Shown here: piece after piece, positions 1 through 39,602 of the stretch
How the letters are laid out: each line of letters begins with the position of its first letter
Position numbering within the stretch: the stretch's first letter is position 1
Source: Clostridiales bacterium
GTDB taxonomy: Bacteria; Bacillota; Clostridia; Christensenellales; CAG-138
Direction: 5' to 3'
NCBI GenBank assembly: GCA_918244965.1
Contig: CAKJYC010000020.1
Location: 1-39,602, forward strand
Length of the DNA stretch: 39,602 nt
Translations under genes and position numbers: made by a program
Notes under the pieces: model-generated
Databases searched by the model: none
Told to the model about the DNA's origin: nothing
What the model saw: the letters and a program-made list of their open reading frames with translations, nothing else

Positions 1-34
1 ACCGTTCCTCTATGGTAAGATGTTTGTAGTTCAT
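1..34 (-). CDS. IS30-family transposase, N-terminal fragment (partial)
   Basis: Only the first 11 codons are inside the window; they read MNYKHLTIEER. This is the characteristic opening of IS30-type DDE transposases (M-x-Y-K-x-L-T-x-E-E-R), which begins their N-terminal helix-turn-helix region. A Shine-Dalgarno AAAGGAGAG lies about 6 bases upstream of the ATG on the minus strand. The catalytic DDE domain would lie to the left of position 1 and cannot be inspected, so intactness is unknown. Confidence 0.6.
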   Translation of the reverse strand, partial: MNYKHLTIEER

Positions 35-145
35 ATGTCTCTCTCCTTTGTAGTTTTGTTGGCAAACTTATTCTACCAGAGATTCATATGAACTTCTATT
101 TTTTCTTTCCTTACTGTTGCACTTGATAGTATAATTCATCTTCCA
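1..145 (-). mobile_element. IS30-family insertion sequence, 5' end only (cut by the window edge)
   Basis: The minus strand at the left edge opens a reading frame typical of IS30-type transposases, with an A+T-rich leader that contrasts with the GC-rich neighbourhood. The minus-strand stretch around 114-145 contains AAGTGCAACA, similar to the terminal inverted repeats I know from Firmicute IS30 elements, so the outer end is placed near 145. The exact end and any target duplication cannot be fixed because the other end lies outside the window. Confidence 0.55.
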
Positions 146-204
146 TTATATCAGCTTTTCCCCGTCTTGCCAAAGGATTTTTGGCGCGCATCTCTGCGCG
201 GCAC

Positions 205-242
205 GAAAAGAAAACGCCGCAAGCGATGCGATGCTTGCGGCG
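205..242 (-). terminator. Intrinsic terminator-like hairpin (minus direction)
   Basis: A perfect 10-bp stem CGCCGCAAGC / GCTTGCGGCG (215-224 with 233-242) encloses an 8-base loop. On the minus strand it is followed by GTTTTCTTTT. It is the last of three terminator-like hairpins downstream of the tRNA gene on the minus strand. Confidence 0.6.
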
Positions 243-244
243 AC

Positions 245-384
245 GAGCACGCGGCTTTGCCGCCTATGTGAACTACGTTCAAATCATGTACGCAGAGCGT
301 ACATAAGCAAATCGTGCCGAAGGCACGCCCGCAAAAGGTTGGTAGCGAGAGATTTTCGTCGTGAGGGCATTTACAACCGAACAG
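245..384. repeat. Direct repeat copy 1 (about 140 bp) with internal hairpins
   Basis: This stretch is repeated, with divergence, at 611-751. Both copies start GAGCA-GCGGCTTTGCCGC, share the linkers ACTACGTTCAAATCATG and TAAGCAAATCGTGCC, and end near TTTACAACCGA. The small hairpins are kept while bases change: TGTACGC/GCGTACA here is TGCACGC/GCGTGCA in the other copy. Open frames across it are not convincing genes. The sequence from 385 to 511 is a divergent spacer in which I see no gene. Confidence 0.75.
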
Positions 385-511
385 AAAATCCGAGCGTGAC
401 CATGGTACGCGCGGGAAGCGCGCGATCTTCCGCTGTAACAAAGCGGAGCGGAGTGGATTGCGGAAAGGAGCCGCAGCGGAACAAGGCGCAGCGGTGGCTT
501 ATTTGTGAAAC

Positions 512-548
512 AAAAAAAGCCGCCGCAAGCCAAGTGAAGCCTGCGGCG
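512..548 (-). terminator. Terminator-like hairpin behind the duplicated tRNA end
   Basis: On the minus strand CGCCGCA pairs with TGCGGCG (542-548 with 521-527) and is followed by a run of seven T (512-518). It directly follows the copied tRNA 3' end at 547-569, as a terminator would follow a tRNA gene. Confidence 0.6.
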
Positions 549-569
549 ACGTGGCGTGCCCGACACGAT
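547..569 (-). other. Duplicate of the tRNA-Arg 3' end (attachment-site-like)
   Basis: These 23 bases are identical to 879-901, which spans the last 18 bases of the tRNA-Arg gene (part of the T stem, the 3' acceptor strand and the encoded CCA) plus 5 bases beyond it. The offset is 332 bp in the same orientation. The rest of the tRNA is absent here: a perfect 11-bp hairpin GGCGCTGCTTC / GAAGCAGCGCC (572-610) occupies its place. A 3'-end tRNA duplication is what site-specific integration at a tRNA leaves, but a decayed tandem duplication fits equally. Confidence 0.6.
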
Positions 570-610
570 ACGGCGCTGCTTCTGATTGCCAAGACATAGG
601 AAGCAGCGCC

Positions 611-751
611 GAGCAGGCGGCTTTGCCGCCTATATGCACTACGTTCAAATCATGCACGCAAAGCGTGCATAAGCAAATCGTGCCGCAGGCACGCCCCGCA
701 GACGATTGGTAGCGCAGCGGAGGCGTTGCGAGGGCGTTTACAACCGAGCAG
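611..751. repeat. Direct repeat copy 2 (about 140 bp) with internal hairpins
   Basis: Partner of the repeat at 245-384. Three hairpins occur in order: GCGGC-ttt-GCCGC, TGCACGC-aaa-GCGTGCA and GTGCC-gca-GGCAC, separated by conserved single-stranded linkers. Loop and linker conservation with stem covariation suggests that structure is maintained. From 752 to 838 there is only diverged spacer with no gene that I can support. Confidence 0.75.
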
Positions 752-838
752 CCGAAGCAAGCGAGATCGTCTGCGGAGAGGAGGAGCGACGGAGAGGGCG
801 AGCGGTGACGCTTCTTGCAAGCTGCGCGGTTCTCTCCC

Positions 839-880
839 AAAAACAAAAGCGTCGCCGCGAACGATTCGACGTCCGCGACG
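839..880 (-). terminator. Probable terminator of the tRNA-Arg gene
   Basis: Just beyond the encoded CCA, CGTCGC on the minus strand can pair with GCGACG, followed by CTTTTGTTTTTGG. The stem has an irregular inner part, so the hairpin is weaker than the two further downstream. Confidence 0.45.
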
Positions 881-883
881 ACG

Positions 884-960
884 TGGCGTGCCCGACACGA
901 TTTGAACGTGCGGCCTTCAGAGTCGGAGTCTGACGCTCTATCCAGCTGAGCTACGGGCAC
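884..960 (-). tRNA. tRNA-Arg, anticodon CCG (reads CGG)
   Basis: The cloverleaf is complete on the minus strand. The acceptor stem is GTGCCCG/CGGGCAC with discriminator G and an encoded CCA (884-886). The D arm is GCTC...GAGC, the anticodon stem is TCAGA/TCTGA with loop CTCCGAC, and the T arm carries GTTCAAAT. The anticodon is bases 3-5 of that loop, CCG, so it decodes the arginine codon CGG. A good promoter lies 32 bp upstream. Its last 18 bases are copied at 552-569. Confidence 0.95.
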
Positions 961-991
961 AGGGCGTGCGGTTTCCCGACGCGCGAATGGT

Positions 992-1020
992 ATTATACCA
1001 CACGTTTTTCATTCTTGCAA
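992..1020 (-). promoter_or_regulatory. Promoter of the tRNA-Arg gene
   Basis: On the minus strand, TTGCAA (1015-1020), a 17-base spacer and TATAAT (992-997) form a near-ideal housekeeping promoter, 32 bp before the tRNA 5' end. Confidence 0.8.
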
Positions 1021-1049
1021 GAGCTTCCGGCCCAAAAAGGCGGCGTCCG

Positions 1050-1171
1050 CCAAAAATCAAAGCCGCCCCGGGGTGAGGGCGGCTCTGACAAGGATAGAGG
1101 GGGGTAATGATAAGGAGGAGTTCTTTCTGTCAATCGGATTGCGGGAGGGGTAAGTCCGCTTTCCTTTTGAT
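1050..1171 (-). ncRNA. Candidate C-rich small RNA with anti-Shine-Dalgarno loops
   Basis: A TATAAT box at 1178-1183 (minus) would start an RNA near 1171, although its -35 region is weak. The transcript would end at an intrinsic terminator, AGCCGCCC / GGGCGGCT (1077-1084 with 1061-1068) followed by TTGATTTTT. It contains three C-rich stretches: ACCCCTCCC (about 1142-1150), ACTCCTCCTTATC (1109-1121) and ACCCCCCTC (about 1097-1105). The first sits between CGGA and UCCG, the other two between UGACA and UGUCA, so they would be loop-exposed. CCUCCUU is complementary to the AAGGAGG ribosome binding sites used here. No convincing protein is encoded on either strand. Unrelated C-rich Firmicute sRNAs such as FsrA use this kind of motif; homology is not claimed. 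Confidence 0.45.
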
Positions 1172-1259
1172 GGCTTTATTATAACCCCCAAATGCGTCAA
1201 AAATTCGTTATCCGTGTGAAAGAAACGCGACAAGATTGTGAAGAAAATGCAAACTGACA

Positions 1260-1288
1260 TTGAAAGCGCTGTTTTTTCATGCTATAAT
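1260..1288 (+). promoter_or_regulatory. Promoter of apt
   Basis: TTGAAA (1260-1265), a 17-base spacer and TATAAT (1283-1288) stand 40 bp before the apt start codon. Confidence 0.85.
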
Positions 1289-1328
1289 AGCGTGTAATCT
1301 TACCGGCGCAAGCCGCAAGGAGGAGCTT

Positions 1329-1841
1329 ATGGATCTGAAAGCATTGGTGCGCAGCATTCCCGATTTCCCGAAGGAGGGCATTCTGTTCCGCGATATCACG
1401 CCGCTGATCGGCAACGCGGACGGCTTTGAAGAACTCGTTGCGCAGATGGCGGCACCTTTGCAGGGCAGGGATATCGACCTGATCGTCGGGCCCGAAGCGC
1501 GCGGATTCATCTTCGGTTCGGCGCTTGCGAACGCGCTGCACGCCGGCTTCGTTCCCGCAAGAAAGCCCGGCAAGCTGCCGTATGAGACGATTTCCTGCGA
1601 ATACGGCCTCGAATACGGCACGGACGAGCTGCAGATCCATCTCGACGCGATCCGTCCCGGCAGCCATGTCGCGATCGTCGACGATCTTCTGGCGACCGGC
1701 GGCACGGCGCTTGCGTGCGCAAAGCTCGTCGAAAAGGCGGGCGGCATCGTGGACGCGCTGGTGTTTGCGATCGAGCTCGGCGACCTGCCCGGCCGCGAAA
1801 CGCTGAAGGACTACGCCGTTCACGCGGTCCTGCAATACTGA
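1329..1841 (+). CDS. apt: Adenine phosphoribosyltransferase
   Basis: Converts adenine and PRPP to AMP plus pyrophosphate in the cytoplasm, the purine salvage step. The 170-residue length is normal for the family. Visible motifs are the N-terminal FPKEGILFRDITPL (13-26), GPEARGF (54-60), which helps form the base pocket, and the PRPP-binding VDDLLATGGT (117-126). The ATG at 1329 is chosen over an in-frame upstream codon at 1260 because AAGGAGG sits 4 bases before it and because 1260 lies in the -35 box. The nucleoside phosphorylase gene follows 6 bases after the stop, so the two form a salvage operon. Confidence 0.96.
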   Translation: MDLKALVRSIPDFPKEGILFRDITPLIGNADGFEELVAQMAAPLQGRDIDLIVGPEARGFIFGSALANALHAGFVPARKPGKLPYETISCEYGLEYGTDELQIHLDAIRPGSHVAIVDDLLATGGTALACAKLVEKAGGIVDALVFAIELGDLPGRETLKDYAVHAVLQY

Positions 1842-1847
1842 TACACG

Positions 1848-2600
1848 ATGATCATCCATTCGTTTGACGACAAATCCGAGCCCCTGTTCAGTCCCGCATC
1901 CTTTGTCGGGCCGCAGCGGCATCTTTGCGATATCTGCATCCTGACCTTCTCCGACGTCATCCTTCGCGAGATGCAGCAGAGGTTTCAGCTGCGCGAGGTC
2001 GACGCGCTGCGCACCGCCAACGGCAGCCGGCCGATCTATTTGTTCGAGTATCACAGCAAAACGATCGCAGCCGTGCTCTGCGAGATTGGCGCAACGAATG
2101 CGGGCAACTTCGTCGTCGAGCTGAACTGGATCACCGGCGCGACAACGTTTATCATGTTCGGCTCAGCGGGCAGTCTGAACCGCGAGGCGACGGCGGGGAA
2201 ATATGTCATTCCGACCGAGGCGTACCGCGACGAGGGCATGTCTTACCACTACGCCCCTCCCGCGGACTATATCGCGATCCCGACCGCCGATCGAACCGAG
2301 ACATACCTTCAGGAGCTGCAGCTTCCGACCGTGAAGGGCCGCGTGTGGACGACCGACGCCTTCTACCGCGAGACACGAAATCAATTCGCCGCGCGGCGCG
2401 CCGAGGGCTGCCTTGCGGTGGAGATGGAGCTTGCGGGCGTACAGGCGGTGTGCGATTTCCATCACCTGTCGCTGTATGCCTTCCTTGTGACCGGGGACGT
2501 GCTGGACGCGCCGGTATACGAAAACGATCGGCTCCACAGCGCAAACCACAGCCTCGACAAGCTGCAGATCGCCCTGTACATCGCGGACCGGCTGCAATAA
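1848..2600 (+). CDS. Nucleoside phosphorylase family protein
   Basis: A 250-residue member of the PNP/UDP phosphorylase superfamily, which cleaves nucleosides with phosphate to a free base and ribose-1-phosphate. Diagnostic stretches are GSAGSL (105-110, phosphate/ribose region), WTTDAFYRE (167-175) and VEMELAGV (191-198, the ribose-contacting Met-Glu region), then TGD (215-217). It is co-transcribed with apt (6-bp gap, weak ribosome site, probably translationally coupled), and releasing adenine for Apt would be a coherent role. The N-terminal 30 residues (with CDIC) are less typical. The base specificity cannot be read from sequence. Confidence 0.88.
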   Translation: MIIHSFDDKSEPLFSPASFVGPQRHLCDICILTFSDVILREMQQRFQLREVDALRTANGSRPIYLFEYHSKTIAAVLCEIGATNAGNFVVELNWITGATTFIMFGSAGSLNREATAGKYVIPTEAYRDEGMSYHYAPPADYIAIPTADRTETYLQELQLPTVKGRVWTTDAFYRETRNQFAARRAEGCLAVEMELAGVQAVCDFHHLSLYAFLVTGDVLDAPVYENDRLHSANHSLDKLQIALYIADRLQ

Positions 2601-2628
2601 GAAACCGAAAAAAGTTGCGATTCCTCTA

Positions 2629-2657
2629 TTGCAAACCTACGCAATCGGGAGTATACT
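2629..2657 (+). promoter_or_regulatory. Promoter of the six-TM protein gene
   Basis: TTGCAA (2629-2634), a 17-base spacer and TATACT (2652-2657), 78 bp before the start codon. Confidence 0.75.
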
Positions 2658-2735
2658 GTATACGGTGTCGGATCGCCGTTTTTGCGGAACGGTCCGAAAA
2701 ATTCACACCGAAAAAAAAGGAAGGGGTAAAAAAAC

Positions 2736-3359
2736 ATGTATCCTAATGCAAAAAGCGGTATCGGCAAGCTCCTGGTCGCTGAGATCATCGCTCTGTCCGT
2801 TGCTGTCGTAACCATTCTGACAGCACTGCTCGCTCTGCTCGCGATTTCGCAGCTCAACCAGAATCTGCTCGCTGTTGCCGGCGTGCTCGGTATCATCGTC
2901 GGCCTTGCCGCGCTCGTATGCCTGATCGTCCGTATCATCGGCCTCATTGACGCCGGTAAAGATGAGAAAGCATTCAAGACCGCTCTGTACTGCGTCCTCG
3001 GCGCACTCGGCATCGCAGTTCTGAACTTCATCCTCGGCCTCGCAAAGGTCCCCAGTATCGTAACGACGATCTTCGGAGTCATCCAGAACGCCCTGACCCT
3101 GCTGTGCGCCGTGTACTGCATCTTCGGCGTTCGCAACCTTGCAAACCAGGTGAACCGTCCCGACGTTGCGGATTTCTCCCGCATCGCGCTGTATTGTGTT
3201 TGTGGCGCGCAGGTTTTCGGCATCATCCTGAGCCTCGTCAGCGGCTTCATCCCCGGCGTCGCTTCTCAGGTCATGTCCCTCATCTCCGCGATCGTTGCGC
3301 TCGTTGCAGAGGTCGTCTTCATCATGCTCCTCGGCAAGGGCAAGAAGATGCTTGCGTAA
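2736..3359 (+). CDS. Hypothetical membrane protein, six predicted TM helices
   Basis: I do not recognise a named family. The 207-residue protein has six hydrophobic segments (about 12-37, 44-70, 80-103, 108-132, 149-172, 176-199) in what looks like two repeats of a three-helix unit, joined by short charged loops (IDAGKDEKAF around 71-80, NQVNRPDVADF around 138-147). It ends in a basic GKGKKMLA tail and has no catalytic motif. It is monocistronic, with its own promoter and a strong terminator. Its codons (CTC, GCT, GTC rich) look more like a highly expressed gene than its neighbours. A ribosome site AAGGAAGGGG precedes the ATG. Confidence 0.8.
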   Translation: MYPNAKSGIGKLLVAEIIALSVAVVTILTALLALLAISQLNQNLLAVAGVLGIIVGLAALVCLIVRIIGLIDAGKDEKAFKTALYCVLGALGIAVLNFILGLAKVPSIVTTIFGVIQNALTLLCAVYCIFGVRNLANQVNRPDVADFSRIALYCVCGAQVFGIILSLVSGFIPGVASQVMSLISAIVALVAEVVFIMLLGKGKKMLA

Positions 3360-3379
3360 TCATCTGTTTGCAGCATAAA

Positions 3380-3411
3380 AAACCGGAGCGGTACGCCGCT
3401 CCGGTTTTTTG
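3380..3411 (+). terminator. Intrinsic terminator
   Basis: ACCGGAGCGG-TACG-CCGCTCCGGT-type hairpin (3382-3405) followed by TTTTTT, just after the six-TM gene. Confidence 0.9.
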
Positions 3412-3495
3412 TTTCTTTTGGATTTTTCGCTTGCGCTCAGAATGACAGGCCAAGCACAAAGATGCTGGTTCTTCTGTGTTGCGATGCGCAGCCCG

Positions 3496-3544
3496 GAGGA
3501 GCATACATCGCATCAATCCGTCAAATCCGGCGACATGCGCGGCG
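3496..3544. repeat. 49-bp direct repeat, copy A (truncated family I element)
   Basis: Identical over 49 bases to 3597-3645, offset exactly 101 bp. It runs from GAGGAGCATACATCGC to ATGCGCGGCG and includes the 5' arm and loop of family I hairpin H1. The 3' arm and the later hairpins are missing, so this is a partial copy. Between the copies is a 7-bp hairpin GAACGGC-gtc-GCCGTTC. I see no gene between 3360 and 3743. Confidence 0.85.
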
Positions 3545-3596
3545 CCATCCCCCTTTGCCGAATAACGAACGGCGTCGCCGTTCAGCGCGCCCGTTC

Positions 3597-3732
3597 GAGG
3601 AGCATACATCGCATCAATCCGTCAAATCCGGCGACATGCGCGGCGGATTTGACTCCTTGCACCCCGCGCCGCCCGGTGGATTTCAATCCATAGGCGCGGG
3701 GTGAAAACTCGCCGAAATCCTGATTTCGGCGA
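3597..3732 (+). repeat. Family I structured element, complete copy b
   Basis: A 49-bp direct-repeat copy (3597-3645) leads into three hairpins. H1 is GTCAAATCCG (3621-3630) with CGGATTTGAC (3644-3653) around the 13-base loop GCGACATGCGCGG. The linker CCTTGCA follows. H2 has outer arms ACCCCGCGCC (3661-3670) and GGCGCGGGGT (3693-3702) enclosing GCCCGG, a small hairpin TGGATT/AATCCA and TA. After GAAAAC comes H3, TCGCCGAAATC (3709-3719) with GATTTCGGCGA (3722-3732). The same layout recurs on the opposite strand at 8968-9090 with compensatory changes. The transcribed strand is unknown, and H3 could also end the XRE transcript. Confidence 0.75.
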
Positions 3733-3743
3733 AATGCGCAGCG

Positions 3744-4232
3744 CTATTTTGCCTCGTCCATCTTGCCGGTGTAGAGCGCGTGCTCGATCCAGATGCGCAT
3801 GCCGCGGATCGAGCGGTCGAGCGCGGACAGCTTCTGGAGGATCACGTCGAATTCCCTGCGCTCGAAGCTGTTCACGCGGCCGTCCACGGAGATGTCGATC
3901 AGCCGATCGCGCTCCTGCTCCATCGCGTGCAGCGCGGAAAGAAGCTGCACCGTGAGCTGCGGCAGCTCTTTGAGCTCGACCCGCTGGACGTACTTCATGC
4001 CGATCGGACACTCGTGCGTGCAGTAGTAGTTGGAAAGCTCCGCGTTCTCGTAGCCCTGCTCCATCGCAAGCACCTCGTCCGGGTGCGGCGCGCTCTTGCC
4101 GCTCTCGATCTTTTCGATGCGGTCCGCCGTGACAAACTGCAGAAGCTCCCCCGCCGCCTCGCGGGAAAGGCCCTTGTCCTCGCGGCTTTGCTGATAGATG
4201 TTCTTATTCTCCTTGGTCGACCGTCTGCCCAT
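3744..4232 (-). CDS. XRE-family helix-turn-helix regulator with a Cys motif
   Basis: A 162-residue protein with an N-terminal helix-turn-helix of the Cro/C1 type (about 11-60: YQQSREDKGLSREAAGELL, then RIEKIESGKSAPHPDEV). Next comes YYCTHECPIG (69-78), with two Cys and one His spaced as C-x-H-x-C, suggestive of metal or redox sensing. The C-terminal half (about 84-160) is helical with many Arg/Glu, probably for dimerisation. The ribosome site AGGAGG lies 6-7 bases before the ATG. A promoter is at 4259-4287. Targets are unknown; the adjacent divergent membrane-protein gene at 4428 is the simplest candidate. The C-terminal family is familiar from Clostridia but has no named function. Confidence 0.85.
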   Translation of the reverse strand: MGRRSTKENKNIYQQSREDKGLSREAAGELLQFVTADRIEKIESGKSAPHPDEVLAMEQGYENAELSNYYCTHECPIGMKYVQRVELKELPQLTVQLLSALHAMEQERDRLIDISVDGRVNSFERREFDVILQKLSALDRSIRGMRIWIEHALYTGKMDEAK

Positions 4233-4258
4233 CGTGATCCCTCCTTTTTTGTACCTAC

Positions 4259-4287
4259 AGTATACACCCCGCGCGCGCGTTTGAAAA
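4259..4287 (-). promoter_or_regulatory. Possible promoter of the XRE regulator
   Basis: On the minus strand TTTTCA (4282-4287), a 17-base spacer and TATACT (4259-4264). The -35 matches only 4 of 6 consensus bases. Confidence 0.5.
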
Positions 4288-4364
4288 GCGGTAAGCGTGC
4301 GGATTACTGCGCTTTATTTCGCACTGTTTTCGAAATAAACCCGGTTATACCAGACAATACGCCG

Positions 4365-4394
4365 TTGCAGATCGTCCCTCCGCTGTGATATGAT
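4365..4394 (+). promoter_or_regulatory. Promoter of the 4428 membrane protein gene
   Basis: TTGCAG (4365-4370), an 18-base spacer and TATGAT (4389-4394), 33 bp before the ATG. Confidence 0.7.
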
Positions 4395-4427
4395 AGGATC
4401 AGGATCAACAGAGAGAGGAGCGGCCTT

Positions 4428-5180
4428 ATGAGCAATTGCTTTGAACGCGCATTCCAGCGTCGGCTGGATTCTGCGGATTCGTGGACCAAGGCACAGGCGA
4501 AAGCGCTTCGTGCGGTTCCGACAAAAAAGAAGCTCCTGATGATCGGGATCCCGCTGTTGTTTATGGTTCTGTCCGGCGTTTTCCTTGTTCTCGCCCACCG
4601 AACCGAAACGCTCTCCTCGCGTCCGAAAACAGGCTTCCCGGATTCGATCCTGTCGGGATCGTATGATTGGCCGGACGGCGCCGATCTTGACGGCATCGCA
4701 GAGATCGACGGCTATGCCGTTGTGTATTCCGACAAGAGCTGCTTTGCCGTTTTCCGTGACGGCGTTCTTCACCACATGCTTGATGCGCACGGTCACACCT
4801 GCGGCATTGCGGATGACCGGATCTTTCTCATATATAACGGAACCGCTTATCTGTATGATGCAGAGGGCAAGCTGGTTCAAACGGCAGACGCTTCCGCTTT
4901 TCGCAATACGCCGAAGTATAACCGAAGCGAAGCCGTTGTCTCCTCCTATACATATCGCATCCGTCGCACCTTCTCCCGCAATACCGTTGTTGTTGAATCA
5001 GACGGAGAAGAAACAACGTTGCTGATTCAACGACGATTCATCCGAACACTTTATTGCACTGCTGCGTGTATCTGCTTTATGGTCGCGTTTATTGTAGGAT
5101 TGATCGGGCTGATCAAACTCAATAAGGCGACAAAGCTCGTGCAAAGCAGCGAGCAGACAGAGAATAAAAAGCCCTCCTGA
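4428..5180 (+). CDS. Hypothetical membrane-anchored protein with two TM helices
   Basis: Not recognised as a named family. The 250-residue protein has a basic cytoplasmic N-terminus, a TM helix at about 36-56, an extracytoplasmic region of about 150 residues, and a second TM helix at about 206-229 before a charged tail. The external part holds short beta-rich repeats of the type GYAVVYSDKSCFAVFRDG and RIFLIYNGTAYLYDAEG, resembling blades of a small propeller or Ig-like fold; that is inference. AGAGGAG precedes the ATG. It has its own promoter and a perfect terminator, so it is monocistronic. Its base composition is slightly lower in GC than its neighbours. Confidence 0.75.
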   Translation: MSNCFERAFQRRLDSADSWTKAQAKALRAVPTKKKLLMIGIPLLFMVLSGVFLVLAHRTETLSSRPKTGFPDSILSGSYDWPDGADLDGIAEIDGYAVVYSDKSCFAVFRDGVLHHMLDAHGHTCGIADDRIFLIYNGTAYLYDAEGKLVQTADASAFRNTPKYNRSEAVVSSYTYRIRRTFSRNTVVVESDGEETTLLIQRRFIRTLYCTAACICFMVAFIVGLIGLIKLNKATKLVQSSEQTENKKPS

Positions 5181-5192
5181 AGCATATCACGC

Positions 5193-5220
5193 AAAAGCCC
5201 TCCGCACCCGGAGGGCTTTT
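5193..5220 (+). terminator. Intrinsic terminator
   Basis: Perfect 12-bp stem AAAAGCCCTCCG / CGGAGGGCTTTT with a CACC loop; the A/T ends make it functional in either direction. Confidence 0.9.
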
Positions 5221-5275
5221 CATATGCCGCTGAACGGCGCGCTTTGCAAAAAAGTCCCTCTATTTTGCACCGGCG

Positions 5276-5301
5276 CTGCAAATAGCGATCGCCATTTGCA
5301 G
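5276..5301. promoter_or_regulatory. Palindrome upstream of the flotillin gene (possible operator)
   Basis: CTGCAAAT and ATTTGCAG form a perfect 8-bp inverted repeat around a 10-base spacer that itself contains CGATCG. It lies 106 bp before the flotillin start, upstream of a possible TATGAT box at 5335-5340. It is a candidate protein-binding site only. Confidence 0.4.
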
Positions 5302-5407
5302 ACGGCGCGTCTTTATTGCACGCGGCGGGTGCGTTATGATGAAGCCGTAAACAAGAGGCGGACAAAACCGCCGGGGCACTGGGGACTTTGGAAAGGAGTG
5401 AAAAGCA

Positions 5408-6976
5408 GTGTCGTTTATTGCAGAGCACACGGGCCTGATCATCGGGCTGGTCGCGGCCGCGATCACCATGATCGCGATCATCGTCAGCGGCTACGTCAAA
5501 GCGCCGCCGGACAAGGCGTACATCATTTCCGGCATCAAAAAGACGCCGAAGATCCTGATCGGCCGCGCGGGCATCAAGCTGCCGTTCTTTGAGAGAAAGG
5601 ACACGTTGGTGCTGAAGCAGATCAGTATCGACATCAAGACGAACGGCTATGTGCCGACGCTTGACTTCATCGGCGTGGACATCGACGCGGTCGCAAAGGT
5701 GCGGCTCAAGACCGATCCGGAAGGCATCAAGATCGCGATGAAGAACTTCCTGAACATGTCCGAGGAAGCGATCGCAAAGGCGCTGACCGACTCGCTGCAG
5801 GGCAACATGCGTGAGATCATCGGCACGGTCAAGCTGAAGGAGCTGAACACGGACCGCAAGAAGTTCGGCGACGAGGTGCAGCAGAAGGCGCAGACCGACA
5901 TGAACGCTTTGGGCGTTGAGATCATCTCCTGCAACATCCAGAAGATCGAGGATGAAAAGGGTCTGATTGTCGCCCTCGGCCAGGACAACATGTCGCAGAT
6001 CCAGAAGGACGCGTCGATCGCAAAGGCGCAGGCGGAGCGCGACGTGGCGATCGCCGAGGCGGAAGCAAAGCGGATGGCAAACGAAGCGCAGGTAGCTGCG
6101 CAGACCGAGATCGCATCGCGGCAGAACGAGCTGAAGATCCGCGAAGCCGAGCTGAAGCGGGCGTCCGACGTGAAGCAGGCCGAGGCCGACGCGGCGTACG
6201 AGATCCAGCAGCAGGAGCAGCGCAAGACGATCGAGGTCGCCACGGCGAACGCGAACATTGCGCGGCAGGAACGCGAGATCGAGCTGAAGAAGAAGGACGT
6301 CGAGGTGACCGAGCAGACGCTCGAAGCCGAGATCAAGAAGAAGGCGGAGGCCGAGAAATTCGCCCGTCAGCAGAAGGCGGAAGCGGAGCTGTTTGAACGG
6401 CAGCGCAAGGCGGAGGCCGAGAAGTTCGAGCGCGAAAAGGCCGCCGAGATCCGCCGCATCCACGCGGAGGCCGAAAAGTTCGAGCGTGAAAAGGAGGCCG
6501 AGGCGCAGCGCGTGCAGGCCGAGGCCGAAAAGTACGCGAAGATGCAGGAGGCCGAAGGCATCAAGGCGGTCGGCGAGGCGGAGGCTGCGGCGATCGAAGC
6601 CCGCGGCATCGCGGAGGCAGAGGCGCTTGAAAAGAAGGCCGAGGCCATGAAGAAATACGGTCAGGCGGCCATGATGGAGATGATCGTGAAGGCGCTGCCC
6701 GAAATGGCGGCGGCGATCGCAAAGCCGCTCGAATCCATCGACAAGGTGACGATCATCGACGGCGGCACCGGCGGCAGCGGCGTGGACACGATGGGGACCT
6801 TCGTACCGAGCGTGCTCGCCCGCACGATCGCCACGATGAAGGAGGTCACCGGACTGGACCTTGTGGACGTCATGAAGGCCGGTACCTACGATGCGAAGGT
6901 GACCCGCAACGTGACGGTGCAGGGCGACCCGCAGGGCGCGATCAACAGTGCGATCCATCCAGAACCCGCCGTATAA
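5408..6976 (+). CDS. Flotillin-like SPFH-domain protein
   Basis: A membrane-microdomain scaffold of the FloT/YuaG type. The 522 residues comprise a TM or hairpin segment at about 8-29, an SPFH domain at about 30-190 (VSGYVKAPPDKAYIISG... through LGVEIISCNIQKIED), a very long Ala/Glu/Lys coiled coil from about 196 to 417 with repeated AEAEKFERE-type units, and a Gly-rich C-terminal region (IIDGGTGGSG). The start is GTG at 5408, with AAAGGAG about 9 bases upstream. The usual partner, an NfeD-type protein, is not adjacent. A bidirectional terminator separates it from clpX. Local base composition is that of the neighbours. Confidence 0.93.
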   Translation: MSFIAEHTGLIIGLVAAAITMIAIIVSGYVKAPPDKAYIISGIKKTPKILIGRAGIKLPFFERKDTLVLKQISIDIKTNGYVPTLDFIGVDIDAVAKVRLKTDPEGIKIAMKNFLNMSEEAIAKALTDSLQGNMREIIGTVKLKELNTDRKKFGDEVQQKAQTDMNALGVEIISCNIQKIEDEKGLIVALGQDNMSQIQKDASIAKAQAERDVAIAEAEAKRMANEAQVAAQTEIASRQNELKIREAELKRASDVKQAEADAAYEIQQQEQRKTIEVATANANIARQEREIELKKKDVEVTEQTLEAEIKKKAEAEKFARQQKAEAELFERQRKAEAEKFEREKAAEIRRIHAEAEKFEREKEAEAQRVQAEAEKYAKMQEAEGIKAVGEAEAAAIEARGIAEAEALEKKAEAMKKYGQAAMMEMIVKALPEMAAAIAKPLESIDKVTIIDGGTGGSGVDTMGTFVPSVLARTIATMKEVTGLDLVDVMKAGTYDAKVTRNVTVQGDPQGAINSAIHPEPAV

Positions 6977-6986
6977 AGACAACGTA

Positions 6987-7020
6987 AAAGCAGTCCTCTT
7001 TCGAGGGCTGCTTTATTTTT
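6987..7020 (+). terminator. Intrinsic terminator between flotillin and clpX
   Basis: AAAGCAGTCCTC / GAGGGCTGCTTT stem with a TTTC loop and one G-T wobble, followed by ATTTTT. The convergent clpX gene may use the opposite strand. Confidence 0.85.
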
Positions 7021-7022
7021 CG

Positions 7023-8354
7023 TTATTCCGCTTTCTTCACGGCCGGAGCCGCCTTGGCGCGGGTCTTGCGCGCGGCGGGCAGCTTGGGCTGCGGATCGCC
7101 GTCGCGGATGAGCCGCGGCGGCGCGAGCTTGTTGATCGTGTCCGCCGTGATCTCGCAGGTCTTGACGCCCTCCTGGGACGGAATGTCGTACATGATGTTC
7201 AGCATCACGTCCTCCATGATCGCGCGCAGGCCCCTCGCACCGGTCTTGCGTTCGATCGCCTTCTTCGCGACCTCCTTGAGCGCGTCTTCGGTGATGACAA
7301 GGTCCACGCCGTCCATCTCGAACAGGCGGCGATACTGTCTTGTCAGCGCGTTTTTCGGCTCGGTGAGGATCTGGATCAGCGCCTCCTCGGTGAGGTTTTC
7401 CAGCGTGACAATGATCGGAACGCGGCCCACGAATTCGGGGATCAGTCCGAACTTTAATAGGTCCTCCGGCAGAATGCTCTTCAGGATCGTACCGACGTCC
7501 TGCTGCTTTTGCGAACGCACCTCGGCGCCGAAGCCCATGAGCTTACTGCCCGTGCGCTTCTGGATGATCTTGTCGATGCCGGTGAACGCACCGCCCACGA
7601 TGAACAGGATGTTCGTCGTGTCGATCTGCAGGCATTCCTGCTGCGGATGCTTTCTGCCGCCCTGCGGGGGAACGTTTGCCACGGTGCCTTCGAGGATCTT
7701 CAGAAGCGCCTGCTGCACGCCCTCGCCGGAAACGTCGCGCGTGATGGAGACGTTCTCGCCCTTTCTGGCGATCTTGTCGATCTCGTCGATGTAGACGATG
7801 CCCATCTGCGCCTTCGGAATGTCGTAATCCGCCGCCTGGATGAGCTTTAAGAGAATGTTCTCCACGTCGTCGCCGACGTAGCCGGCCTCGGTCAGCGCGG
7901 TCGCGTCCGCCACGGCGAACGGCACGTCGAGGATCTTCGCAAGCGTCTGCGCGAGCAGCGTTTTGCCGCAGCCCGTCGGTCCGAGCATGATGATGTTGCT
8001 CTTCTGCAGTTCGACGTCGTCGGTCTTGTCGCCCATCATGCGGATGCGCTTGTAGTGGTTGTACACCGCGACGGCCAGCGCCTTCTTTGCGCTCTCCTGT
8101 CCGATCACGTACTGATCGAGCGCGGCGACGATCTCCGCGGGCTTCGGAATGTCCTCCTTGCTGTAGGCCTGCTGCGCGTCCTTCGGCTGCTCGTAGCGCA
8201 TATCCTCCTGCACGATCTCACGGCACAGCTCGACGCACTCGTTGCAGATATACACGTTCGGGCCCGCAATGAGCTTGCGGACCTCGCTGCGCTGCTTGCC
8301 GCAAAAGCTGCAGCGTACCTTATCAAAGCTGTCTCTGTCTCTTGTGCCTGCCAT
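7023..8354 (-). CDS. clpX: ATP-dependent Clp protease ATP-binding subunit ClpX
   Basis: AAA+ unfoldase that recognises tagged proteins and feeds them to ClpP. The 443-residue protein has an N-terminal zinc domain with C15, C18, C37 and C40 (CSFC...CNEC), Walker A GPTGCGKT (125-132), pore loop GYVG (158-161) and Walker B IVYIDE (186-191). The C-terminus carries an extra basic Ala/Lys/Pro tail ([20 protein letters not shown]) beyond the usual end, unusual but low-complexity. AGGAG precedes the ATG. It starts 3 bases after the clpP stop, so the two are co-translated. Confidence 0.97.
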
Positions 8355-8357
8355 GCG

Positions 8358-8942
8358 TTATCTCCTCGGTGCAATGATCTCGTCCACGATGCCGTAGGCC
8401 TTGGCCTGTTCGGCGTCCATGAAGTTGTCGCGCTCGGTGTCCTGCTCGATCCGTTCGAGCGGCTGGCCCGTGCGATCCGAAAGGATGCGGTTCAGCTGAT
8501 CCTTGATGCGAAGGATCTGCTCCGCGTGGATGCGGATATCCGACGCCTGCCCCTGCGCGCCGCCGCTCGGCTGGTGGATCATGATCTCGGCGTTCGGCAG
8601 CGTCTTGCGCTTGCCCTTTGCGCCCGCCGCCAGCAGGAACGCGCCCATGCTCGCCGCGAGGCCGACGCAGATCGTCGCGCATTCGCAGCGCAGATACTGC
8701 ATCGTGTCGTAGATCGCCAGACCCGCGCTGACGGAGCCGCCGGGGCTGTTGATATACAGGAAAATGTCCTTGTCCGGATCCTCCGCTTCCAGAAACAGCA
8801 TCTGCGCGATGACGAGATTTGCGGTGTCGTCGTCGATCGGGCCGCCGAGGAAGATGATGCGATCCTTCAGCAAGCGCGACCAGATGTCATAGGAGCGCTC
8901 ACCGTGGCCGGACTGCTCGACCACCATCGGTATCAGGTTCAT
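8358..8942 (-). CDS. clpP: ATP-dependent Clp protease proteolytic subunit ClpP
   Basis: Serine peptidase that forms the tetradecameric chamber used with ClpX. With the start at 8942 it is 194 residues long, the family norm, and the catalytic triad falls at Ser98 (GLAASMGAF), His123 (MIHQPSGG) and Asp172 (RDNF). The ATG at 8942 is chosen because AAGGAGG lies 8 bases before it; a longer reading from TTG at 8960 would place that ribosome site inside the protein. It lies between tig and clpX. The 236-bp gap to tig is filled by a family I repeat element, so the classic tig-clpP-clpX operon is interrupted. Confidence 0.97.
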
Positions 8943-8967
8943 TTCGGATACCTCCTTCAAGATCTCA

Positions 8968-9090
8968 CTCTGTCAAAAGGTCTTTTGACAGAGCGGTTTT
9001 CAGCTTCTCCCTAAAATGCTGCCGCATTTCCGGGCGGGAGAAGCTGCAAGGTGTCAAATTCACCGCGCATGTCGCTGAATTTGACGGATT
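8968..9090 (-). repeat. Family I structured element, copy c (tig-clpP gap)
   Basis: Read on the minus strand it has the same layout as 3621-3732. H1 is GTCAAATTCA / TGAATTTGAC with the identical 13-base loop GCGACATGCGCGG (9053-9085). Then comes CCTTGCA. H2 is CAGCTTCTCCC / GGGAGAAGCTG (9001-9046) enclosing GCCCGG, a small hairpin AAATGC-GGCA-GCATTT and TA. After GAAAAC, H3 is CTCTGTCAAAAG / CTTTTGACAGAG (8968-8993). The stems differ from the other copy by paired changes while loops and linkers are unchanged. It would be part of a tig-clpP transcript if that operon is continuous. From 9091 to 9178 is further non-coding repeat-like sequence. Confidence 0.75.
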
Positions 9091-9178
9091 TCTTCTCCGC
9101 TCTTTCTCCGAAGGACTCGTTCGCGCGTTTACAACGCGCCTGCGATGCTTGCAGAGTATTGCGAATTGATGCGCCGTT

Positions 9179-10474
9179 TTACTCGGCCTTCGGCTCCTCT
9201 TCAACCGCCGCGTCGACGATCAGCTTCACTGTCTTGTCGACCGTGACACGATCCTTCATGTATTCGAGATCGTCGTCGGTCAGCGTCTTGCGGAAGGTCT
9301 CGTAATCCGTGTTGCCGTTGTCGGCATACTTCTGGATCTCGGCCTCGATCTCCTCTTCAGTCGGCTGCACGTTCTCCGCCTTTGCAACGGCGTCGATCAC
9401 AAGCTGCATCTTGACGCGCGCTTCCGCTTCGGGGCGGTAGGTCTCACGCATCTTGTCCTCGGTGGTATTGAGGTAGCCGAGGTAGGTGTTCCAGTCAAGG
9501 CCGCTGCCCATCAGGCGGTACTTGATGTCCTGCAGCATGTACTCAACCTGACGGTCGATCATGCACGCCGGGATGTCGACGGTCGCGTTGTCGCACGCGC
9601 CCTTGATCGCGAGATTCTCGCGCATCTGATCGAGCTGCTGCTTCTTTTCCTCCTGCATTTTGGCCTTTTTGTCGGCTTTCCATGCGTCGACGGTTTCAAA
9701 CTCGGAAATGTCTCCGATGAATTCATCGTCGATTTCGGGCAGCTCCTTTTTCTGGACCGCCTTCACCGTGCAGGCAAACACCGCGGCCTTGCCCGCAAGA
9801 TGCTCCGCATGGTATTCGGTCGGGAACGTTACGTTGACGTCGCGCGATTCGCCCGCGCTGATGCCGACGAGCTGATCCTCAAAGCCCGGAATGAACGTGT
9901 TGCTGCCGAGCACCAGCGTCTGGTCCTCCGCCGTGCCGCCGTCGAACTTCTCGCCGTCCACGGAGCCCGAATAGTCGAGCAGGACGCGATCGCCATTCTC
10001 TGCCGGGCGGTCGACGTCGACAAAGCGCGCCTGCTGCTCACGCTCGGCCTCAAGCGCCTTCTCCACGTCCTCGTCGCTTACAGTATAGTCCGCCTTCGGC
10101 ACCGCGATACCTTTGTATTCGCCGAGCGTGACCTCAGGCTTTAAGGTGACCTCCGCGACGAAGGTGACGCCTTCGTTCTCGCCGATGGACAGGATGTCCA
10201 CGTCGGGGCGGTCGACCACGAACAGCGCGTGCTCCTTCACCGCCGCGTCATACGCGGGTCCCCAGCACAGATCAAATGCGTCCTCATAGAACACGCCTTC
10301 TCCGTAATATGTCTCGATGACCTTGCGCGGCGCATGCCCCTTGCGGAAGCCGGGCAGCGCATAGCGTCCCGCCGTCTTTTTGTACGCATCATTCAGCGCC
10401 TTGCGGAAGGTCTCCGCGTCGACGGTGATCGTCAGTTTTGCTTTGTTCCCCTCTAACGTTTCCAGTTGTGCCAT
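9179..10474 (-). CDS. tig: Trigger factor
   Basis: Ribosome-bound chaperone and peptidyl-prolyl isomerase that meets nascent chains at the exit tunnel. The 431-residue protein shows the ribosome-docking signature GFRKGHAP (42-49), an FKBP-type domain at about 150-240 (NGDRVLLDYSGSVDG... VLGSNTFIPGFEDQLVG) and the helical C-terminal chaperone arms, ending in an acidic EEEPKAE tail. The ATG at 10474 is chosen because AAGGAGA lies 7-8 bases before it; an upstream TTG at 10504 has no such site. A near-ideal promoter is at 10540-10568, shared in a divergent region with the lipid kinase gene. Confidence 0.97.
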   Translation of the reverse strand: MAQLETLEGNKAKLTITVDAETFRKALNDAYKKTAGRYALPGFRKGHAPRKVIETYYGEGVFYEDAFDLCWGPAYDAAVKEHALFVVDRPDVDILSIGENEGVTFVAEVTLKPEVTLGEYKGIAVPKADYTVSDEDVEKALEAEREQQARFVDVDRPAENGDRVLLDYSGSVDGEKFDGGTAEDQTLVLGSNTFIPGFEDQLVGISAGESRDVNVTFPTEYHAEHLAGKAAVFACTVKAVQKKELPEIDDEFIGDISEFETVDAWKADKKAKMQEEKKQQLDQMRENLAIKGACDNATVDIPACMIDRQVEYMLQDIKYRLMGSGLDWNTYLGYLNTTEDKMRETYRPEAEARVKMQLVIDAVAKAENVQPTEEEIEAEIQKYADNGNTDYETFRKTLTDDDLEYMKDRVTVDKTVKLIVDAAVEEEPKAE

Positions 10475-10539
10475 ACCTTTTCTCCTTATCTGTATTCCTT
10501 GCAAGCCGACTGTGTCGGCATTCTTCGCCGGATTATGGT

Positions 10540-10568
10540 ATCATACCACAACGCCCCTGCGTTTGCAA
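10540..10568 (-). promoter_or_regulatory. Promoter of tig
   Basis: On the minus strand TTGCAA (10563-10568), a 17-base spacer and TATGAT (10540-10545). Confidence 0.85.
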
Positions 10569-10642
10569 GCGCGGAACAGGTTTTTTGCATTGTTGTTGCA
10601 AAAAGTTTGCAATGCGCCGTTTGTTCGCCGCCTCCTGCAATC

Positions 10643-10671
10643 TTGACCCGCCCGCCGATGTGTGATAATAT
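10643..10671 (+). promoter_or_regulatory. Promoter of the lipid kinase operon
   Basis: TTGACC (10643-10648), a 17-base spacer and TAATAT (10666-10671), 32 bp before the ATG. Confidence 0.7.
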
Positions 10672-10703
10672 AAAGAATTGATGATGAGAAACAGGGGGCG
10701 ACT

Positions 10704-11591
10704 ATGGAACGGTTTTGTCTGATTGCAAATCCTACTTCAAAGAGCGGGAACGCGGCCGCGTACCTCGATCGGGTCAAGCAGCTGCTCGACGCGCAGGGCG
10801 CAAGCTATGAGCTCCGCGAAACGCAGCATCCGGGACACGCGACCGAGCTTGCAAAGGCCGCGGTCGATGAGGGCTTTGACGTGATCGTTGCCGTCGGCGG
10901 CGACGGCACGCTGCGTGAAACGGCGCTGTCCGTTGCGCATACGGACCGTGTGCTGGGACTTCTGCCCTGCGGCACCGGCAACGACTATGCGCGCGCGGTC
11001 GGCATTCCGACCGATCCGGATGCCGGCGTCGAGATCCTGCTGCACGGACAGAACAAGGTCGTGGACGCGGGCGACGCAAACGGCAAGCTGTTCTTCAACA
11101 TTGCGGGCTTCGGCTTTGACGTCGACGTTTTAGACTACACCGAGTACTATAAGCCCAAGTGCAAAAGCGGCGACGCCGCCTACCGGCGCGGCTGTCTCAA
11201 GGCCGTGCTCGGCCTGAAGCTGCGCAAGACGACGCTGACCTTCCCGGACGGCACGATCGAACGGAACGTGCTGATGGCGGCCGCCGGCGTCGGCACGCAT
11301 TTCGGCAGCGGCATGAACGTTCTGCCCGAATCGGACATGTCCGATGGGCTCCTGGACGTGTGCATCGCGCACGACGTCGGGCGGCTGAAGCTGCTCTATC
11401 TCCTGCCGCGATTCATCAAGGGCAAGCATGTCGGGCTGAAGTGCATCACCTACCGAAAAGCGACCGAGGTTTCGGTCGTGTGCGATCCGCCGTCGCGCAT
11501 CGAGCTGGACGGCGAACGCATGGACGGCACGCCCGTGACCTTCCGCGTGCTGCCCGGCGCGCTGACGATCCGCGCCCCGAAAACAAACTGA
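10704..11591 (+). CDS. Diacylglycerol kinase-family lipid kinase
   Basis: Member of the DagK/YegS/BmrU family, which phosphorylates diacylglycerol or related lipids with ATP at the inner membrane face. In the 295-residue protein the nucleotide-binding GGDGT is at 65-69 and GTGNDYAR at 90-97. Further family features are the NIAGFGFDVDV segment (about 132-142) and LDVCIAHD, with a C-terminal sandwich domain ending IELDGERM...LPGALTI. A GGGGGCG ribosome site precedes the ATG. It heads a three-gene operon with a propeller-like protein 18 bp downstream and a CvpA-like protein. The exact lipid substrate is not readable; recycling of diacylglycerol from teichoic acid or glycolipid synthesis is the usual role. 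Confidence 0.92.
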   Translation: MERFCLIANPTSKSGNAAAYLDRVKQLLDAQGASYELRETQHPGHATELAKAAVDEGFDVIVAVGGDGTLRETALSVAHTDRVLGLLPCGTGNDYARAVGIPTDPDAGVEILLHGQNKVVDAGDANGKLFFNIAGFGFDVDVLDYTEYYKPKCKSGDAAYRRGCLKAVLGLKLRKTTLTFPDGTIERNVLMAAAGVGTHFGSGMNVLPESDMSDGLLDVCIAHDVGRLKLLYLLPRFIKGKHVGLKCITYRKATEVSVVCDPPSRIELDGERMDGTPVTFRVLPGALTIRAPKTN

Positions 11592-11609
11592 ACCGGAGAT
11601 TTTGAACCA

Positions 11610-12794
11610 ATGAGCGACCGCGGCGACCGCATTCGTGAATATCTGCGTGAAAGCGCCGACCGTAAACTGACGATCGGTCGAATGACCGTATCGCGGCTTG
11701 CGATCTTCGGCGCCGGCGCCGGTATCGTCGTCATCGCGATCGTCGCGCTCGGCCTGCTCCTGTTCGGCAAGCGCACGACGGGGCTCAAGTTCAGCCGTGC
11801 GGACGTCGTGACCGGCTATTCGTACCGCATGAAGGACGACCGCATCACCTATCGCACGGAGGACCGCATCTATACCTACGACTGCGCAAAAAACGTGTCG
11901 ACCTATTTTGCCGCACCGCGCATTCAGGGCTATGACAGCTCCTCGACGATGACCGTCGTGTATGCGGGTTCGCAGTTCCAGATCCAGGGCGCGGGCGAAG
12001 CGCTGACGCTGACGAACGGCACGATCCTTGACGTGCGCGCGGGACGCAATTACGCCGCGCTGCTGTACAAAACGCCCGGCGCGGACCGCAACGAGCGCTT
12101 CATCCTGATCATCGACAAGAACATGCACTCGGTCGCGACGCTGTCGTTCAAGGACGGCGACGTTGTGGCGTTCGATTTTGTCTCCGCAGGCTCGACTGAG
12201 CTTCTGTGGGTCTCCACGATGGACGTCGGCCAGTTCACCGAGGAATGCATCGTCCGCATCTACGACTGCGGCCGCAGCGGCGCGATGATCCACTACACCT
12301 CGCCGTTCTACAACCAGGCGATCTACGACCTGTATCTTTCGGATCGCTGCATGTTCCTGATCGGCACGCATTCGATCATCCGCTACGACCGCGAGGACGA
12401 CGGCGGCTTTTCCGCCGAGCGCGACCGCGTGCGCGTCTACGGCTCCACGATCGTGGACTTTGCGGCGGGCGCCGAGACCGCATACTTCATTGCGTTGCCG
12501 GTGGCTGCCGAGGGCGAGGAAAACAGCCTCGTCCGGCTGATCACGATCTCCGAGACCGACGACCTGTGGTCCAACGTCATGCAGAAATACATGCCCTCCC
12601 CGATCGTCGGCGCATTTCTGCACGGTGGCAGTATCTGCGTGTTTACCAGGGAAAACTTCCTGCAATACTCATATGCCGGCAAGAAGCTCAACGATCTTGA
12701 ACCGGCGCATGCGCCCGTCGCCGCATTCCGCTACGGCGAGGACGGCTTCTTCCTCGTGACCGAGCAGGGCGCGTATCGCGTGACGCTCGGATAA
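11610..12794 (+). CDS. DUF5711-like membrane-anchored beta-propeller protein
   Basis: The 394-residue protein has a basic N-terminus (to about 29), one TM helix (about 30-52) and a large external region of short beta repeats. Examples are GYSYRMKDDRITYRTEDRIYTYDC (residues about 69-92, quoted only by position otherwise) and the later RYGEDGFFLVTEQGAYRV end. This resembles the DUF5711 family of Clostridia, which is often encoded beside a CvpA-like membrane protein, as here (18-bp gap on each side). No enzymatic residues are evident; a sensing or scaffolding role is inference. GGAGA precedes the ATG by 9 bases. Confidence 0.72.
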   Translation: MSDRGDRIREYLRESADRKLTIGRMTVSRLAIFGAGAGIVVIAIVALGLLLFGKRTTGLKFSRADVVTGYSYRMKDDRITYRTEDRIYTYDCAKNVSTYFAAPRIQGYDSSSTMTVVYAGSQFQIQGAGEALTLTNGTILDVRAGRNYAALLYKTPGADRNERFILIIDKNMHSVATLSFKDGDVVAFDFVSAGSTELLWVSTMDVGQFTEECIVRIYDCGRSGAMIHYTSPFYNQAIYDLYLSDRCMFLIGTHSIIRYDREDDGGFSAERDRVRVYGSTIVDFAAGAETAYFIALPVAAEGEENSLVRLITISETDDLWSNVMQKYMPSPIVGAFLHGGSICVFTRENFLQYSYAGKKLNDLEPAHAPVAAFRYGEDGFFLVTEQGAYRVTLG

Positions 12795-12812
12795 ACCGGA
12801 AAGGAGAAGGCT

Positions 12813-13514
12813 ATGATAACCGTACTGATCCTGATCATCCTCGGACTGTGCATCCTTGCGGGCTATTACCGCGGCGTCATTTTCTCCGCCGTGAGCCTTG
12901 GACTGACGCTGCTCTCCTTCTTCCTCGCGCTTCTGATGATTCCGGTCGTCAAGGAGCCCGTGCGCAAAAACGAATCCCTGTACAACAGTCTGCTGTACTA
13001 TTTCGAGGGCTTTGAGGCCGTCAGCAAGACGAGCGTGGAAATGATCCATGACCCGATCACCTCGCTGGACAGCGAGGCGGTCGACGAAGTCGTAACGAAC
13101 GCCGCGCTGCCTCTGCCGCTCGGCAGCGCCGTATCGAAAAACATCCGCCGCGAAGCGTACGCACCGCGCGGGATCACAACGCTCGGCGACTACTTCAACC
13201 AAACCATCGTCGACGTCGTGCTGAACATCCTGTCGCTGCTGTTCCTGTTCGTCCTTTTCCGCGTGATGTTCGGCTTCATCCTGCGCATGATCGACTACAG
13301 CCGCAGGGGCCTTCCCGCGCTGAAGCGATTCGACCCGCTGTTCTCCTGCGGGATCGGCTTCCTGCACGGCGTCCTGCTGCTGTACATCTTCTTCCTGGTC
13401 TCGCCGATCCTGCTGCAGGTCGTGCCGCGCCTCGGCCGCGAGCTTGTCGGCTCGCCGCTGTCCGGTTTCTTCTACCGCATGAACCCGTTTATGTGGCTGA
13501 TCCCGACGACATAA
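12813..13514 (+). CDS. CvpA-family-like membrane protein
   Basis: A 233-residue membrane protein with hydrophobic helices at about 2-18 and 22-45, a soluble insert of roughly 85 residues, and further helices at about 130-158 and 175-205. The opening pattern (short helix, GYYRGVIFSAVSLG, long helix) is that of the CvpA/colicin V production family, whose molecular role is poorly defined. AAGGAGAAG precedes the ATG. It ends the operon before a long hairpin terminator. The central extracytoplasmic insert (about 50-130) is larger than in minimal CvpA proteins, and similarity is by topology more than by conserved residues. Confidence 0.65.
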   Translation: MITVLILIILGLCILAGYYRGVIFSAVSLGLTLLSFFLALLMIPVVKEPVRKNESLYNSLLYYFEGFEAVSKTSVEMIHDPITSLDSEAVDEVVTNAALPLPLGSAVSKNIRREAYAPRGITTLGDYFNQTIVDVVLNILSLLFLFVLFRVMFGFILRMIDYSRRGLPALKRFDPLFSCGIGFLHGVLLLYIFFLVSPILLQVVPRLGRELVGSPLSGFFYRMNPFMWLIPTT

Positions 13515-13535
13515 AAAATGAAGAATGAAGAAATG

Positions 13536-13571
13536 AAGGAAGGTTCTCCGGCGCCGGAGAACCTTCCTTTT
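13536..13571. terminator. Long perfect hairpin between convergent genes
   Basis: A 17-bp perfect palindrome centred on GGCGCC (AAGGAAGGTTCTCCGGC and its complement) followed by TTTTGCTTTG on the plus strand. It separates the CvpA-like gene from the convergent phzF-like gene and probably serves both. Confidence 0.8.
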
Positions 13572-13578
13572 GCTTTGT

Positions 13579-14355
13579 TTACAGTTTCCATTCCGTGACC
13601 GCGGTGAGCACGGCTTTTCCCCTCAGCGCAATGCGGCCGTTGCCCAACGGCTCGCATATAAGCTCGCCGCCGCGTTCCGACGCCTGATATGCGCGGATGA
13701 TCCTCTTATGCAGCGTCCTTGCCCAGTAGTCTGCGATCTGACAATGCGCCGAGCCGCAGACCGGATCCTCCGGCACCGTGATCTCCGGCGTGAAGCTGCG
13801 CGAAACACAGTCGTACTCCCTGCCCTTCGCCGTGGCGTTCCAGATGCGGCCGGGAAGCTGTTTCAACAGCGCATAATCCGGCGCAAGGCTTCGCACGGTG
13901 TTCTCGTCCGCAAACACACAGTTGAGGTCGAGCCCCATGATCGCTTTCTCCGGACGCGCGCCGAACGCGCGCTCCATGGCGTCGGTGACGGGGATCTCGG
14001 TAAGCGGATAGGTCGGAAAGTTCAGCTCGAAGCAGTCGTCGGTCCGCCTGACGGAAAGGTCGCCGCTGCAGGAAGAATAACGCACCTCGCCCGCGTCCGG
14101 CTCGATCAAGGTCAAAAGCACGAACGACGCCGCAAGCGTCGCATGGCCGCACAGTTTCTCCTCCGTCATGGGCGTGAACCAGCGGATGCGATAGCGCTCC
14201 CCCTCCTTCACCAGAAAAGCGGTCTCGGCAAGGTTGTTCTCCATGGCGATCGCCTGCATCGTTTCGTCGGGGATCCACCGGTCCATGACGCAAACCGCTG
14301 CGGAATTGCCGTGAAACGGCCGATCCGTAAACGCGTCGACGATGTACTGCTTCAT
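13579..14355 (-). CDS. PhzF-family isomerase/epimerase-like protein
   Basis: The 258-residue protein has the diaminopimelate-epimerase-like PhzF fold. It opens with the family signature YIVDAFTDRPFHGNSAAV (4-21), carries the catalytic-type Glu44 in NLAETAF, then WFTPMTEEKLCGHAT (59-73), and ends with VCGSAHCQIADYW. Family members isomerise small acids, as in phenazine synthesis, but the substrates of most bacterial homologues are unknown and no phenazine genes are nearby. The ATG at 14355, 4 bases after the upstream gene's stop, fits the conserved N-terminus better than 14388. Translational coupling to the preceding gene is likely because the ribosome site is weak. Confidence 0.88.
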   Translation of the reverse strand: MKQYIVDAFTDRPFHGNSAAVCVMDRWIPDETMQAIAMENNLAETAFLVKEGERYRIRWFTPMTEEKLCGHATLAASFVLLTLIEPDAGEVRYSSCSGDLSVRRTDDCFELNFPTYPLTEIPVTDAMERAFGARPEKAIMGLDLNCVFADENTVRSLAPDYALLKQLPGRIWNATAKGREYDCVSRSFTPEITVPEDPVCGSAHCQIADYWARTLHKRIIRAYQASERGGELICEPLGNGRIALRGKAVLTAVTEWKL

Positions 14356-14359
14356 GCTG

Positions 14360-14911
14360 TTATTCCCCGGTTTTCTCCGGCCAATCATCGGAAATCAACG
14401 ATTGATAGCACTCTTTGCACATCCTCGTTCCGTTCCCGACCGCCATGACATTTACATTCTGCTTATTACAGATGTCGCAAGTCCCGTTTGCCTGAATCAT
14501 ATTGACCGCATGTCCCGTTGAACGTTGCAATGTCGGTGTTGTCTGACGTTTTTCGGTTGCCGGCTGTCTTTTCGGGTTCTCTTCTGTATCTCCGACGGTC
14601 TCAAGACCGATCAAATCCAAAAAAGAACGCTTTGGCCGGGGGTTCGGTTTGATTTGCTCGCTGCCGGATCTCCCGCCGTCTTCGTCGTTTTCACACTTCC
14701 GTACGATCGTGCCGTAGCCGTACAGCACAAGACTCGCCACATATGCAGCGAACGGTCCGAGGATCAATACCAAAACGCCCATAACAATTCCGATTTCCGT
14801 TTCGGCCATTGTCGCGATCAGAACGATGCCGAGCACAACGCTTGCGACCGACAGCACCCAGAAGGCCCCCTGCGCAATTGTCTGCAGCATTTTTCCGGTA
14901 TGCTTGAACAT
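14360..14911 (-). CDS. Membrane protein with C-terminal zinc-ribbon-like motif
   Basis: Not a recognised named family. The 183-residue protein has two TM helices (about 15-35 and 40-66), a polar linker with Lys/Pro/Arg-rich stretches, and a C-terminal zinc-ribbon-like module with CDIC (C145, C148) and CKEC (C165, C168) separated by 16 residues. The start at 14911 is set by AAAGGAGG 7 bases upstream; the longer reading to 15019 runs into repeat sequence. It lies between rsmG and phzF on the minus strand. The linker and base composition are a little AT-richer than the neighbours, hinting at a later arrival. Confidence 0.75.
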   Translation of the reverse strand: MFKHTGKMLQTIAQGAFWVLSVASVVLGIVLIATMAETEIGIVMGVLVLILGPFAAYVASLVLYGYGTIVRKCENDEDGGRSGSEQIKPNPRPKRSFLDLIGLETVGDTEENPKRQPATEKRQTTPTLQRSTGHAVNMIQANGTCDICNKQNVNVMAVGNGTRMCKECYQSLISDDWPEKTGE

Positions 14912-14939
14912 GACGCTTCCTCCTTTGCGATTTAACAGA

Positions 14940-15080
14940 TTGACGATTCTCCGGCAGGAGAATCCTCCTGAACGTAACCGAAGGTCACACATCACTTGCG
15001 GCTTTGCCGCATACATCATTGCGAAGCTGCATCACTTGCGCGAAGCGCAAACATCACTGCCGCTCTGCGGCTACAGCGGC
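14940..15080. repeat. Tandem array of small hairpins with ACATCACT spacers
   Basis: Short hairpins follow each other: GATTCTCC-ggca-GGAGAATC (near 14949), TGCGGC-ttt-GCCGCA, TTGCGC-gaa-GCGCAA and GCCGC-tct-GCGGC. From the second on they are separated by ACATCACT or near variants (ACATCATT, GCATCACT). The last hairpins enter the end of rsmG (15071). Stems differ while the spacer is kept. I see no gene between 14912 and 15070. Confidence 0.65.
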
Positions 15081-15748
15081 TTTTTCGCGGGCAGCCCCGC
15101 CTTGCGCGGGTATGTCGACGGAGTCGGTGCGTTTTTGGTGCAGATTACCAGCGTGCGCGCGCCGTAGTCCGAGGCAAGCGGGACGGCCTCCGCCGTGCAG
15201 TGCAAAAGATGCAGCGCGCTCCTTGCGCTGGTCATCTCTTCGGAAACGTCGCCTTTGTAACAATAGGCCTTGCCGCCCGTTTTGAGAAGCGGGACCGTGA
15301 GTTCAAGAAGCACCGGCAAAGACGCCACCGCGCGGGAAACCGTCGCGTCGAACCGTCCGCGAACCTTCGGGTCGCGCCCGAAGTCCTCCGCCCGCGCATG
15401 CACGCATTCCGCCGATAAATCAAGGGTTTTCAGCACTTCCTCCAGGAATGTGATGCGCTTGTTGAGTGAATCGACAAGCGTGATCTTTAGGGTCGGATTC
15501 ATAATGAGCAGCGGGATCGCGGGAAAGCCCGCGCCGGTGCCGACGTCCGCGATCCTCGCGCCGTCTTCAAGATACGGCAGCGCGGCAAGCGAGTCGTAAA
15601 AGTGCTTTTTAACGACCTCCTCCGGCGCCGTGATCGCGGTCAGATTCATCCGCGTGTTCCAGTCGATCAGAAGATCATAGTATGCGATAAATTTGTCGCA
15701 TGCTTCGTCGGTGAGGTTTGGGATCGTCGCGTTCAGAAGATCACGCAT
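15071..15748 (-). CDS. rsmG: 16S rRNA (guanine-N7)-methyltransferase RsmG
   Basis: Methylates G527 of 16S rRNA (E. coli numbering) using S-adenosylmethionine. The 225-residue protein shows WNTRMNLTAI (30-39), typical of the family's N-terminus, and the SAM-binding motif I DVGTGAGFP (68-76), then LVDSLNKR and a C-terminal PxxYPRK-type stretch (STYPRKAG). The ATG at 15748 overlaps the end of mnmG by 8 bases, so translation is probably coupled. The mnmG-rsmG order is conserved in many Firmicutes. The extreme 3' end runs into the ACATCACT hairpin array, which may have contributed the last few codons. Confidence 0.95.
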   Translation of the reverse strand: MRDLLNATIPNLTDEACDKFIAYYDLLIDWNTRMNLTAITAPEEVVKKHFYDSLAALPYLEDGARIADVGTGAGFPAIPLLIMNPTLKITLVDSLNKRITFLEEVLKTLDLSAECVHARAEDFGRDPKVRGRFDATVSRAVASLPVLLELTVPLLKTGGKAYCYKGDVSEEMTSARSALHLLHCTAEAVPLASDYGARTLVICTKNAPTPSTYPRKAGLPAKKPL

Positions 15749-17603
15749 GGGGAAATCCTTTCTTGGACAGCACAAGCAGTACGCCGACATCTGCGGGGGA
15801 CACACCGGAGATGCGCGACGCCTGCCCGATGCTCGACGGCCGAAGCGCGTTCAGCTTTTGCCGCGCCTCAAGCCGCAGACCGTCCAGTTTGCTGTAATCG
15901 AGATCCTGCGGCAGCGGCAGCTCTTCCATTGCGCGGAAGCGCCGCACCTGCTCGGTCTGCTTTTCGATATAGCCGTCGTAATGCGCCATGACGTCGATCT
16001 GCTCCTCGACGGCGGGTTCGAGCGGTTCGAGGCAGTCATAGAGCTTCAGAAGGTCGGTGTAGCGCACGTTCGGCCGCTTCAGAAGATCGAAGAGCTTCGC
16101 GCCGGAATTCGGAACGCTCTCGCCGACGGATTCGAGATAGACGCGAAGCGCGTCGGATGGCGGCACATGCGTGCCGAGACGGCGCATCGTCTCCGCGATG
16201 CCCTCTCTTTTACGCTGCAAAACCGCGTACCGTTCCTCCGAGATGAGTCCGAGCCGTCTTGCGCGCTCGGTCAGGCGCAGGTCCGCGTTGTCCTGCCGGA
16301 GCAGCAGGCGGTATTCGCAGCGGCTCGTCATCATGCGGTACGGCTCCGGCGTGCCCTTGGTGGCAAGGTCGTCGACCAGCACGCCGATATAGGCGTCGCT
16401 TCTGCCGAGCAGAAACGGCTCCTCGCCTTTGACGTACAGCGCGGCGTTGACGCCCGCGTAAAAGCCCTGCGCGGCGGCCTCCTCGTAGCCGCTCGATCCG
16501 TTCACCTGCCCTGCGGTGAACAGACCGGGAACGTCCTTGACCATGAGCGACAGGTTCAGCACGTTCGGCACGAGGCAGTCGTATTCGATCGCGTAGCCGA
16601 GCCGCATCACCTCACAACGGCGGAGGCCCGGCATGGTGTGCAGCATATCAACCTGCACGTCGGCGGGCAGCGAGGTGCTCATGCCCTGCACGTACATCTC
16701 CTCGGTGGTGCGGCCCTCCGGCTCGATGAAGATCTGGTGCCGGTCGTGGTCCGGAAAGCGCACGATCTTGTCCTCGATCGACGGGCAGTAGCGCGTGCCG
16801 GTCGCGTGGATGCGGCCCGCGTACATCGGCGAGCGGTCGAGGTTCTTCAGAATGATGTCGTGCGTCTGTTGATTCGTATAGGTAAGCCAACACGGGTCCT
16901 GCTCGATATGCAGCCGCCCGTTCAGAAATGAAAACGCGGGCGTCGGCTCGTCGCCGCGCTGGATCTCCATTTCGTCAAGGTCCAAGGAGCTTTTACGCAC
17001 ACGCGCGGGCGTGCCGGTCTTGAACCGCTGCAGCGGAATACCGAGACTCCTCAACGCGTCGGACAGGCCCTCGCTGCGCAGCATCCCGCACGGGCCGCTT
17101 AGGCGCGACCATTCGCCGATCAGGATGCGGCTTGATAAATACACGCCGGAGCAGAGCACGACGGCGCGGCAGCCGTAGGTGAAGCCCTCGTCGGTTCGGA
17201 CGCCGGAAACGCGGCCGTTTTCGGTCAGGATCTCCGTGACCTCGCCCTGCACGATCGTCAGATTCTGCTGCCGTTCCAGCGTGCGCTTCATGCGCTCGTG
17301 ATAGCGGCGCTTGTCCATCTGCGCGCGAAGCGAATGGACCGCGGGTCCCTTCGACGTGTTCAGCATGCGCATCTGGATCAGCGTATCGTCCGCGGCAAGG
17401 CCCATTTCGCCGCCCATCGCGTCGATCTCACGGACCAGATGCCCCTTGCCGGTACCGCCGATCGCGGGGTTGCAGGGCATCATGCCGATGCTGTCAAGGT
17501 TCAGCGTCAGAAGAAGCGTCCGTAATCCCATGCGGGAACAGGCCAGCGCGGCTTCGATCCCCGCGTGACCCGCGCCGATGACAATACAGGCAAACTGCTC
17601 CAT
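15741..17603 (-). CDS. mnmG: tRNA uridine 5-carboxymethylaminomethyl modification enzyme MnmG
   Basis: FAD-dependent partner of MnmE that builds the cmnm5 group on the wobble uridine of certain tRNAs. The 620-residue length is normal. The FAD Rossmann motif GAGHAG (10-15) opens the protein, followed by the hallmark PCNPAIGGTGKGHLV (about 49-63), the central GSSGYEEAAAQG region and the helical MnmE-binding C-terminus. The ATG at 17603 is chosen because AAGGAGCG lies just upstream and the Rossmann motif begins there; an in-frame extension to 17687 crosses the promoter. mnmE is not adjacent in the window. Confidence 0.96.
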   Translation of the reverse strand: MEQFACIVIGAGHAGIEAALACSRMGLRTLLLTLNLDSIGMMPCNPAIGGTGKGHLVREIDAMGGEMGLAADDTLIQMRMLNTSKGPAVHSLRAQMDKRRYHERMKRTLERQQNLTIVQGEVTEILTENGRVSGVRTDEGFTYGCRAVVLCSGVYLSSRILIGEWSRLSGPCGMLRSEGLSDALRSLGIPLQRFKTGTPARVRKSSLDLDEMEIQRGDEPTPAFSFLNGRLHIEQDPCWLTYTNQQTHDIILKNLDRSPMYAGRIHATGTRYCPSIEDKIVRFPDHDRHQIFIEPEGRTTEEMYVQGMSTSLPADVQVDMLHTMPGLRRCEVMRLGYAIEYDCLVPNVLNLSLMVKDVPGLFTAGQVNGSSGYEEAAAQGFYAGVNAALYVKGEEPFLLGRSDAYIGVLVDDLATKGTPEPYRMMTSRCEYRLLLRQDNADLRLTERARRLGLISEERYAVLQRKREGIAETMRRLGTHVPPSDALRVYLESVGESVPNSGAKLFDLLKRPNVRYTDLLKLYDCLEPLEPAVEEQIDVMAHYDGYIEKQTEQVRRFRAMEELPLPQDLDYSKLDGLRLEARQKLNALRPSSIGQASRISGVSPADVGVLLVLSKKGFPHA

Positions 17604-17634
17604 AAATCGCTCCTTCGCATTCTTTCGACGGTAC

Positions 17635-17664
17635 AGTATACCATATTCCTTCGTTTTTGTGCAA
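17635..17664 (-). promoter_or_regulatory. Promoter of mnmG-rsmG
   Basis: On the minus strand TTGCAC (17659-17664), an 18-base spacer and TATACT (17635-17640), 31 bp before the ATG. Confidence 0.75.
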
Positions 17665-17671
17665 CGGATAG

Positions 17672-17700
17672 TGGAAATATCCGCCAAACTCTGTTATACT
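17672..17700 (+). promoter_or_regulatory. Promoter of the yhaM-tldD-tldE operon
   Basis: TGGAAA (17672-17677), a 17-base spacer and TATACT (17695-17700); divergent from the mnmG promoter with only a few bases between them. Confidence 0.6.
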
Positions 17701-17722
17701 GGTTGCACAGGAGGACAGTTTT

Positions 17723-18667
17723 ATGGGTAAAATGCGATTGATTCGGGAAGCGTTCGGCACGACCGAGGGCTTTTGCCTGGTGAAGAGCGCCGCCGTGCGC
17801 ACGGACGTCAAGGGAACGGAATACCTCGACATGGTGATCGCCGATTCCGAGGGCGAATGCGTAGCGAAGCTGTGGAACTATACAAGGCTCACGCACGGCG
17901 AGTACGACGCAAACGACATCATTAAGGTGCGCGGGTCGGTGCAGGTTTGGAAGGACACCGAGCAGTTCAAGATCGACCGGATCCGCAAGGTCACCGAAGC
18001 CGACAACGTCGACATGAGCGGGATCATCCCGACCGCGCCGTTCGATCCGCAGGCGATGTACGACGAGCTGTACAATACCGCCGCAGGCTTTTCCGACGAG
18101 GACTTAAAACGCATCGTGCAGTACCTGCTGCGCGAAAACCGCGAGCAGCTTCTGATCTTCCCCGCGGGCGTGAAGCTCCACCATGCGACGCGCGGGGGGC
18201 TTTTGCATCACACCTGCGCGGTGCTGCATCTTGCAAAGCACATTGCGGACCTGTATCCGTTCCTGCACCGCGATCTGCTGCTTGCGGGCGCGATCCTGCA
18301 CGACATCGGAAAGCTCCGTGAGCTCGACGCCGACACGCTCGGCATTGCGGGCGCGTATACGAACGAAGGGCAGCTTCTGGGCCACATCAACGTCGGCATG
18401 ACGATGATCGCCGCGGCCGCCGAGATCACGATGATCTCCCCGAAGACCGCAATGCTTCTCGAACACATGATCCTGTCGCACCACGGCAAACCGGAGTTCG
18501 GCAGCCCGCGCCTTCCGATGTTCCCGGAGGCGGAGGTGCTTAGTATCTGCGACCTCTTGGACAGCAAGATGTACGAAATGGACGCCGCGCTCGACGGCGT
18601 CAGTCCGGACGGCTTCTCCGAGCGGCAGTGGGCGCTCGACAACCGTCAGCTTTTCAAAATCGACTGA
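17723..18667 (+). CDS. yhaM: YhaM-like 3'-5' exoribonuclease (OB fold plus HD domain)
   Basis: Likely a metal-dependent 3'-5' exonuclease of the YhaM/CBF1 type. The 314-residue protein has an N-terminal OB-fold at about 15-95 (LDMVIADSEGECVAKLW...IIKVRGSVQVW) for nucleic-acid binding, then an HD phosphohydrolase domain. Its metal ligands are visible as HH at 153-154, HH at 162-163 and the HDIGK box at 193-197, with a later HMILSHHGKPEFGSP region typical of YhaM. AGGAGG lies 8 bases before the ATG. It leads an operon with tldD 13 bp downstream. Other HD proteins are possible, but the OB-HD order and HHGKPEFGSP favour YhaM. Confidence 0.9.
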   Translation: MGKMRLIREAFGTTEGFCLVKSAAVRTDVKGTEYLDMVIADSEGECVAKLWNYTRLTHGEYDANDIIKVRGSVQVWKDTEQFKIDRIRKVTEADNVDMSGIIPTAPFDPQAMYDELYNTAAGFSDEDLKRIVQYLLRENREQLLIFPAGVKLHHATRGGLLHHTCAVLHLAKHIADLYPFLHRDLLLAGAILHDIGKLRELDADTLGIAGAYTNEGQLLGHINVGMTMIAAAAEITMISPKTAMLLEHMILSHHGKPEFGSPRLPMFPEAEVLSICDLLDSKMYEMDAALDGVSPDGFSERQWALDNRQLFKID

Positions 18668-18680
18668 AGGGAGAACTGCT

Positions 18681-20093
18681 ATGTTTGAACGGCTGGATGC
18701 GGTGAAACCCGCATTGAAAAAACTGATCGCGACGCTGCGCGAACGATACGCCTACGTCTCGGTGCTTGCCACGGCGGAGCGTTTCCGTTCGTGGAACGTA
18801 TCGAAAAACGGCATTTCGCTGTCGGCGTCCGGACTCGACGGCGGCGACGGCTATGTGATCCGGGTGTTTGACAAAACCGGCTGCGCGGAATACTCGATCA
18901 ACGCATTTTCGGAGGAGATGATCCCCGCGATCGTCAACGAGATGGAGACCCGCCTCGAAGCGGAACGCGCGGCGCTGCCCGAAGGGATCACGCCGATGCC
19001 CGCGGCGATCCCGGACGATTCCCCCGCCGCGCTCAAAAAGGAAGCGAAGTACGAGATCGACCCGATGGACGTCGGAGACGAAGCGATCCTTGCGCTGATC
19101 GGACGCATCCGGGAAAAAGGACTGCATGCGGAAGGCATCCTGGACATTTTCTGCGGCGTCAACTACTCCGCCGAGCGCAAGATCTTCCTGTCCGAAAACC
19201 GCGATCTCGATGAAAGCCATATGTGGATGAACGCATTTGTAGGCGCAATGAGCGCGCGCGGCGAGGAAATCAAGGAAAGCTACAAGGGCTATTCGGTGCT
19301 CGGCGGCGCGGAGCTTTTGAAGGAGGTCGAAAACGACATCGACGAGGTCACCCGTCGGCTCAACGATCTGCTGCGGTCCGAGCCGATGATCCCCGGCGAA
19401 TACGAATGCGTCTGTGATCCGGAGGTCACCGGCATGATCGTGCATGAAGCATTCGGGCACGGCGTCGAGATGGACATGTTCGTGAAGGACCGCGCGCAGG
19501 CACGGCAGTTCATGGGCGAATACGTGGCAAGCCCGCTTGTCACCATGCACGACGGCTCGGCGGTCGACGAATGCGCGACCTGGGCGTTCGACGACGAAGG
19601 AACGCTGACCGGCGACACGGTCATCATCGACAAGGGCGTTTTGCGCCGCGGCATGTGCGACGCGCTCTCCGCCATGCGGCTCGGCGTGAAGCCCACCGGC
19701 AACGGACGGCGTGAAAGCTACGAACGCAAAGCGTATACCCGCATGACGAACACCTATTTCGAGGGCGGCGACGCCACGAAGGAAGAGATGATCGCCTCGA
19801 TCCCGTACGGATTCCTGCTCGAAGAGCCGACCAGCGGCATGGAGGACCCGAAGAACTGGGGCATCCAGTGCATGGTCAACGTTGCGCGCGAGATCAAAGA
19901 CGGAAAACTCACCGGCAGGGTGTTCTCTCCGATCGTGCTGACCGGTTATGTGCCGGACCTTCTGAAATCCGTTTCTATGATGGGCGGAAAGGTACAGCTT
20001 GCCGGCGGCGGCTACTGCGGCAAGGGCTATAAGGAATGGGTCAAGGTCTCCGACGGCGGCGCGTACATGAAGGCGCGCATCCGCCTGGGTTAA
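18681..20093 (+). CDS. tldD: TldD/PmbA-family metallopeptidase, TldD-like subunit
   Basis: Catalytic half of the TldD/TldE heterodimer, a zinc peptidase that degrades unfolded or leader peptides. In the 470-residue protein the metal-binding HEAFGHGVE sits at 255-263, giving the H-E-x3-H pattern of TldD. The family's later Gly-rich segments (GVLRRGMCDALSAMRLG, TGNGRRESY and the C-terminal GGGYCGKGYKEW) are present. AGGGAGAA precedes the ATG. It is followed by its TldE partner after 12 bp. In other bacteria TldD/E acts in microcin B17 maturation and CcdA degradation; no peptide precursor is visible here, so a general peptidase role is assumed. Confidence 0.93.
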   Translation: MFERLDAVKPALKKLIATLRERYAYVSVLATAERFRSWNVSKNGISLSASGLDGGDGYVIRVFDKTGCAEYSINAFSEEMIPAIVNEMETRLEAERAALPEGITPMPAAIPDDSPAALKKEAKYEIDPMDVGDEAILALIGRIREKGLHAEGILDIFCGVNYSAERKIFLSENRDLDESHMWMNAFVGAMSARGEEIKESYKGYSVLGGAELLKEVENDIDEVTRRLNDLLRSEPMIPGEYECVCDPEVTGMIVHEAFGHGVEMDMFVKDRAQARQFMGEYVASPLVTMHDGSAVDECATWAFDDEGTLTGDTVIIDKGVLRRGMCDALSAMRLGVKPTGNGRRESYERKAYTRMTNTYFEGGDATKEEMIASIPYGFLLEEPTSGMEDPKNWGIQCMVNVAREIKDGKLTGRVFSPIVLTGYVPDLLKSVSMMGGKVQLAGGGYCGKGYKEWVKVSDGGAYMKARIRLG

Positions 20094-20105
20094 GGAGGAA
20101 TCGCT

Positions 20106-21386
20106 ATGGAACGAATCAAAAAGCTGCTGAAAGAAGCGGGCGTTTCGGAATACATCATTTTCGGGTGCATAGAGCGTACCGCAGAGCTGTTCTTCATCAA
20201 AAAGCAGCTCGACACGCGCCGCATCAAGGACGTGGAAAAGTTCAAGGTGACCGTGTTCCGCACGGACGAAAAGGACGGCAAACAGCTGCGCGCCGCGACC
20301 GACGTGACCGTGCTTGCCGAGATGACCGACGTCGAGATGCTCGATGCGTTCAAAGGCGCGTATTTTGCCGCGCAGTTCGCGATGAACCCGTATTATGAGC
20401 TGCCGGACCCGGTGACCGCGCCGCTGATCGAGGCACACGGCCGTCTCGCCGAGCAGGCGCCGGAACAGAGCGCGGGCGAAATGGCCGCGGCGCTCTTCCG
20501 GGCAGACACCGGAACGGACGCGTTTTTGAACTCGGCCGAAATTTTCGTAATTCAAAGGCGCTCGCATGTGATCAGCTCCCGCGGCACGGACGTTTCGTGG
20601 ACCGAGGCGGAGGTCAAGGGCGAATACGTCGTGCAGGCAAAGGAGCCGGAGGACGTCGAGATGTACCGCGACTTCGCCTATACCGAGCTGAACACGAACG
20701 CTTTGACTGCGCAGGCAAAGGAAGCGCTGTCGTTCGTGCGCGACCGCGCGCGGGCGCAGAAGATTCTGAAAAGCGGCAATTACGACGTGATCCTGACCGA
20801 CGAAAACGTTATGATGACGCTGTGGTTCTACGGCGATCGCGCCTCGGCGCGCATGCTCTATCCCGGCTATTCGACCTGGAAGATCGGCGACGACGTACAG
20901 GGCGAAACGTGCGGCGACCGCGTGACGCTCACGCTGCGCGCGCTTGCACCGTACTCCAAAGAGGGCATCCCGATGCACGACCTTGCGCTGATCGAGAATG
21001 GCGTGATGCGCGCCACGCACGGTCCGAACCGCTTCTGCCGTTACCTCGGCGCGGAGCCGACCGGCGACTACCGCAAGTATTCCTGCGACAATCCCGGCAC
21101 GATGACCTTTGCCGAGATGCAGAAGCGTCCGTGCCTTTGGGCGGTCACGTTCTCCGGCTTTGAGATGGACCCCTTCTCCGGACACTTCGGCGGCGAGATC
21201 CGCCTTGGGTATCTGATCGAGGACGGCAAGCTGACGCCCGTCACCGGCGGCTCGATCAACGGCAGTATCCTGGACGCACAGAAGGATATCGTGTTCTCTA
21301 CGGAACGCTATGCCGAGATCGGCTACGACGGCCCGTACGCGATCCTGCTGAAAAACATCGCGGTGGCCGGGACGGACGCGGAATAA
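20106..21386 (+). CDS. pmbA: TldD/PmbA-family protein, TldE-like subunit
   Basis: Non-catalytic partner of TldD. The 426-residue protein has the same overall fold but lacks the H-E-x3-H zinc motif, as expected of TldE/PmbA. C-terminal family features include FSGFEMDPFSGHFGGEIRLG and the following GGSINGSIL segment. AAGGAGG lies about 7 bases upstream of the ATG, 12 bp after tldD. It ends the operon before the terminator it shares with the convergent icd gene. The N-terminal 30 residues are shorter than in E. coli PmbA. Confidence 0.9.
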   Translation: MERIKKLLKEAGVSEYIIFGCIERTAELFFIKKQLDTRRIKDVEKFKVTVFRTDEKDGKQLRAATDVTVLAEMTDVEMLDAFKGAYFAAQFAMNPYYELPDPVTAPLIEAHGRLAEQAPEQSAGEMAAALFRADTGTDAFLNSAEIFVIQRRSHVISSRGTDVSWTEAEVKGEYVVQAKEPEDVEMYRDFAYTELNTNALTAQAKEALSFVRDRARAQKILKSGNYDVILTDENVMMTLWFYGDRASARMLYPGYSTWKIGDDVQGETCGDRVTLTLRALAPYSKEGIPMHDLALIENGVMRATHGPNRFCRYLGAEPTGDYRKYSCDNPGTMTFAEMQKRPCLWAVTFSGFEMDPFSGHFGGEIRLGYLIEDGKLTPVTGGSINGSILDAQKDIVFSTERYAEIGYDGPYAILLKNIAVAGTDAE

Positions 21387-21404
21387 CGGACATCATAAGA
21401 AAAA

Positions 21405-21436
21405 CGAGCTCTCCCGAATCGGGAGGGCTCGCTTTG
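21405..21436 (+). terminator. Terminator between tldE and icd
   Basis: CGAGCTCTCCCG / CGGGAGGGCTCG 12-bp stem with one G-T wobble and an AAT loop, followed by CTTT on the plus strand; AAAA on the 5' side could serve icd. Confidence 0.8.
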
Positions 21437-21448
21437 GTTTGCAGGGGA

Positions 21449-22663
21449 TTATGCGCCGAGTTTCTTTTCGAGGCGGGTGCGGATCGCGCGGATGAAGTCG
21501 ATCGTGTTGACCGCGGTGGGCTTTTGGCCCTCGACGAGATTCACGAGGTCCTTGGTCATGATGCCGTCGTTCAGCGTTTCGACGCAGGCCTCTTCGAGCT
21601 TGTTGCCGAAGTCGACGAGGTCCTGTAGACCGTCCATCTCGCCGCGTTTTCTCAAAGCGCCGCTCCAGGCGTAGATCGTCGCCATCGGGTTCGTCGAGGT
21701 CTCCTCGCCCGCGAGGTATTTATAATAGTGCCGCGTCACGGTGCCGTGCGCCGCCTCGAACTCGAACTTGCCGTCCGGGCTGCACAGCACGGAGGTCATC
21801 ATGGCCAGCGATCCGAACGCGGTGGAAACCATGTCGCTCATAACGTCGCCGTCGTAGTTCTTGAGCGCCCAGATGAAGCCGCCCTTTGAACGGATGACGC
21901 GCGCAACCGCGTCGTCGATCAGGGTGTAGAAGTAGGTCAGACCGAGCTTCTCGAATTCGGCCTTGTACTCCGTGTCGTACACCTCCTGGAAGATGTTGCG
22001 GAAGTTCATGTCGTACTTCTTGCTGATCGTGTCCTTTGCGGAGAACCAGAGGTCCTGCTTGGTGTTCAGCGCGTACTGGAAGCAGGCGTGCGCGAACGAG
22101 CGGATCGAGGTGTCCTTGTTATAGATGCCCTGCAGGATGCCGGGGCACTCGAAATCATAAACCGTCTCGCGGAAGGTCGCGCCGTTTTCGCCGGTGAACA
22201 CCAGCTCCGCCTTGCCCTTTTCGGGGACGCGGTACTCGGTGCCCTTGTAGAGATCGCCGTACGCGTGACGCGCGATGGTGATCGGCTTCTCCCAGTTCTT
22301 GACGACCGGCTTGATGCTGTCGATGATGATCGGCGCGCGGAACACGGTGCCGTCGAGGATCGCGCGGATCGTGCCGTTCGGGCTCTTCCACATCTCATGC
22401 AGGTTGTACTCGGTCATGCGCTGCGCATTCGGCGTGATCGTGGCGCACTTGACGCCGACGCCGTACTTTTTGATCGCATTGCCCGCGTCCTTGGTGATCT
22501 GGTCCTTGGTCTCGTCGCGCTTCGGAAGGCCGAGGTCGTAGTATTCGGTCTTGAGGTCCACGAACGGGAGCAGCAGCTCATCCTTGATCATCTTCCAGAT
22601 GATCCGGGTCATTTCGTCGCCGTCCATCTCGACGAGCGGCGTGGTCATTTTGATCTTTTCCAT
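21449..22663 (-). CDS. icd: NADP-dependent isocitrate dehydrogenase
   Basis: Oxidatively decarboxylates isocitrate to 2-oxoglutarate with NADP. At 404 residues it belongs to the eukaryote-like homodimeric type (opening [20 protein letters not shown], residues 1-20) rather than the shorter E. coli type. Visible motifs are [12 protein letters not shown] and the substrate SPNGTIR loop, RHAYGDLYK, the metal-binding NYDGDVMSD region and the coenzyme-site [10 protein letters not shown]. It lies 13 bp downstream of the aconitase gene, so the two consecutive reactions are encoded together. The citrate synthase gene is not in the window. This pair would supply 2-oxoglutarate for glutamate. Confidence 0.96.
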
Positions 22664-22676
22664 AAGTCCCTCCGAA

Positions 22677-24920
22677 TTATTTGTTCTGCGCAGCGTAATA
22701 GTTCATCAGGCAGCCTTCGAGGATGATCGTCTTTTCGTCCTCGGTGAGGCCCTTCACGTACAGCATGAGGTCTTCGACCGTGCCGTTCTTACGGATCGCC
22801 TTGGCCGGAATCTCTTCCTTGCCGGTCGCGATCGCCTCGCGGATGCCCGGCACGAACACGAAGTCGCCTTCTTCATACGGGAACGCGTCGCCTTCCTTGA
22901 GGGTAAACGGCACGATGCCCCAGTTGATGCAGTTAGAACGATAGCGCTTGGTCGCGTACTCATAGCAGATGTTCGCAAAGCCGCCGAGCACCTTCTGGCA
23001 GGACGCCGCCTGTTCGCGCGCGGAGCCGTCGCCGGGCTTGTTCGCAAACACGCAGGAGCCGAACTGGGTATTCTTAAGCAGCACGTCCGCATCGCCGACC
23101 GCGGAAAGCGCGCTTACGAGCTTTTCGGGCTTTTCGCCCTCGCGGCGGGCCGCTTCGTCCTTCGCGACCGCCTTGGAGCGGCCGACGTATTCGGGCACTC
23201 TGCGCGACAGCGCAAACTCCGAGAGACGGAGCGGATTGGAGCGGTAGGAGGACGTCTCGCCGGACGGGATCAGCTCGTCGGTCGTGGTGACCGGGTCGCG
23301 GATGACGGCGTCAAGTTCAAGAAGCATGTTGTCCGCAAGCGGATACATCTTCGGCCAGTCGGTGATATTGGGCCCGAGGATCAGCTTCTCTTCGGGATGC
23401 GCATGCGCGAAGCCGTCATAGCAGCGCTTCTCGTACACGGAATCGTCGAACACGTACGGGATATGCGCGGTCTCGTATTCCACGTCGGTCGCGGCGGTGA
23501 TGTAGCCGCCGTTCTTGGCCGTCGCGGCGATCGAGCGGGCGTCCATCAGCGCGACGACGGAGATCTGTCCCTCGCCGGGCTTAGAGCCTTCGCGGTTCGG
23601 GAAGTTGCGCGTGGTGTGACGGAGCGAAAGCCCGTTGTTGGCCGGTACGTCGCCTGCGCCGAAGCACGGGCCGCAGAACGACGGCTTGATGACCACGCCC
23701 GCTTCGAGCAGGGCCTCGGTCTTGCCGTTCCGGGTCAGCGCAAGGCTGGTCGGGACGCTGGTCGGATACACGGAGAAGGAGAAGTAGCCGTTGCCGGTGC
23801 TGCCGTCCTTCAGGATGTCCGCCGCTTCAACGATGTTGTCGAACAGACCGCCGGAGCAGCCCGCGACGACGCCCTGGTCCGCCAGAACGCCCTTCTCGCT
23901 GATCTTCGAACGCAGATCGAGGTGCGCCTTGGGGAACTTCTTCTTGGCCTCCTCCTCCACCTTTGCGAGGATCTCGTCCGCGTTTTCGAGGAACTCATGG
24001 ATCGTATACGCATTGGAGGGATGGAACGGCAGCGCGATCATCGGCTCGACCTTATCCAGCTCGATCGTGATCATCGCGTCGTAGTACGCGCCCTCCGCCG
24101 GTTCGAGCTTCTCGAACGCGAACGGACGCTTGTGGATGTCGTAGTACCGCTTGATCTCGTCGTCGGTCGCCCAGATCGAGGAGAGACAGGTGGTCTCGGT
24201 CGTCATGACGTCGATGCCGCTGCGGAAATCGAACGGGAGGGACGCGAGGCCGGGGCCGGCGAACTCAAGGACCTTGTTCTTCACGAGACCGTCTTTGAAC
24301 GTCGCCTTGACGAGCGCAAGCGCGACGTCGTGCGGGCCGACGCCCTTCTTCGGCGCGCCGGTCAGATAGCACAGCACGACCTCCGGAGGCTTGACGTCGT
24401 AGGTGTTGGAGAGAAGCTGCTTGACGAGCTCCGGACCGCCCTCGCCGACGCCCATGGTGCCGAGCGCGCCGTAGCGCGTGTGGCTGTCGGATCCTAGGAT
24501 CATGTTGCCGCAGGTCGCGAGCTTTTCGCGCGCGTAGGAGTGGATGACGCTCTGGTTGGCCGGAACATAGATGCCGCCGTATTTCTTGGCTGCCGAGAGA
24601 CCGAATACATGGTCGTCCTCGTTGATCGTGCCGCCGACCGCGCAAAGGCTGTTGTGGCAGTTGGTCATGGCGTACGGGATCGGGAACTCCTTGAGTCCGC
24701 TCGCGCGCGCCGTCTGAATGATGCCGACGTAGGTGATGTCGTGCGACACCAGCGCGTCGAATTTGATGTGCATGACGCCGCCCTCATTCGATCTGCTGTG
24801 CGCCTGCATGATCTGATACGCGATCGTGCGCGCACGACCCTGCTCCTTGTTCGTGCCCTCCGGCGCGGGAACCGGAACGCCGTTTTGCCACAGCATACCC
24901 TGTGCATGATACTGGATCAT
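22677..24920 (-). CDS. Aconitate hydratase (747-residue type)
   Basis: Isomerises citrate to isocitrate through a [4Fe-4S] cluster. Predicted cluster ligands are C355 ([12 protein letters not shown]) and C416 and C419 (PSFCGPC). GSDSHTRY at 143-150 and the Gly-rich GTMGVGEGG segment are typical of the aconitase superfamily. The 747-residue length matches the aconitases of anaerobes such as Bacteroides rather than E. coli AcnA or AcnB. The ATG at 24920 is chosen because GGGAGGAG lies 9 bases upstream. It is followed by icd. A homoaconitase-like or other hydratase role cannot be excluded by sequence alone, but the icd neighbour favours aconitase. Confidence 0.9.
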
Positions 24921-24985
24921 TCGTTTTTTCTCCTCCCATTGCATTTTGAAATCCGCACGGCAAACAGTCGCCGTTTTCAAGTCTT

Positions 24986-25015
24986 ATTATAAACTTGCCG
25001 GCGTTGTTTTTCCAA
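24986..25015 (-). promoter_or_regulatory. Promoter of the aconitase-icd operon
   Basis: On the minus strand TTGGAA (25010-25015), an 18-base spacer and TATAAT (24986-24991). Confidence 0.75.
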
Positions 25016-25064
25016 TATATTATTTATATATCCATAGAGATTTTCTGTCGTTTACGCTTTTCTC

Positions 25065-25094
25065 TTGCCATTCTCCCCATCTGTCTGTTATACT
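25065..25094 (+). promoter_or_regulatory. Promoter of citC-citXG
   Basis: TTGCCA (25065-25070), an 18-base spacer and TATACT (25089-25094). The predicted RNA start is near 25101, divergent from the aconitase promoter. Confidence 0.75.
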
Positions 25095-25120
25095 GATAAA
25101 AGTCGGTTTTTCCGTACGGT

Positions 25121-26143
25121 TTGAGCGGATATGCGGCCAAGCGCCGCAGAAAGGAGCCCATCCTGGACGTATCGCTGTATCCCGTGCCGCTGCCGAAGCG
25201 CCTGGCGGCACGCTATAAAGAATTTCTATCCTCTGCCGATCTTCGCGACGAGGGCGATGCGGACGTCGTCGCGCTGATGACCGACGACGATTTCAACATC
25301 GTCGCCTGCGGCGCGCGCGCGGGCCACACACTGAAGCAGTTTGCCGTCTCCCCCGATTACGAGGGCGAAGGCGCGTGTGCAACGGTGCTGTCTGCGCTGC
25401 TCAGCGAGGCGGTGCGCGCCGGGCAGAAGCGGCTGTTCATCTGCACGAAGCCGAAGAACGGCCCCATGTTCGCTTCGATGGGGTTTTTCCCGATCGTCGC
25501 GACGAAGGACGCCGTGCTGATGGAGGACCGGAAGAACGGCTTTTCCGACTACCTTTCCTCGCTGCCGCGCTATGAGGGCGTATGCGGTGCGATCGTAGTG
25601 AACGGCGATCCGTTTACGCGCGGGCACCTGCATCTCATCGAATACGCCGCTGCGCACTGCGACGCGCTGTACGTGTTTTCCGTATCCGAGCCGGGCTCCA
25701 TGTTCTCCCCGGACGAACGCTACGATATGGTGAAGCGGGGCACGGCGCACCTTTCAAACTGCCACGTCGAGCATACCGACGAATACCTGGTCTCGCGCGA
25801 GACCTTCCCCGCCTACTTCATCCGCGACGAGCAGCACGCCGACGCCGTCAAGGCCGACCTCGATATTGAACTGTTCCGCACACGGATCGCACCCGCGCTG
25901 CACATTACGAAGCGCTTCGTGGGCGAGGAGCCGTTCTCGCCGACCACGCGCGCCTACAACGAACGCATGAAGCAGCTGCTGCCCGCATGCGGGATCGAGT
26001 TGATCGAGATCCCGCGCCTTCTCGGCATCAGCGCAAGCCGCGTGCGCGCGCTGATCCTCGACGAACGGCCCGAAGAAACCAAGGACCTTGTCCCCGAAAC
26101 GACCTATGAAGCCATCCTCCGTTACGCTCACCGACATGCTTGA
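25121..26143 (+). CDS. citC: [Citrate (pro-3S)-lyase] ligase CitC
   Basis: Acetylates the prosthetic group of citrate lyase using ATP and acetate, switching the enzyme on. Two domains are visible: a GNAT fold (about 28-135: LKQFAVSPDYEGEGACATVL) and a nucleotidyltransferase from about 153 with its HIGH-like box NGDPFTRGHL (161-170) and C-terminal ISASRVRALI. Start: the boundary given is the first standard codon, TTG at 25121, but it has no ribosome site and lies about 20 bases into the transcript. The only strong site, AAAGGAG (25150-25156), is 6 bases before CTG at 25163, which may be the real start. The stop overlaps citXG. Confidence 0.92.
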   Translation: MSGYAAKRRRKEPILDVSLYPVPLPKRLAARYKEFLSSADLRDEGDADVVALMTDDDFNIVACGARAGHTLKQFAVSPDYEGEGACATVLSALLSEAVRAGQKRLFICTKPKNGPMFASMGFFPIVATKDAVLMEDRKNGFSDYLSSLPRYEGVCGAIVVNGDPFTRGHLHLIEYAAAHCDALYVFSVSEPGSMFSPDERYDMVKRGTAHLSNCHVEHTDEYLVSRETFPAYFIRDEQHADAVKADLDIELFRTRIAPALHITKRFVGEEPFSPTTRAYNERMKQLLPACGIELIEIPRLLGISASRVRALILDERPEETKDLVPETTYEAILRYAHRHA

Positions 26144-27413
26144 CGCGCGCGAACGGCGGGCACAGGCGCAAAACGATCTTCTGCGGCAGGCGGGACCGAC
26201 CGACTGCCTTGTTTCGCTGTCGCTGAACATCGCAGGCGACGTTAAGCGCACGCCGAAAACGCGGCTTTTGTTCGACGCGGGGCTTCGGGCGTTCGATTCT
26301 TTCGGCTTTCCCGAAGCGGCGCGGACGGTCCGGGACGGCATCACCGGGACGGAGGCGCTGATCCTTCTGCACGCGGACGCGCACGCCGTCAAGGAAACGC
26401 TCGAACGGCTGGAAGACGCCTTCCCCGCCGCAAGGCTGTACGATTTCGACGTGCTGAACGCAAAGGGGGAAAAGCTTAGCCGCAGCGTTCCGCGCAGATG
26501 CCTTGTCTGCGACGGCCCTGCCGCCGTCTGTGCGCGGAGCCGCACGCACGGGCTCGACGCGATCAAGGCCGCGACGGAAGCACTTTTGGACGAATTCTGC
26601 GCCGATACGCTGGCTTTGACCGCGCATGCCGCGCTGGAGCGGGAGCTGTACACCACCCCGAAGCCCGGACTGGTCGACCTGCACAGCTGCGGCGCGCATA
26701 CGGATATGGACGTGCCGTTGTTCCTCAAAAGCGCGGCTGCGCTGGTCCCGTATTTCAAAACCGCCGTGCGGCTCGGTCTCAAAGATGCGGGCATGACGCC
26801 GCTGAAGGACGCGGGACTTGCAGCCGAACGCGCGATGTTTGCCGCCACGAACGGTGTCAACACGCACAAGGGCATGATCTATTCGATGGGCCTGCTGCTG
26901 TACGGCACGGGAAAGGCGCTGTCCTTCGGCGGCGACGCTGTCGCGCACGCCTCCGCGCTTGCCCGCGAGGACGCCGAAGTGCGGCTTTCCGCGGCCGAGG
27001 CGTCCCCCGCAACGAACGGCGCGAAGGTCTATCGGGCCTATCGCGTGCGCGGCGCGGTCGGCGAAGTTGCGGACGGATTTTTCCATGCGCGCTACGCCGC
27101 GGACCGGCTCAAGGCGCACGGGCAGAGCACAAATCCCGGCGCGCTTGCGTTGTGCGACGTGATGGCCGTGCTCGACGACACGAATCTCCTGCACCGCGGC
27201 GGTCCCGAAGGGCTGGCCTTTGCAAAGCGGTCCGCAAGGGAGATCTGCATGCTGCCCGAGGGCGAACGCGTCCGCGCGCTCGAAGCGCTCGACCGGGAGA
27301 TGACCGCACGCAATCTTTCGCCCGGCGGCGCAGCAGACATGCTGGCGCTCGGATTCCTTCTGGACGCGTGGCGCACGCTGTCGGAGCATCTTAAGATGGG
27401 TAACGCCGTATGA
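26106..27413 (+). CDS. citXG: CitX-CitG fusion: holo-citrate lyase synthase and dephospho-CoA triphosphoribosyltransferase
   Basis: A bifunctional 435-residue protein. The N-terminal CitX half (1 to about 165) transfers the prosthetic group to the citrate lyase acyl carrier protein and shows LYDFDVLNAKGEKLSR and the signature RRCLVCDGPAAVCARSRTH (130-148). The C-terminal CitG half makes 2'-(5''-triphosphoribosyl)-3'-dephospho-CoA and shows TTPKPGLVDLHSCGAHTDMD (183-202) and the GVNTHKG region. The ATG at 26106 lies inside the end of citC (38-base overlap) and matches the usual CitX beginning. The lyase genes citD, citE and citF do not follow; a short remnant and a terminator come next. Confidence 0.92.
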   Translation: MKPSSVTLTDMLDARERRAQAQNDLLRQAGPTDCLVSLSLNIAGDVKRTPKTRLLFDAGLRAFDSFGFPEAARTVRDGITGTEALILLHADAHAVKETLERLEDAFPAARLYDFDVLNAKGEKLSRSVPRRCLVCDGPAAVCARSRTHGLDAIKAATEALLDEFCADTLALTAHAALERELYTTPKPGLVDLHSCGAHTDMDVPLFLKSAAALVPYFKTAVRLGLKDAGMTPLKDAGLAAERAMFAATNGVNTHKGMIYSMGLLLYGTGKALSFGGDAVAHASALAREDAEVRLSAAEASPATNGAKVYRAYRVRGAVGEVADGFFHARYAADRLKAHGQSTNPGALALCDVMAVLDDTNLLHRGGPEGLAFAKRSAREICMLPEGERVRALEALDREMTARNLSPGGAADMLALGFLLDAWRTLSEHLKMGNAV

Positions 27414-27550
27414 CGCTGCAGCAGCTGAAGAGAAGCGGCCGCAGCGTTTGCTGCGTTCGATGCCGACCCGAAGCAGGGCCTGACCAACGGCACGGACACG
27501 TCGATCCTTGCGATCTGCACAAGCTTTTGGAGCCGGCGTCTCACTGAAAC
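27410..27550 (+). pseudogene. Possible remnant of a degraded gene after citXG
   Basis: An ATG at 27410 overlaps the citXG stop (ATGA) and opens MTLQQLKRSGR, but the frame gives only about 43 codons of unconvincing sequence. A different frame (from about 27440) reads AAFAAFDADPKQGLTNGTDT and then SILAICTSF. The PKQGL...NGT pattern loosely recalls the PKEGLALLNGT box of the histidine/aromatic ammonia-lyase family, with residues missing. The overlap start, frame change and shortness suggest the stump of a deleted co-operonic gene. The family guess is weak. Confidence 0.3.
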
Positions 27551-27586
27551 AAAAAACACGGGAGGCATCGTTGCTTCCCGTGTTTT
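27551..27586 (+). terminator. Terminator of the citC-citXG operon
   Basis: 14-bp stem AAACACGGGAGGCA / TGCTTCCCGTGTTT (one G-T wobble) with loop TCGT, ending in TTTT. Confidence 0.85.
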
Positions 27587-27613
27587 GCGCATGAAACAGT
27601 CTCCCGCGTTTTT

Positions 27614-28321
27614 TCAAAAAAAGTGGCGGAAAATCCATCTTAAAAGCCCGCCGACACCCGTGAATCCGACGCCGAGTGCGCCGAACAGGATCGGCCCAAA
27701 AGAGCTGTATTTTTGCGGTTCGGCGAGCTTCAGGATCAGGGAAAGCACCGCGATCACAAGCGAGGCGATCCCTATATAGAAATGCACGCTGAAGATGATC
27801 GCCAAACACCCCGCCGGTCGAGGCTCTACCGGCGTCTCGTCGCCGTACTGCACCGCCGCAGCCTTCTCCTCCTCCCATTTCCTGTGCTTTTTCCGATCCC
27901 GCAGGATCATCAGCGAAATCCCCGTGGCCACGCTGCCGAACATGGCGCATATGATCGCAGCTTCGAAGCTCTCCGACGACATGCCCCCTTTTGCCGGATC
28001 GGATGCGGGATACAGCACCGTGACGCTGCTTCCCGTATGCATCTCGGACGATTTGTAACCCGATACGATCCGATAGGTCTGCCCGTCGACCGTATATTCG
28101 ATCGTCGGCCAGCTGTTTTCGTCATTCCGATCGAATGCGACGATCGTGCCCTCCGCTTCCCGGAGACTTTGGCTTTTGACCAGCGTACTGATGAACCCGA
28201 TCACCGCAAGCAGGAGAAAGAATACGCCGATCGCAAGGACGACATACGGTACTGCCCGGCGGACAAAGGAACGCAGCCGCTCCGCCCTGCTCTCCGGCGC
28301 GGCAAAGTCTTTCTCCAGCAT
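27614..28321 (-). CDS. DUF3592-like membrane protein
   Basis: The 235-residue protein has a TM helix at about 24-48, an extracytoplasmic beta domain (GTIVAFDRNDENSWPTIEYTV, residues about 59-79; then VSGYKSSEMHTGSSVTVLYPASDPAKG) and three more hydrophobic helices near 119-140, 172-199 and 208-231. The small beta domain with the VxYxPxxP-like VLYPASDP end is typical of DUF3592 proteins, whose function is unknown. GGAGAAACGG precedes the ATG. It begins 12 bp after the M32 peptidase stop, so it is probably co-transcribed. No terminator is obvious after it besides the convergent hairpin at 27551-27586. Confidence 0.75.
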   Translation of the reverse strand: MLEKDFAAPESRAERLRSFVRRAVPYVVLAIGVFFLLLAVIGFISTLVKSQSLREAEGTIVAFDRNDENSWPTIEYTVDGQTYRIVSGYKSSEMHTGSSVTVLYPASDPAKGGMSSESFEAAIICAMFGSVATGISLMILRDRKKHRKWEEEKAAAVQYGDETPVEPRPAGCLAIIFSVHFYIGIASLVIAVLSLILKLAEPQKYSSFGPILFGALGVGFTGVGGLLRWIFRHFF

Positions 28322-28333
28322 ACCGTTTCTCCG

Positions 28334-29827
28334 TCAATCCAGATGGTACAGCTCGGTGTATTTCTTCGTCAGGTAGTCCGTGTAATACGTCGGGTCGAAC
28401 GGCGCGCCGAAGGCCTCCTCCATCAGCTTGCCGGGTTCTTTCAGACAGCCGAAGCGATAGATGTGCTCGGTGAGCCAGTCGACCAACGGCTTGAGGTTGC
28501 CCGCGCGGACATTGCCCCACACGTCGATCTCCCGCTCCATGCGCTTGATGAGCTGCGCGCCGTAGGCCGAGCCCACCGCGTAGGACGGGAAGTAGCCGAA
28601 CAGGCCGCCCGCCCAGTGCGAATCCTGCAGCACGCCGCGCCGGTCGTCCGGCACGTCGACGCCGAGGTACTCCCTGTACATGCGATTCCACTCCGCGGGC
28701 AGGTCCTTTGCTTCGAGATCGCCGTTGAACAGGCGCTTTTCAAGCTCGTAACGCACCATGACGTGCAGCGAGTACGTCAGCTCGTCCGCCTCGGTGCGGA
28801 TCAGCGACGGTTCGGCCTTGTTGACCGCGACGTAGAATTCGTGCGCGGTGACGTCCTTCAGCTGCTCAGGGAAGATCTCCTGCATCTTCGGGAAGATCGC
28901 CTCGATGAACGGCTCGCTGCGGCCGATGATGTTCTCAAAGAAGCGCGACTGCGATTCATGCACGCTCATCGACACGCCGCCGCCGATCGGCAGACGCGCG
29001 ATCCCGTCGGCGATGTTGCGCTCATAGGTCGCGTGGCCGCCCTCGTGGATGACGCTGTACATCGACGCCTCGACCGCGTCCTCGTGGTAGTGCGTGGTGA
29101 TGCGCACATCGTATTTGGTGAAGCTCGTCGTGAACGGATGCTCGGTCTCGCCGATGATGCAGTAGTTCCGGTCAAGCCCCAGCACGTCCATCAGGTAGTC
29201 CGAAAAGATCCGCTGCTCGGCAATCGGGTAGTGCGTGTGCAGGAATGAAACGTCCGGCTGCTTCTTGATTTTCGCGATCACAGGGACAAGGCGTTCCCGC
29301 ACGGTCGCAAAGAATTTGTCCAGCGTCGCCGTGTTGAGTCCCTTTTCGTACGCGTCGAGCATCGTGTCGTAAACCGGCGCGTCGGGCCGATAGTACTTTG
29401 CGAAGCGCTTCTGCGCCGCGACCAGCTTTTCAAGGTGCGGCAAAAACATCGGAAAATCGCTCTTCAGCTTCGCCGCATGCCAGACCTGATCGGCGGTCGT
29501 CTGGTCGACCGTGTACTGTACATATTCGTCCTTCGGAATGCACGCGATGCGCTCGCGCTCCTCCATGGCAAGCTCGGCCGTGCGGACCAGGTTCGGGTCG
29601 ACCTCATCGCGGTGTTCGAGGATCTCGCGCTGCATCGCCTCGGTTTCGGGCGAGGTGACCATGTCGTACATGGCCTCACTGAGTACGCCGAACGTGTCGC
29701 CCACGACGGGGCCCGCGCCCTTCGGCATCACGGTGTTCATGTCATAGGACATCAGCCTCATCGCGTGCTCATACGCGCGGAGCTTTTCGAGATAAGTACG
29801 GTAGCGTTCAATGGTGTCTTGGATCAT
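28334..29827 (-). CDS. Carboxypeptidase M32 (Taq type)
   Basis: Metal-dependent carboxypeptidase that removes C-terminal residues from peptides in the cytoplasm. The 497-residue length is normal for family M32. The metal site HEGGH is at 261-265. Other hallmarks are DVRITT (240-245), HESQSRF (290-296), IRTEADELTY (about residue 345) and GYFPSYAVG near the C-terminus. The gene starts 3 bases after the stop of the lipoprotein gene, and DUF3592 follows, making a three-gene operon from the promoter at 30440-30468. Nothing looks truncated. Confidence 0.95.
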   Translation of the reverse strand: MIQDTIERYRTYLEKLRAYEHAMRLMSYDMNTVMPKGAGPVVGDTFGVLSEAMYDMVTSPETEAMQREILEHRDEVDPNLVRTAELAMEERERIACIPKDEYVQYTVDQTTADQVWHAAKLKSDFPMFLPHLEKLVAAQKRFAKYYRPDAPVYDTMLDAYEKGLNTATLDKFFATVRERLVPVIAKIKKQPDVSFLHTHYPIAEQRIFSDYLMDVLGLDRNYCIIGETEHPFTTSFTKYDVRITTHYHEDAVEASMYSVIHEGGHATYERNIADGIARLPIGGGVSMSVHESQSRFFENIIGRSEPFIEAIFPKMQEIFPEQLKDVTAHEFYVAVNKAEPSLIRTEADELTYSLHVMVRYELEKRLFNGDLEAKDLPAEWNRMYREYLGVDVPDDRRGVLQDSHWAGGLFGYFPSYAVGSAYGAQLIKRMEREIDVWGNVRAGNLKPLVDWLTEHIYRFGCLKEPGKLMEEAFGAPFDPTYYTDYLTKKYTELYHLD

Positions 29828-29830
29828 ACA

Positions 29831-30409
29831 TTAACTCCTTTCGGGATGGTCATTCGGTTCGTCGTCCGGCGCAAAGATCACGGTCGGCGTCGTTTCCTCC
29901 GGCTCGACGATCACGGCCGCGGGCTCCTGCTCCGCTGCGGCAGGTGCTTTTTTCACCGGCTTGCCGAGCAGCGCCAGCAGCACGACGGCCAGCACGCCCG
30001 CGACGATCAGCGCAAGCGTGCGCCGCGAATCATGCACCTTGACGGAAACGGTCGCCGCCGCCTGCTCCCTGCCTGCCGTCGCGGTCACGGTCAGCTTGGT
30101 CTCGCCGACGGCGTGCGCGATCACGTACAGCGTGCCTTCGGCGTCCAGCACGCCCTCGGCAACGCCCGCGTCCTCGCTTTTCACCTCGAAGTGCAGCGTG
30201 CCCGTGCCCTCCGCCGCCGAAAAGCCGTCGGTGAAGCGCGGGATCGCCTTTGCGACGTCGTCCCGCTGTCCGAGCGGCAGCTTAAGGCTCACTTCGATCC
30301 CTGCCGGCGCCGTGATCTTCGGGGCCTCGGCCGGTTCGGATTCCGTTTTCGATGCGCATGCAAGCAGCAAAAGCGCCGCCAGCAGCACAAGTATCATCCG
30401 TCGTTTCAT
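29831..30409 (-). CDS. Putative lipoprotein with Ig-like domain and C-terminal TM helix
   Basis: The 192-residue protein has a signal peptide with lipobox LLAC ending at C18. An extracytoplasmic domain of about 100 residues follows, with beta motifs (GTLHFEVKSEDAGVAEG, then VGETKLTVTATAG) resembling bacterial Ig-like group 2 domains. A TM helix lies at about 130-150 and a proline/glutamate-rich tail follows. Having both a lipid anchor and a C-terminal TM helix is uncommon. AAAGGA precedes the ATG. It heads the operon with the M32 peptidase (3-bp gap). Function unknown. Confidence 0.75.
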   Translation of the reverse strand: MKRRMILVLLAALLLLACASKTESEPAEAPKITAPAGIEVSLKLPLGQRDDVAKAIPRFTDGFSAAEGTGTLHFEVKSEDAGVAEGVLDAEGTLYVIAHAVGETKLTVTATAGREQAAATVSVKVHDSRRTLALIVAGVLAVVLLALLGKPVKKAPAAAEQEPAAVIVEPEETTPTVIFAPDDEPNDHPERS

Positions 30410-30439
30410 ACGTTCATCCTTTCATGGTTCCACTTTGAC

Positions 30440-30468
30440 AGCATATCACAAATCGCGCGTCCCCGCAA
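30440..30468 (-). promoter_or_regulatory. Promoter of the lipoprotein-M32-DUF3592 operon
   Basis: On the minus strand TTGCGG (30463-30468), a 17-base spacer and TATGCT (30440-30445). Confidence 0.7.
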
Positions 30469-30474
30469 GGGCGA

Positions 30475-30993
30475 TCACGCCCTGCGCCCGATCAGCCGGT
30501 AAAACGGAATGCGCACGAAACGCTTGCCGATACGCTTCGCATACGGATCGCGCGCGGTGCGGCGGTATTCCTTCCGGATCCCGAAAAAGTAGCGGAACGC
30601 AAGGCGCTGGCTCGTCCGGTACACATCGGCGCGGTCGATCTCCACCGAGCGGCAGGTGCGCTCGACCGTCCGCTTCGGGAACAGCAGCGTCGTCACGTGC
30701 CGCACGTGTCGGAAGCCCTTGATGCAAAGGTATGCGTTCAGATGGTATTTCAGCTCAAACGTCATGCACCGCACGGAAAACAGGAACGCCTCATGATACC
30801 GCGCCGCGTATGCGTCCGACAGCGCGCCGGTCACGGCAACGCACAGACGCTTCGTTCTGATCGCGCGCGCCGCCGCGCTCCATTCCTCCGGCGCTGCGGA
30901 CAGGTCGATGCGAAACCCTTCCGGAAGCACCTCGGCAAAGCGCGTACAGAGCGTCTGCACGGTTTCGTTCTCTTGTTCGTTCAGCGGCTTCAT
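30475..30993 (-). CDS. Unknown basic protein, predicted leaderless mRNA
   Basis: I do not recognise the family. The 172-residue protein has an acidic N-terminal third (MKPLNEQENETVQ...) and a strongly basic, aromatic C-terminal half rich in Arg/Lys/Tyr/Phe (for example RLAFRYFFGIRKEYRR, KRIGKRFVRIPFYRL). It has no TM helix or catalytic motif. The basic half could bind nucleic acid or acidic lipids; this is inference. There is no ribosome site: the promoter TTGCGC-17-TACTAT ends only 6 bases before the ATG, so transcription should begin at the start codon. The upstream terminator at 31028-31055 separates it from the ferredoxin transcript. Confidence 0.7.
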   Translation of the reverse strand: MKPLNEQENETVQTLCTRFAEVLPEGFRIDLSAAPEEWSAAARAIRTKRLCVAVTGALSDAYAARYHEAFLFSVRCMTFELKYHLNAYLCIKGFRHVRHVTTLLFPKRTVERTCRSVEIDRADVYRTSQRLAFRYFFGIRKEYRRTARDPYAKRIGKRFVRIPFYRLIGRRA

Positions 30994-30999
30994 ATGAAA

Positions 31000-31028
31000 A
31001 TAGTAGCATAGTTTTCGCCGCCGCGCAA
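31000..31028 (-). promoter_or_regulatory. Promoter giving a leaderless start for the 30475-30993 gene
   Basis: On the minus strand TTGCGC (31023-31028), a 17-base spacer and TACTAT (31000-31005). Only 6 bases separate the -10 box from the ATG at 30993. Confidence 0.65.
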
Positions 31029-31055
31029 TAAAAAAACGGCTCCGCGGAGCCGTTT
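31028..31055 (-). terminator. Intrinsic terminator (minus direction)
   Basis: Perfect palindrome AAACGGCTCCG / CGGAGCCGTTT (31034-31055), followed on the minus strand by TTTT. It would end the ferredoxin transcript after it crosses the family II element. Confidence 0.8.
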
Positions 31056-31056
31056 A

Positions 31057-31084
31057 GCGTGTCAAAAAGCTTTTTGACACGCTG
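31057..31084. repeat. 28-bp perfect palindrome
   Basis: AGCGTGTCAAAAAG and its exact complement, meeting at AAGCTT. It is adjacent to the family II element and closely resembles hairpin H3 of the family I copy at 8968-8993 (both carry the TGTCAAAA / TTTTGACA core), so this hairpin itself may be dispersed in the genome. Confidence 0.7.
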
Positions 31085-31085
31085 A

Positions 31086-31277
31086 CAGGCTGCCAAGAAG
31101 GGAGGCAGAATCCGCGTTGTTCGCGACGGAGCTATACTAAAGTATGCGACCGAGCGAAAACGCGGATAGTTTGCGGCGAAATCATAAAAAAGAAAAGGCG
31201 TCCTGCGCCTTTTCCTCCGGCAAGTGTTTCTTTATAAATCCTCGCCGCAAACGGTCTGACCCCTTATAGACAGACTG
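31086..31277 (+). repeat. Family II structured element, copy X (three-way-junction shape)
   Basis: About 190 bases, matching the reverse strand of 37150-37341 over most of its length. The outer stem pairs GAAGGG with CCCTT, and CAGGCTG with CAGACTG (one mismatch). Inside, P2 pairs ATCCGCGTT with AACGCGGAT and carries TTCGC/GCGAA and an apical ATAC-TAAA-GTAT hairpin. P3 pairs TTTGCGGCGA with TCGCCGCAAA and carries AAAAGGCG/CGCCTTTT. A plus-strand terminator follows immediately (31277-31305). The gap 30994-31314 has no protein gene that I can support. Confidence 0.75.
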
Positions 31278-31305
31278 AACGGCTCCGCGCGGGAGCCGTT
31301 CTTTT
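31277..31305 (+). terminator. Intrinsic terminator at the end of family II copy X
   Basis: GAACGGCTCC / GGAGCCGTTC 10-bp stem with loop GCGCG, then TTTT, in the plus direction. Its left arm repeats the AACGGCTCCGCG found in the terminator at 31034-31055. Confidence 0.75.
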
Positions 31306-31314
31306 GTCGATTGA

Positions 31315-31485
31315 TTATTCCGCTTTCGGTGCGCCGACGGGGCAAACCTCCGCGCAGTTGCCGCACTCGATGCAGACGTCGGGGTTGATCTCGTACTTGC
31401 CGTCGCCCTCTGCGATCGCCTCTACCGGGCATTCTGCCGCGCATGCGCCGCAGGAGATGCATTCATCCGTAATTTTGTATGCCAT
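31315..31485 (-). CDS. 2x[4Fe-4S] ferredoxin
   Basis: Small clostridial-type electron carrier of 56 residues, the family norm. The first cluster motif uses C9, C12, C15 and C19 ([12 protein letters not shown]) and the second C38, C41, C44 and C48 ([12 protein letters not shown]); each last Cys pairs with the other cluster in the fold. The ATG at 31485 is set by GAGGAGG 8 bases upstream; longer in-frame readings cross the promoter. It is monocistronic. It probably shuttles electrons for oxidoreductases encoded elsewhere. Confidence 0.96.
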
Positions 31486-31516
31486 TGTTTGTACCTCCTC
31501 ATAAGATTTCATCATC

Positions 31517-31544
31517 ATTATAACAAATGATTCCGATTTTGCAA
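31517..31544 (-). promoter_or_regulatory. Promoter of the ferredoxin gene
   Basis: On the minus strand TTGCAA (31539-31544), a 16-base spacer and TATAAT (31517-31522). Confidence 0.8.
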
Positions 31545-31700
31545 CCGTTTTTTTGAAACGTTTTTGCGAACGGATCCGCACGATTTCTGTAACAATTCTT
31601 CTATGTTTGTCCCCTGCCTTTCTTTCGACATGCGCCGCGCCGTACACTATGGGACATAAATGACGCAGGCAGGATCAAGCCTGCGCGAAAGGAGACGCAC

Positions 31701-32516
31701 ATGCTGTATTCGTTTCAGGAGGGGCTTCTGAATATGCCGCCGAAAAGGGATCCGGATCGCCGTCTGCTGCTCTTGCCGACCGAGGAGATCAAAACCGTGC
31801 CCGGACGCCTGCGCAAGAACACGGACCGCGCCGCGCTGACCGGGCTGATGGTGAGCATCGCGCAGGTGGGGCTTATTCAGCCGCTCACGGTGCGCAAGAC
31901 GCCGGAGGGCTACGAGCTGATCGCGGGCGAACGGCGGCTCAAGGCGTGCAAGCTCCTTGGCTATAAGGAGATCCCGTGCGTTGTGATGCAGGCGGGCGAA
32001 GAAAAGTGCGCGATCATGGCGCTGTCCGAAAACCTGCAGCGGACGCCGCTGCATTATCTCGAAGAGGCCGAGCGGCTGCAAGCGCTGCTTGCACGCGGGG
32101 TTTCGGAGGAGCAGCTGCTCACCCATCTCGGAAAGAATGAACCGTATCTTTCAAACCGTCTCCGGCTATTGAAGCTGTCGGGCGGAACGCAGGCACGGCT
32201 GAAGGCGGACGGGCTGTCGGAGCGGCATGCGCGCGCGCTTTTGCGTCTTTCCGACGACGAGCGGCAGCAGCAGGCGCTCGACATGATCGAGCGACGCAAA
32301 ATGAACGGCCCCGCGACGGAGCGGCTGGTCGATTCGCTGACACAGTCCGCGGGCGCGGCGCCGATGCGCATCCTCCGCTGTTCGCGCGACTGCCGTCTGT
32401 TCGTCAACAGCGTCAAGACCTGCATCGAACAGCTCGACGGCACCGGCATCACGGCGGACCTTCAGGAAAATCGCCGCGACGACGGCGTGGACCTGATCAT
32501 TCGCGTGCGGACATGA
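31701..32516 (+). CDS. ParB/Noc-like DNA-binding CTPase, no ParA partner
   Basis: ParB-fold protein for chromosome segregation or nucleoid occlusion. The 271 residues show GLIQPLTVR (57-65), the CTP-binding GERRLKA (76-82; GERRxRA in most ParB), ENLQRT (110-115) and a helix-turn-helix at about 135-158 (SEEQLLTHLGKNEPYLSNRL). No parA lies nearby and rsmG, the usual neighbour of noc/parAB, is 16 kb away. Two starts have good ribosome sites: ATG 31701 (AAAGGAG) and ATG 31734 (AGGAGGGG). The longer form begins MLYSFQEGLL, vaguely like the membrane-targeting helix of Noc. It overlaps the convergent rsmA gene by 20 bases. Confidence 0.88.
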   Translation: MLYSFQEGLLNMPPKRDPDRRLLLLPTEEIKTVPGRLRKNTDRAALTGLMVSIAQVGLIQPLTVRKTPEGYELIAGERRLKACKLLGYKEIPCVVMQAGEEKCAIMALSENLQRTPLHYLEEAERLQALLARGVSEEQLLTHLGKNEPYLSNRLRLLKLSGGTQARLKADGLSERHARALLRLSDDERQQQALDMIERRKMNGPATERLVDSLTQSAGAAPMRILRCSRDCRLFVNSVKTCIEQLDGTGITADLQENRRDDGVDLIIRVRT

Positions 32517-33297
32517 GCCGGAACAGGGCAAGAAACATCTTTGGCGGAAGCGTTTCCGCGCGGGTTTCCGGCGAAATACCGAGCGAGCGAAGGGCCTCGT
32601 CCGCATTCAGATAGGATTTCAGATTGTTTTTGATCGTCTTTCTGCGCATGGACAACAGCGCGGTGCAGAATCCGAACAGCGCGGCGGGATCGTCGTCCGG
32701 CGCGTCGGGTTTTTTCGTCATGCCGACGAACACCGACTGCACCTCCGGGCTCGGATAAAAGCAGTCCGGCGCGAATGCGGAAAGCGTTTCTGCGTCATAA
32801 TACAGGGCGGTGAGGATCGACAGCGGACCGTAGGTTTTGTCCTTCGGCTGTGCAAAAAAGCGATCGGCCGCCTCCTTCTGCACCATGCAGTAAAACGACG
32901 CGGGCAGGCTTTTCAGGACTGCGGCGCACAGCGGTGTCGTAATGTAGTACGGCAGATTGCCGACGACCGAAACCGGCTGCGCTTCGTCCGTGTACCGGTA
33001 TTTCAGCGCGTCGCCGCACACGACCGCAAGATCGGGATCGGGCAGCGATCCGGACAGATACGCCGCCATCGCCGCGTCCTTTTCGACGGCGGTGACGCTT
33101 GCGCCCTTAAGGAGCAGCAGCTCCGTGAGCCCGCCGAGGCCGGGACCGATCTCGATCACGTTTTTTGCAAGCCGCATGCGATCGACGCAGGCAGAGAGCC
33201 GTTCGCCGTCGATGCAGAAATTCTGCCCGAGCGCGCGGTTCGGATTCGTGTTCAATGCGGACAATGCGGTTTTGACAAAGGAAATGCTTGCTCTCAT
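32497..33297 (-). CDS. rsmA: 16S rRNA dimethyladenosine transferase RsmA (KsgA)
   Basis: Dimethylates two adjacent adenosines near the 3' end of 16S rRNA in late small-subunit assembly. The 266-residue protein shows RALGQNF (21-27), SAM motif I EIGPGLGGLTEL (49-60), acidic motif AVEKDAAM (about 70-77) and the catalytic NLPYYITTP (114-122). No Shine-Dalgarno precedes the ATG at 33297; instead the promoter at 33304-33332 ends 6 bases before it, so the mRNA should be leaderless. Its 3' end overlaps parB by 20 bases in the convergent direction. Confidence 0.96.
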   Translation of the reverse strand: MRASISFVKTALSALNTNPNRALGQNFCIDGERLSACVDRMRLAKNVIEIGPGLGGLTELLLLKGASVTAVEKDAAMAAYLSGSLPDPDLAVVCGDALKYRYTDEAQPVSVVGNLPYYITTPLCAAVLKSLPASFYCMVQKEAADRFFAQPKDKTYGPLSILTALYYDAETLSAFAPDCFYPSPEVQSVFVGMTKKPDAPDDDPAALFGFCTALLSMRRKTIKNNLKSYLNADEALRSLGISPETRAETLPPKMFLALFRLMSARE

Positions 33298-33303
33298 ACG
33301 TCG

Positions 33304-33332
33304 AGTATAGCATAAATCTTTTTATGCCGCAA
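33304..33332 (-). promoter_or_regulatory. rsmA promoter with palindromic spacer; leaderless geometry
   Basis: On the minus strand TTGCGG (33327-33332), a 17-base spacer and TATACT (33304-33309). Six bases lie between the -10 box and the ATG. The spacer region holds an inverted repeat GCATAAA-aaga-TTTATGC, which could be an operator. Confidence 0.7.
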
Positions 33333-33390
33333 GCGTATAACGACGGCGCGGCGGGACATGCTATCGGAAAAGAACCGAAAGGAGATGCGC

Positions 33391-33636
33391 ATGATGAACC
33401 GATTCTTTTTGATCCCGCTGCTTGCGCTGCTGATGCTGCTCGTCGGCTGCACCTGTTCCGTCAAGGGCAGTGCCGCAATGCCGACGACCGCGCCGACGAC
33501 TGCGCCGATCACGACGCGTTCCCCCGCCGCAACGACAGCGCCGACGACCGCGCCGACGCCGGAAACCACGGTCGCGCCGGTCAATCCGACCGAGCCCGTC
33601 ACCTCGCCCACAGCGGGTACGACGGCAGGAAACTGA
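33391..33636 (+). CDS. Small Thr/Pro-rich lipoprotein
   Basis: An 81-residue secreted protein with a signal peptide and lipobox LLVGC (Cys20), followed by a low-complexity tail of Thr, Ala and Pro (repeated TTAPTTAP units) of the kind found as O-glycosylated or flexible linkers. There is no folded domain after the tail, so it may be an intrinsically disordered lipoprotein or a truncated one. AAAGGAG lies 6 bases before the ATG at 33391; earlier in-frame ATG codons overlap that site. A hairpin terminator follows and the feoB promoter lies beyond it. No function is proposed. Confidence 0.7.
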   Translation: MMNRFFLIPLLALLMLLVGCTCSVKGSAAMPTTAPTTAPITTRSPAATTAPTTAPTPETTVAPVNPTEPVTSPTAGTTAGN

Positions 33637-33653
33637 ACGTCGAAGCGTCCCGT

Positions 33654-33690
33654 CCCTTTCCCTTGCTTACAGGGGAAAGGCTTTTCTTTT
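33654..33690 (+). terminator. Terminator after the small lipoprotein gene
   Basis: CCTTTCCC (33655-33662) pairs with GGGAAAGG (33673-33680), followed by CTTTTCTTTT. Confidence 0.75.
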
Positions 33691-33716
33691 TTGGAGAAAT
33701 CCGACGGGATCAGCGC

Positions 33717-33745
33717 TTGCATCTGTACCGGGAATGGGATATAAT
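33717..33745 (+). promoter_or_regulatory. Promoter of the feo operon
   Basis: TTGCAT (33717-33722), a 17-base spacer and TATAAT (33740-33745), 32 bp before the feoB ATG. No Fur-box palindrome is obvious by eye. Confidence 0.8.
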
Positions 33746-33777
33746 TCCTTCATCGGTTTTGATGGAGGAGAGGGAGT

Positions 33778-36123
33778 ATGACACTGCGTGATTTGAAGCC
33801 GGGACAGGCCGCGATCGTTCGGACGGTCGGCGGCGAAGGCGCATTACGACAGCATTTTCTGGATATGGGTGTGATTCCGGGCGTCAAGATGACGCTCGAA
33901 AAGCTGGCGCCGATGGGCGATCCGATGGAGTTCCGCATTCACGGCTACGAGCTGACGCTGCGCGTCGCGGACGCGGAAAAGATCGAAGCGACGCCGACCG
34001 ACGCCGCGCACGAGGCGCCGAAAAAGCCGCGCAAGGCGGAGCGCGAGCACCCCGGCCTCGGCGAAACGGGCCGCTTTCATATCAAAGAGACGGAGACGCC
34101 GCTGAAGAAGGGGACCAAGCTGACCTTTGCCCTGGCCGGCAACCAGAACTGCGGCAAGACGACGCTGTTCAACCAGCTGACCGGTGCAAATCAGCACGTC
34201 GGCAACTTTCCCGGCGTGACCGTCGATCGCAAGGGCGGCGCGATCCGCAACAACCCGAACACGGAGATCACCGACCTGCCGGGCATCTATTCGCTGTCGC
34301 CGTATTCCGACGAGGAGCGCGTGTCCCGCCAGTTCATCCTGAACGAAAAGCCGACCGGCATCATCAACATCGTCGACGCAACCAACATCGAACGCAACCT
34401 GTACCTGACCATGCAGCTGATGGAGCTGGACGTGCCGATGGTGCTTGCGCTGAACATGATGGACGAAGTGCGCGGCAACGGCGGTTCGATCCGCATCAAC
34501 GAAATGGAATCGCTGCTCGGCATTCCGGTCATCCCGATCTCGGCGGCCAAGAACGAGGGCGTCGATGAGCTTGTCGCGCACGCGCTGCACGTCGCGCAGT
34601 ATCAGGAAAAGCCGAGCCGCACCGACTTCTGCGACCGGGACGCGCACGGCGGCGCGGTGCACCGGTGCCTGCACGGCATCATGCATCTGATCGAGGACCA
34701 CGCGCAGGAGGCGGGCATCCCGCTGCGCTTTGCCGCGAGCAAGATCGTCGAGGGCGATCCCTATGTGACCGAAGCGCTGCACCTTTCCGACAACGAGCGC
34801 GACATGATCGAGCATATCATTACGCAGATGGAGCAGGAGCGCGGTCTGGACCGCGCCGCCGCCATTGCGGATATGCGCTTCTCGTTCATTCAAAAGCTGT
34901 GCGACGCTGCGGTCGTTAAGCCGAAGGAGAGCAAGGAGCACGCAAGAAGCCGCCGCATCGACCGCGTGCTGACCGGGAAATACACCGCGATCCCAGTGTT
35001 CATCGGGATCATGGGGCTTGTGTTCTTTCTGACCTTCCATGTGATCGGCGCGGGGCTGCAGAAGCTGCTCGAAATGGGCGTCGACGCGCTGACCGGGCTG
35101 GTCGACAACGCTTTGACCGCGTGGAACGTCAGTCCCGTTCTGCATTCGCTGGTCATCAACGGCATCTTCAAAGGCGTCGGCAGCGTGCTGAGCTTCCTTC
35201 CGATCATCATCGTGCTGTTCTTCTTCCTCTCGCTCCTTGAGGATTCCGGCTATATGGCGCGCGTGGCGTTCGTCATGGATAAGCTGCTCCGAAAGATCGG
35301 CCTGTCGGGCCGCAGCATCGTGCCGATGCTGATCGGCTTCGGCTGCACCGTGCCGGGCGTCATGGCAAGCCGCACGCTGCCCTCGGCGCGCGACCGCAAG
35401 TTGACGATCCTTCTGACGCCGTTTATGAGCTGCTCGGCCAAGCTGCCGATCTACGCGTTCTTTGCCGGGCTGTTCTTCCCCCGCTATGCCGCGCTCGTCA
35501 TGGTCGGGCTGTACGTCTTCGGCATCCTCGTCGGCATCCTGTTCGCGCTGCTTTCTAAGGGCGTGCTGTTCCGGGGCGAGGCGGTCCCGTTCGTCATGGA
35601 GCTGCCGAACTACCGTCTGCCGGGCGCGAAAAACGTGCTCCGGCTGCTGTGGGACAAGGCGAAGGACTTCCTGTCCCGCGCGTTCACCGTCATCCTGATC
35701 GCGACCGTCGTGATCTGGTTTTTGCAGACGTTCGATTTCCGGCTCAACATCGTATCGAATCAGCACGATTCGATCCTTGCCACCGTCGCGGGCTTTATCG
35801 CGCCGGTCTTTCAACCCTTGGGCTTCGGCGACTGGCGCATGTCGACGGCGCTCATCGCGGGCTTTATGGCGAAGGAAAGCGTCGTGTCCACGGTCAACGT
35901 GCTGTTCGGCGCCGAGGCGGCACTGCACAGTGCGCTCCCGCCGCTTGCCGCGCTGTCGTTTCTGACGTTCTGCCTGCTGTATACGCCGTGCGTGGCGGCG
36001 ATCGCCTCGATCCGGCGCGAGCTCGGACGGCGCTGGGCGGCGCTCGTCGTGCTGTTCCAGTGCGTCGTCGCGTGGGTCTTTGCGTTCCTGGTCCACTTTG
36101 TCGGCGGAGGGTTCCGGCTGTGA
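33778..36123 (+). CDS. feoB: FeoA-FeoB fusion ferrous iron transporter
   Basis: Imports Fe2+ across the membrane. At 781 residues it joins a FeoA SH3-like domain (1 to about 72: LRDLKPGQAAIVRTVGG... FRIHGYELTLRVADAEKI) through a charged linker (73-115) to FeoB. The FeoB G domain shows G1 GNQNCGKT (121-128), G3 DLPG (166-169) and G4 NMMD (226-229), then a helical GDI-like region. The membrane domain starts near residue 400 and carries the Gate motifs GCTVPGVMASR and SCSAKLPIYA. AGGGAG precedes the ATG. The 54-residue Cys-rich partner overlaps its stop. FeoA-FeoB fusions are known but less common than separate genes. Confidence 0.96.
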   Translation: MTLRDLKPGQAAIVRTVGGEGALRQHFLDMGVIPGVKMTLEKLAPMGDPMEFRIHGYELTLRVADAEKIEATPTDAAHEAPKKPRKAEREHPGLGETGRFHIKETETPLKKGTKLTFALAGNQNCGKTTLFNQLTGANQHVGNFPGVTVDRKGGAIRNNPNTEITDLPGIYSLSPYSDEERVSRQFILNEKPTGIINIVDATNIERNLYLTMQLMELDVPMVLALNMMDEVRGNGGSIRINEMESLLGIPVIPISAAKNEGVDELVAHALHVAQYQEKPSRTDFCDRDAHGGAVHRCLHGIMHLIEDHAQEAGIPLRFAASKIVEGDPYVTEALHLSDNERDMIEHIITQMEQERGLDRAAAIADMRFSFIQKLCDAAVVKPKESKEHARSRRIDRVLTGKYTAIPVFIGIMGLVFFLTFHVIGAGLQKLLEMGVDALTGLVDNALTAWNVSPVLHSLVINGIFKGVGSVLSFLPIIIVLFFFLSLLEDSGYMARVAFVMDKLLRKIGLSGRSIVPMLIGFGCTVPGVMASRTLPSARDRKLTILLTPFMSCSAKLPIYAFFAGLFFPRYAALVMVGLYVFGILVGILFALLSKGVLFRGEAVPFVMELPNYRLPGAKNVLRLLWDKAKDFLSRAFTVILIATVVIWFLQTFDFRLNIVSNQHDSILATVAGFIAPVFQPLGFGDWRMSTALIAGFMAKESVVSTVNVLFGAEAALHSALPPLAALSFLTFCLLYTPCVAAIASIRRELGRRWAALVVLFQCVVAWVFAFLVHFVGGGFRL

Positions 36124-36284
36124 GCGCGGGCGATTGGATCATCCTCGGCGCCGTGCTGCTTGCGGTCGGCGCAGCGGCGTTCTTCGCTGTGCGCCGCAGA
36201 AAATGCGGCTGCTCCTTCGGGTGCGGCGGGTGCGCCGCGCGCGATTGCTGCAAAAAAGGGGCTGACAAATCCAAAGAGCCGTGA
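36120..36284 (+). CDS. FeoB-associated Cys-rich membrane protein
   Basis: A 54-residue protein starting at GTG 36120, which overlaps the feoB stop (GTGA), so translation is coupled. It has one TM helix (about 6-24), a basic RRRK, then six Cys in CGCSFGCGGCAARDCC (29-44). This matches the small Cys-rich membrane proteins found after feoB in Firmicutes, thought to assist Feo, possibly as FeoC-like accessory or metal-binding factors. The GTG start and small size make it easy to miss. Its last codons contain the -35 and spacer of the cdsA promoter. Confidence 0.85.
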   Translation: MSAGDWIILGAVLLAVGAAAFFAVRRRKCGCSFGCGGCAARDCCKKGADKSKEP

Positions 36285-36290
36285 TATACT
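36262..36290 (+). promoter_or_regulatory. Promoter of cdsA inside the preceding gene's 3' end
   Basis: CTGACA (36262-36267, 5 of 6 consensus), a 17-base spacer and TATACT (36285-36290). Confidence 0.75.
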
Positions 36291-36320
36291 ACATAGAAAT
36301 GTAACAGGAGGGCCGGCGGC

Positions 36321-37151
36321 ATGAAGAGAGGCGGAACAATGGTGCGCGTGATCACGGGCATTTCGCTGCTCGTGTTTTTGGTGCCGTGCGTCTGGATCGG
36401 TCCTTTGACGCGGCTTTGCTTCTTCTATGCCGTCATCTGGTTTGCCGCACGTGAAATGTCCGACGCCTTGAACCGCATGGACTTTGTCACCTCGCCGTGG
36501 ATCGCGCGCGTGGTGGCGTTTGCGATGTGCGTCCTGTTCTATCTCAAGGCCAAGATCAAATTCGACGTCACCGCGTTCTATATGACGGCGCTGAGCATCG
36601 TGCTGATGTTCGGACTTCTGGCCGCGCTGTTTCGCAAGATCACCATGCGCGACGTGCTCGGCTCGTGCATCATCTGCTTCTATCCGACGCTGTTTTTGCT
36701 CGGCTACGCGTACCTGTCCGTACAGCCGGACAACCTGCTCTATCCGGTCCTGCTCATCACGATGTTCGCCGCGGCGGGCTGCGATATCTTCGCATACTTC
36801 CTCGGCCGCGCGTTCGGCCGTCATAAGCTCTGCCCGTCGATCAGTCCGCATAAGACGGTCGAGGGCTCGATCGCAGGCACCGTGTTCGGCACCGTGCTCG
36901 GCATGCTCGCCTGGGTGCTGCTGCGCGGCTACGCGCCGATCCCGTGGTTTGTGTACCTGATCACCGCGTTCTTCTGCACGATCGCAGGCCAGCTCGGCGA
37001 TCTCGTCGCCTCCATGATCAAGCGGCAGGCGGGCATCAAGGACTTTTCCGATCTGCTTCCCGGCCACGGCGGCATCATCGACCGCATCGACAGCTTCTGC
37101 TTCGCCATGCCGGTCGTCTATTTCGCGATCATGCTGTTCCACAGCACCTGA
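36321..37151 (+). CDS. cdsA: Phosphatidate cytidylyltransferase
   Basis: Makes CDP-diacylglycerol from phosphatidate and CTP, the branch point for membrane phospholipids. The 276-residue polytopic protein has about seven or eight TM helices and ends with the CdsA signature SMIKRQAGIKDFSDLLPGHG (positions about 232-251) continuing GIIDRIDS, which holds the K-D-x-S/D and H-G-G-x-x-D-R-x-D residues. AGGAGG lies 9 bases before the ATG at 36321; ATG 36339 is a weaker alternative. The usual neighbours of cdsA (uppS, dxr, rseP) are absent, so this is an isolated copy. The stop codon overlaps the end of a family II element. Confidence 0.93.
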   Translation: MKRGGTMVRVITGISLLVFLVPCVWIGPLTRLCFFYAVIWFAAREMSDALNRMDFVTSPWIARVVAFAMCVLFYLKAKIKFDVTAFYMTALSIVLMFGLLAALFRKITMRDVLGSCIICFYPTLFLLGYAYLSVQPDNLLYPVLLITMFAAAGCDIFAYFLGRAFGRHKLCPSISPHKTVEGSIAGTVFGTVLGMLAWVLLRGYAPIPWFVYLITAFFCTIAGQLGDLVASMIKRQAGIKDFSDLLPGHGGIIDRIDSFCFAMPVVYFAIMLFHST

Positions 37152-37341
37152 GGCTGTCGTAGAAGGGGCCGGACCGTTTGCGGCGAAGGCTTAAAAAAGA
37201 ATTTTTGCAGGTTGAAAGGGCGCAAGCGCCTTTTCTTTTCGTTTTTTCGCCGCAAACTATCCGCGTTTTCGGCCGGTCGCATACCTTAGTATAGCCTCCC
37301 GGCCGAAGAACGCGGATTCCGGCGCCCTTCCCGACAGCCTC
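37150..37341 (-). repeat. Family II structured element, copy Y (overlaps the cdsA stop)
   Basis: Read on the minus strand it mirrors copy X at 31086-31277. It has a perfect 10-bp outer repeat GAGGCTGTCG / CGACAGCCTC, then GAAGGG/CCCTTC. P2 is ATCCGCGTT/AACGCGGAT extended by TTCGGCCGG/CCGGCCGAA with an apical ATAC-TAAG-GTAT hairpin. P3 is GTTTGCGGCGAA/TTCGCCGCAAAC with a nested AAAGGCGC/GCGCC-TTT hairpin. The outer repeat begins on the last two bases of the cdsA stop codon. No protein gene is visible between 37152 and 37585. Confidence 0.75.
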
Positions 37342-37360
37342 CTTCGGCCATGTTCCGGAA

Positions 37361-37385
37361 GATACTCCGCAGGAGAATCTTTTTA
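37361..37385 (+). terminator. Probable terminator downstream of cdsA
   Basis: GAT-a-CTCC-gca-GGAG-a-ATC hairpin (one A-A mismatch) followed by TTTTT. Confidence 0.65.
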
Positions 37386-37520
37386 TTGCTCCTGTTTTCA
37401 AATTTACATATCCTTCATGCGGATGTCGCAATTCTGTTGCAATGCGGCGATATGATAAAGAGGGCGATCCGCGTGTGAAAAAGATTGGCTTTTCGGGCGA
37501 AACGGCGCGGCCGCGCATAC

Positions 37521-37549
37521 TTGCAAACAAAATATGCATATGATACACT
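37521..37549 (+). promoter_or_regulatory. Promoter of the Cys-repeat protein gene
   Basis: TTGCAA (37521-37526), a 17-base spacer and TACACT (37544-37549), 36 bp before the ATG at 37586. Confidence 0.65.
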
Positions 37550-37585
37550 AAACAGGCTTTTGAGGGGAACAAAAGGAGAATGCTT

Positions 37586-38545
37586 ATGAAACGGATCCTG
37601 CTCTGGACGGGCGTCGGGCTCACGGCGGCGGCGATCGTCACAGTCGCCGTGCTGATCCTGTGCACTTGCGTATTCGGGAATCATACCTACACTTCGGCGA
37701 CCTGCACCGCGCCGGAGATCTGCACGCGCTGCGGCGCGACCCGCGGCGAACCGCTCGGTCACATCTACAGCGATCCGACCTGCACCGAACGCGAGATCTG
37801 CGCGCGCTGCGGCGAGCGCAGCGGCGAACCGCTCGGTCACGTATGGCTGCCCGCCGCCTGCACCGAACCTGAGACCTGCGCGCGCTGCGGCATGACCCGC
37901 GGCGAACCGCTCGGCCACGACCTGACCGAAGCGAACTATCAAACCCCGGCGACATGCAGGCGCTGCGGCGACGTATTCGGCGAACCGCTGCCGGCCGCGC
38001 TCAAGGACCGCACGCTCAACGAAATGCAGGTCGGCGTGCCCGTGCCGTATACGACCGCCTCGTATGAGGATTACGACGTCGACGTGACCGGCACGGCCGA
38101 GATCGTTGATTATACCGTCACGCCGGGCAACGACGCGTTCCCCGCGCGGGAAGGCTACGAATGGCACATTGCGACCGTGCAGCTTGTATTCGGCGGCGAG
38201 GACGCGCAAAAGAACGGCATGTTGAGCGCCCATACCTTCGGAGACTGGTATCTTTTGGACGACTCCATGGCGGCGACCGAGGACGAAAACGGCCTGCGCC
38301 CGTTTATGTGCGACTGGCACGGCATGCGCGTGCAGTGCTGGCAAAAGACCGGCCCAAACGAGGAAGCCGACTGGTACGACCGCGAACTGCGCTTCCGCTG
38401 GAAGGAGGGCGTGCTGGTCCCGGAGGGCTACGACGGCGTGCTGCTGATCCTCTACCACTACCGGCTCGCCGCACACGCGACACACCTGTATCTGCCCGCA
38501 AGCGAGGTCCTCGACGAGCACGCGCTTGTGTTCCGGATGCAGTGA
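37586..38545 (+). CDS. Exported protein with tandem C-x5-C-x2-C repeats
   Basis: A 319-residue protein with an N-terminal TM or signal segment (about 4-27). Next come four roughly 28-residue repeats of the form C-T-x-x-E-I/T-C-x-R-C-G-x3-G-E-P-L-G-H (for example CTEREICARCGERSGEPLGH; about 37-130), then a C-terminal domain of about 190 residues with no cysteine-rich motif. The repeats give a conserved C-x5-C-x2-C pattern plus His and may bind zinc or form disulfides. Such repeats are common in surface proteins of gut Clostridia but have no assigned role. The ATG at 37586 is preferred because AAAGGAG lies 7 bases upstream; ATG 37580 is too close to it. Confidence 0.8.
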   Translation: MKRILLWTGVGLTAAAIVTVAVLILCTCVFGNHTYTSATCTAPEICTRCGATRGEPLGHIYSDPTCTEREICARCGERSGEPLGHVWLPAACTEPETCARCGMTRGEPLGHDLTEANYQTPATCRRCGDVFGEPLPAALKDRTLNEMQVGVPVPYTTASYEDYDVDVTGTAEIVDYTVTPGNDAFPAREGYEWHIATVQLVFGGEDAQKNGMLSAHTFGDWYLLDDSMAATEDENGLRPFMCDWHGMRVQCWQKTGPNEEADWYDRELRFRWKEGVLVPEGYDGVLLILYHYRLAAHATHLYLPASEVLDEHALVFRMQ

Positions 38546-38572
38546 TAAACGCGGACGTTATCCATAGTATTT

Positions 38573-38611
38573 ACGCAAAGCAGTTTCCCGAAAAACCGCT
38601 TTGCGTTTTTG
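38573..38611 (+). terminator. Terminator after the Cys-repeat protein gene
   Basis: ACGCAAAGC pairs with GCTTTGCGT, with an inner GTTT/AAAC extension, followed by TTTTT. Confidence 0.85.
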
Positions 38612-38677
38612 TTTCTCTGCTGTGTCCGGACAGCCGAAGCGCCTTTGCAAATAGATGCGCCGTGCTGTGAATAGCTC

Positions 38678-38706
38678 TTGCAAACGCCGCGAATATCCCG
38701 TATAAT
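38678..38706 (+). promoter_or_regulatory. Promoter of the DUF1015 gene
   Basis: TTGCAA (38678-38683), a 17-base spacer and TATAAT (38701-38706). Confidence 0.85.
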
Positions 38707-38744
38707 AATAGATGTACAAATATGCACGTAAAGGAGAATGGATT

Positions 38745-39602
38745 ATGTTTGAAAACAACATCGGCGTTCTGGTTCCCAATGTGATGCTGCCCCCGAAGGG
38801 CGCGGATTTTGAGAAGTGGGCGGTCGTGGCCTGCGACCAGTTCACCTCGCAGCCCGAATATTGGGCGGCGGCGCGCGCATTCATCGGCGATGCGCCGACG
38901 ACCCTCGACCTGTTTTTGCCGGAAGCGTTCCTCGGAAAAGAGGGCGAAGCCGAGCGCATTGCGACCATTCGCAAGAACATGCGCGAGTACATGGCAAAGG
39001 GCGTCCTGGAAACCAAGCCGCAGGGCTTTGTGCTGGTCAAGCGCTCCGTCGCGGGCAATACGCGCTGGGGTCTTGTCATGGCGCTGGACCTTGAATGCTA
39101 TGATTATAACAAGGGCGCAACGACGCTGATCCGCGCGACCGAGGGCACGATCGTCGAGCGCATTCCCCCGCGTCTCCGCATCCGCGAGGGCGCGCCGCTG
39201 GAGCTTCCGCACATTCTCGTTTTAATCGACGACCCGCAGCGCACGGTCATCGAGCCGCTTGCGGCCAAGACGGAAACGCTCGACAAGCTCTATGACACCG
39301 ACCTGATGCTTGACGGCGGCCACATCACCGGCTGGCTCGTGGACGGCGCGGCCGATATCCGGGGCGCGATCGGCGCAATGGAGACCCTGACCGATGCGAA
39401 GGCGTTTCACGCCAAGTACGGCGATCACGCGCCGCTGCTGTTTGCAATGGGCGACGGCAATCACAGCTTTGCCACCGCAAAGGCGAACTGGGAAAAGGTC
39501 AAGGCGACGCTTTCCCCCGAAGAGCAGAAGGACCATCCGGCCCGCTACGCGCTGGTCGAGGTCGAGAACGTGCACGACGACGGCATCGTCTTTGAGCCGA
39601 TC
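38745..39602 (+). CDS. DUF1015-family protein (partial, 3' end outside the window)
   Basis: The first 286 codons of a protein of unknown biochemical role. It opens MFENNIGVLVPNVMLP and shows DUF1015 traits: WAVVACDQFTSQPEYW (about 26-41), APTTLDLFLPE (about 50-60) and the conserved FAMGDGNHSFATAKANWE box at about residues 232-250, whose DGNHS resembles the DGHHR of the family. AAAGGAG lies about 9 bases before the ATG at 38745; an ATG at 38738 in another frame stops at once. It is monocistronic from a strong promoter. Roughly a third of the protein is missing past the window edge. Confidence 0.85.
   Translation, partial: MFENNIGVLVPNVMLPPKGADFEKWAVVACDQFTSQPEYWAAARAFIGDAPTTLDLFLPEAFLGKEGEAERIATIRKNMREYMAKGVLETKPQGFVLVKRSVAGNTRWGLVMALDLECYDYNKGATTLIRATEGTIVERIPPRLRIREGAPLELPHILVLIDDPQRTVIEPLAAKTETLDKLYDTDLMLDGGHITGWLVDGAADIRGAIGAMETLTDAKAFHAKYGDHAPLLFAMGDGNHSFATAKANWEKVKATLSPEEQKDHPARYALVEVENVHDDGIVFEPI

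Follow-up and report, generated by a model that had tools for sequence, protein, structure and literature searches.

The two hairpin elements on opposite strands of the window (the whole 39,602-nt stretch of DNA analysed, from a Clostridiales bacterium) most likely belong, in worn form, to a family of small mobile DNA elements that is widespread in gut Clostridia and inserts at the hairpins of gene ends. Quite probably the element is non-autonomous and MITE-like, is directed to intrinsic-terminator hairpins, and is represented in the window by old members. A sequence-only reading had described three hairpins (H1-H3) in each copy and had noted that two of the ten H1 pairs are switched between them, which is correct. 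The linkers, called identical in that reading, are not fully so, as the H1-H2 linker begins with T in one copy and with A in the other. The features are as follows.

3621-3653, plus strand: H1 of copy 1, stem 3621-3630/3644-3653 (10 bp), 13-nt loop GCGACATGCGCGG (sequence and folding)
3654-3659, plus strand: H1-H2 linker of copy 1, TCCTTG; the conserved form is (T/A)CCTTG
3660-3703, plus strand: H2 of copy 1, an outer stem, a GCCCG(G) internal loop (5' side) opposite one unpaired A (3' side), and an inner hairpin (sequence and folding)
3704-3708, plus strand: H2-H3 linker of copy 1, AAAAC (GTTTT on the minus strand; sequence and folding)
3709-3732, plus strand: H3 of copy 1 (sequence and folding)
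3567-3583, plus strand: hairpin H0 upstream of copy 1, GAACGGCGTCGCCGTTC
3496-3544, plus strand: truncated tandem copy before copy 1, only the 5' flank and the 5' arm and loop of H1
9085-9053, minus strand: H1 of copy 2 (sequence and folding)
9046-9001, minus strand: H2 of copy 2 (sequence and folding)
8995-8966, minus strand: H3 of copy 2 (sequence and folding)
9140-9122, minus strand: hairpin H0 upstream of copy 2, GGCGCGTTGTAAACGCGCG

H3 of copy 1 is 11 nt away from the stop codon of a minus-strand gene (3744-4232), and the 3' arm of this H3 is the counterpart of the right terminal repeat that complete relatives carry. About 20 nt separate H3 of copy 2 from the start codon of clpP, which is encoded on the same strand; copy 2 stands before that gene and not behind one. 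In a consensus scan of the window, H3 was not called as a terminator. Neither a left terminal repeat nor a hairpin duplication was found in the flanks of the two copies. H0 is an additional hairpin that occurs 5' of H1 in many copies.

Complete elements occur in another family (f4) of the same order, mainly in genomes G414 and G237, and show imperfect inverted ends together with a direct duplication of the host terminator hairpin. The terminal inverted repeats are CAGACTGTTGACAAA / TTTTTCAACGATCTG in G414 and relatives, and the left repeat of a complete copy is of the type CAGACTGTYGAMAAA; the element end type can be abbreviated as CAGACTGT... In a uniform recount, 17 of 22 complete f4 copies share 11-37 nt between their flanks, while 462 cross-copy flank comparisons share at most 10 nt. 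Since the whole host hairpin is duplicated, the length of the duplication varies (22-37 bp where exact). Where both ends are well matched (no more than 2 substitutions each), 15 of 16 copies have the hairpin duplication. The 17 duplicated copies are 154-302 nt long, most of them 205-208 nt, and carry no coding gene. Five of the 22 lack a duplication: L322 is flanked by two different hairpins, and the other four, which match the end pattern only at 3 substitutions, may be truncated or chance matches. The end pattern of the recount recovers neither L370, a duplicated copy of 152 nt, nor L332, which by eye has unlike hairpins at its two flanks. Other end patterns gave duplications in 12/12 and 2/2 copies, which overlap with those of the recount; 13 of 25 regions were left out of the former count and 14 of the latter, being cut by stretch ends or outside the end patterns. 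An empty site is also available: at one locus that carries hairpin-element-hairpin in G414, the G237 orthologue shows just one hairpin, this being the only 1 of 12 copies for which both flanks occur together in the other genome. These repeats and duplications, with the one empty site, are direct evidence for a palindrome-based mobile unit, which was among the functions offered beforehand.

The window's own genus retains a copy of this kind, L059 (G007:C7:6741), 235 nt in length, with both ends kept (CAGCGTGTCAAAAAA / ..TTTTTAGACAGACTG) and a 24-bp hairpin duplication. By eye, that hairpin is also common in the genus as a repeat of its own. Remnants are retained in three further copies of the genus (L074, L045 and L033; by eye), and in the window's family two of 30 divergent loci inspected by eye (L264 and L278) retain the left end together with hairpin copies that have diverged. 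In 5 of 120 copies the H3 arm has a copy on the left, against 0.45 expected. Across 118 window-like copies, flank sharing is no higher than between different copies, a few excepted. A scan for duplicated hairpins listed 22 pairs, of which 11 are these elements or a 160-nt relative; the rest comprise a local tandem array, inner hairpins from a pair of adjacent copies, and two further cases.

On the preferred reading, a complete copy, mostly of 205-240 nt, runs from a left terminal repeat through H0, the H1 hairpin and its conserved loop, and H2, which contains the GCCCGG internal loop, to H3, the 3' arm of which forms the right terminal repeat. Its target would be an intrinsic-terminator hairpin, usually of an opposite-strand gene, and recent insertions usually carry the entire hairpin on both sides, as in the copies described above. 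Cleavage may occur on one strand at one base of the hairpin and on the other strand at the opposite base, with the gap filled afterwards. H1 and H2 would probably fold into the sites that a transposase, provided in trans, recognises. The window copies would once have had a left terminal repeat and a duplication, and would since have lost them. Where H3 lies beside a stop codon, as it often does in the genus and its near relatives, it may act as a replacement terminator for the opposite-strand gene.

Covariance model R1 found 12 full-length copies in the source genome, so that the search for more copies proposed in the sequence-only reading was productive, and relatives match as well: 20 of 23 genomes of the genus, and 57 of 103 genomes of the family in 18 of its 26 genera (E <= 0.001; some are single weak matches). 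In an order-wide draw, 19 of 396 genomes match at E <= 1e-5, and 8 of these belong to five other families. Viral contigs gave 0 matches to the H1 pattern, the G414 element had no DNA match in plasmids, and copy 1 had none in phages. At tig-clpP, 20 of 22 loci were informative; the element is present in 7 and absent in 12, G017 has a flagged loop-like match but no element, and G009 and G015 have H3 without H1-H2.

Gene context was examined in the genus and near relatives, where 137 copies have a recognised H3 and 130 of these a called right-hand gene (genes were called with codon scores derived from 11 ORFs of the window). The right-hand gene is on the opposite strand in 105/130 copies, and in 84/130 H3 is 1-14 nt away from the stop codon of such a gene. 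In G414 and G237 an opposite-strand stop codon is found 32-73 nt rightward in 10 of 12 copies, and in 7 of 12 a gene ends on the left too. The neighbours themselves are highly varied, 150 right-hand proteins falling into 90 clusters, which makes it unlikely that the structure regulates a fixed set of genes in cis.

The data support a conserved fold over a simple copied repeat. Compared with dinucleotide shuffles, copy 1 folds with z -6.02 and copy 2 with z -7.37 (0/200 shuffles as good for either), confirming the three-hairpin fold on both strands. In an alignment of 59 copies, 28 of 36 pairs have changed on both sides, a number reached by 0/500 shuffles and also above all six slid versions of the structure, although the structure tested came from the same alignment and is favoured there. 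H2 shows a wobble bias on a single strand: grouped by site, G-U exceeds A-C by 64:40 in the outer stem (p = 0.012) and by 52:17 in the inner stem (p = 1.5e-5). The strands were counted in 152 and in 127 distinct copies, parsed slightly differently, giving 48:15 versus 68:42 cells for the outer stem of H2; a bias of this kind is absent from H1 and H3 in these counts. The bias in H2 implies that one strand folds, either as RNA or as single-stranded DNA.

Such observations would suit a structured non-coding RNA, or a 3' or intergenic RNA family, under selection for RNA function and spread only incidentally. The paired changes and the one-strand bias are what this would produce, and the orthologous tig-clpP copies keep their pairing though the stems differ (by eye). 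We nevertheless consider it unlikely. Folded single-stranded DNA would explain the wobble bias equally well, the bias does not extend to H1 or H3, the neighbours are as diverse as described, and the complete relatives have terminal repeats and target duplications. Moreover, a consensus scan of the two window copies revealed no promoter-like site close to either, and in several cases the element follows the terminator of another gene at about 15-20 nt (by eye), so the idea of an autonomous non-coding RNA gene found no support. Searches of Rfam at gathering and relaxed thresholds gave no family that reaches its threshold on the element, and no intron match. The outcomes named beforehand as refuting the sequence-only reading did not occur, as further copies exist and keep their pairing.

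The compensatory stems might instead stem from template switching during replication, which perfects palindromes irrespective of any selection for folding. This would account for stems that are fully swapped between near-identical linkers and for the lack of strand bias in H3, but copying of arms does not favour G-U over A-C on one strand, as seen in H2, and as the sole cause it seems quite improbable. Template switching is compatible with mobility, and both may act together.

Scans for duplicated hairpins gave no autonomous version with terminal repeats and a gene, and no intact partner was found. An ISL3 relic in G414 (PF01610, E 1.2e-43) adjoins terminator hairpins, and its end, CAGACTGTCAAAGAAG, is identical in 16/16 bases to the left end of element L355. 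As the relic is incomplete, covering model positions 67-322 of 370, and is flanked by two unlike hairpins, it does not establish a causal link, and a partner of ISL3 type is at present a lead, suggested by the sequence of this end. ISL3 elements reportedly make 8-bp duplications. The domain PF13751, which we take to be that of IS1182-type transposases, was rejected as partner, with 0 matches in G414, G237 and G438 (three genomes of genus g108) and presence in 5 of 24 genomes overall.

REP/BIME repeats are non-autonomous hairpins near stop codons that are associated with RAYT, and a similar repeat, moved by such a Y1 HUH transposase acting on single-stranded DNA hairpins, would share the hairpin anatomy, the intergenic siting near stop codons and the one-strand wobble bias; divergent RAYT-like proteins are indeed present in the genus. 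However, no RAYT association was found: the H1 loop is absent from the 11 Y1_Tnp loci examined of 12 fetched (up to 1.5 kb on each side), and G016 has 21 copies of the element and no Y1_Tnp match. To our knowledge, Y1 enzymes would not be expected to go with terminal inverted repeats and long target duplications such as those of the complete copies, and this explanation is very improbable. That H3 is each gene's native terminator, with a repeat of H1-H2 alone placed alongside, is hardly tenable: H3 is wholly unlike between copies, even within one site, and often adjoins stop codons, but the proposal was rejected on the count of H3-like hairpins (73 within 140 nt of an H1 loop versus 3 elsewhere), and H3 and the right terminal repeat have a common consensus, and in complete elements H3 stands next to the host hairpin.

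The insertion-element reading thus preferred agrees with the features of MITEs, as the element is short and geneless and has terminal inverted repeats and a target site duplication (in the 17 f4 copies and L059). Pneumococcal BOX, RUP and SPRITE repeats are described, in extracts of PMC3049150 and PMC10969869, as short and geneless with terminal inverted repeats, strong secondary structure and many dispersed copies, BOX being modular and SPRITE resembling a Rho-independent terminator. All the general traits are shared, but unlike these repeats as so described, the present element targets a host terminator hairpin, which is duplicated whole, and in its internal hairpins the stems covary but loops and linkers are kept. 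Group IIC introns are far longer than this element and, going by the title of a 2007 report by Robart, reportedly insert after intrinsic terminators. Like these introns (PMC7161350), the element adjoins intrinsic-terminator hairpins, and it differs in its terminal inverted repeats, hairpin duplications and lack of an Rfam intron match. The ISs that target REP palindromes insert inside the palindrome, with no direct repeat in ISPa11, 2 bp in ISPpu9/10 and 6 bp in ISRm22 (excerpts of PMC1525189); insertion here is also palindrome-directed, but the entire target palindrome is duplicated. Among the titles and abstracts listed from open-licence papers, no mobile element duplicating terminator hairpins was found. 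We know of no described element with a copy of a whole hairpin on both sides of its insertion.

A broader proposal, possible rather than probable, is that transposition is directed by structure, with the terminator hairpin as the target and native terminators being replaced over time across a bacterial order. Cuts at opposite bases of the hairpin would give a duplication one hairpin long, whatever its sequence, and as the element would bring its own terminator, the struck gene would retain a stop signal. If true, recognition of terminators by shape, followed by their duplication, would be a new way of target choice and would account for small elements reaching many sites with little harm. Terminator turnover would also become traceable in a large, mostly uncultured group, and the question is raised of which transposase could cleave both strands at the foot of hairpins irrespective of their sequence.

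Some minor observations may be added. Three Rfam matches, in L262, L277 and L268, overlap the element or lie next to it, but at E 0.05-0.87 they fall far short of threshold. Small hairpins lie between H3 and the stop codon in 20/118 cases versus 10/200 shuffled and 11/120 further downstream, a difference too weak for use. The A-tract is slightly richer beside stop codons, with at least 5 A in 18/72 copies versus 6/48.

As read here, the two window copies are old representatives of a MITE-like family whose target is the intrinsic terminator hairpin, which becomes duplicated on insertion. The sequence-only reading had proposed a conserved fold of three hairpins (H1, H2, H3), and both copies lie where it placed them:

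3621–3732, plus strand: element copy 1
8968–9090, minus strand: element copy 2
887–960, minus strand: tRNA gene, the sole Rfam match of the window at the gathering threshold

For each copy, none of 200 shuffles folded as well into the three hairpins (z -6.02 and -7.37). Two of the ten H1 pairs are swapped between the copies, and H2 and H3 differ in sequence with pairing retained, all as claimed; the linkers, described as identical, are so except for the first linker base. Many copies carry an additional hairpin, H0, which lies ~35–40 nt upstream of H1 in both window copies and in L059, a locus of the same genus. By eye, other genera of the family retain this hairpin order with further hairpins added, and in several of them H3 reads AAAAAAGC..GCTTTTTT, resembling a terminator on either strand. 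No Rfam family reached threshold on the element. In relatives, Rfam matched malK-I RNA and a TPP riboswitch (L277 49–228; L272 131–220).

Across 59 aligned copies, 28 of the 36 predicted pairs have changed on both sides, and the covariation score (0.467 vs 0.157 in shuffles) was reached by none of 500 shuffles, which bears out the covariation first noted between two copies. Paired cells make up 96.0% in the structure vs 79.6% in shuffles, a test that leans toward the structure because the latter was derived from the same sequences; slid versions of the structure all score far lower. On the strand originally read, H2 shows more G-U than A-C mismatches (cells 48:15 and 55:14; after site grouping 64:40, p = 0.012, and 52:17, p = 1.5e-5), and therefore folds as one strand, either RNA or single-stranded DNA. 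The grouped count for H3 is 35:48, and the cell count for H1 is 17:14, H1 varying too little to tell.

A DNA search of the window's genome gave 13 matches, and the covariance model built from the element (R1) found 12 full copies, so that further copies do exist. R1 located copies in 20 of 23 genomes of the genus (none in G005, G017 and G018) and, at E <= 0.001, in 57/103 genomes and 18/26 genera of the family, some being single weak matches. In a sample of 396 genomes of the order, 19 matched at E <= 1e-5 with stricter filters, eight of them belonging to five other families. At least 115 stretches with the H1 pattern were found in public genomes; among the matches listed, nearly all have titles of assemblies assigned to Clostridia or Bacillota, ruminant guts being the source of many, and viral contigs gave no match to this pattern. 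One contig of genome G000 (C80, locus L008) has element copies in tandem, ~16 nt apart, and in several genomes (L085, L086, L098, L122) H2 holds foreign sequences that resemble one another, AGGTCGCAATC..GATTGCTCCCCGCTC, in roughly the same place.

Recent copies in a second family of the order have the same terminator hairpin on either side, and imperfect inverted repeats form the ends of the element. The duplication was counted in 12/12 complete copies in ~0.8 Mb (cross-copy flank sharing at most 10 nt, 132 comparisons) and in 2/2 of a further count. A recount applied a single rule to the loci fetched from other families and, overlapping with these counts, comprised 22 complete copies; flanks share 11–37 nt in 17 of them (at least 22 nt in 13 of these), against a maximum of 10 nt when flanks of different copies were compared (462 comparisons). 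If <=2 substitutions are allowed per end, 15 of 16 copies are duplicated, the well-matched exception (L322) having two different flanking hairpins; the four other copies without duplication match an end only at 3 substitutions. An element-blind scan listed 22 pairs of duplicated hairpins, of which 11 belong to these elements or to a relative of 160 nt whose ends resemble theirs. At the sole site of 12 allowing comparison, genome G237 has a single hairpin, an empty site, where G414 has hairpin-element-hairpin. Three loci of G414 (L311, L313, L314) carry a form of the element whose H1 loop has an insert of ~100 nt (302 nt in total where complete), and in four (L372 about 12584–12744, L435, L438, L420) another short element, ~160 nt long and bounded by CAGACTGTCGATAAACCCAT / CAGACCGCTGAAAAAGGGG, lies beside terminator hairpins.

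Inspection of 30 divergent loci from the window's own family showed a left end and diverged duplicates in two, L264 and L278. A complete copy from the window's genus is L059: CACCTTCCCCTCAAGGGGAAGGCT flanks both sides of a 235-nt element, which starts CAGCGTGTCAAAAAA and contains H0, H1, H2 and H3, and L074, L045 and L033 retain remnants. Flank comparisons of the other window-like copies gave no left-end or duplication signal; thus we infer, rather than observe, that the window copies are eroded and have lost both.

Cutting would occur at the bases of the terminator hairpin, with H1 and H2 as putative recognition sites and H3 as a possible replacement terminator. Group IIC introns are reported to have a terminator stem-loop in their target (PMC7161350). 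Insertion sequences that hit REP palindromes are described with duplications of 0–6 bp (PMC1525189), whereas the present element duplicates a whole hairpin; the literature searched, mostly titles and abstracts, held no description of this for a mobile element.

The candidate partner is an incomplete ISL3-family transposase gene (PF01610, E 1.2e-43; L417 5654–6719) found in ~1.4 Mb of G414. It lies between CAGACTGT-type ends, the same type as those of the element, each touching a different terminator hairpin, and its locus has CAGACTGTCAAAGAAG in common with an element end. It may be taken as a lead only, because the flanking hairpins differ and the fetched sequence holds no second match to the protein. 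The window's genus also has RAYT-like proteins that are divergent and score weakly for Y1_Tnp (L291, L289, L286, L292); these probably belong to other palindromes. Y1 transposases of the genus showed no association with the element in 11 loci examined, and G414, G237 and G438 have no IS1182-type domain.

In the genus and its near relatives, 130 copies have a gene called to their right; it is on the opposite strand in 105, and its stop codon lies 1–14 nt from H3 in 84; the order on that gene's strand is stop codon, H3, T-rich linker. A-tracts are weakly richer beside stop codons (at least 5 A in 18/72 vs 6/48 copies). In the window copies the linker is too poor in T to be called by a consensus terminator scan. 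Copy 1 matches the stop-codon context (11 nt). By eye, its site has an unrelated hairpin in place of H3 in G010, G015 and G013, all of which keep H1 (G010 and G015 also keep H2, which is broken in G013), and G009 has an ordinary terminator with the element absent. Copy 2 is outside this context, between tig and clpP and on the strand of both genes. The element occupies that gap in 7 of 20 informative genomes, where by eye the stems differ and pairing is kept; H3 alone is seen in G009 and G015, and a remnant in G016.
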